Shown here piece by piece: positions 1-34,282 of a stretch of 34,282 bases of DNA (the first letter of the stretch is position 1; each line of letters begins with the position of its first letter). The DNA is from Pyrinomonadaceae bacterium (GTDB taxonomy: Bacteria > Acidobacteriota > Blastocatellia > Pyrinomonadales > Pyrinomonadaceae): NCBI GenBank assembly GCA_013816505.1, contig JACDEG010000005.1:1-34282 (forward strand). Direction: 5' to 3'. The notes beneath the pieces were generated by a model. The model made no database searches and had not been told where the DNA came from. It saw nothing but the letters and a program-made list of their open reading frames with translations. The translations under genes were made by a program, and so were the position numbers.

Positions 1-615
1 CGGCTCGGCAGCGCGCAGGAGATTTCGGTCGATGTGCGTGTGCTGGCGGCCACCAACCGCGACCCGCACGAAGCCGTCCGGGCCGGCGTGTTTCGCGAGG
101 ACCTGCTCTATCGCTTGAATGTCATCACGATTGAACTGCCCCCACTGCGGCGACGCAAAGAGGATTTACCTTTACTCTCTCAGCATCTGGTTATGCAACT
201 CGCCACGCGGCACAACCGCCCAGCCCGTTTCATCAGCAATACGGCGCTGGAGGCTTTGAAGTCGCACCACTGGCCGGGCAACGTGCGGGAGTTGCGCAAC
301 GTCATTGAGCGCGCCGTCATCATCTGCTCCGGCGATGTCATCGAGCGCCATCATCTTGCCCCCTACCCGCTTGACCAGCGTGCCCGGGCGCGCAGCGAAG
401 ACACGATTACACTTCCGGTCGGCACTCCCATTGATGAGGTTGAGCGCCAGATGATCATGCGAACCTTACAGAAGACAGACAACAACAAAACTCACGCCGC
501 CGAGTTGCTACAAATCAGCCTTAAGACGTTACACAATAAACTCCGCCTTTACCGCGAGCGCGGTCAACTGTCTGAACCTGACCGACGTCTGACGCAAGCT
601 CCGCCCGCACATTGA
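1..615 (+). CDS. Sigma-54-dependent (NtrC-family) response regulator, C-terminal part; 5' end outside window
   Basis: The open frame runs in from base 1, so the gene starts upstream of the window. What remains is the second half of an AAA+ sigma-54 activation domain ([10 protein letters not shown] sensor I region, FREDLLYRL with the arginine-finger region, [10 protein letters not shown] sensor II) followed by a Fis-type helix-turn-helix ([21 protein letters not shown]). Such proteins hydrolyse ATP to remodel sigma-54 RNA polymerase at -24/-12 promoters. The N-terminal receiver or sensor domain is not visible, so the signal it answers to is unknown. The ORF can be opened at an internal GTG (34), but the upstream codons still encode conserved AAA+ sequence, so that is not the start. 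Confidence 0.93.
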
Positions 616-1023
616 AGCGCTGCCGCCGTGATAAATCCTACGTTTACACGAAACGTTTTCGCCCAACACAGCGTCTTGCCCACAGCGTCTTGCCTAAGCC
701 ACCGAGTTTCTTTTCAACTGGCTCAAGAAAGCATTGCTTTTCGTGTTATGAAAAGGTTAATCTTGTCATCGCGGGTGCTACTTCCTTGAGTAGTGGTCTG
801 AAGCCAGGGGGTAGGGCAGAAGCCGAGGCCGTGAGTGAGGGCGTCAACCGTGTCCCTGGCCCGACCGAGCGGGCTTCCCCTCTGTCTCTCCCTCAACTGA
901 CCCACTACCCTTCCTCGATAGGCGCTCGTCAAAGCCACAAGCAAGATTTTTGCGCCACGGCTCTCCCCGTCGCTCGTGCGCAGGAGGCACAGCGGCATGA
1001 CAGGCAAATAATGAACGGCTGTT
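616..1023. other. Intergenic stretch without a supported gene
   Basis: About 400 bases. Two overlapping ORFs, one on each strand, have no signal peptide, no recognisable domain and no good ribosome site, and I do not accept them. The stretch holds an exact 14-bp tandem duplication (667-694) and a GGTGCTACTT decamer (774-783) that recurs at 3891 and 4008. Confidence 0.6.
667..694. repeat. 14-bp exact tandem duplication (two heptamer lengths)
   Basis: CACAGCGTCTTGCC occurs twice head to tail directly after the NtrC-type gene. The period is a multiple of seven, as in the other gap arrays of this window. Confidence 0.85.
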
Positions 1024-1248
1024 TTAGAACATCAAGAAGATGTTCTGCAAGACGTTGATGAATACCTCCGTCGTCGCTTCGATGTCCGCGTCCTCGATCG
1101 GTTGCGGGCCAGCAGCAGGAAATCCCATGTTGCCAGCAACGGTCGGTGGCGGGTCGGCAGCAGGAAATCCCATGTTGCCAGCAAAAGTCGAAACGGCAAA
1201 TAAGCTCACTAAAAGGGTAGCACCGAATAATTTTTGGAAGCGTTTCAT
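1024..1248 (-). CDS. Small exported peptide with duplicated GNMGFPAA motif
   Basis: This encodes 74 residues. Residues 1-23 look like a Sec signal peptide (MKRFQK, then a hydrophobic stretch, ending STFA before GNM). The mature part has two copies of GNMGFPAA separated by a proline-rich spacer, then an acidic stretch (EDADIEATTE) and a hydrophobic end (VLQNIFLMF). The duplicated part is also near-identical as DNA: 28 bp exact at 1112-1139 and 1157-1184, period 45 bp. A good ribosome site (AGGAG) lies ahead of the ATG. The gene is divergent from the TPR/sigma-54 activator that starts at 1403. I do not recognise the family. An exported signalling peptide or small surface peptide would both fit; I infer the former from the neighbour only. 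Confidence 0.75.
   Translation of the reverse strand: MKRFQKLFGATLLVSLFAVSTFAGNMGFPAADPPPTVAGNMGFPAAGPQPIEDADIEATTEVFINVLQNIFLMF
1026..1046 (-). other. Stem-loop over the stop codon of the small peptide gene
   Basis: AGAACATC and GATGTTCT form an 8-bp perfect stem with a 5-base loop. The stem covers the last codons and touches the TAA stop. No U-tract follows on either strand, so it is not a standard intrinsic terminator; it could protect the 3' end of the mRNA. Confidence 0.4.
1112..1184. repeat. Intragenic direct repeat, 28 bp, two copies, 45-bp period
   Basis: An exact 28-bp match at 1112-1139 and 1157-1184 lies inside the small exported peptide gene and keeps the reading frame. It duplicates the GNMGFPAA peptide. 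Confidence 0.9.
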
Positions 1249-1325
1249 GGTCTGTATTCTCCTAAAGGTTAGAGTTTTGTCTGAGAGGGTTTGTGACTGC
1301 GACTGTAGAACCGAAGCAAATTGAC

Positions 1326-1340
1326 GCGGACATCATACCA
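1326..1340 (-). promoter_or_regulatory. Possible sigma-54-like -24/-12 element upstream of the small peptide gene
   Basis: On the minus strand this reads TGGTATGATGTCCGC, giving the invariant GG-N10-GC spacing of a sigma-54 promoter; the preferred TT before the -12 GC is CC here. It would start transcription about 65 bases before the peptide ATG. It lies between that gene and a divergent sigma-54 activator, which is why it is listed. Chance matches to GG-N10-GC are common, so confidence is low. Confidence 0.3.
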
Positions 1341-1402
1341 CCGATGAATAAGTCTTACACTTCTGCAAAAATCTTGCAATCGCTTAGAAAGGTATACTTC
1401 AC

Positions 1403-3673
1403 ATGAGTTTAGCTATTCAAGTCATTGAACTAGATGGTGCACTGACTTATGAGCGCGAGGCACGAGTCCACTCACTCTGCCAAACGGCCAGGGATTTTGA
1501 GATGGCTGGCGACTATGAATCGGCTCGTGAAACGTTGAGCGAGATTTGGCCGCAGTTTGATGAATGCCCGCACCTCGACGGGCTTGACCGGTTGACGACC
1601 GGAGAGGTGTTGCTGCGAGTGGGCGTCTTGACGGGTTATATCGGCAGTTCCAAACAAATCGCCGAGTCTCAAGAGGACGCTAAAAATCTAATTACCCAAA
1701 GCCTCACGGTTTTCGAAAGTCTGGGGGAGAAAGGAAGGGTCGCCGAGGCGTACTCGGATTTGGCCGTCTGCTATTGGCGCGAAGGCGCGTTTGACGAAGC
1801 CCGCGTGACGCTCGGTGAAGCTTACAAACGACTCGAAGATAGCAACCACGAACTGCACGCCAAGGCGCTGCTTCGTGGGGCCTTGATCGAACATTCGGCG
1901 AGCCGCCTTCACGACGCGCTGTCGATGTTGACCTATCACGTGAATCTCTTCAACTCTACCAACAATCACGCGCTGCAAGGTGGCTTTCACGGTCAGTTGG
2001 CGACAGTGCTGAAAGACCTCGGCTTCGCCGAGTTGCGGACGGATTACACCGATCGCGCGCTGATCGAGTTCGCCGCTGCGAGCTTCCATTTCGAACAAGC
2101 CGGACACACCCGCTACCGCGCGCGCGTCGAGAACAACCTCGGCTTTCTCTTCTGCACTACTGGCCAGTTCGCCAAGGCGCATGAACATCTTGATCGCGCG
2201 CAGAATATATTTGCCAGTCTGAGAGATCGGGGCAGCATCGCGCAAGTGGACGAGACGCGCGCCCGCACGTTTCTGGCTCAGGGACGTTATGCCGAGGCCG
2301 AAAGATTCGTTAAAGGTGCTGTCCAAGTGCTGCTGAAGGGCGGCGAGCAGTCGCTGCTGTCCGAAGCTTTGACCACTTACGGCCGCGCGCTGGCGCGCCT
2401 TGGACGTCACCAGAGCGCGCAACTGACCTTCGAGCAGGCAGCCGAAGTGGCGGAGCAGGCGGGCGACCCGAAGAGTGCCGGCGAGGCGCTGTTGACGACC
2501 CTCGAAGAGCTGGGCGACCGCCTCACGCATAACGAGTTTCGCATTGTCTACGAACGTGCTGACGATCTCCTGTCACACTCACAGCATCTCGGCATCCTCG
2601 CTCGCCTGCGCCACTGCGCGCGGCGCGTGCTCACGACGCACAAACGATCCGCAGAATATTTTGAGGCGCCCACATTCGTCCACGCTTCGGAGCAGACCGC
2701 GGCGCTGCTCAACGCGGCGCGCACCGTCTCGCTCACCGACGGCTGCGTGCTGCTGACGGGCGAGACCGGCACCGGCAAAGAGGTGTTGGCACGAGCGATT
2801 CACGGGTGGAGCGGACGGACGGGCAAGTTCGTAACGATCAACTGTGCGACTTTGACCGAGACGCTCTTCGAGTCGCAAATCTTCGGCCACCGCAAAGGCA
2901 GTTTCACTGACGCCATCGAAAATTACGAGGGCGCGGCGCGTACCGCCTCCGGCGGGACACTGTTCCTCGACGAAATCGCCGAACTCAGTCACCAAAACCA
3001 AGGCAAGCTGCTGCGGCTGATCGAGCGCAGAGAGGTTCTTTCCGTCGGCTCGCTCGTGCCTGAGACAGTCAACGTGCGCATCATCGCGGCGACCAATCGC
3101 GACATCAAGGGGATGGTCGCAACAGGGCTTTTCCGCGAAGACCTGTTCTACCGCCTGGAGACCTTTCATCTGACGGTGCCACCCCTGCGTGAACGCTGTG
3201 ACGACATTCCGGCTCTCGCCACGTACTTCATCGGCGAAACGCTCCGGCGACATGGCAAGCAGGTGACCTTCACGCCCGAAGCAATCACGGCGATGCGCAC
3301 GCTGCCGCTGAAGGGCAACGCGCGCGAGTTGCAATCGCTGATCGAGCGCACCGTGGTGACGGCGCCCGACGCGATGACAATCACTAAAGAGATGGTCGAA
3401 GTGATGGCTCTGCGCCAGACACACCGGGCTTGCTTTGCCGACCCGTGGCTCAATTTCTCGTTAAAGGAAGAAGTCAGCCACATCGAGCAACGCTTCATCG
3501 AGATGGCGCTCAAGGACGCAGACGGGATGGTCTCGCGTGCGGCGCGACTTCTCGGCTTTAAGTATCACGAGTCGCTGAACTCGCTGCTCAAACACAGATT
3601 CCCCCATCTTCTCGGAGCGCGCACGCCGGTCACGACACGTCGGCGCAGCATCATCCGCAGCAACGCGCTCTGA
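1403..3673 (+). CDS. TPR-AAA+-HTH sigma-54-dependent transcriptional activator
   Basis: This encodes 756 residues. Roughly residues 25-415 are tetratricopeptide-type helical repeats of about 40 residues (AYSDLAVCYWREGAFDEARVTL; NNLGFLFCTTGQFAKAHEHL). They take the place of a receiver, PAS or GAF domain. The AAA+ domain follows: Walker A GETGTGKE at 453-460, sigma-54 contact loop GSFTDA at 499-504 (consensus GAFTGA), Walker B TLFLDE at 519-524, and FRED at 577-580. A Fis-like HTH lies near 700-735 (SRAARLLGFKYHESLNSLL). AGAAAGG ahead of the ATG serves as ribosome site. The TPR block probably binds a protein or peptide ligand; the divergent secreted peptide gene is the obvious candidate, by inference. 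rpoN itself is in this window at 16468-18057. Confidence 0.93.
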   Translation: MSLAIQVIELDGALTYEREARVHSLCQTARDFEMAGDYESARETLSEIWPQFDECPHLDGLDRLTTGEVLLRVGVLTGYIGSSKQIAESQEDAKNLITQSLTVFESLGEKGRVAEAYSDLAVCYWREGAFDEARVTLGEAYKRLEDSNHELHAKALLRGALIEHSASRLHDALSMLTYHVNLFNSTNNHALQGGFHGQLATVLKDLGFAELRTDYTDRALIEFAAASFHFEQAGHTRYRARVENNLGFLFCTTGQFAKAHEHLDRAQNIFASLRDRGSIAQVDETRARTFLAQGRYAEAERFVKGAVQVLLKGGEQSLLSEALTTYGRALARLGRHQSAQLTFEQAAEVAEQAGDPKSAGEALLTTLEELGDRLTHNEFRIVYERADDLLSHSQHLGILARLRHCARRVLTTHKRSAEYFEAPTFVHASEQTAALLNAARTVSLTDGCVLLTGETGTGKEVLARAIHGWSGRTGKFVTINCATLTETLFESQIFGHRKGSFTDAIENYEGAARTASGGTLFLDEIAELSHQNQGKLLRLIERREVLSVGSLVPETVNVRIIAATNRDIKGMVATGLFREDLFYRLETFHLTVPPLRERCDDIPALATYFIGETLRRHGKQVTFTPEAITAMRTLPLKGNARELQSLIERTVVTAPDAMTITKEMVEVMALRQTHRACFADPWLNFSLKEEVSHIEQRFIEMALKDADGMVSRAARLLGFKYHESLNSLLKHRFPHLLGARTPVTTRRRSIIRSNAL

Positions 3674-3713
3674 CGGAGGCGAGGGCGACGACGAATGACA
3701 AGACCAAAAGTGA

Positions 3714-3752
3714 ACCGGCTCACGGCGGCAACGCGGCGAGCCGGTTTTTCTT
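3714..3752 (+). terminator. Rho-independent terminator after the TPR/sigma-54 activator
   Basis: ACCGGCTC (3714-3721) pairs with GAGCCGGT (3738-3745), an 8-bp GC-rich stem followed by TTTTCTTT. It lies 40 bases after the stop at 3673. Confidence 0.75.
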
Positions 3753-3845
3753 TACCTCCGACCTCCCCGCCACCGCCCCGCTCGCTAAAACAGCTAAGGC
3801 GACAAGAAGCGCGGCTGCGGTTTTGATAGTCCCTTTTACGTACAT
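3720..3845 (-). CDS. Possible very small exported peptide
   Basis: An ATG at 3845 opens a 41-residue frame, MYVKGTIKTAAALLVALAVLASGAV and on, a textbook signal peptide (Lys, long Ala/Leu core, AVAG cleavage region) followed by only about 15 polar residues. The ribosome site is poor and the last codons lie in the terminator hairpin of the plus-strand gene. It could be a real peptide, the remnant of a longer secreted protein, or chance. The ORF extends further upstream, but only through heptamer repeat DNA. Confidence 0.3.
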   Translation of the reverse strand: MYVKGTIKTAAALLVALAVLASGAVAGRSEVKKNRLAALPP

Positions 3846-3859
3846 AATACACAGCAACC

Positions 3860-3984
3860 TAATACGGAATACGGAATGCCAAAGATCAGTGGTGCTACTT
3901 TCCTTACTTCTATGTGCTGTGTTCTGAATTCTGTATTCTGGTTTTGATTCATCCCTCATCCCTCATCCTTCATCCCTTATCTCT
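3860..3984. repeat. Heptamer arrays: inverted GAATACG/NNTTCTG arms plus a CATCCCT array
   Basis: The left arm is TAATACG, GAATACG, GAATGCC (3860-3880). The right arm is four tandem NNTTCTG units (3913-3940) that roughly reverse-complement it. Between them is GGTGCTACTT (3891-3900). Directly after come five tandem heptamers of consensus YATCYYT (3950-3984). The stretch ends 43 bases before the next gene's ATG. Confidence 0.8.
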
Positions 3985-4027
3985 CAACTTGCCTTCGCCG
4001 CGTCGAGGGTGCTACTTATCGCGGCGC

Positions 4028-4927
4028 ATGGCTGTGCTACTCATCTTTATTGACGGGCTGGGCATCGGTAAGCGCGGGCCTCACAACCCGCTCGACCGGC
4101 TCAGTGTGGAAGAAGCCGAACCCATCGCGATCTTTCGTGATGAAGAGCCGCGCCTGTCGCATGGCGGCGTGCTTGTCCGAACCGACGCCTGCTTAGGAGT
4201 CGAAGGCCGGCCACAGAGCGCGTCGGGCCAGACGACGATCCTGACGGGCGTTAATGCGCCGGCTGCGCTCGGCTGTCACAAACAGGGTTTCCCGAACGAA
4301 GCCCTCCGCACAATCATTCGCGAGCATTCGATCTTCCTGCAACTGCGCCGCGCCGGCATCGAACCCAATGCCTTTGCTAACGCCTACACACAACGCTTCT
4401 TCGACGCCAGGCCGCGCTGGGTCTCGGCCACCACCGTCGCCGTCGAGTCGGCCGGGATGAGCTTTCGCCGGATCGACGATCTCCGGGCAGGGCGTGCGCT
4501 CTATCACGACTTCACCAACCGCTTGCTGATCGAATCGGGCGAGGATGTCGCGGAACGCACGCCGGAAGAGGCGGCAGAGGTCTTAGCCGGAGTGACGGCG
4601 GAACACCGCTTCACGCTCTACGAGTATTTCATCACCGACCGCGTTGGTCATAGCCAAGACGTATTGGGCTCGCTCGAGGTGCTCGCCGGCCTCGCGCGTT
4701 TCGTGCGTGCGGTGATCGCTCGCGTAGATCTGGCGAGCACGACCGTGGTCCTGACGAGCGACCACGGCAACGTCGAAGACTTGTCATTCCGCAATCACAC
4801 GCTCAACCCAGTACCGACCATCGCGTGGGGCGCGTGGCGCGAGATTATCGAGTCGCGCGTACGCACGCTCGCCGACATCACGCCGGCGGTTGTCGAAATC
4901 CTGACCGCAAAAGAGACGACCTTGTGA
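4028..4927 (+). CDS. Alkaline-phosphatase-superfamily metalloenzyme (phosphoglycerate/phosphopento-mutase-like)
   Basis: This encodes 299 residues from the ATG at 4028. Reading in from 3914 only translates repeat DNA, so that longer start is rejected. The metal-binding pattern of the superfamily is present: FIDGLGIG (Asp9), the QTTILTG segment with the candidate Thr nucleophile (69/70), DRVGHSQD (Asp204, His208), SDHGNVED (Asp245, His246) and NHTLNPVPT (His257). At about 300 residues it is much shorter than cofactor-independent phosphoglycerate mutase and lacks an obvious large inserted domain. The substrate cannot be told from sequence; a phosphoester of small size is likely. The next gene starts on the GTG overlapping this stop, so the two are translationally coupled. 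Confidence 0.85.
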   Translation: MAVLLIFIDGLGIGKRGPHNPLDRLSVEEAEPIAIFRDEEPRLSHGGVLVRTDACLGVEGRPQSASGQTTILTGVNAPAALGCHKQGFPNEALRTIIREHSIFLQLRRAGIEPNAFANAYTQRFFDARPRWVSATTVAVESAGMSFRRIDDLRAGRALYHDFTNRLLIESGEDVAERTPEEAAEVLAGVTAEHRFTLYEYFITDRVGHSQDVLGSLEVLAGLARFVRAVIARVDLASTTVVLTSDHGNVEDLSFRNHTLNPVPTIAWGAWREIIESRVRTLADITPAVVEILTAKETTL

Positions 4928-6378
4928 CCCAACCAGAACTGTTGCAGGTTGACGATTCCGCCTCGACGACGACAGATCGAGGGGCCACGCCCGTCAACGA
5001 CCGCCGCGAAATTTTCGGGTGGATGATGTACGACTGGGCGAATTCGGCCTTCTACACGACGGTGGTCGGCGCACTTCTCGGCCCGTACTTAACAGTCCTC
5101 GCGCAGCGTGCCGTCGGCGAGAATGGGACGCTGCTCAATTTGGGGCCACTCGGCGAAGTGACGGCAAAATCTTTCTTTCCCTTCTGCGTTTCGGTGGCGG
5201 TCTTTTCGCAGGTCTTTCTGCTGCCGATGCTCGGCGCGATTGCGGATTATTCAGTTCTCAAGAAAAAGTTGATGGCGGTCTTTTGCTATACCGCCGTCGT
5301 CGCGACGTGCCTGCTGTTCTTCGTTAAGGGTGAGCGCTACCTCTTCGGCGGGCTACTCTTTATCGTCGCCAATTTGTGCTACGGCGCCGCGATGGTTTTC
5401 TATAATTCTTATCTTCCCGAAATCACGACTGAGGATCAGCGCGACAAAGTTTCGAGCCGTGGTTTCGCGCTCGGCTACTTGGGCGGCGGGCTGCTGCTGG
5501 CGCTCAATCTGGCGTTGGTGTTGGGCGCAGAAGAGACCTTCGGCATCACGCAGGAGTTCGCGGTGCGCGTCTCGCTGCTTTCAGCCGGTGTATGGTGGGG
5601 CGGATTCGCGCTCATCACTTTCGCCATGCTGAGGACGCGCGAGGCCGCACGCACGCTACCGGCGAATAAAAGCTACTTCGCCATCGGGATCGCCGAACTT
5701 CGCTCGACCGTCGGTGAGTTGCGGCGGCTGAGCCACACGTTGAGGTACCTGATCGGCTATCTTTTTTACAACGACGGCATTCAAACCGTGATCGGTTCGG
5801 CGTCGGTCTTCCTCGCGCAGGAGTTGTTCGTTGCGCGCGGCCTGGAAGCACCGCAGTCGTTCCTGCTCGGCATCTTTCTGATGGCGCAGTTCGTCGCGTT
5901 CGGCGGGGCGTTGGTCTTCGAGCGGATCGCTGCGGTTGTCGGAACCAAGCGCGCCATCCTGCTATCGCTGTTGATCTGGGCGGGAATCGTGATTTACGCC
6001 TACGGGTTCTTTCGGACGGAGACTCAGGCGTGGGTGATGACGGCGGCCATCGCCTTCGTCCTCGGCGGCTCGCAGGCGTTGTCGCGTTCGCTCTTTTCGC
6101 GGATGATTCCGAAAGGGCGCGAGGCTTCGTTCTTCGGCATTTATGAAATCTCGGAGCGCGGCACGTCGTGGCTGGGGCCGCTCATCTTTAGCATCGTCGT
6201 CGCCAGCACCGGCTCGTACCGGCAAGCCATCCTTTCGTTGATCTTCTTCTTCGTCATCGGGATCATCATCCTGCTGTTGACTGATACCGACCGCGCGGTT
6301 CACGAAGCCGGTAACGCGCTGCCGGAAGAAATCGCGCGCCGCGCGGATATCAGCAGTAAGGCAAAAGTAAAAAGGTAA
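4924..6378 (+). CDS. MFS transporter, UMF1 (Atg22-like) family
   Basis: This encodes 484 residues. The start is taken at the GTG at 4924, which overlaps the preceding TGA (GTGA); the longer ORF would run inside the upstream gene. The N-terminal MMYDWANSAFYTTVVGALL is the hallmark of the UMF1/Atg22 branch of the major facilitator superfamily, and about twelve hydrophobic segments follow. It is an inner-membrane permease. The substrate is unknown; yeast Atg22 exports amino acids from the vacuole, which does not transfer safely. The last six residues (KAKVKR) and the TAA stop are encoded by an AAAAGKN heptamer array starting at 6363. Confidence 0.9.
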   Translation: MTQPELLQVDDSASTTTDRGATPVNDRREIFGWMMYDWANSAFYTTVVGALLGPYLTVLAQRAVGENGTLLNLGPLGEVTAKSFFPFCVSVAVFSQVFLLPMLGAIADYSVLKKKLMAVFCYTAVVATCLLFFVKGERYLFGGLLFIVANLCYGAAMVFYNSYLPEITTEDQRDKVSSRGFALGYLGGGLLLALNLALVLGAEETFGITQEFAVRVSLLSAGVWWGGFALITFAMLRTREAARTLPANKSYFAIGIAELRSTVGELRRLSHTLRYLIGYLFYNDGIQTVIGSASVFLAQELFVARGLEAPQSFLLGIFLMAQFVAFGGALVFERIAAVVGTKRAILLSLLIWAGIVIYAYGFFRTETQAWVMTAAIAFVLGGSQALSRSLFSRMIPKGREASFFGIYEISERGTSWLGPLIFSIVVASTGSYRQAILSLIFFFVIGIIILLLTDTDRAVHEAGNALPEEIARRADISSKAKVKR

Positions 6379-6489
6379 AAGGCAAAAGTGAAAGCCAGTC
6401 GGAACAGCTGTGAGATGCTGGATGCTGGATGTTAGTCAAGGAACGCAGGTGTGCTGGCTATCATCTGACATCCAACATCTGACATCTAA
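6363..6489. repeat. Heptamer arrays: AAAAGKN (overlapping the transporter stop) and inverted GATGYTR/CATCYRA arms
   Basis: There are four AAAAGKN units at 6363-6390, the first of them inside the coding region. Then three GATGYTR units (6414-6434), a 27-base loop, and four CATCYRA units (6462-6489) in inverted orientation that can form a long imperfect stem. No gene is seen in 6379-6593. Confidence 0.85.
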
Positions 6490-6593
6490 TTCGTTCATGC
6501 TTCATCCCGCTAAACTTTTGCTCAGTGACTTACAAACTTGATGCATCGACACACGCGCATGCATCATCTGCAATCTTGTGAGTCGTGACCCGG

Positions 6594-6932
6594 TTAGGAT
6601 GCCGAGCGGCGCGTGTGCCGGGGCGCGTCGACGGAACGTTCAAGGCAGGCATGCGAGCAATAGACAGATGAACCGAGACTGAGCGCGCGCGAGGCCGGAA
6701 GCCACGTCCCGCATGCCCCGCATCGCACCAGATTCTCGCCGGCCCGAGCGCGCGGTGCATGGGCCTCGCGGCGGGTCGCGTCCGCCGCTTGTGACGGGGG
6801 TGCGTTCACGCGCTGCTGCGCGTCGCGCACGACCCCGAACACGCGCCGCGCGGCGTTGATATACGGCCTCAAACGCCAGTAGATCAAGCCGGCAGCTAAC
6901 ACCAACAGAAACAAGAAAACCAAATACTTCAC
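6594..6932 (-). CDS. Small membrane protein with C-terminal zinc-ribbon-like motif
   Basis: This encodes 112 residues. It starts with one hydrophobic segment (residues 3-19, YLVFLFLLVLAAGLIYW), then a basic/Ala-rich linker, then a compact Cys motif (CGAC, about 20 residues, CSHAC) that looks like a zinc-binding treble-clef or ribbon. It resembles the short PP0621-type proteins, but I am not sure of the family. The start is the GTG at 6932, which overlaps the TGA of the upstream TPR gene, so the two are coupled. Confidence 0.75.
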   Translation of the reverse strand: MKYLVFLFLLVLAAGLIYWRLRPYINAARRVFGVVRDAQQRVNAPPSQAADATRREAHAPRARAGENLVRCGACGTWLPASRALSLGSSVYCSHACLERSVDAPRHTRRSAS

Positions 6933-7708
6933 TTTCGCTCCCTGGCGGTATCTCTGGCTTGCGCCAGTTGCGTGCGCAGGTTTGGCAGCGCCGCGTTCGA
7001 CGAATTGACGCTCTGTAATTCATCAAGGCGTCTCTGCGCCTCGATGGTCTCGCCGGAGACGATCAACGCCGCCGCGATGCTCTGCAGTGTCATCTCGTGG
7101 CGCGGGTCGAGCGCCAGCGCCCGGCGGTATTCCTGAATCGCGCGCCGCGGGTTCGGCGGTTGGTCGAAGTAATATGTCAGCCCGAGTTCGGTGCGGACGT
7201 TGACATCATCCGGCTTCATCGCCAGCGCTTCGGCGAAGTACTTACGCGCTTCAGCGATCAACGCGGTGTCGCCACCCTGCCCCAAATCGAAGAGCGCTTC
7301 GGCGAGTAGAACTTTCGTTTCGTAATCTTTCGGGTCGGCCCTGTGCGCACGCCGCAGCAGGCGCACCGCATCGGGGAGAAGCGCCGTCTTCCCTGTGTTC
7401 ATCGCGTAGAGGTAAATCCCGCGGCCAATCTTACGCTGCTTTTCGATGTCGTTCGGGTTGGCGTCGCCATTCGCAATCGCGCCGCGCAACTCCTCGTCGC
7501 TCAGCACTGCGTCGGAGGCGTCACCACGCAGTCCCGCGTTGCTGCCTGCCCCGGCGCGCTCACCCTTCGCAACGCCGGCTCGCAGCCGCGCCAGTTCCGC
7601 GCGCATCGACTCTTGCTCACCGAGGTTCGCGCTGTTCGCAAAAATGAATCCGATCAGGAAACCCCCGATGAGTCCGGCGGCGAGGTAGATGATCTTCTCC
7701 GTAGTCAC
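6929..7708 (-). CDS. Membrane-anchored TPR protein
   Basis: A single transmembrane helix near the N-terminus (IIYLAAGLIGGFLIGFIFA) is followed by a coil and by three or more TPR units between about residues 90 and 240 (YETKVLLAEALFDL; VNVRTELGLTYYF; EMTLQSIAAALIV). Such proteins are scaffolds; this one lies in the same transcript as a zinc-ribbon membrane protein. The start is uncertain. The GTG at 7708 puts the membrane helix directly at the N-terminus and is preferred; the GTG at 7762 adds 18 residues. Neither has a strong ribosome site. Confidence 0.8.
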   Translation of the reverse strand: MTTEKIIYLAAGLIGGFLIGFIFANSANLGEQESMRAELARLRAGVAKGERAGAGSNAGLRGDASDAVLSDEELRGAIANGDANPNDIEKQRKIGRGIYLYAMNTGKTALLPDAVRLLRRAHRADPKDYETKVLLAEALFDLGQGGDTALIAEARKYFAEALAMKPDDVNVRTELGLTYYFDQPPNPRRAIQEYRRALALDPRHEMTLQSIAAALIVSGETIEAQRRLDELQSVNSSNAALPNLRTQLAQARDTARERK

Positions 7709-7961
7709 AGTGAACGAGTTGGTCGCTGAACGTATTGTAGTGTGAAGAGTGTAGCAAATCACTTAATGAAAGGCGACTGACCTTTTTTCGTTGATCGCCT
7801 GCGGCAGTGATGACGGTGGGATGACTGAATTAAAGCGCGAGGGAGCCGAGTCTGAGTCAGCCGCGAAGGGTTGAGTTTGCGGCTGGCAGTCGCGCCAGAC
7901 GATTAGGAAACGACCGCCGCCGCCGCGGTGCCTCGCACGTGTCGGAGTAAAAGCAAGTGAA

Positions 7962-8240
7962 TCACTCGCCTTCGCCGGCTGGATTCTCTTCGGAGGGATG
8001 CGGTAAGTCGTCCCGCCGACGACGTGGAAGCGGGTCTGATGTGCGGCGGCGCGACGGCGAATTCGGGCCGCGGCGATCAATCGCACCGGGGGGCAGCCTC
8101 CGCCCGTTGACGGCTTCTTCGAGGATGCGCGTAATCTCTTGCGAGAGCGTGCGGTGTTCGGCGACGGCGCGGCGTCGCAATTTCTCTTTCAAATCGTTCG
8201 GAACGTAAGCCCCGATGAAGACCCCTTTTCGGTTAACCAT
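7962..8240 (-). CDS. Ribbon-helix-helix (Arc/CopG-like) protein
   Basis: This encodes 92 residues. The first half fits an Arc-type RHH fold: a beta strand (VFIGAYVPN) then two helices (LKEKLRRRAVAEHR, TLSQEITRILEEAV). The second half is Arg/Pro-rich and of low complexity. AAGGAG lies 12-13 bases ahead of the ATG. Such proteins bind DNA as dimers and are often antitoxins, but no toxin-sized ORF is adjacent; upstream is the RNase P RNA gene. It may be an orphan regulator. The stretch 7709-7961 downstream holds no supported gene. Confidence 0.7.
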   Translation of the reverse strand: MVNRKGVFIGAYVPNDLKEKLRRRAVAEHRTLSQEITRILEEAVNGRRLPPGAIDRRGPNSPSRRRTSDPLPRRRRDDLPHPSEENPAGEGE

Positions 8241-8320
8241 TCGCTAAAGATTCTCCTTAAATGTTCTTAAAAAAGCGCGGCGTGGAAAAAACTTTAGCGC
8301 GGGCCGCGACGCTTGGTGTC

Positions 8321-8822
8321 GCCATGCATGTTGAGAGCGGGTCTGTAAGCCGAATTCTGTACCCCGCCTGGTAAGGGCGGAAGCGGCGATCATTCATCTA
8401 GCCCGACTGTTGCCAGTCGGGTCGAGCGACCTACCCGGAGGTCGTAGCGCGCTGTTGATCAGCACGCTTCGGGCGGGCAGCCCTGTGTGACGCCTCCCTA
8501 TTTGGTCTTGCACTGCGAGGAGTTTACCTGGCCGCGCGTGTCACCACACGCGCCGGTGCGCTCTTACATTAAGCCCCTTACGGAGCCGCACCGTTTCACC
8601 CATCACCCGCTGCCGCACGCACCCCGAAAGGTGCGCGTGGCCCGCTGGCTGGTCTGTTCTCTGTTGCACTTGTCGTCGCCCGAAAGCATCACGACTGCGT
8701 GGCAGTCATTCAGCCGACAGGCTCCCCGCCGTTAGCGGGCTCGCTGCCCTGTAGTGTTCGGACTTTCCTCCCCTCCACCTCTCGGCGAAGCGGCGACCGC
8801 CCGACCCGCTCTCATGCATGGC
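8321..8822 (-). ncRNA. rnpB: RNase P RNA (bacterial type A)
   Basis: On the minus strand the universally conserved 5' element GAGGAAAGTCCGAAC and the 3' element ACAGAATTCGGCTTAC (read on plus as GTAAGCCGAATTCTGT) are both present, about 400 bases apart. The core P1 helix is GAGAGCGGGTC with GACCCGCTCTC (8333-8343 and 8803-8813). It can be extended by GCCATGCATG pairing with CATGCATGGC at the two outer ends, giving the interval used here (about 500 nt, core 481 nt). This is the catalytic RNA that trims tRNA 5' leaders. It is longer than the usual 350-400 nt. Confidence 0.96.
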
Positions 8823-8830
8823 ACGCGCGA

Positions 8831-8836
8831 ATTATA
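8831..8836 (-). promoter_or_regulatory. -10 element of the rnpB promoter
   Basis: TATAAT preceded by TGC (an extended -10) on the minus strand puts the transcription start near 8824, exactly where the extended P1 helix of the RNase P RNA begins. The -35 is weak. Confidence 0.7.
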
Positions 8837-8926
8837 GCAAAGCATCGTTGAACACGTACAGTAGCCCCGTTTTCAACGTTTATAGCCGAGGTTGATTTAT
8901 GAATGGCGGGACATAATTACTCAAAA

Positions 8927-9084
8927 GTGACGGGTGACAGGTGACAAGTAAGGAGTTTGGGTCATGCAAGTGTTGCCTGTCCACGCTGATTTTATTAGCG
9001 AGTATTGTTAGCTATCAATCGTGACCGCGTGCCGTCCAGCAATCTCAACCGTCCAGTCACCTGTCACCATTTACCTGTCACAAT
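8927..9084. repeat. Heptamer arrays, inverted GTGACRR / TYACCNN arms
   Basis: The left arm has three GTGACRR units (8927-8947). The right arm has TCACCTG, TCACCAT, TTACCTG and TCACAAT (9057-9084), in inverted orientation, separated by about 100 bases. Together they fill most of the gap 8837-9118, where no gene is seen. Confidence 0.8.
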
Positions 9085-9118
9085 CAAAAGCTCTGATTCG
9101 ATTGAACCTTTGCAGACC

Positions 9119-9811
9119 TCAACCGAAATATTTGAATCCGACGCGCAGTCCGTGGAGGGCCGCGGGGGGAATGTTCGAGATCAACACCCAAGTCATGATG
9201 CTGTGCGACAGGCCGAGCGCGAACAGGTTCGGCGTGCGCTGGTAGACCGCCGCCCAAACCGCGCCGCCGGTGAATGTCGCGAGGGTCAGTAGCGGGTTCG
9301 GCAAGTGCAGCGCGGCAAAGACAAACGCGACTGACAGGACGCTCTTCCACCCCGCCCCCCAGATCATCTGTGCGCGTCGATTGATGAAAGCTTGCAGGAT
9401 GAACTGCTGCAACAGGCCCCACAAAAAACCCAGCGCGGGCATTCCGAGAATGGTCTGGCCGCCGCGCCATCGACTGAAATTAACGCTCTCGTTGAACCAC
9501 CCGACGGCGAGACAGAAGATCGTCGCTGCGAGCATCGGCGGCAGCAGCAACCGCATCGCCGCGCCGAAATTATCGACGCGGCATCCGAGGTCGCGCCACG
9601 ATTCGCCCCTCGTTAGTTGGGAATAGATGATGAACGCAAAAGCGGAGATCAGCGGGAACGCAATCAGCCATTGAGCGCCGTCGCCGATTGAAAGAACAAC
9701 CCATTCCGCGATCAGCGCCGACGCAACGACCGACGCGATTTCCCATGCGGTCAGCGCCTGCTCAGGTGACCCGCCAATTCGTGCGGTGACATCTCGCGTC
9801 GCCAAGTTCAT
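9119..9811 (-). CDS. CPBP-family (Abi/CaaX-protease-like) membrane protein with altered catalytic motif
   Basis: This encodes 230 residues with about six to seven hydrophobic segments. The layout of the CPBP/Rce1 intramembrane protease family can be seen: motif 1 at LQQFILQAFINRR (residues 134-146), motif 2 at FAALH (His169), and a later LGLSH (His203). In active members motif 1 is EExxxR. Here both glutamates are glutamines, so proteolysis may be lost or the protein may belong to a divergent subgroup. The ATG overlaps the TGA of the upstream gene (ATGA), so both are made together. Confidence 0.8.
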   Translation of the reverse strand: MNLATRDVTARIGGSPEQALTAWEIASVVASALIAEWVVLSIGDGAQWLIAFPLISAFAFIIYSQLTRGESWRDLGCRVDNFGAAMRLLLPPMLAATIFCLAVGWFNESVNFSRWRGGQTILGMPALGFLWGLLQQFILQAFINRRAQMIWGAGWKSVLSVAFVFAALHLPNPLLTLATFTGGAVWAAVYQRTPNLFALGLSHSIMTWVLISNIPPAALHGLRVGFKYFG

Positions 9812-10536
9812 GGTTTCTCCCGACTGGCGTTCACGCCTGCATCGCCGCCGGGTGATGCTGCTGCTGCTGGGGCGGCTGTCGGCGACGAAATTAGTGACGG
9901 CGTTGATGAAGGCGCCGATATTGTCATTGATGCTGGCGTCTGTGTCGGCGTTGATGTCGGCGTCGATGATTGCCCCCCAGTCTCGACTTCAACCTGGAAG
10001 CGCCACGGTTGACCGACAAGCTGCATCACGCGGCGCAGTCCGCCACCGCTTTCGTGCATGGCATACACACGGGCTTCATAACTTCCGTGCGGCAGCGGCG
10101 GCGTGTCGAAGCTGAAGCCGTGCCAATCATCGTCGGCGCGTCCCGCGAGGCGCACGTCGGGTCTTGCTCCGGCGGCGACATCAGATGAGACGAAGCGACC
10201 GTTAATGTAGAGTTGCACTTCGACGCGCGCCGCTGGTGTGCGTTCATCGACGACCCACCCGGCGACCCGCCGCGCGTCGGCGACATCAACCGCGCCGCGA
10301 AAGTAAGGATTAAAAGTTTGATAGTAGAAGACGGTTGCGAGCGCACCGACAAACAGGAGTTCGAGCAGGGATTTGGCAATCAGGGCGTGGGTCAAACGCA
10401 GGCGTGCTTTCTTTGAGAGCCGGTCGGATGGATGACTCGTGCTCGCGTCTCGATTCGTAATGACGGAGGGACGTGTGTGCTTCGGCGAATCGTCGCTATC
10501 CACACTGCGGCTTATCTCACGCGGCGCGTCATTCAT
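9808..10536 (-). CDS. Membrane-anchored protein with one extracytoplasmic beta domain and Ser/Thr/Pro tail
   Basis: This encodes 242 residues: a polar N-terminus, one transmembrane helix at about 50-72 (LIAKSLLELLFVGALATVFYY), a compact beta-rich domain at about 80-185 (RRVAGWVVDE, VEVQLYINGRFV, GFSFDTPPLPHGSYEARVYA) and a low-complexity Ser/Thr/Pro/Ala tail. The beta domain resembles Ig-like modules with a VxVxxNG pattern; I cannot name the family. It is translationally coupled (ATGA) to the CPBP-like protein, so the two probably work together at the membrane. Confidence 0.75.
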   Translation of the reverse strand: MNDAPREISRSVDSDDSPKHTRPSVITNRDASTSHPSDRLSKKARLRLTHALIAKSLLELLFVGALATVFYYQTFNPYFRGAVDVADARRVAGWVVDERTPAARVEVQLYINGRFVSSDVAAGARPDVRLAGRADDDWHGFSFDTPPLPHGSYEARVYAMHESGGGLRRVMQLVGQPWRFQVEVETGGQSSTPTSTPTQTPASMTISAPSSTPSLISSPTAAPAAAASPGGDAGVNASREKP

Positions 10537-10590
10537 GTTATACCGAGCGCGCGACCCTGAAAGTAGGAAGGTAAAAGTAAACAGTTTTTC

Positions 10591-10638
10591 CAGTTTTGAG
10601 TTTTCAGCTTTGAGCTAAAAACTGAAAACTCAAAACTG
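10591..10638. repeat. Perfect 17-bp inverted repeat built of AAAACTS heptamers
   Basis: CAGTTTTGAGTTTTCAG (10591-10607) and its exact reverse complement (10622-10638) flank a 14-base loop. Each arm is made of AAAACTG/AAAACTC heptamers. It lies in the 210-bp gap between ptsI and the beta-domain gene, where no gene is seen. Confidence 0.9.
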
Positions 10639-10746
10639 TTCGATGGCTGTTGTTCAGCCTCGATGCCGAAAATCTTTCGCGTAGATGCTGACCTCTGCTC
10701 CGTGAACTCTGTGTCTTCATTTCTGTGTTCTCTCCTGTTAAGTCCC

Positions 10747-12591
10747 TCACCGCTCAACCTCAATCGGAACCGGCAGCGTCTCCGGCGGGAAAAAGTGTGG
10801 CCAGAGCATCGCGAGACGCGCCCGCACCAACTCCTCGACATCGTCGGCGGTGGCACACTCGAGGCACTCTCTCGCGACCTCGCCGGCTCGCTCCGCGTCG
10901 ATGCCCGCAATGACGCGCCGCATGCGTGGGATGGCCGATGCCGTCATGCTTAAATCCCTGACACCAAGACCGACCAGCACGCAGGCGTAAGCCGGCGTCG
11001 CCGCCATCTCGCCGCACACGACAACTGGAATCGCGGCGGCGCGCGCCGCTTTCATCACCATGTCGATGCTGCGCAGCACCGCCGGGTGGAGCGAACGAAA
11101 CCAGTCGGCCACTTCGTCATTGCCACGGTCGACCGCCAGCGTGAACTGCACCAGGTCGTTTGTCCCGAGGCTGAAGAAATCTACTTCGCGGGCGAGTTTG
11201 TCGGCGACCAGAACGGCCGACGGCACTTCGATCATCGCGCCGATTTTGACCTCGCCCGTTTCGTGGCCTTCGCTCGTCAATTGTTCACGCTCTTCATCGA
11301 TGACGCGGCGCGCGCGTCGCACTTCGGAGATGTCAGAGATCATCGGCAGCACGAGTTGAAGATTCCCGTGCGCCGCGGCGCGTAAGACCGCCCGCACCTG
11401 CGCGCGCATCACATTTTCACGGCGGAGGCAGAAGCGAATCGCGCGGAGGCCGAGCGCCGGGTTGCGTTCCGCGTCTTCCGTCTCCGTCTTGTCGCCGCCG
11501 AGGTCGAACATTCGCACACTCGCGCCGTCGACGCCCGCCAGTTCCGCGATTTTGACGTAGGCCGTGAATTGTTCATTCTCCGCTGGCATCGCGCCGCGGT
11601 GCGTCAGCAGAAACTCCGAACGATAGAGGCCGATGCCGCGCGCGCCGTAGCGTCTGACGCCTTCATACTCGGCGGGCAGTTCGACGTTGGCGCGTAAGAA
11701 AACCTCGTCACCATCGGCCAGATATAAAGTCTCGCGCCGCCCTTCGCCGTCTGCCGTCACGCCGTCTTCCACACTCGCCGACACATTCGTCGGCACAGCC
11801 ACGCGCGCGAGGCTCGCCCGGTAGTGTTCCAAAGTCTGCGGCGACGGGTGCAGCACGACTTCGCCGGCGAACGCATCGACGGCTATCTCATCGCCCGTCC
11901 GCGCGCGGCGGTACATGTCACGGAGTCCGACCACCGCCGGGATGCCGAGGCCGCGTGCGATGATCGCCGTGTGTGAGGTCCAACCGCCAGCGTCGGATGC
12001 AATCGCGCGCACGCGAGAGAGATCGAGTTCCGCCGCCACCGACGGCATTAATTCCTCGGCGACGATCACGGCGTCATCCGGCAGCAAGCGCGCACCGTGC
12101 CCGTCCTTGCCGCTGAGCGCGACCAGGATGCGCTGCATCACGTCTTCGACATCCGCGCTCCTTTCGCGCAGGTAAACGTCCTTGACCTCGGCGTACACGG
12201 CAAGGATGTGATCCGCGACGACCTTCACCGCCCACTCGGCGTTGACCCGCCCGCGGCGGACGTAACCCTCGACGTCGTCGCGCAGCTTGCGGTCTTGCAG
12301 CATCAGCAGGTGCGCTTCAAAGATGTAAGCGTGATCTGCACCGAGGGCGAGTTCCGCACGTCTTTTCAACCCGCGTAGTTGGCGGCGCGCCAGTCGCATC
12401 GCTGCCCGGAAGCGGTCTACTTCGTGCTCGACCTCGGACTCTTCGAGCGCCGCGAGGTAGACTTGCTGGCGCGCATCGCTGTGGATGCGCAGCACGCGCC
12501 CCACAGCCGAACCTTCAGAGACCGCCACGCCGCGCCAGCGCTCTTCCGGCTTGACGCCATCCGAACTTCGGTGTGTGCCCGTACCTCTCAT
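10747..12591 (-). CDS. ptsI: Phosphoenolpyruvate-protein phosphotransferase (PTS Enzyme I)
   Basis: This encodes 614 residues from the ATG at 12591, which shares a base with the HPr stop; the GTG at 12594 is an alternative one codon earlier. It takes phosphate from PEP onto its His and passes it to HPr. The phospho-His motif is GGWTSHTAI (His at about 207). The PEP-binding part has YRSEFLLTHR, FFSLGTNDLVQFTLAVDR and the late Cys motif VVCGEMA. The length is close to normal (about 570-600). It is last in the EIIA-HPr-EI run. No sugar permease lies nearby, which points to a regulatory PTS. Confidence 0.97.
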   Translation of the reverse strand: MRGTGTHRSSDGVKPEERWRGVAVSEGSAVGRVLRIHSDARQQVYLAALEESEVEHEVDRFRAAMRLARRQLRGLKRRAELALGADHAYIFEAHLLMLQDRKLRDDVEGYVRRGRVNAEWAVKVVADHILAVYAEVKDVYLRERSADVEDVMQRILVALSGKDGHGARLLPDDAVIVAEELMPSVAAELDLSRVRAIASDAGGWTSHTAIIARGLGIPAVVGLRDMYRRARTGDEIAVDAFAGEVVLHPSPQTLEHYRASLARVAVPTNVSASVEDGVTADGEGRRETLYLADGDEVFLRANVELPAEYEGVRRYGARGIGLYRSEFLLTHRGAMPAENEQFTAYVKIAELAGVDGASVRMFDLGGDKTETEDAERNPALGLRAIRFCLRRENVMRAQVRAVLRAAAHGNLQLVLPMISDISEVRRARRVIDEEREQLTSEGHETGEVKIGAMIEVPSAVLVADKLAREVDFFSLGTNDLVQFTLAVDRGNDEVADWFRSLHPAVLRSIDMVMKAARAAAIPVVVCGEMAATPAYACVLVGLGVRDLSMTASAIPRMRRVIAGIDAERAGEVARECLECATADDVEELVRARLAMLWPHFFPPETLPVPIEVER

Positions 12592-12869
12592 CACCCAGTC
12601 ATCTCTCCGAAGCCGCTTGAGATCAGCGCGCAGACGGCGCTGAGCGCTGCCGCCTCGTCCGCTCCCTCCGCCGTGACTCGCAGTTGCGTGCCGCGCGCCG
12701 CCGCCAGCATCAGCACACTGAGAATCGATTTCGCGTCCGCCGAAGCGCTGCGGTCGGCGCGTTCAATGCGCACCGCGCTCTGATAAGCGCCGGCGGTGCG
12801 CACCAACTGCGCCGCGGCGCGCGCGTGCAGACCCAACGGATTAATGATCACGACCTGGCGCTCTCCCAC
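12591..12869 (-). CDS. ptsH: HPr phosphocarrier protein
   Basis: This encodes 92 residues. It relays phosphate from Enzyme I to EIIA. His15 lies in GLHARAAA and the regulatory serine is Ser48 in ADAKSILSVLML, the counterpart of HPr Ser46. Since HprK is encoded 1.7 kb upstream in the same cluster, this serine is a likely kinase target. The GTG start follows the EIIA stop directly and overlaps nothing. Confidence 0.96.
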   Translation of the reverse strand: MGERQVVIINPLGLHARAAAQLVRTAGAYQSAVRIERADRSASADAKSILSVLMLAAARGTQLRVTAEGADEAAALSAVCALISSGFGEMTG

Positions 12870-13331
12870 TCAACCTTTCTTAGTTCCAGCGAGGAGTTCG
12901 CCCGCGAGGTAGATGCCTTCGCGCCCCTGGTCGCGTACCCGCCGCGCGATTTCGGCGAGCGACTCGTCGCCCGTCTGACTGGCGAGTTTGATGACCATCG
13001 GAAGGTTAACGCCGGTCACCACTTCAACCTCGCCTTCTTTAAGGAACATCGCCGCGATGTTAGTCGGCGTGCCGCCGAACATGTCCGTCAACAACAGTAC
13101 CCCCCGGCCCGCCGAGACGCGATTGATGGCGCGCTCGACTTCATCGCTGGCCGCGTCAACGTTGTCGTGCCAGCCGATGGAGACCGCCGTGATGTGCGAC
13201 ACGGCCCCGATGATCGTCTCCGCCGCGGCCAGCAACTCGCCGGCGAACTGGCCATGCGTGACCACCACGCCCCCGATGTACGGCCCCGCCTTCCCCCGCG
13301 CGGTCTCCGCTCTGCCCGTCTCGTCCGTCAT
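12870..13331 (-). CDS. PTS EIIA component, mannose family
   Basis: This encodes 153 residues. The active-site His26 lies in VVVTHGQFAGELL and the family motif DMFGGTPTN lies at 83-91. It accepts phosphate from HPr. Stand-alone EIIA(Man)-type proteins without a IIBCD partner usually act as regulators, and none is seen here. It takes the place that ptsN (EIIA-Ntr) holds in proteobacterial rpoN clusters. The ATG has a strong GGAGGGAGGA ribosome site. The first 16 residues are a polar extension. Confidence 0.93.
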   Translation of the reverse strand: MTDETGRAETARGKAGPYIGGVVVTHGQFAGELLAAAETIIGAVSHITAVSIGWHDNVDAASDEVERAINRVSAGRGVLLLTDMFGGTPTNIAAMFLKEGEVEVVTGVNLPMVIKLASQTGDESLAEIARRVRDQGREGIYLAGELLAGTKKG

Positions 13332-13405
13332 TTCGTTTCCTCCCTCCGTCGATGTGCCGGCGGGAAGTTGTGCGTAAGTGTTCCTCGCGACCGAAGCCTC
13401 GAGAT

Positions 13406-13435
13406 AGCATATAAACTATCGCGCTCCGTCACTAA
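13406..13435 (-). promoter_or_regulatory. Possible promoter for EIIA-HPr-ptsI
   Basis: On the minus strand TTAGTG, 18 bases, TATGCT, in the 141-bp gap between rapZ and the EIIA gene. It would give a leader of about 70 bases. GATAG and CTATC flank the -10 as a short inverted repeat. Confidence 0.35.
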
Positions 13436-13472
13436 CCCAACAACCAGCCGCCCGTTTCCTGCCGCTTGCCAC

Positions 13473-14564
13473 TTACGGCGTACTGTCTTCCGCCTTCCGT
13501 TTGCCGATCCCCGCCCTCTGCCTTCCACCTTCCGCTTTCTGTCCTCTGCGTTCTGCTTCCTGCCTTCGGCCTTCCGCCTTCGGCCTTTGGCCCTCTGCCT
13601 CCGGCCCTCTGCCTTCGACCTTCCGCCTCCTGCTTTCCGGTTTTCGCTTTGGGACTTTGGCCTTCTTCACATCGCGGTGGTTAGCGACCGCGTCAAAGCC
13701 GGTGCGACGCAGACGACGCGCCAACATGTTAGCAATCATCACCGAGCGGTGGCGACCGCCGGTGCAGCCAATGCCGACCGAGACGTAAGCCTTTCCTTCG
13801 CGGCGATAGAGCGGAAGCAGGTATTCAAGCAACTCGCCGAAGCGTCGCAGAGTTTCCTGCACCTCGGCGCTCGCCGTGAGGTAGTTGACCACGCGCCGGT
13901 CGTGTCCCGACAGATCGCGCAGTTCCGCGACGAAGTATGGGTTCGGCAGATGGCGCACGTCAAAGAGCAGGTCGACATCGCGTGGCCCGCCGTACTTGTG
14001 GCCGAAGCTGAAGACCTGGACGCGCATCGGCGTGCCCTGTGGGTCGTGGCTGAAGCGTTCAACTAATACGCGCCGCAGCGTGTGGACAGTGTGATCCGAA
14101 CTGTCGATGATATGGTCGGCGAGCGTGCGCACTTCCTCCATCGCGGCGCGTTCGGCGCGGATCGATTCGAGCAGGCCGGTGCCTGTCTCTGCCGGATGAG
14201 GCCGGCGCGTCTCGCTGAACCGGCGCCGCAGGGCATCGTCCGACGCTTCGAGAAAAAGCACGAACACGCTAAGGCCAATGTCGCGCAACGCCTTGAGTTG
14301 ATCGGGGAACTCGTGCAGGAAATGTCCCTCGCGGATGTTGATGACGAGTGCGGCGCGCTCGATGTGCGGCTTGTCGCGGTCGTCCGACTGGACGAGGCGC
14401 GCAAAGGTCGGCAACAACGTCACCGGCAGGTTATCGACGCAGAAGAAGCCGAGGTCTTCGAAAGCGTTGGTCGCCGAGGACATGCCCGAACCGCTCAGCC
14501 CGGTGATGATTACGATGTCGGGCGCGTCGGCGCCATCACTTCGCTGTGTCTTCACGCTCGTCAC
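13473..14564 (-). CDS. rapZ: RapZ/YvcJ-family nucleotide-binding protein with Walker A Lys-to-Met and repeat tail
   Basis: This encodes 363 residues; the family is normally about 285-300. RapZ proteins bind nucleotides and, in E. coli, the GlmY/GlmZ small RNAs to control glucosamine-6-phosphate synthase. FCVDNLP (41-47), the NPYFVAELRDLSGHDRRV region and IGCTGGRHRSV are all present. Walker A reads GLSGSGMS (22-29), with Met28 where Lys is expected. The family's usual end (VANHRD) is reached at about residue 298. The remaining 65 residues are a charged tail of seven-residue repeats ([KER][AV]EGxR[PQ]) encoded by a 7-bp tandem array. The GTG start overlaps the end of hprK by 29 bases. Confidence 0.92.
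   Translation of the reverse strand: MTSVKTQRSDGADAPDIVIITGLSGSGMSSATNAFEDLGFFCVDNLPVTLLPTFARLVQSDDRDKPHIERAALVINIREGHFLHEFPDQLKALRDIGLSVFVLFLEASDDALRRRFSETRRPHPAETGTGLLESIRAERAAMEEVRTLADHIIDSSDHTVHTLRRVLVERFSHDPQGTPMRVQVFSFGHKYGGPRDVDLLFDVRHLPNPYFVAELRDLSGHDRRVVNYLTASAEVQETLRRFGELLEYLLPLYRREGKAYVSVGIGCTGGRHRSVMIANMLARRLRRTGFDAVANHRDVKKAKVPKRKPESRRRKVEGRGPEAEGQRPKAEGRRQEAERRGQKAEGGRQRAGIGKRKAEDSTP
13483..13640. repeat. Heptamer array inside the 3' end of rapZ
   Basis: About 20 tandem units of consensus CTTCNGC on the plus strand (GCNGRRG on the coding strand), with a few slips. The array continues past the rapZ stop at 13473 for some 30 bases. Read in frame it gives the heptapeptide tail of RapZ, because 3 x 7 bp encodes 7 residues. 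No inverted arm is seen. Confidence 0.9.
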
Positions 14565-15591
14565 CCACCTCGCGTTCCGGCCCCACCACCGCCGCAGAGA
14601 GATCGCCCGCTCCCGACTCCGTCGGGTCAGCCTCGCCAGTCGCGCTGATCAACGCCGCGTGGCGAGCGACAAAGATCTGCGCCGCGTTGTAGCCGCGCAC
14701 ACGCAGTAAATGCACTCGCACCGCCGTTTCGACCAACGTCGAGAGGTTCCGGCCCGGGCTGACCGGCAGCAAAAAGCTCGGCACACAGACGCCGAGGATG
14801 TTCACCGTTTGGTCGTCGAGTCCGAGCCGGTCAATCTCTGCGGCCTCTTCCCAACGCCGGAAAGTAATCGCCAGACCGACCGGCTTCGGGCCGCTGATGG
14901 CCGAGACGCCGAACAAATCACGGACGTTGAGAATGCCGAGGCCACGAATCTCGATGTGCTCGCGCAGCAGGTCGGGCGCGCTTCCCATCAAGCGGTCGGG
15001 CGCGATGCGGCGAAGCTCCACCAGATCGTCAGACACCAGCCGGTGACCGCGCACGATCAGGTCGAGCGCGCACTCCGACTTGCCGATGCCTGATTGGCCT
15101 TGGAGGAAAACGCCGACGCCGTAGAGGTCGAGCAGGACGCCGTGGCGCGTTTCGCGCGGGGCCAGCGCGTCGTGCAGAAACTCGGTGATGGTGCCAATCG
15201 CCACCGAACTGACGAGCGGCGTCAAGAGCAGCGGAAGCGCTGCGCGCTCGGCCTCCTCGACAAACTCCGGCGGCGGCACGAGACCCTTGGTCACCACCAC
15301 GCACGCCATCTCTTCGAGCATCAGATTCCTGATCGCCTCGCGTCTTCTCTCAAAGGGTAGTTGGTTGAGGAACCAGATTTCACTCTGCCCGACGATCTGC
15401 ACCCGCCCCGGATGAATGTAGTGCGAAAAGCCTGCCAGGGCGAGGCCGAGTTTCTGAATCCGCGCCACGTCGATGCAGTGCGACGCCGCGCCGCGCGCCC
15501 CAGCCAACATGCGGAGATCGAGCGCCGCCGGCGACCGCGCCACGAATTCTTCGACAGTGATTGCGGGTCGTTCTTTCGGCGAATCGCTCAT
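14536..15591 (-). CDS. hprK: HPr kinase/phosphorylase
   Basis: This encodes 351 residues from the ATG at 15591; the longer ORF adds 54 Ala/Pro-rich residues with no family similarity. It phosphorylates HPr on a serine with ATP and removes the group again. The N-terminal domain has GFSHYIHPGRVQIVGQSEIWFL in pieces as usual. The catalytic domain has His150 (HGVLLDLYGVGV), Walker A GQSGIGKS (165-172), VSDDLVELRR, and the signature EIRGLGILNVRDLFG (214-228). The C-terminal 35 residues are a low-complexity acidic tail overlapping the rapZ start. Confidence 0.96.
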   Translation of the reverse strand: MSDSPKERPAITVEEFVARSPAALDLRMLAGARGAASHCIDVARIQKLGLALAGFSHYIHPGRVQIVGQSEIWFLNQLPFERRREAIRNLMLEEMACVVVTKGLVPPPEFVEEAERAALPLLLTPLVSSVAIGTITEFLHDALAPRETRHGVLLDLYGVGVFLQGQSGIGKSECALDLIVRGHRLVSDDLVELRRIAPDRLMGSAPDLLREHIEIRGLGILNVRDLFGVSAISGPKPVGLAITFRRWEEAAEIDRLGLDDQTVNILGVCVPSFLLPVSPGRNLSTLVETAVRVHLLRVRGYNAAQIFVARHAALISATGEADPTESGAGDLSAAVVGPEREVGDEREDTAK

Positions 15592-15783
15592 CGGCGTGTT
15601 GGGATTCTTTCGAAACGTTGAGGAAAAAGGAAGCGCGGCGGCATCGGGCGGCGGCTTGAGCAACCAAGAGCGGGGTGGTTGTGGCGGCGGCGGCGTGGCC
15701 CGCGAAACGAAAGCGGCGGCGGCGCAAGTGGCGATTCGCGACCGCCGCGCCACCGCCGGACGCCTCGCGCGCGCCGCACCCGT

Positions 15784-16323
15784 TTACGTCTGGATTAAAC
15801 CGAAGTTGCCATCTTTGCGTTTGTAGAGAACGCTGACGCGGGTCGTGTCGGCGTCGCGGAAGACGAGGAACTGGGCGGCCTCTGCGGTAAGTTGAAGGGC
15901 AGCCTCCTCTGCCGTCATTGGCTTAACCTCATAACTGCTCGCCGAGATGATCCGCCCGGCGCTCGGCGCGACTTCGACGGCGCGCCCGTCGCCGTCCGCC
16001 GGCGTCAACGACGAGAGTGGCTTGCCGCCCTGACTGCGGTCGATGATCTTCTCCTTCAACTTGACCGCCTGCTTTTCGATCTTTGCAATTGTGCGCGACA
16101 GCGCCTGGTACATGTCGGCGTTGGTATCGGTGGCAGTCAGCGTGTGCTCGCGCCAGTGGACGAGTACCTCGGCCATATGCCGGTTCTTGTTGACCTCGAT
16201 GATGACATGCGCTCTCGCGGTCGAGTCGTGGAAGATGTGGTCGATCTTGACGAAATGGTCTTCGACGTGAGAGCGCAGGGCGGGCGTCACGTCGATGTGA
16301 CGGCCCGTGTATTCAAACTTCAT
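15784..16323 (-). CDS. hpf: Long-form ribosome hibernation promoting factor
   Basis: This encodes 179 residues from the ATG at 16323, which has a strong AAGGAGGAG site; the longer frame has none. The N-terminal S30AE domain is at about 1-105 (FEYTGRHIDVTPALRSHVE, ARAHVIIEVNKNRHMAEV), followed by a linker and the short C-terminal dimerisation domain at about 120-179 (SSYEVKPMTAEEAALQL, FLVFRDADT, VLYKRKDGNFGLI). Long HPF pairs 70S ribosomes into inactive 100S dimers in stationary phase. It lies directly downstream of rpoN, as in many bacteria. Confidence 0.96.
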   Translation of the reverse strand: MKFEYTGRHIDVTPALRSHVEDHFVKIDHIFHDSTARAHVIIEVNKNRHMAEVLVHWREHTLTATDTNADMYQALSRTIAKIEKQAVKLKEKIIDRSQGGKPLSSLTPADGDGRAVEVAPSAGRIISASSYEVKPMTAEEAALQLTAEAAQFLVFRDADTTRVSVLYKRKDGNFGLIQT

Positions 16324-16467
16324 CTGTCTCCTCCTTCGATTGGCGTCGTCGGCGCCCGTCGTGACGGCGACATAGGGGCCAAGCCGGTGGCACACCTTCC
16401 CCGACCGCACCGACCCACTGATGCTGTTGACGGTAAACTTCAGCGCCGGCGCGCGAGAGAGACCTCG

Positions 16468-18057
16468 CTAAACCACGGCGCGTCGTTCGCGAGAGCCTGG
16501 AATCTGCATCTGGTCGCGATATTTAGCGACCGTCCGGCGCGACAACCGAACTCCGTCTTTGGCTAAAATCTTAACCACCTGATCGTCGGTGATCGGATTG
16601 TGCGAGTCCTCTTCCTCAATCAACTTTTTGATCTTCAATTTTATGATGCGCGTCGAGACCTCTTCGCCGTCGTCGTTCATCATGCCTTCGGTGAAGAAGC
16701 GACGCAGCTCAATCACGCCCTGCGGCGTGTGAGTGTACTTGCGGTTGACGACGCGCGAGATGGTCGAAAGGTGCATCCCCGTATCCTCGGCGACATCCTT
16801 TAACATCATCGGTCTGATGAACTGCACGCCCTTGTCGAGGAACTCGCGCTGACGCCGCACGATGCACTCGACAACACGGTAGATCGTCTGGCGGCGGTGC
16901 TCGATGTTGCGCAGCAGATCGACGGCGGAGCGCATTTTATCTTTGATGAAGTCGCGCGTCTCTTTGCTCGTGTCGGCGCGGCCGAGCATCTGCTGGTAGC
17001 TATGGCTGACTCTCAGCCGCGGGCTGCCGTCATCCGCGAAGTAGATCACGTAATCGTCATCAATCTTTTCGATGAATACTTCGGGCGCAATCAGGATCGG
17101 CTCTTCCGACGAGTAGCGGCGGCCTGGGTACGGGTCAAGCGTGCGGATGCGATCCAACTCGGCGACTACCTCTTCGACACTGTGCCCGATCAGTTTAGCG
17201 AGGTTCGGCAGTTTGTGCTGCTGCATTTCGGCGAGCGGATGATCGCTAATCAGGCGGGCGGCGAGGGTGTCCAACTCACCGCGAACTTCCAATTGCACCA
17301 GCAGACATTCGCGCGGGTCGCGCGCGCCGCACCCCACCGGGTCGAGCCGCATCACCGACTGACGCGCTTCTTCGACCTCCTCGATGGTCCAACCGCCGAA
17401 CGCCGCAATCTCTTCGTTCGTCGCATTCAGGCGACCGTTCCCATCAAGGTTGCCGACTACCGCCTCGGCCACATCGAGCACCTTGTCGCTGACGTGGGTC
17501 ATGTGGAGTTGCCACGTCAGATGCTCGGAGAGCGATGGCGGGCGCGTCAAAAACTGCTCGAAGGTCGGGGCGTCCTCTTTGTACTCAAACTCCTGCGTCT
17601 TGTAGCCGGGGTCTAAGTACTCCTGAAATTCACGCCCAAAGTCGATCTCTTCAAATGCGTCGTGCGGCTCTTCGGTGCGCTCGGAGTCGTCTTCGCCGCC
17701 CTCTGAAGGTTGAACCGAGTCGGTGTCGCTCGCGTCGGTGCCGGCGGCGATCAACTCTCCTGTCGGTAACTCGCCGGAGCCGTTCCCCGAAGCGCCATTA
17801 AGTTCCGGCGCGAGACCTTCGAACACGGTCGGCTCGGCTTCGTTCGTACCACTGGCTAGCTGATCGAGAATTTTTTCTTCCAACTCAAGCTTCTCGGTCT
17901 GCCCTTCGACCTCTTCGAGCACTGGATTTTCCAGAAGCTGTTGCTGAATCAGATCGCTCAATTCGATGGTTGTCATCTGCAACATCTCGATGCGCTGCCG
18001 CAACTGCGGCGTCAACACGAGACGCTGTGAAAGGCTGGTGGTGAGCTTAACGGACAT
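16468..18057 (-). CDS. rpoN: RNA polymerase sigma-54 factor
   Basis: This encodes 529 residues. Region I is at about 1-50 ([26 protein letters not shown] in pieces, Gln/Leu-rich activator-contact part). A strongly acidic region II lies at about 50-130, then the core-binding and HTH domains ([16 protein letters not shown]). The RpoN box [10 protein letters not shown] sits near the C-terminus and reads the -24 element. It directs RNA polymerase to promoters opened only by AAA+ activators, such as the two at 1-615 and 1403-3673. GAAGG precedes the ATG. Confidence 0.98.
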
Positions 18058-18135
18058 ACCTTCGTTCTAATAAATGTTGCTGTCGTCTGACGGGAAGTTT
18101 CGTCGGTATTGTACACCAAGAACGGCGCGGTCGAG

Positions 18136-18141
18136 ATTATA
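18136..18141 (-). promoter_or_regulatory. -10 element of a likely rpoN promoter
   Basis: TATAAT on the minus strand in the 129-bp gap between lptB and rpoN, about 80 bases before the ATG. The -35 match (TGCGCA at 17 bases) is poor. This would let rpoN and downstream genes be read apart from the lpt genes. Confidence 0.5.
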
Positions 18142-18186
18142 ACCGATTTTAGTTGGGGTGCGCAGCGACGATTCTTCGAGTGAAAT

Positions 18187-18990
18187 TCAAAGGCGGAATT
18201 TTTCGCCGAGGTAGAGGCGGCGCACTTCCTGGTCTTCGGTCAACGCGACGGGCGCGCCGCTGCGGAAGATGCGCCCTTCGGCCATGATGTAAGCGCGGTC
18301 GGTGACGCCGAGCGTTTCGCGCACGTTATGATCCGTGATCAGAATGCCGATGCCGCGCCCGCGCAGGTAAAGAATCATCTGCTGAATGTCTTCGACGGCC
18401 TTCGGGTCGATCCCGGCAAACGGCTCGTCGAGCAGGATGTACTGCGGGTCGGTCGCGAGGGCGCGCGCAATCTCTGTGCGACGACGCTCCCCGCCCGACA
18501 GCGCGTCGCCGCGCGTGTTGCGGACGTGCGCGACGCCGAACTCCTCCAGCAACTCTTCGAGCCGCGTCAGGCGCTGCCGGCGGCGCAATCCCATTGTCTC
18601 CAGCACGGCGAGGACGTTCTGCGCAACCGTCATCCGTCGGAACACGGAAGGCTCTTGCGGCAGGTAGCCGACGCCGAGCCGTGCGCGCAGGTACATCGGC
18701 AGCTTCGTGATGTCGCGCCCGCCGAGCATGACGCGCCCGCCTTCGGGACGTTCGAGGCCGATTATCATGTAGAAGGTCGTCGTCTTGCCCGCACCGTTGG
18801 CGCCGAGCAACCCGACCACCTCGCCCTGCTCGACGTGCAGGCTGACGCCGTTGACGACGCGCCGCTTGCCATAGCTCTTCACCAGATCAAACCCGGCCAG
18901 CGCCGTCGGCGAGGGAGTTTCTTGAGCGCCCGCCCGCCGCTCCTCCGCCACGTCTCCAACCGCCACTTCGATCATTTCTTCCGTCTGCAT
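18187..18990 (-). CDS. lptB: LPS export ABC transporter ATP-binding protein
   Basis: This encodes 267 residues: Walker A GANGAGKT (63-70), Q-loop [13 protein letters not shown], signature LSGGE (164-168), Walker B ILLDEP, and TDHNVRETL with the switch His. The [10 protein letters not shown] and DHNVRETL segments are typical of LptB. It powers lipopolysaccharide extraction from the inner membrane with LptFG, which are not in the window. The first 30 residues are a polar extension. It follows the LptC/LptA-like gene after a 243-bp gap full of repeats. Confidence 0.96.
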
Positions 18991-19020
18991 CTCTACATCG
19001 AAAATTACAACATTGATACA

Positions 19021-19095
19021 GTTTAGAGGCGGGCTATGCCCGCCGAAGGTAAGTTAAAATTCAACGTCAACGGCGGGCATAGCCCGCCTCTAAAC
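19021..19095. repeat. REPIN-like perfect inverted repeat, two 25-bp arms each with an internal palindrome
   Basis: The left arm at 19021-19045 and the right arm at 19071-19095 are exact reverse complements, separated by 25 bases. Each arm contains GGCGGGCTATGCCCGCC (or its complement), itself a small hairpin. It is not a heptamer array. A pair of palindromic units in inverted orientation is the shape of a REPIN; a folded transcript would be a very stable hairpin between lptC/A and lptB. Confidence 0.92.
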
Positions 19096-19151
19096 GGAGC
19101 GTAATAATTGTAGTGTGCCAATCTTCTGTGTTCCGATTTAGAATTTAGACT

Positions 19152-19251
19152 GCTGAGTACTGAGTAAAGGCAAAGGGTGCTTTTTGACTCAGTATTCAGC
19201 ACTCAGCACTTAATACTCAGTCTTAGGTTTTGATTACTGTTTTCTGATTTT
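19152..19251. repeat. Heptamer arrays, inverted ACTCAGY arms, running into the LptC/A stop codon
   Basis: GCTGAGTACTGAGT (19152-19165) pairs with ACTCAGTATTCAGC (19187-19200), 13 of 14 bases, loop 21. The right arm continues as ACTCAGC-type units to 19220. Then TGATTAC, TGTTTTC, TGATTTT (19231-19251) run over the stop of the lptC/A gene at 19234. Confidence 0.85.
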
Positions 19252-21564
19252 GTGTGTCGAGCGCACGCGCCCGGTGTTCTGCCCGCCGTCGCCGCCGTCG
19301 GAGACGACGCGGTTCTCGCGCAGATAGACCGTTAGGCGGCGACTTTCGGAGCTACCCTGCGCCGCGTCTTCGACATGCGCGGGCGAGCCGGTCAGGACCA
19401 TCGTTTCATCAGCCGCCGTGTACTGCGCCCAATCGCCGGTGCCGCGCTTGCCCGGCTGCGTCAGCACGACGTTGCGTTGCGCGATTGTCCGCTCGACCTC
19501 GTACACATCCTTCATCAAGTACACATCGGCCACCTCGCCGGTGATGCGCTCCGTCCCCTGCTTGATGTCGACCGCGCCTTCATAGCGCAGGTGGCGTTCG
19601 TCGTCGGAGTAGAACATGCGCGTCGAAGTCGCGAAGACGGGGACGACGATGCGATTGCCCTGTGCGTCTTTGCGCCGCGCTTGATAGAGTGCGCTCTCGA
19701 CGTTGCCTTCCGATTCTAGCCGCTTCGTTTCGCCGCGCAGCGTAATCCGCTCGCCCTTGACGAAGTTGTCATCCTGCCACGCGCGGGCGTCGCCGGTGTA
19801 GATGCCGATCTGCGCTTCATGCCGGAATTCCGCCGCTGCGGAGGCGATGAAGACGGGACTCTTCACTTTCGCGAACGGCGTCGCACCGCCGGTCTGTTCC
19901 TGACTGTAATAAGTGGTCGCGACGCCGCCCCGCCCGTACGATATTTGCTTTCGCGTGTCAGTGTCGATTTCCGCCGCTTTCATTCGCGCGCGCGAATCCC
20001 ACACGACCGGCTCGCCACCGCGCATCCGCGCCATCGCGTCCGCCGCCGTGTAAGAGACGTGAGCGGCCTGGCCGTTGCGGTCACGCTCATTGAACTTTGC
20101 GTCGCCCTGCGCGTCGAGCCGCTCGGCATCCTGCGTCTCGCGGGCGAAGGCAGCCGTGATTTTCTGCGCGGTCAACGTTCGCGCGGCGCGTTTTTCAGAA
20201 GGCTGCGCCGGTTCGATGACGGCCTTTGCGCCACCCGTCGCGGTGAAGACGCGCGCCAGATTGTCGGCCTCGTAAAACTCACAGTCAAAGCGCGGCGCGT
20301 GCAGCGTCTGGCGGTCGACCTGCGGCGTGCTCTGCACCGGCTCGATCAGGAGTTCGGCGTGACCGACAGCCTCAGCCCGTTCAAGGTCGCGCCCCGTCGT
20401 CCGCCACAACAGTTTAATGTCGTCAGCGGTGAGCCGTTTGTTTGCCGCCTTCGGGTCAGAGGCGCGCGAGCGCGGCGCCGCCAGCATGACGACCGGACGC
20501 GCCCCGGCGCGCATCTCCTTCAGCGCGCTCCGCTCGCTCTGCGCCGCGAAATCGACTTCCAGCCCGCCGCCCGTCGTCAGTTGCACCTCCGCATCGGCGC
20601 TCAGTGTGCGCGCGCGCACGTCGCGCGTCGCGGCGGCGCGCTGTAGTTGCTGATTGGCATCGAAGAAGAAATCCATGTCGACGGCGTGGACTTCGGCGGC
20701 GCGCCCCTCGGCCATCGAGCGTAGATAAGAGTTGCCGCGCGCCGTGATCTGCCGCAGGCGCTTCTGCTCGGTGAGCATCCCGGAGAGCACGTCGCCGCTC
20801 ATGATGTCGTGCTCCTGCTCGGCGGTCGCGCCCCCGGAAAAGATCAGCGAGCGCGCGGCCTGGTCGAAATCAGCGCGCCCCGATTTGATGGTCACAGGTC
20901 GGTCGCGCGGGTCGAGTCGCGCCCCCGCGAATTGCCCCGCGCCGCCCGGCTCGACGGTGATTTCCACACCGCCATTCAATCTTAACTTCTTGCTTTTCGC
21001 ATCGACCGTCGCTGCGTCGGCGCGCCCGCGAACGTTCTCCCGCTCAAAGGTCAGCGGCGTTTTGATAGTCGCGACTTCGCTGCGCACGCCATAGTCGAGC
21101 GCCTCGGTTTTGACGATTAAATGGTCGTGAGTCTCGATGTTCACGTCGCCAGTGAAAGTGATTTGCGAGTCCTCTGATTCAGAGATGTTCGTCGCGATGG
21201 TACGCTCAGCGCTGATCTTGTTCGGGCGGTCGCCCGTCTCCGGGTAGACTTCGAGATAGACGTCCTCAAGCTCGTGATGGCCGTCGGAGAAGGTCACATC
21301 GCGCGCCGCACGCAACAGTAGCGTCACGCGGTCACCCTTCGTCACGCGCCGCTCATATCCTTCGACGATTCCGACCACCGTGCTCGAAAGTTGAGCCTCT
21401 TTCTGAATCAAACGAAACGGACGATTGCCGCGCAGACGATAATACGACCAGCCGGCGAAGACTATGCCCACGACGAGCAGCGCCAGCGCCAGCACGCGCA
21501 TGACTCTCGGCAACCCGGCACGCAAGCCGATGGCGGTCGCTTTCCTTCGTCTTATTTCTTGCAT
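19234..21564 (-). CDS. LptC-LptA-like (OstA) LPS transport protein, large fusion
   Basis: This encodes 776 residues from the ATG at 21564. The 16 residues before it in the longer frame are translated heptamer repeat and are left out. Residues 1-45 are basic then a single membrane anchor (LALALLVVGIVFAGW), followed by an LptC-like domain (VEGYERRVTKGDRVTLLLRAARDV, FSDGHHELEDVYLEVY). Several OstA/LptA-type beta-jellyroll segments follow (FTGDVNIETHDHLIVKTEALDYG, RLNGGVEITVEP, ITGEVADVYLM). It would bridge LPS from LptB2FG across the periplasm. Fused LptC/A-like proteins of this size are much longer than E. coli LptC (191) plus LptA (185). The end lies in repeat DNA. Confidence 0.88.
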   Translation of the reverse strand: MQEIRRRKATAIGLRAGLPRVMRVLALALLVVGIVFAGWSYYRLRGNRPFRLIQKEAQLSSTVVGIVEGYERRVTKGDRVTLLLRAARDVTFSDGHHELEDVYLEVYPETGDRPNKISAERTIATNISESEDSQITFTGDVNIETHDHLIVKTEALDYGVRSEVATIKTPLTFERENVRGRADAATVDAKSKKLRLNGGVEITVEPGGAGQFAGARLDPRDRPVTIKSGRADFDQAARSLIFSGGATAEQEHDIMSGDVLSGMLTEQKRLRQITARGNSYLRSMAEGRAAEVHAVDMDFFFDANQQLQRAAATRDVRARTLSADAEVQLTTGGGLEVDFAAQSERSALKEMRAGARPVVMLAAPRSRASDPKAANKRLTADDIKLLWRTTGRDLERAEAVGHAELLIEPVQSTPQVDRQTLHAPRFDCEFYEADNLARVFTATGGAKAVIEPAQPSEKRAARTLTAQKITAAFARETQDAERLDAQGDAKFNERDRNGQAAHVSYTAADAMARMRGGEPVVWDSRARMKAAEIDTDTRKQISYGRGGVATTYYSQEQTGGATPFAKVKSPVFIASAAAEFRHEAQIGIYTGDARAWQDDNFVKGERITLRGETKRLESEGNVESALYQARRKDAQGNRIVVPVFATSTRMFYSDDERHLRYEGAVDIKQGTERITGEVADVYLMKDVYEVERTIAQRNVVLTQPGKRGTGDWAQYTAADETMVLTGSPAHVEDAAQGSSESRRLTVYLRENRVVSDGGDGGQNTGRVRSTHKIRKQ

Positions 21565-21589
21565 CTTCAAAACCAATGATGTGTGATAA

Positions 21590-21625
21590 CAGCACTCAGT
21601 ACTCAAGTACACAGCACTCAGTACT
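21590..21625. repeat. Heptamer array CAGYACT at the recJ stop / lptC/A start
   Basis: CAGCACT, CAGTACT, CAAGTAC, then one extra base and again CAGCACT and CAGTACT. The recJ stop (21618-21620) lies inside it, so the last codons of recJ come from the array. The unit is the same as at 19152-19220 and 28938-28965. Confidence 0.85.
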
Positions 21626-23369
21626 TATCATCCATCACCATCTTCAAGTCTTCGACGACCAATTGCAAATTCGTTTCGCCACGCCAGGTGTTGGTGTCGA
21701 GCGTGTAGGCAAGTTCGATGCGAGCGCCGGCGGGCGGCGTTGTCGTTGACTGTTCCGCGCCGCCCCACCAGATGGCATCGTGCGAGCGCCCGTCGTTGCC
21801 CGCGACGCGTAGCTTCAGATGTCGCTCCTTGATGATTCGCGCCTCGCCGACGACTTTGAGGCCGCGCGTCATGAAGATGGGCCGCGGCCAGCCCGCGCCA
21901 AACGGCTCTAACGCGCAGAGTCCGTCGAACAAATCGCGCGTCAGTGCAGCGGCGGGCAACTCGGCGTCGATCTTGACGGTCGGCGTAAAATCTTCGTCGC
22001 TCAGTCTGGCGGCGGCATGTTCGTTCAAGCGGCGGCGCAGTTCAGAGATATGCTCGCGGCGGATGGTGAGGCCGGCGGCGTGGGCGTGCCCGCCGAAGCT
22101 CTCGAACAAATCGGCGCAGGACGTGAGTCCATCGAGCAGATGATACACGTCGATGCTGCGCGCTGAGCCGTGGCCAAGTCCGTCCTCGTCGATTGAGATA
22201 ACGACGCACGGGCGGTGCAGGCGGTCGGCGATTCTGGAAGCGGCGAGGCCGATCACGCCCCGGTGCCAGCCTTCGCCCGCGATCACCGTCACAGACGCGT
22301 CGCCGCCATCGCCGAGTTCAAGCTCGGCCAGAGCGCGCTCGGTAATCAAGCGCTGCACGCCCTGGCGCTCGCGGTTGCGCACATCGAGATGCATCGCCAA
22401 TCGCCGCGCCTCCGCTTCGTCAGTCGCCTCGAACAATTCGACGACGGCACGTGCCGCGTCCATCCGCCCGGCGGCGTTAATGCGCGGCCCTAAGCGGAAC
22501 CCTAAATCACTGGCCCGCATCCTGCTCCCATCGCCGCAACCGGCCACCTCCATCAACGCGCGCAATCCCGGATTGGTTGCCCTCGGCAAATCGGCGAGGC
22601 CGAGCGCGACGATCACGCGGTTCTCGCCAATCAATTGCGCGACATCGGCGACAGTGCCGATGGCGACCATCTTCAAAAACCCGCTGACCAAACTCTCGCG
22701 GCGGCGCTCACGGAACAGGGCGTGCGCCAACTTGAAGGCCACCCCGACGCCCGCCAGATTCTTGTCAGGGTATGAACAGCCGTGCTGATTCGGATTCAGC
22801 ACCGCGAACGCCGGGGGCGCGCCCTTGTCGTCATCCGGCAGGTGATGATCGGTGACGATCACGTCGAGGCCGTTTGCTTGCGCCCAAGCGAGCGGCGCGT
22901 GCGCGCGGATGCCGCAGTCGACGCTGATGACCAATGTGTAGCCGTCGTTGCGCGCACCTCGCAGCACGTCTTCGCGAATCCCGTACCCTTCCGTGAAACG
23001 GTGTGGGACGTGAAAGTCGGTGTGCCCGCCGAGCAGTTGCAGCGCCCGCCGCAGCACCACCGTGCCCGTCGTGCCGTCGACGTCGTAGTCACCGTAAATC
23101 AAGATGCGCTCGCCGGCGTCGATGGCGCGCAGGATGCGCCCGACGGCCTCGCGCATGCCGAGCATCAGGTACGAGTCGTGTAGTTCATCGAACGACGGAT
23201 TGACGAGCCGGCGCGCATCATCCTCCGTTACGATCCCGCGCGCGAGCAGCAGGCCCGCGACGAACGGCGATGTGCCGAGCGTGCGCGCAAAAGAGTGTGC
23301 GCGAGTCTCGTCGTACCCGCGCACACTCCAGCGCTTTTCGGCGCCGCGCCGGCTGTTAATGACCGTCAT
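21618..23369 (-). CDS. recJ: Single-stranded-DNA-specific exonuclease
   Basis: This encodes 583 residues from the ATG at 23369, five bases after the stop of the PilZ-type gene; the longer ORF overlaps that gene. It is a DHH-family 5'-3' exonuclease for ssDNA in recombination and mismatch repair. DYDVDG at 94-99, SVDCG near 150 and TDHH at 173-176 supply the metal site. GRMDAARAVVELF and the DHHA1 part (GHGSARS, FGGHAHAAGLTI) follow. The last residues are encoded by a heptamer array. Confidence 0.96.
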   Translation of the reverse strand: MTVINSRRGAEKRWSVRGYDETRAHSFARTLGTSPFVAGLLLARGIVTEDDARRLVNPSFDELHDSYLMLGMREAVGRILRAIDAGERILIYGDYDVDGTTGTVVLRRALQLLGGHTDFHVPHRFTEGYGIREDVLRGARNDGYTLVISVDCGIRAHAPLAWAQANGLDVIVTDHHLPDDDKGAPPAFAVLNPNQHGCSYPDKNLAGVGVAFKLAHALFRERRRESLVSGFLKMVAIGTVADVAQLIGENRVIVALGLADLPRATNPGLRALMEVAGCGDGSRMRASDLGFRLGPRINAAGRMDAARAVVELFEATDEAEARRLAMHLDVRNRERQGVQRLITERALAELELGDGGDASVTVIAGEGWHRGVIGLAASRIADRLHRPCVVISIDEDGLGHGSARSIDVYHLLDGLTSCADLFESFGGHAHAAGLTIRREHISELRRRLNEHAAARLSDEDFTPTVKIDAELPAAALTRDLFDGLCALEPFGAGWPRPIFMTRGLKVVGEARIIKERHLKLRVAGNDGRSHDAIWWGGAEQSTTTPPAGARIELAYTLDTNTWRGETNLQLVVEDLKMVMDDKY

Positions 23370-23373
23370 CAAT

Positions 23374-23706
23374 CTATTCCGCGAACCACCCGTTCTGATC
23401 CAGCAGCTTGATGCCGATGCGTTGCTGATTGTCCACCTCATCGACCCACACGCCGTTCACCTCCGCGTCAAGGACGCGCCCGAACGGCGGCTTGAGAACC
23501 ACCGTCGACCCTAGCTCGACCGCCGCGTCGGTGATTAACGTAGCGCCGCCGCGACTGACGCGCACGGCATCTGCTGTGACGCTGAACTGCTCGCCGGCGC
23601 TCGTGCGCCCTTCAAGTATCAGCGAGAAGTTGACGGGAACACGCTGGTTGCTACGCGGCGTCAACGAACTTGGTCCGAGACTCTCCTGCTTTTCTTCGTC
23701 GTTCAT
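23374..23706 (-). CDS. PilZ-domain-like protein
   Basis: This encodes 110 residues. The PilZ arrangement can be seen: RSNQR (RxxxR) near residue 18, then a beta barrel with VRVSRGGATLI, where the usual D/NxSxxG is VSRGG with Arg at the D/N place, and VWVDEVDNQQRIGIKLL. Classic PilZ domains bind cyclic-di-GMP; the changed second motif leaves this doubtful here. It is immediately upstream of recJ and probably in the same transcript. Confidence 0.75.
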   Translation of the reverse strand: MNDEEKQESLGPSSLTPRSNQRVPVNFSLILEGRTSAGEQFSVTADAVRVSRGGATLITDAAVELGSTVVLKPPFGRVLDAEVNGVWVDEVDNQQRIGIKLLDQNGWFAE

Positions 23707-24102
23707 GAAAGATTTGTGCCCTCTACTTCTGCAAATGGCTAAACGGAAAAATCAGAGAATGGTACTACAGCGGCGATGATCGTGTGATTGAAGACAGAAT
23801 ACATTCACCGCTGAGTACGCCGAGAACGCCGAGCATAACCCAGATGTTGACCTGATTGATGATCCTGTCTGTCACATCGTCCGCGCCCTCCAGGCGTCAC
23901 GGGCGGTTAAATCCGGGGAAGCTATTTAATTCGTAATCCCTTAATTCGTAATTCATATTCAAAACGATTCCTGCGGCGAGGGGCGCCGTTGAAGTGTACC
24001 CGAAGCGGGGCAGTTACGGCGAGGTAGTAACAGAGTCCATGTCAACAAGAAGGAGCGTCGCGCGCTGTCGGAAAGATGATGCGGAGAGGTTCAGCACGCG
24101 CC
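23707..24102. other. Gap without a supported gene
   Basis: About 400 bases between uppP and the PilZ-type gene. No signal for an RNA or protein gene was found. It holds the heptamer stretch 23927-23961 and a CGCTGAGTACGCCGAGAACG stretch near 23810 with loosely repeated CGCCGAG. Confidence 0.6.
23927..23961. repeat. Heptamer array TAATTCG
   Basis: TAATTCG, TAATCCC, one extra T, TAATTCG, TAATTCA, then TATTCAA: five near-tandem heptamers in the gap before the PilZ-type gene. Confidence 0.75.
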
Positions 24103-25008
24103 TCAGTTGAGCGGTTGCAACCAGCCCGCCGCGAGCAGTGCGAGGAGCGCGCCGCCGACGACCAAGCGATAGCCGATGAAGATTCCAGTCGAGTGTGTGC
24201 GCAGGAAACGCAGCAGAAACCAGATCGAGGCATAGCCGACGACGCCCGCCACCACCGTGGCGATGATTAACGGCAGCGCGCTCCCGGCGGGTAGCTTGAC
24301 GACGGCCTCTTTCAGTTGCAGCAGGCCGCTCGCCGTAATCGCCGGGATCGAGAGCAGGAACGAGAAACGCGCCGCAGTCTCGCGCGTCTCGCCCGCGAAG
24401 AGTCCGCCCATGATGGTCGCGCCGGAGCGACTGGTTCCAGGTATCAGCGCCAGCACCTGCGCGAAGCCGACCGCGAGTGCGTCGCGCAAGCCGAGATGCG
24501 TCATCGTGCGCTCGCGCCGGCCAACCTTTTCGGCAACCAGCAGTAGCAACGCCATCACCACCAGCATCGTCGCGATGACCCACAGGTTTTTCGTGAACGT
24601 TCCCTCGATCTGCTTTTTGAACAACAGCCCGATGACGCTGATCGGGATTGAGCCGATGACGATGAGCCATCCCAGACGCGCTTCGTCGGACAGCAGACGG
24701 GCGGGCGCGTGGCTGCTTTCGCCGCGTGTCATCGTGCCACGTGCCATCGCGCCGTCGCGCCGTCGCAGCAGTGCCCAGTGGTCGCGCAGAAAGGCCGCCG
24801 AGATGGCCCAGATGTCGCGCGCAAAGTAAACGAAGACGGCGATCAGCGTCCCGAGTTGGATGACCGCAATCGTCGCCGTCGTCTGTTCAGCGTTCAGCGC
24901 GAGGCCGGTCAGCCGGCTGGCGAAAATCAGGTGCGCCGTCGAACTGACGGGGATGAATTCCGTGAGGCCCTGCACGATGCCGAAGATAACTGCCTGAAGA
25001 AGAGTCAT
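24103..25008 (-). CDS. uppP: Undecaprenyl-diphosphatase
   Basis: This encodes 301 residues of a polytopic membrane protein. It removes a phosphate from undecaprenyl diphosphate to recycle the lipid carrier of peptidoglycan. VQGLTEFIPVSSTAHL (about 13-28) and LIPGTSRSGATI are the two conserved loops with the catalytic Glu/Ser/Arg residues. Between the second and third membrane segments, about 25 residues rich in Arg/Gly (RRRDGAMARGTMTRGES) are inserted; the DNA there is a short 7-8 bp repeat. The gene starts 12 bases after the SDR stop. Confidence 0.96.
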   Translation of the reverse strand: MTLLQAVIFGIVQGLTEFIPVSSTAHLIFASRLTGLALNAEQTTATIAVIQLGTLIAVFVYFARDIWAISAAFLRDHWALLRRRDGAMARGTMTRGESSHAPARLLSDEARLGWLIVIGSIPISVIGLLFKKQIEGTFTKNLWVIATMLVVMALLLLVAEKVGRRERTMTHLGLRDALAVGFAQVLALIPGTSRSGATIMGGLFAGETRETAARFSFLLSIPAITASGLLQLKEAVVKLPAGSALPLIIATVVAGVVGYASIWFLLRFLRTHSTGIFIGYRLVVGGALLALLAAGWLQPLN

Positions 25009-25020
25009 GTTGAGTCAGTA

Positions 25021-25794
25021 TCACTCGCGGAAAGAGGTGCTCGACCCGATGCGGTCGTAGACGGCGTCCGGCATCAATTTCAAAAGGCGCACGAGACTCG
25101 CAAGCTGCCACGGGAAGGCGAACGTCCGTGGACGCCGCTCGAGGGCGCGGACGATGCGGCGCGTTGCGTCGTCGAGTTCGAGGACGAACAGCAGCCGGCC
25201 TTTTCTCCCGGCGGTCATCGGCGTCTTGATGAATCCCGGATGGATGACCGTCACGGCGACGCCGGTACCTCTCAGGTCAACCCGCAGACTCTCGAAGAAG
25301 GTCGTGACCGCCGCCTTACTCGCGCTATAAGCCGCCGACTTTGGCATCCCTCGGTACGCGGCGAGACTCGAAATGGCGACCAGGTGACCGCTGCGCCGCG
25401 CCAGCATGTCCGGCAGTACCGCCGCCACACTGTTGGCGACGCCGATGGCGTTAATCGAAATAACGTCCGCTACCTCGTCGGCGCGAAGCGTCGAGGCAGG
25501 CGTAATCACGCCGACGCCGGAGTTAGCGACGAGCAGATCAATGCGTCCCCACTGCTCGCGGACGCGACGCGCCGCCGCCTCGACACCGCGCGCGTCGCGT
25601 ACATCAGTCGTCAACACCAGCGCGCGGCCTCCGGCCTCCTCGACCGCCTTTGCCGTTTTGAGCAACTCTTCCGCACGCCGCGCCAGCAGTCCGAGCGAAG
25701 CGCCGCGTCGTGCCAACTCAACGGCGAGCGCGCGGCCAATGCCGCTTGACGCGCCGGTAATCAGCACCACCTGTTTCGACCAATCGACTTTCAT
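25021..25794 (-). CDS. Short-chain dehydrogenase/reductase
   Basis: This encodes 257 residues from the ATG at 25794. The alternative ATG at 25818 would overlap the ACT gene. The fold and motifs of classical SDRs are complete: TGASSGIG (13-20) for NAD(P) binding, VANSGVG for the NNAG motif, ISSLAA with the catalytic Ser, YSASK (156-160), and HPGFIKTPM. The Arg after the Gly-rich loop (LLARRAEEL) suggests NADPH. The substrate is unknown. It shares an apparent operon with RNase J, an ACT protein and uppP. Confidence 0.9.
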   Translation of the reverse strand: MKVDWSKQVVLITGASSGIGRALAVELARRGASLGLLARRAEELLKTAKAVEEAGGRALVLTTDVRDARGVEAAARRVREQWGRIDLLVANSGVGVITPASTLRADEVADVISINAIGVANSVAAVLPDMLARRSGHLVAISSLAAYRGMPKSAAYSASKAAVTTFFESLRVDLRGTGVAVTVIHPGFIKTPMTAGRKGRLLFVLELDDATRRIVRALERRPRTFAFPWQLASLVRLLKLMPDAVYDRIGSSTSFRE

Positions 25795-25801
25795 TCCGGT
25801 T

Positions 25802-26245
25802 TCAGCAAAGTTCCGCGACATGACCGCCAAGCACGCGCAGCGCCGTGCCGAGGTCATCCTGTTTAATCAGTAGGTGGTCACGCGAAAAAGATGAAAGGGC
25901 GCCGACGGTGATTCCCTCTGCCGCCAGAATTTCGGTGACGCGCGCGAGGTACCCGACGACGTTCCACGGCAGCTGCGTGTCAAGCGTCAGCAGACGAAAG
26001 CCGCCTTCGACCCGCGCGTCGCGGAGGGCATGGCGCATCGGACGCCAGTCTTCTTCTTCAACCAGCAGCGTGACTTCGTGGGCGTCGCGGAGGAGCATGA
26101 AGGGGGCGGTCGGGCGTGGGCTTAGTTCGGGATTTTCGAGCAGGCGTGCCCAGTCTTCGGGCCGCAGGCCGACAAGGTAGAAGGTAGCGGGCGCGACCTC
26201 GACCCGGGTGCGGCGGAGTAACTCGGCAACGTCCGTCTGCGTCAT
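25802..26245 (-). CDS. CASTOR/POLLUX-type ACT-domain protein
   Basis: This encodes 147 residues. Two ACT-like halves are seen; the second (TLDTQLPWNVVGYLARVTEILAAEGITVGALSSFSRDHLLIKQDDL in pieces) matches the ACT_7 type, also found in eukaryotic arginine sensors. ACT domains bind amino acids or other small ligands to regulate enzymes. It starts one base after the RNase J stop, so both are translated from one mRNA. No enzyme domain is attached. The link to RNase J is by position only. Confidence 0.8.
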   Translation of the reverse strand: MTQTDVAELLRRTRVEVAPATFYLVGLRPEDWARLLENPELSPRPTAPFMLLRDAHEVTLLVEEEDWRPMRHALRDARVEGGFRLLTLDTQLPWNVVGYLARVTEILAAEGITVGALSSFSRDHLLIKQDDLGTALRVLGGHVAELC

Positions 26246-26246
26246 G

Positions 26247-27914
26247 CTAAATTTGCACCACCACCGGCACGATGACGGGCCGCCCGCCGGTCTGCTTCTG
26301 AATGAAGCGCTTCAGTTCGACCCGCACGCGCTCTTTCAGCAGCGTCATGTCGCGGCGTTCGGCGGCGGGCGCGCTCTCGAACGTCTTGGTAATCACGCGC
26401 TGCATGCCACGGATCAGTCCGTTCTCGCCAACCCCGTTGACGCCGACCAAACCGCGCGCGATGATTTCGGGCGTGCCTTCGAGCGCGCCGGTCTTTTCGT
26501 TCATCGTGATGATGGATGTCACCATCCCGTCAAAAGCCATCTGCTTGCGCTCGCGTACCGTCTCGCGATTGATCTCTTCGAACCCCGACTCGTCGATGAA
26601 CGTCCGCCCGATCTCGCGCTTCGCAACTACCGTCGCGCGCTCGCCGTCGAGTTCCAGCACGTCGCCGTTTTCAATCAGAATCACGTTCTCTTCAGGGAAG
26701 CCGAGGTGGTTCTTGACGAACTCCTTATGGCGATAGAGCATCCGATACTCGCCATGCACCGGGATCACGAACTTCGGCTTGACCGCCTCGGTGATGATGC
26801 GGATATCTTCCTGCGAGGCGTGACCGCTGACGTGAATCAATCGCCGCTTCTCGTCGATGATGTTCCCGCCGCGTTTGTAGATTTCACCGACGAGTCGCGA
26901 GATGGCGCGTTCGTTGCCGGGGATGATTCGCGCCGACAGCACCACCGTATCGCCATCCTCAATCGTCATGCCCTTGTACGACTGCGTGCTCAACTGCGCG
27001 AGCACCGCGCGCTGCTCACCCTGCGAACCAGTCACGAGGTAGACGATCTCCGTGTCGCTGAGGTGTTTCGATTCGTTCAGTGAAATGAACAGCCCGTCCG
27101 GCACGTCGAGATAGCCGAGCCGTTCGGCAATCTCGATATTCTTCAGCATCGAACGCCCGAGCACGCAGACCCTTCGACCGAACTGCTGCGCCACGTCGAG
27201 CACGATTTGAAGACGGTGGATTGAAGAAGCAAATGCGGCGATGATGATCCGCCCCTCAGCTTCGGCGAACAACTCTTCAAAGGCCGGGATCACGGCGCGC
27301 TCCGACGGCGTGCGTCCCGGCACCGAAGCGTTCGTTGAATCCGAGGTCAGCGCCAGCACCCCTTCCTGCCCGTAGCGGCGCAGCGTACGCAGGTCAATCG
27401 GCTCGCCGATCACGGGGGTTTCGTCAACTTTGTAATCGCCGGTGTGGATGATCGTTCCGACCGGAGTCGTAATCGCCAATGCGAAGCAGTCGATCAGCGA
27501 GTGCGTGACACGGATAAACTCGATGCTGAACGATCCGAGTTCGACGACCTCGCGCGGCTCGACGCGGTGCAGCAGAACGTCGTTCAGCAGGCCATGCTCC
27601 TCTAACTTACTTTCGGCCAGACCGGCCGTGAAGTGCGAGGTGTAGACCGGCACATTGAATTTCTTGAGAATGTATGGAAGCGCGCCGAGGTGGTCTTCGT
27701 GACCGTGCGTCAGAATGATCGCGGTAATTTCGTCTTTGTATTCGTCGAGAAAGTCGAAATTGGGAATCGAAATGTCGACGCCGTACACGCTCTCTTCGGG
27801 AAAGCCCATGCCGGCATCAATGATAATCATCTCATCGCCGTAGCGCATCGCCATGCAGTTCATCCCGAACTCGCCGACGCCGCCCAATGGGATAAGCTCT
27901 ACAGCAGTACTCAC
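26247..27914 (-). CDS. rnj: Ribonuclease J
   Basis: This encodes 555 residues: metallo-beta-lactamase with HGHEDH at 70-75, beta-CASP (TSDSTNA, VLGRSML, PVHGEYRMLYRH) and the C-terminal domain. It degrades and matures RNA as a 5'-3' exonuclease and an endonuclease. The start is GTG at 27914 with GAGGAG about 14 bases upstream, a long spacing. In organisms with RNase J it takes over part of RNase E's work; RNase E was not seen here. Confidence 0.96.
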   Translation of the reverse strand: MSTAVELIPLGGVGEFGMNCMAMRYGDEMIIIDAGMGFPEESVYGVDISIPNFDFLDEYKDEITAIILTHGHEDHLGALPYILKKFNVPVYTSHFTAGLAESKLEEHGLLNDVLLHRVEPREVVELGSFSIEFIRVTHSLIDCFALAITTPVGTIIHTGDYKVDETPVIGEPIDLRTLRRYGQEGVLALTSDSTNASVPGRTPSERAVIPAFEELFAEAEGRIIIAAFASSIHRLQIVLDVAQQFGRRVCVLGRSMLKNIEIAERLGYLDVPDGLFISLNESKHLSDTEIVYLVTGSQGEQRAVLAQLSTQSYKGMTIEDGDTVVLSARIIPGNERAISRLVGEIYKRGGNIIDEKRRLIHVSGHASQEDIRIITEAVKPKFVIPVHGEYRMLYRHKEFVKNHLGFPEENVILIENGDVLELDGERATVVAKREIGRTFIDESGFEEINRETVRERKQMAFDGMVTSIITMNEKTGALEGTPEIIARGLVGVNGVGENGLIRGMQRVITKTFESAPAAERRDMTLLKERVRVELKRFIQKQTGGRPVIVPVVVQI

Positions 27915-28010
27915 TTTATGCCTATTTTCTCCTCAAAAATCTTGATTAAACGCAGTGGCCGCTTGGGTGTTGTTTCCGAAAGGAAAAACTTGCGGGGATT
28001 TTGACGGCGC

Positions 28011-28016
28011 AGTATA
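28011..28016 (-). promoter_or_regulatory. -10 of a possible RNase J promoter
   Basis: TATACT with TGC directly ahead (extended -10) on the minus strand, about 97 bases before the GTG start, in the 190-bp gap with no gene. No clear -35. Confidence 0.4.
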
Positions 28017-28104
28017 GCACAGCGACGCTGGCTACCACTTCGCCCGCTGGCTGCCCGCGAATTTTCGGCGGCGACGCATATCACGCCACAAGACGAACGC
28101 GTGG

Positions 28105-28926
28105 TCAACTGCCCGCCAGATAGTTCGCCACACTCGCCCACTCGGCAAAGGAAAGAGTTTCGGCGCGGCGTTCTGCGGCGACGCCGGAGTTGGCGAGCAC
28201 GACGCTTGCACCCCCGGCACTTTCAATGCGTGCAGAGAGAATTTCGGGCGCGTGACGCAAGTTGTTAAGGATGGTCTTGCGCCGTTGCGCGAAGCCGGTA
28301 CTGACGACTTTCCACAACAGTGCTTCGTCATCAATGGGCACCGGCGTGTGCGGGCGGACTCGCAGGCGCGCCACCGTGCTCCACACTTTCGGCACGGGCC
28401 GGAACGCGGTGGGCGCGACATCAAAAAGTGCTTCCGCTTCGCAGTATGCTTCGACCACCACGGAGAGGAAGCCGCGCTCGCTCGACGATGGCGGCGCGGT
28501 GATCCGCCCGACGACTTCGCGTTGCAGCATTAACACCATTTCAACCAGACACCGCCGCTGCCCGATCAATCGCTGGAGGATGGCGGTCGAAATGTTGTAC
28601 GGCAGGTTGGCGACGACACGCGCGCGTTCGTCGGGCGCGACCGCCGCGCAGAGGTCGATTGACAGTGCGTCGTCTTCAACGAGGGTGAAGTTCGCGTGCC
28701 TCGCGAAACGTTCGCGCAACAGCGGCGCCAGATCACGGTCGAACTCGACGGCGATTAAGCGGCACCCCGTCTCAATCAATCGCGCGGTGAGCGCGCCCTG
28801 CCCCGCCCCGATCTCGACAATCGTTTCGCCTGGAAGCGGCGCCAACTCGCTGACGATCCGCCCCGCGACGCTTTCGTTGACAAGAAAGTTCTGTCCGAAG
28901 TTTTTCTTGGCGCGCGGAAAGGTCAT
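28105..28926 (-). CDS. rsmA: 16S rRNA dimethyladenosine transferase (KsgA)
   Basis: This encodes 273 residues. It dimethylates two adjacent adenines in helix 45 of 16S rRNA using [12 protein letters not shown] (8-15), motif [12 protein letters not shown] (37-47), VEFDRDL, and motif [10 protein letters not shown] (107-114) are all present; the C-terminal lobe is of normal length. A heptamer array ends 12 bases before the ATG, and no Shine-Dalgarno sequence is visible. Confidence 0.97.
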
Positions 28927-28937
28927 AAAAACTATAA

Positions 28938-29012
28938 GTGCTGAGTACTGAGTGCTGAGTACTGAGTGATTGGCATGAGGGCTTCATGACCTATCACCTG
29001 TCACGCATCACC
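28938..29012. repeat. Heptamer arrays GTRCTGA and CATCACC-type, overlapping the ribD stop
   Basis: Four alternating GTGCTGA and GTACTGA units and a fifth GTGATTG (28938-28972) share their unit with 19152-19220 and 21590-21625. Then CATGACC, TATCACC, TGTCACG and CATCACC (28985-29012), related to the array at 8927-9084. The ribD TGA (29001-29003) lies in it. Confidence 0.88.
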
Positions 29013-30095
29013 CTTGTCTGGGTAGCCGGTGATTTCGACATCGCGGCCGTGACGGGTGATGTATAGGTCGCGCAAGTTAAAGGCTTCGGCAATTGTCGCG
29101 GCGCCGCGTCCGCCGATGGCGGCCTTGGCGTCGTTGCCTCCGATGATGATGGGCGCGACGAAGAAGCTGACTTTGTCGACGAGTCCCGCTTCGAGGAACG
29201 CGGCAGCGACGGTCGCTCCACCTTCGACGATGATGCTTTGTAGCGTGCGGCGGCTCAAATCGTCGAGCACCGCGGCGAGGTCGCGCCCGCCGCCCGCCAC
29301 GTTTCGCACGACTTCGACGCCTTCGGCCTCCAGCGCGGACGCACTCTCCGGCACGACCTGTTCCGAAGTGAAGACGACGACCGGGGCTTCGCGCGCGGTT
29401 CGCGCAAGTTGCGACGTCGGCGACAAATTCAGACGTCCGTCAAGGATGATGCGCGCCAGCGGGCGGCGGCGCGGGCGGGCGCTGCGGTCAGTGAGTAGAG
29501 GGTTGTCTATTGCCACCGTTCCCGCGCCGACCAGAATCGCGTCGTACTCGTGCCGCAGTTGATGCACACGACGGCGCGATTCTTCGCTGGTGATCCAGCG
29601 CGCGTCGCCGGTGCGGGTGGCGATTCGCCCATCAAGCGAACTGGCCAGCTTGAGGTGGACGAACGGGCGTTTGCGCCGCATGCAATGGATGTATTTTTCG
29701 TTGAGCCGCGCGGCTTCGTCGGCCAGCAGACCAATGCTCACTTCGACGCCGGCGCGGGCAAGATGAGCGAAGCCGCTTCCCGCCACCAACGGGTTTGGGT
29801 CTTCAATGGGTGCGATCACACGGCGAATGCCCGCGTCGATCAGCGCGGTGGTGCAGGGCGGCGTGCGTCCGGTGTGCGCGTGCGGTTCGAGCGAGACGTA
29901 CGCGGTGGCCCCGGCGGCGCGTCCGCCGGCCTGTTCGAGCGCCAGCGTCTCGGCGTGCCTGACGCGCTCGTAAAGGTAGAAACCTTCGCCGAAGATTTCG
30001 CCCGTCTCGCCGGAGGCGATGACGCAGCCGACGAGCGGACTCGGACTAACCTGCCCCGTGCCGCGCGCCGCCAGTTCCAGCGCGCGCCGCATCAT
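29001..30095 (-). CDS. ribD: Bifunctional riboflavin biosynthesis deaminase/reductase
   Basis: This encodes 364 residues from the ATG at 30095 (a second ATG follows at once); the 28 residues before it are translated repeat DNA. The N-terminal deaminase has HAE (47-49) and EPHAHTGRTPPC (70-81). The family has EPCxHxGRTPPC, so the first zinc Cys is His here. The C-terminal reductase starts near 150 (KLASSLDGRIATRTGDARWIT, LVGAGTVAIDNPLLTDR). It performs the second and third steps of riboflavin synthesis. The C-terminal residues DKGDA and the stop lie in a heptamer array. Confidence 0.96.
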   Translation of the reverse strand: MMRRALELAARGTGQVSPSPLVGCVIASGETGEIFGEGFYLYERVRHAETLALEQAGGRAAGATAYVSLEPHAHTGRTPPCTTALIDAGIRRVIAPIEDPNPLVAGSGFAHLARAGVEVSIGLLADEAARLNEKYIHCMRRKRPFVHLKLASSLDGRIATRTGDARWITSEESRRRVHQLRHEYDAILVGAGTVAIDNPLLTDRSARPRRRPLARIILDGRLNLSPTSQLARTAREAPVVVFTSEQVVPESASALEAEGVEVVRNVAGGGRDLAAVLDDLSRRTLQSIIVEGGATVAAAFLEAGLVDKVSFFVAPIIIGGNDAKAAIGGRGAATIAEAFNLRDLYITRHGRDVEITGYPDKGDA

Positions 30096-30105
30096 CTGCT
30101 TATCA

Positions 30106-30305
30106 AAGTCTAGAGTCACGAGTCTAAAGTCTGGAGTCACAAGTATGGAATCTGAGAGTTTGGAGTCTATAAGAGTCATAAAGCTGAAGTGATGTTCTGC
30201 AGTCCAAAGAATTTACTTCTAAGATTCACTTCCGAGAGTCGGACTGACTCCAGACTCTCAGACTTCAGACTCCAGACTTATTCAAACAGACTTATTCAAA
30301 CAAGC
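30106..30305. repeat. Heptamer arrays GAGTCTR, two long inverted arms between ftsY and ribD
   Basis: Nine tandem units of RAGTCTR type with one slip (30106-30169), an 80-base middle with a smaller GAAGTGA/TCACTTC pair, then the inverted arm TCCAGAC, TCTCAGAC, TTCAGAC, TCCAGAC (30249-30277). A 14-bp tandem duplication TTATTCAAACAGAC / TTATTCAAACAAGC follows (30278-30305), whose second copy is the end of ftsY with its stop. Confidence 0.9.
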
Positions 30306-31644
30306 TATTGACGTACTGCTCCGGGTCGAACACCACCAGGTCATCGACCTTCTCGCCGATCCCGGCGTAGCGAATCGGCAATCGAAGCTCCTTCGCAATC
30401 GCGACGGCGATGCCGCCCTTCGCCGTTCCGTCTAGCTTCGTCAGCACGATCCCCGTCACGCCCGCGATTTTCAAAAACTGCCGCGCCTGTTCAAGTCCGT
30501 TCTGCCCGGTCACGGCGTCGATCACCAACAGGGTCTCGTGCGGCGCGCCCTCGACCTCGCGCCCCGCGACGCGTTTCATTTTTTCCAACTCGGCCATCAG
30601 GTTTGATTTGTTATGCAGCCGACCGGCGGTGTCGACGATCAGCACGTCCGAGTTTCTGGCCCGCGCCGCCTTCAATGCGTCGTATAGGACGGCAGCCGGG
30701 TCGGTGCCCTGCTTCTGCTGAATCAGCGGCACGCCGGTGCGCTCGGCCCAGATCGCGAGTTGGTCAGAGGCCGCCGCGCGGAATGTGTCCGCCGCGCAGA
30801 TCAACACGTCGTTGCCCTCGGCCTTGATGCGTTGCGCGAGTTTGCCGATGGTGGTCGTCTTGCCGACGCCGTTGACGCCGACGATCATCAAGACATAAGG
30901 CGAGACGGATTCAGGCACGCTTGTCTCCGACGAGACGCCCTGCCGCTCCGACTCGCGGAGAATCGCGAGCAGTTCGTTTTTAATTGCCAGCTTCAGGGCG
31001 TCGATGTCATTGATCTGCTTGCGCGCGATGCCGCGTCTCACCGTATCGAGAATTTCGAGCGTCGTCGGCACGCCGATGTCGGCGGCGACCAGTGCCTCTT
31101 CCAATTGGTCGAGCAGTTCGGCGTCGATCTGTTTGCGTCCCTGGAAGACGGTGTCGATCTTCTCCGACAGCGACTCGCGCGTGGCGGAGATGGCGCGCGA
31201 GAAGCGTGCGGCGAGCGCCTGTTCGAGCGCCGCTTCCTCGGCCTGCAACTCTTCAATCGAACGGTCAAGGCCGAGGACCGAGGTCGTAAACGGCGAACGC
31301 GACGGAACCGGACGTGGCGGCGGATCGGGGCGCGGGGTTGCCGTCGTTGGCGGTACGGTATGGTCAACCCGCATCGGCGTGATCGACGGCGCGACCCTTT
31401 TCGGTTCCAGGGCGGGCGACGGGGTCGGCGCCGAACCGGTCACTGCCAAATCGATTAACGGCGTGGCTGGCGCGTCAAGCGCCGCCACTCCCGGCACCGG
31501 CGCCGCCGGAGGTTCAAGCTGACGGTCAGTTCTCGCAGCCTCATCTATGGCTTGATCCGCGGCGGCGGGGCGCGCGGTTGCCGGCTCGTTCAGACCGAGC
31601 GTGATGAAGCGGTCTTCCTTTTTACGTTTCCAGAAAATTCCCAT
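30292..31644 (-). CDS. ftsY: Signal recognition particle receptor
   Basis: This encodes 450 residues. Residues 1-125 are a Pro/Ala/Thr-rich A domain; residues 130-245 form the N helical bundle; the GTPase has G1 GVNGVGKTT (256-264), DTFRAAA (286-292), DTAGR (338-342) and TKLDG (402-406). It receives SRP-ribosome complexes at the inner membrane with Ffh. Its last five codons (SLFE, stop) have a tandem 14-bp copy just beyond the gene. Confidence 0.97.
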
Positions 31645-31694
31645 GAGATGGATGAATGCCCCTGCGATTTTTAAGGTTGATTTGAGAGTCGATG

Positions 31695-31724
31695 ATTATA
31701 AGCGCAACTACGTGCTCCCGACAA
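31695..31724 (-). promoter_or_regulatory. ftsY promoter
   Basis: TTGTCG, 18 bases, TATAAT on the minus strand, about 50 bases before the ATG. It lies in the 355-bp divergent gap with the export-protein gene. Confidence 0.65.
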
Positions 31725-31864
31725 AACCAGCGCTCGCGAAGTAAACCCGTGTGAGCCGCCGGCGCGAGCGAGCGCGCAGGCGACATAATATCGCTTCACG
31801 TCATTATATAGCGCGCAGTTTTTGTGAAGTGATTGTTGACGGATTGATGAGTGGGATTTCCGGT

Positions 31865-31892
31865 TTGGTCTCGGAATTGGATGATGTATACT
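31865..31892 (+). promoter_or_regulatory. Promoter of the TPR/SLBB export gene
   Basis: TTGGTC (31865-31870), 16 bases, TATACT (31887-31892). It implies a leader of about 100 bases and shows that the ORF's far-upstream ATG cannot be the start. Apart from this and the ftsY promoter nothing else is seen in 31645-31999. Confidence 0.6.
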
Positions 31893-31999
31893 CGCCGTGC
31901 AAATCCTCCTCTCTCCCATTATGGTTTATCCTGACGAGTGCGGTCGCGTCTGGTTTTCGCGAACCACGCCCAGATTCCGATTTCTTTAATGAGATGATT

Positions 32000-34156
32000 A
32001 TGAAAAGAGTATTACCGATTTGCTTAACGTTGCTCGCCGCCGGCGCGCTCAACTCGGTTGTCGGGACGCCCGCGCGCACGCATTTCCAGGACGGTCAGAG
32101 CAGCATCGCCAGCCGGGCCGAGCCGTCTAAGTCCAACGATGTCGATTCCGATAGCGCCGAATCTTCGGAGGACCTTCGTCAACGGCAGAAGCGTGCGAAG
32201 ACCTTTTTCAAGCAGGGCGTGGATTACGGCCTCGCTGGCCGCTTCCTGGAAGCCGTCGACGCTTTCAAGCGAACCATCGCGCTCGACCGCGGCAACGCCA
32301 ACGCCTACTTCGGCCTCGGTCATGCCTACTCGGACCTCGGCCGTTGGTCAGAGGCAGTCACGGCTCTCACCGAAGCGACCCGGTTGAACCCGCAGGACGC
32401 AGAGGCTCACCACAAACTCGGCATCGCTTATTTCAAACAGGAGCAGTATGAAGAGGCCACCGCCGCATTCAGGCGGGCGGTGCTGCTGATGCCGAAGTGG
32501 GCCGATGTGCGCTATAACCTCGGCAACGCTTTTTTCAGGATGCGGCGCTTTGAGCCGGCGGTCGTCCACTACCTTGAGGTTCTGCACTTTAAGCCGGAAC
32601 TCGCCGACGCACACAACGATCTCGGCATCGCGTATGCTGAGTTGAGACGGCTTGATCTGGCCATCGAATCTTTTCAAAGGGCGGTGCGCGCTAACTCCGA
32701 CGATCCTTACGCGCGCCACAACCTCGCGTTGACGCACTACCTTCAGGGCCGCCATGACCAAGCCGTGAAAGAATTTCAAAAAGCATTGCGCCTCGCTCCC
32801 GACGACGAAGCGATTCGTGTTAGCGCCAACCTCGCCGGTACAGCACTGGCCACGCAAGGCGGAGCCGTCGGCGAGCGGGTGGCAATCGTTAAGCGTGATG
32901 CGCCGACAGGTAACGTCGATGTGAAATTCAACGACGCGCCGGTCGCGTCGCGTTGGCTCGGACGCAGCCTCATTACCCGCGAGGGCGAGTTGAAAGAACT
33001 GGGACGCAGCGGGCGCACGTCGTATACGCCCGTGGCCTCTCCAATCGCGGCGACGCCGTCTTCAACTTCGTCGGCGTCTGTGCCTACTGAATCGGCGGCG
33101 ACAACAAAAGAAGAGCCAGCGGTAAAAGCTCCGCCGGTAAAATCACCCTCGCCCCCCCGACTCGTGGTTAGATCGAACGCTGATGACGCCGCCGACAAAG
33201 CGCAGCCCGGCCCGTCCACCGTAAATCGGACTGCCGCTGTGTCTACCGGCGCGACCTCTAACATCGCGGCCGCGAATGACGCGCCTGTGAATACTGCGCC
33301 CGCGAGCACTGGCGCGATGAACGCCGAACCGGTCGCCACGAAATCTACCAGCGCAGTTCCGCTCACAAACATTTACCGCGTCGGCGTTGGTGACGTGCTT
33401 GATATCCGTCTTCTGAATACGACGCCGGACGACGACTCGACACTCTACACGGTGCTGTCGGGCGGGTTGCTGGAGTACGATTTGGCAGGCCCTCCCGTTA
33501 CGGTTGCCGGGCTGACGACCGACGAAATTAAAGCGCGTCTGACATCCGCGTTAAAGCAACGCGCGGTTCACGAGAATCCCGAAATCATCGTCAGTGTGCG
33601 CGATCACACCAGCCACAACGTCATCGTCAGCGGTCTGGTGGCTGAGCCGGGCAACAAGGTACTGCGGCGCGAAGCGATCCCACTTTACGTCGTCATCGCC
33701 GACGCGCGACCGCAACCTGACGCCGGACGAGCGTCAATCATTTCACACCACACTGGCCGCACGACCCAGATTGATTTGGACGATGAGGCGGCACTGGGCA
33801 CGCTCGTCTATCCCGGCGACGTGATTAACGTGACGCAGAGTCAGCCGCGCTTTTACTACATCGGGGGCGAGGTCAACGAGCCGGGGCAGAAGCCGTTTCA
33901 TGCCGGCATCACATTGACCCAGGCGATTCTCGCCTCCGGCGGCATTTTGCACACGAAAGGCGGCGGCGCGCGCGATTGGACGCGGACGGTGCTGACTGCC
34001 GGCGCCGCATCGTCCGGACGCCGGGCCATCAACGTCACGCGGCAGAACTCCGAAGGGCGTCTGTCGACCGTCAAATATGAATTACAAGAGATCATGTCGG
34101 GAAAGGTTCCGGACCCGCTGATCCAGGTCGGCGACCGCATCGAGGTTGGTCGCTAA
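32000..34156 (+). CDS. TPR-SLBB polysaccharide export protein
   Basis: This encodes 718 residues from the ATG at 32000; ATG 31994 is possible. A signal peptide (1-25, no lipobox) is followed by about eight TPRs at 65-345 (ANAYFGLGHAYSDLGRWSEAV; ADVRYNLGNAFFRMRRFEPAV), a Ser/Thr/Ala/Pro linker at 375-455, a Poly_export domain from 459 (YRVGVGDVLDIRLL), and an SLBB domain from 619 (YYIGGEVNEPGQKPFHAGITLTQAILASGG). Poly_export/SLBB proteins such as Wza line the outer-membrane exit of exopolysaccharides. The fused TPR block is unusual compared with Wza and would recruit partners in the periplasm. Confidence 0.92.
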   Translation: MKRVLPICLTLLAAGALNSVVGTPARTHFQDGQSSIASRAEPSKSNDVDSDSAESSEDLRQRQKRAKTFFKQGVDYGLAGRFLEAVDAFKRTIALDRGNANAYFGLGHAYSDLGRWSEAVTALTEATRLNPQDAEAHHKLGIAYFKQEQYEEATAAFRRAVLLMPKWADVRYNLGNAFFRMRRFEPAVVHYLEVLHFKPELADAHNDLGIAYAELRRLDLAIESFQRAVRANSDDPYARHNLALTHYLQGRHDQAVKEFQKALRLAPDDEAIRVSANLAGTALATQGGAVGERVAIVKRDAPTGNVDVKFNDAPVASRWLGRSLITREGELKELGRSGRTSYTPVASPIAATPSSTSSASVPTESAATTKEEPAVKAPPVKSPSPPRLVVRSNADDAADKAQPGPSTVNRTAAVSTGATSNIAAANDAPVNTAPASTGAMNAEPVATKSTSAVPLTNIYRVGVGDVLDIRLLNTTPDDDSTLYTVLSGGLLEYDLAGPPVTVAGLTTDEIKARLTSALKQRAVHENPEIIVSVRDHTSHNVIVSGLVAEPGNKVLRREAIPLYVVIADARPQPDAGRASIISHHTGRTTQIDLDDEAALGTLVYPGDVINVTQSQPRFYYIGGEVNEPGQKPFHAGITLTQAILASGGILHTKGGGARDWTRTVLTAGAASSGRRAINVTRQNSEGRLSTVKYELQEIMSGKVPDPLIQVGDRIEVGR

Positions 34157-34253
34157 TCTTTCTTGGTTTTAGAAAGGGGTCGCTTCAACCGAAAGACGGT
34201 GGGCGGCTTTTCAACCGGACGGCGATCATAACGATTCAGTGGAGGGGAGCGCG

Positions 34254-34282
34254 ATGAGCGCACGACAAATTATCGAGGCGGC
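34254..34282 (+). CDS. Start of an unidentified gene, cut by the window end
   Basis: GTGGAGGGG precedes an ATG at 34254, about 100 bases after the export gene. Only MSARQIIEA and part of the next codons are visible. It is likely in the same transcript as the export gene; function unknown. Confidence 0.55.

Follow-up and report, generated by a model that had tools for sequence, protein, structure and literature searches.

Published accounts place peptide-sensing regulators of the RRNPP type in Bacillota and in the mobile elements of these bacteria (PMC10075063, PMC9765709, PMC12700828). In the RRNPP(A) systems (Rap/Phr, Rgg/SHP, NprR/NprX, PlcR/PapR, PrgX and AimR/AimP) a small Sec-exported propeptide is encoded beside a cytoplasmic multi-TPR receptor, the peptide cores are short and diverse, several paralogues occur per genome and phages carry copies; some Phr propeptides also hold tandem pheromone copies (PMC11343458). 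Our literature search, in which subscription papers and preprints were sparsely covered, found no equivalent for Acidobacteriota. Two further groups of regulators share parts with the locus described here, namely the MalT/AfsR-type TPR regulators, in which a superhelix like MalT domain III is coupled to a DNA-binding output, and the NtrC-type enhancer-binding proteins, which combine an AAA+ Sigma54_activat domain with a C-terminal FIS HTH.

Here, we analysed a stretch of 34,282 nucleotides from a Pyrinomonadaceae bacterium (hereafter the window; contig 187 of a 6.4 Mb assembly in 794 contigs), in which a small exported peptide and a TPR regulator are encoded divergently. The pair belongs to a large family that has not been described before and that shares the RRNPP(A) traits listed above. 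Compared to RRNPP(A), however, the family occurs in another phylum, the diderm Acidobacteriota; its output is C-terminal and exchangeable (FIS, FIS-REC, AAA+, HK-REC or GGDEF-EAL), rather than an N-terminal HTH or three-helix bundle; its receptors are ~470–890 aa long, vs 250–500 aa in RRNPP_detector (PMC10075063); its core opens the mature precursor, which also has a conserved hydrophobic C-terminal tail; and its gene order is strictly divergent. Unlike MalT/AfsR-type regulators, its members were found without a STAND-type NTPase and are paired with a secreted peptide precursor. Unlike NtrC-type proteins, with which the class of the window receptor shares its AAA+ and FIS domains, they have a TPR sensor and an altered GAFTGA motif, and most have lost or lack AAA+ altogether. 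In sequence searches with the TPR domain, NprR and RapI matched at 4e-6 to 1e-5 whereas kinesin light chain and designed TPRs matched better; since the best matches were generic TPRs, kinship with RRNPP is not proven. The family would work like RRNPP, but we did not place it there because the phylum and the N-terminal output differ. The pair looks like a chemical-messaging system new to this branch of life.

Results

A precursor peptide gene and a TPR receptor gene diverge from a shared intergenic region

The precursor gene (74 aa; 1024–1248, minus strand, stop codon at 1024–1026; family profile E = 5.6e-16) and the receptor or regulator gene (756 aa, TPR-AAA+-FIS by ORF and Pfam analysis; 1403–3673, plus strand) are separated by 154 bp. 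The first-pass annotation had described a 74-residue exported peptide with two GNMGFPAA copies, head to head with a TPR activator, and both genes were located as it had placed them. On the minus strand, the precursor begins with a predicted Sec signal peptide, MKRFQKLFGATLLVSLFAVSTFA (residues 1–23; 1180–1248), assigned from its sequence and from the residue preceding the cleavage site across the family. The predicted cleavage site is followed by a first core, GNMGFPAA (1156–1179), that starts exactly there, the linker DPPPTVA, a second GNMGFPAA (1111–1134) and the remainder; both cores were defined by sequence and by a repeat test. The precursor ends in the hydrophobic tail EVFINVLQNIFLMF (1027–1068), of a type that the alignment shows to be common across the family. 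A motif scan placed a Shine-Dalgarno sequence, AGGAG, ahead of the gene (1259–1263, minus strand), and no Pfam family matched the peptide.

In the receptor, all on the plus strand, a TPR superhelix (residues 1–416; 1403–2650) that we propose as the peptide-sensing domain on the basis of AlphaFold2, Foldseek and co-variation is followed by an AAA+ domain of the sigma-54-activator type (residues 427–590; 2681–3172; PF00158, E = 2.4e-56 for the protein), an AAA lid (residues 596–666 by Pfam) and a Fis-type HTH (HTH_8, residues 694–718; 3482–3556). The last of these matched PF02954 weakly (21.1 bits vs a cut-off of 22) and is clearer in Pfam searches of relatives. Pfam also matched TPR_12, and neither a signal peptide nor a membrane segment was apparent in the receptor sequence. 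The TPR helices begin close to the receptor N-terminus, and the outputs sit C-terminally. The AlphaFold2 model of the TPR domain is a superhelix with a mean pLDDT of 94.3, and Foldseek aligned it with the RapF-PhrF peptide complex (4i9c; TM 0.65/0.72), with MalT domain III (TM 0.66/0.74) and with many other TPR proteins. Because TPR superhelices look alike, the fold match alone is weak.

Peptide and receptor genes occur together across one acidobacterial family

We searched 15 related genomes independently with two profiles, one for the peptide and one for the TPR domain. A divergent TPR gene lay within 1.5 kb of 91 of 95 strong peptide-profile matches, and a peptide gene lay beside 82 of 87 full-length TPR genes. 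Thus, a peptide gene almost always adjoins the activator's relatives and is rarely found without a receptor, so the first-pass reading withstood both of the refuting observations that it had named. This reciprocal pairing, together with the repeats and the groove–core co-variation described below, lends strong support to its central idea of a TPR-peptide pair that resembles RRNPP but is independent of it.

We examined 119 genomes from the same family and found full TPR-domain relatives in 61, often several per genome. We read 136 non-redundant loci, nearly all of which had a divergent small ORF of the family plan; at six of the ~130 receptor loci whose upstream sequence was long enough to judge, no precursor could be recognised. 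The source genome itself holds about five TPR loci, each with a precursor, and at one of these, five GDLGTD copies are encoded beside a GGDEF-EAL receptor. Named relatives of the window were from Pyrinomonadaceae and other Acidobacteriota MAGs. Matches were confined to one acidobacterial family in searches of 396 phylum-level genomes, scoring four candidates per genome, and of 162 class-level genomes, scoring nine. A plasmid collection gave generic 26% TPR matches only.

More than one precursor gene, and up to three, occurs at several loci (L198, L190, L175, L110, L221 and L233).

The precursors form a coding family with repeated cores at the predicted cleavage site

A peptide profile was built from 119 divergent ORFs and assessed by five-fold, cluster-separated cross-validation, in which all 119 precursors were recovered vs one weak match among 2,397 control ORFs. 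The family precursors share a plan consisting of a Sec signal, a core at the predicted cleavage site, a proline-rich linker and a hydrophobic C-terminal tail, and the residue at position -1 of the predicted cleavage site was alanine in 114 of 119. Core sequences differ between loci, mostly following A|G[DEN][IM]..., and the core is present one to five times, extra copies being frequent. Exact internal repeats of at least 4 aa were found in 55 of 119 mature regions, vs 4.6 expected from shuffles, and in 43 of these 55 precursors the repeat starts no more than 2 aa from the predicted cleavage site; the spacing of repeats varies among precursors. The suggestion in the first-pass annotation that the repeats represent several mature copies of a peptide fits these counts. 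Repetition is not universal in the family, since single-copy precursors exist.

GC-rich DNA commonly holds small ORFs, which would allow the precursors to be chance ORFs beside a TPR gene. We give this explanation a negligible probability and regard it as refuted by the cross-validated profile, the reciprocal pairing, purifying selection (dN < dS in 12 of 12 close pairs tested) and ribosome-binding sites (a Shine-Dalgarno-like motif ahead of 104 of 113 peptide start codons, vs 16% of control ATGs). Sequence statistics of this kind show computationally that the peptide ORF is a real coding gene. In 10 of the 12 close pairs, peptide dN was above receptor dN.

Residues of the TPR groove co-vary with the core

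Groove positions were set before testing as positions 2, 5, 9, 12 and 13 of each inner helix, and were taken from the TPR consensus, by eye for some repeats. With similarity over the remainder of the TPR domain accounted for, groove similarity still predicted core similarity (partial r 0.259, z≈5), whereas 500 entropy-matched column sets gave 0.015 ± 0.049, with none of the 500 as high. The effect persisted among pairs of less than 60% identity, and the best three single columns (204, 122 and 197) were all groove positions. Co-variation with the groove was absent for the signal peptide (z 0.0 and 0.8), the linker (-1.0) and the tail (-0.9). Since groove residues co-vary with the core and not with these other parts, the GNMGFPAA-type core is very likely the ligand of the adjoining TPR receptor. 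Asn245 was invariant in 113 of 113 receptors; it occupies TPR position 6, where TPR clamps of the Hsp type have the Asn that binds the peptide backbone.

We consider it likely that the pair is a peptide-receptor signalling module, in which the core of the exported precursor binds the groove of the adjoining TPR domain and switches the output fused to it. The precursor is predicted to be exported by Sec and to be cut by signal peptidase directly ahead of the core GNMGFPAA, after which further proteolysis would release one or more core copies. These would act in the producer or in neighbouring cells, probably after re-import via an Opp-type permease; they would then bind, as the co-variation supports, in the concave TPR groove of the neighbouring receptor and so switch whatever output it carries. 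In the window, the AAA+-FIS protein probably binds a palindrome at 1364–1378 via its FIS helix-turn-helix, and the bound receptor would control the divergent peptide and receptor promoters as well as further targets. In this scheme we infer secretion, processing, re-import, binding, the sign of regulation and the role between cells. For cell-cell signalling the mature octapeptide must cross two membranes, because the cell is diderm. In RRNPP(A) systems, a mature peptide of 5–10 aa is taken back up by Opp and bound in the TPR groove. Opp-type binding proteins (SBP_bac_5) are present in the source genome, and next to the window pair we identified no exporter, protease or importer that would be dedicated to it.

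The lack of an importer linked to the locus would suit a monitor of export, in which the TPR domain binds these core residues while they are still part of the unexported precursor, so that the regulator reports the state of Sec or of the envelope in its own cell, with no extracellular peptide acting. Such a monitor would also explain a cytoplasmic sensor without re-import, and its ligand would adjoin the signal peptide, as the core does. However, the core starts at the very point where signal peptidase is predicted to cut and recurs, at differing intervals, as many as five times, which fits the release of mature copies; the signal peptide and tail show no co-variation with the groove; and a monitor of this kind would not need hypervariable cores. 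We consider it unlikely.

The peptide accompanies the sensor and not the output

By Pfam, receptor outputs comprised Fis HTH, Fis HTH with REC, AAA+ with Fis HTH, HisKA/HATPase with REC, and GGDEF with EAL. With the unassigned domain described below, AAA+ is one of about six outputs in the receptor family. The TPR-domain tree, which came from a short search and has many weak forks, implied at least 16 output changes. The same pairing is seen with varied outputs across these changes; therefore, the peptide follows the sensor.

These combinations bear on whether the peptide might be a target only, that is, a peptide secreted as an antimicrobial, as an adhesin or for a structural role, its gene being controlled by a neighbouring regulator that senses something else. 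Shared regulation is common in divergent gene pairs, and a palindrome lies between the two genes in the window. Against this, receptors with a histidine-kinase or GGDEF-EAL output, in which no DNA-binding domain was detected and which have no palindrome, are accompanied by peptides in the same way, and the groove–core co-variation requires contact or some other joint constraint on those positions. We hold this explanation to be quite improbable and retain the peptide-receptor module.

A distant receptor branch (L212–L215, L221 and L233) has another C-terminal domain, S24/LexA-like by eye and without a Pfam match. The divergent peptides of this branch carry GNMGGGG-like repeats, with at most three in tandem. 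In the histidine-kinase class (L195, L197, L201, L203 and L204), intergenic regions are longer (367–502 nt among the lengths listed) and a precursor may hold as many as five cores in tandem.

The sigma-54 output is doubtful

The GAFTGA motif contacts sigma-54 (PMC7057263). In the window receptor, the corresponding loop reads GSFTDA (2897–2914, plus strand), such that the Ala and Gly of GAFTGA are changed while the central Thr is kept; Walker A and B are also kept (GETGTGK and TLFLDEI). The rpoN gene lies within the same window, where the RpoN DNA-binding domain was found at 16480–16953 on the minus strand (PF04552, E = 3.9e-57, in a 532-aa frame). It is thus possible that the peptide-bound TPR-AAA+ protein activates a sigma-54 promoter, perhaps its own, although we rate this as doubtful. 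The loop is eroded in some sister receptors (GSFAGA, GSFKDA, VAFGGA, EGFSER and GTFAES), and most of the family does without AAA+. A -24/-12 scan of 113 intergenic regions showed no enrichment in the AAA class (n = 15, five AAA+ proteins with a variant Walker A being left out), with mean best scores of 9.5 and 10.0 vs 9.1 in shuffled sequence. In the histidine-kinase class, regions before the peptide gene scored 11.8 vs 10.0 for sigma-54-like sites, with five regions being too few to interpret. Because the loop is altered here and decaying in sisters and no -24/-12 signal was seen in the shared promoter region, we did not accept a sigma-54 output as established. Thus, the TPR-peptide pair with a sigma-54 output that the first-pass annotation had proposed is strongly supported as a pair, whereas its sigma-54 part is weakly supported, given the GSFTDA loop and the lack of a convincing -24/-12 element.

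At positions 1–615 on the plus strand, the contig edge truncates a further activator of the sigma-54 type, of which the window keeps the 3' end.

A palindrome between the divergent genes is a candidate site for the Fis-type HTH

A palindrome scan identified the inverted repeat TGCAA-N5-TTGCA as a candidate operator (1364–1378); its core, GCAAAAATCTTGC (1365–1377), ends 25 nt ahead of the receptor start. A related palindrome, GCAAG-N3/4-CTTGC, occurs close to the receptor start in intergenic regions of the HTH-bearing classes. Matches of at least 9/10 were found in 33 of 107 intergenic regions vs 0.8 expected, and scores of at least 8 at 20–30 nt from the receptor start in 42 of 107 vs 3.9% elsewhere. 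At the six loci whose receptors lack an HTH (histidine-kinase and GGDEF-EAL), none had the palindrome at this position. Its location near the receptor start in DNA-binding classes suggests autoregulation, and these patterns suggest that binding of the Fis-type HTH to the shared-promoter palindrome is a better supported output than sigma-54. A search of the source genome for TGCAA-N5-TTGCA returned three sites, as many as the reversed control gave, which leaves no basis for assigning a regulon. A scan of 850–1450 for sigma-70 promoters and terminators found none.

Phage-borne copies, wider meaning and turnover of pairs

Nine contigs encoding the receptor were found in IMG/VR, and all nine carried a divergent peptide. 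The pair lies inside a phage head/packaging module in two of the nine (L277 and L282): in L277 it sits between terminase/DNA methyltransferase genes and genes for portal, minor head, head protease and major head proteins, and in L282 terminase and portal genes lie downstream. L278 carries the same pair as L277, upstream of a Mu-type portal gene, and an integrase gene lies beside the pair in L268, L273 and L285. Three entries are duplicates (L270 is the L277 contig with shorter flanks, L280 equals L268 and L283 equals L273), and the viral status of L279, L281 and L284 was taken from IMG/VR and weak context. No receptors of the distant branch were confirmed in viral contigs. As in the arbitrium system of Bacillus phages (AimR-AimP), a receptor-peptide gene pair is borne by phage; however, the receptor architecture differs, the L277 pair sits within the head/packaging module, no AimX-like part was identified, and any part in the control of lysis and lysogeny, which arbitrium exerts through AimX, would be hypothetical.

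These copies contribute to a broader proposal that we advance tentatively and put at slightly under an even chance, namely that a peptide language with several channels arose in a diderm phylum independently of RRNPP. Every genome would hold several private peptide-TPR pairs, in which a common sensor is joined to outputs that act in transcription, in a phosphorelay or on cyclic-di-GMP, and the phages of these bacteria would carry pairs of their own as in arbitrium. If true, TPR-pheromone signalling has more than one origin and can operate in cells with two membranes, in a family apparently unrelated to RRNPP and seated in abundant, hard-to-culture soil Acidobacteriota. The ~120 receptor-ligand pairs would be a natural series for reading TPR specificity, and would offer sensors portable onto kinases and c-di-GMP enzymes as well as candidate cases of peptide signalling by phages whose hosts are not Bacillota. 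The ligand to try is encoded at each locus, which makes specific and cheap tests possible.

L277 and L278 are related phage contigs from different metagenomes, and in both the pair adjoins the portal gene. Elsewhere, five receptor genes had internal stops or split frames (G131:C13, G126:C61, G126:C32, G126:C116 and G014:C78); with the exception of G014:C78, a peptide gene still adjoins each broken receptor, which suggests turnover of pairs.
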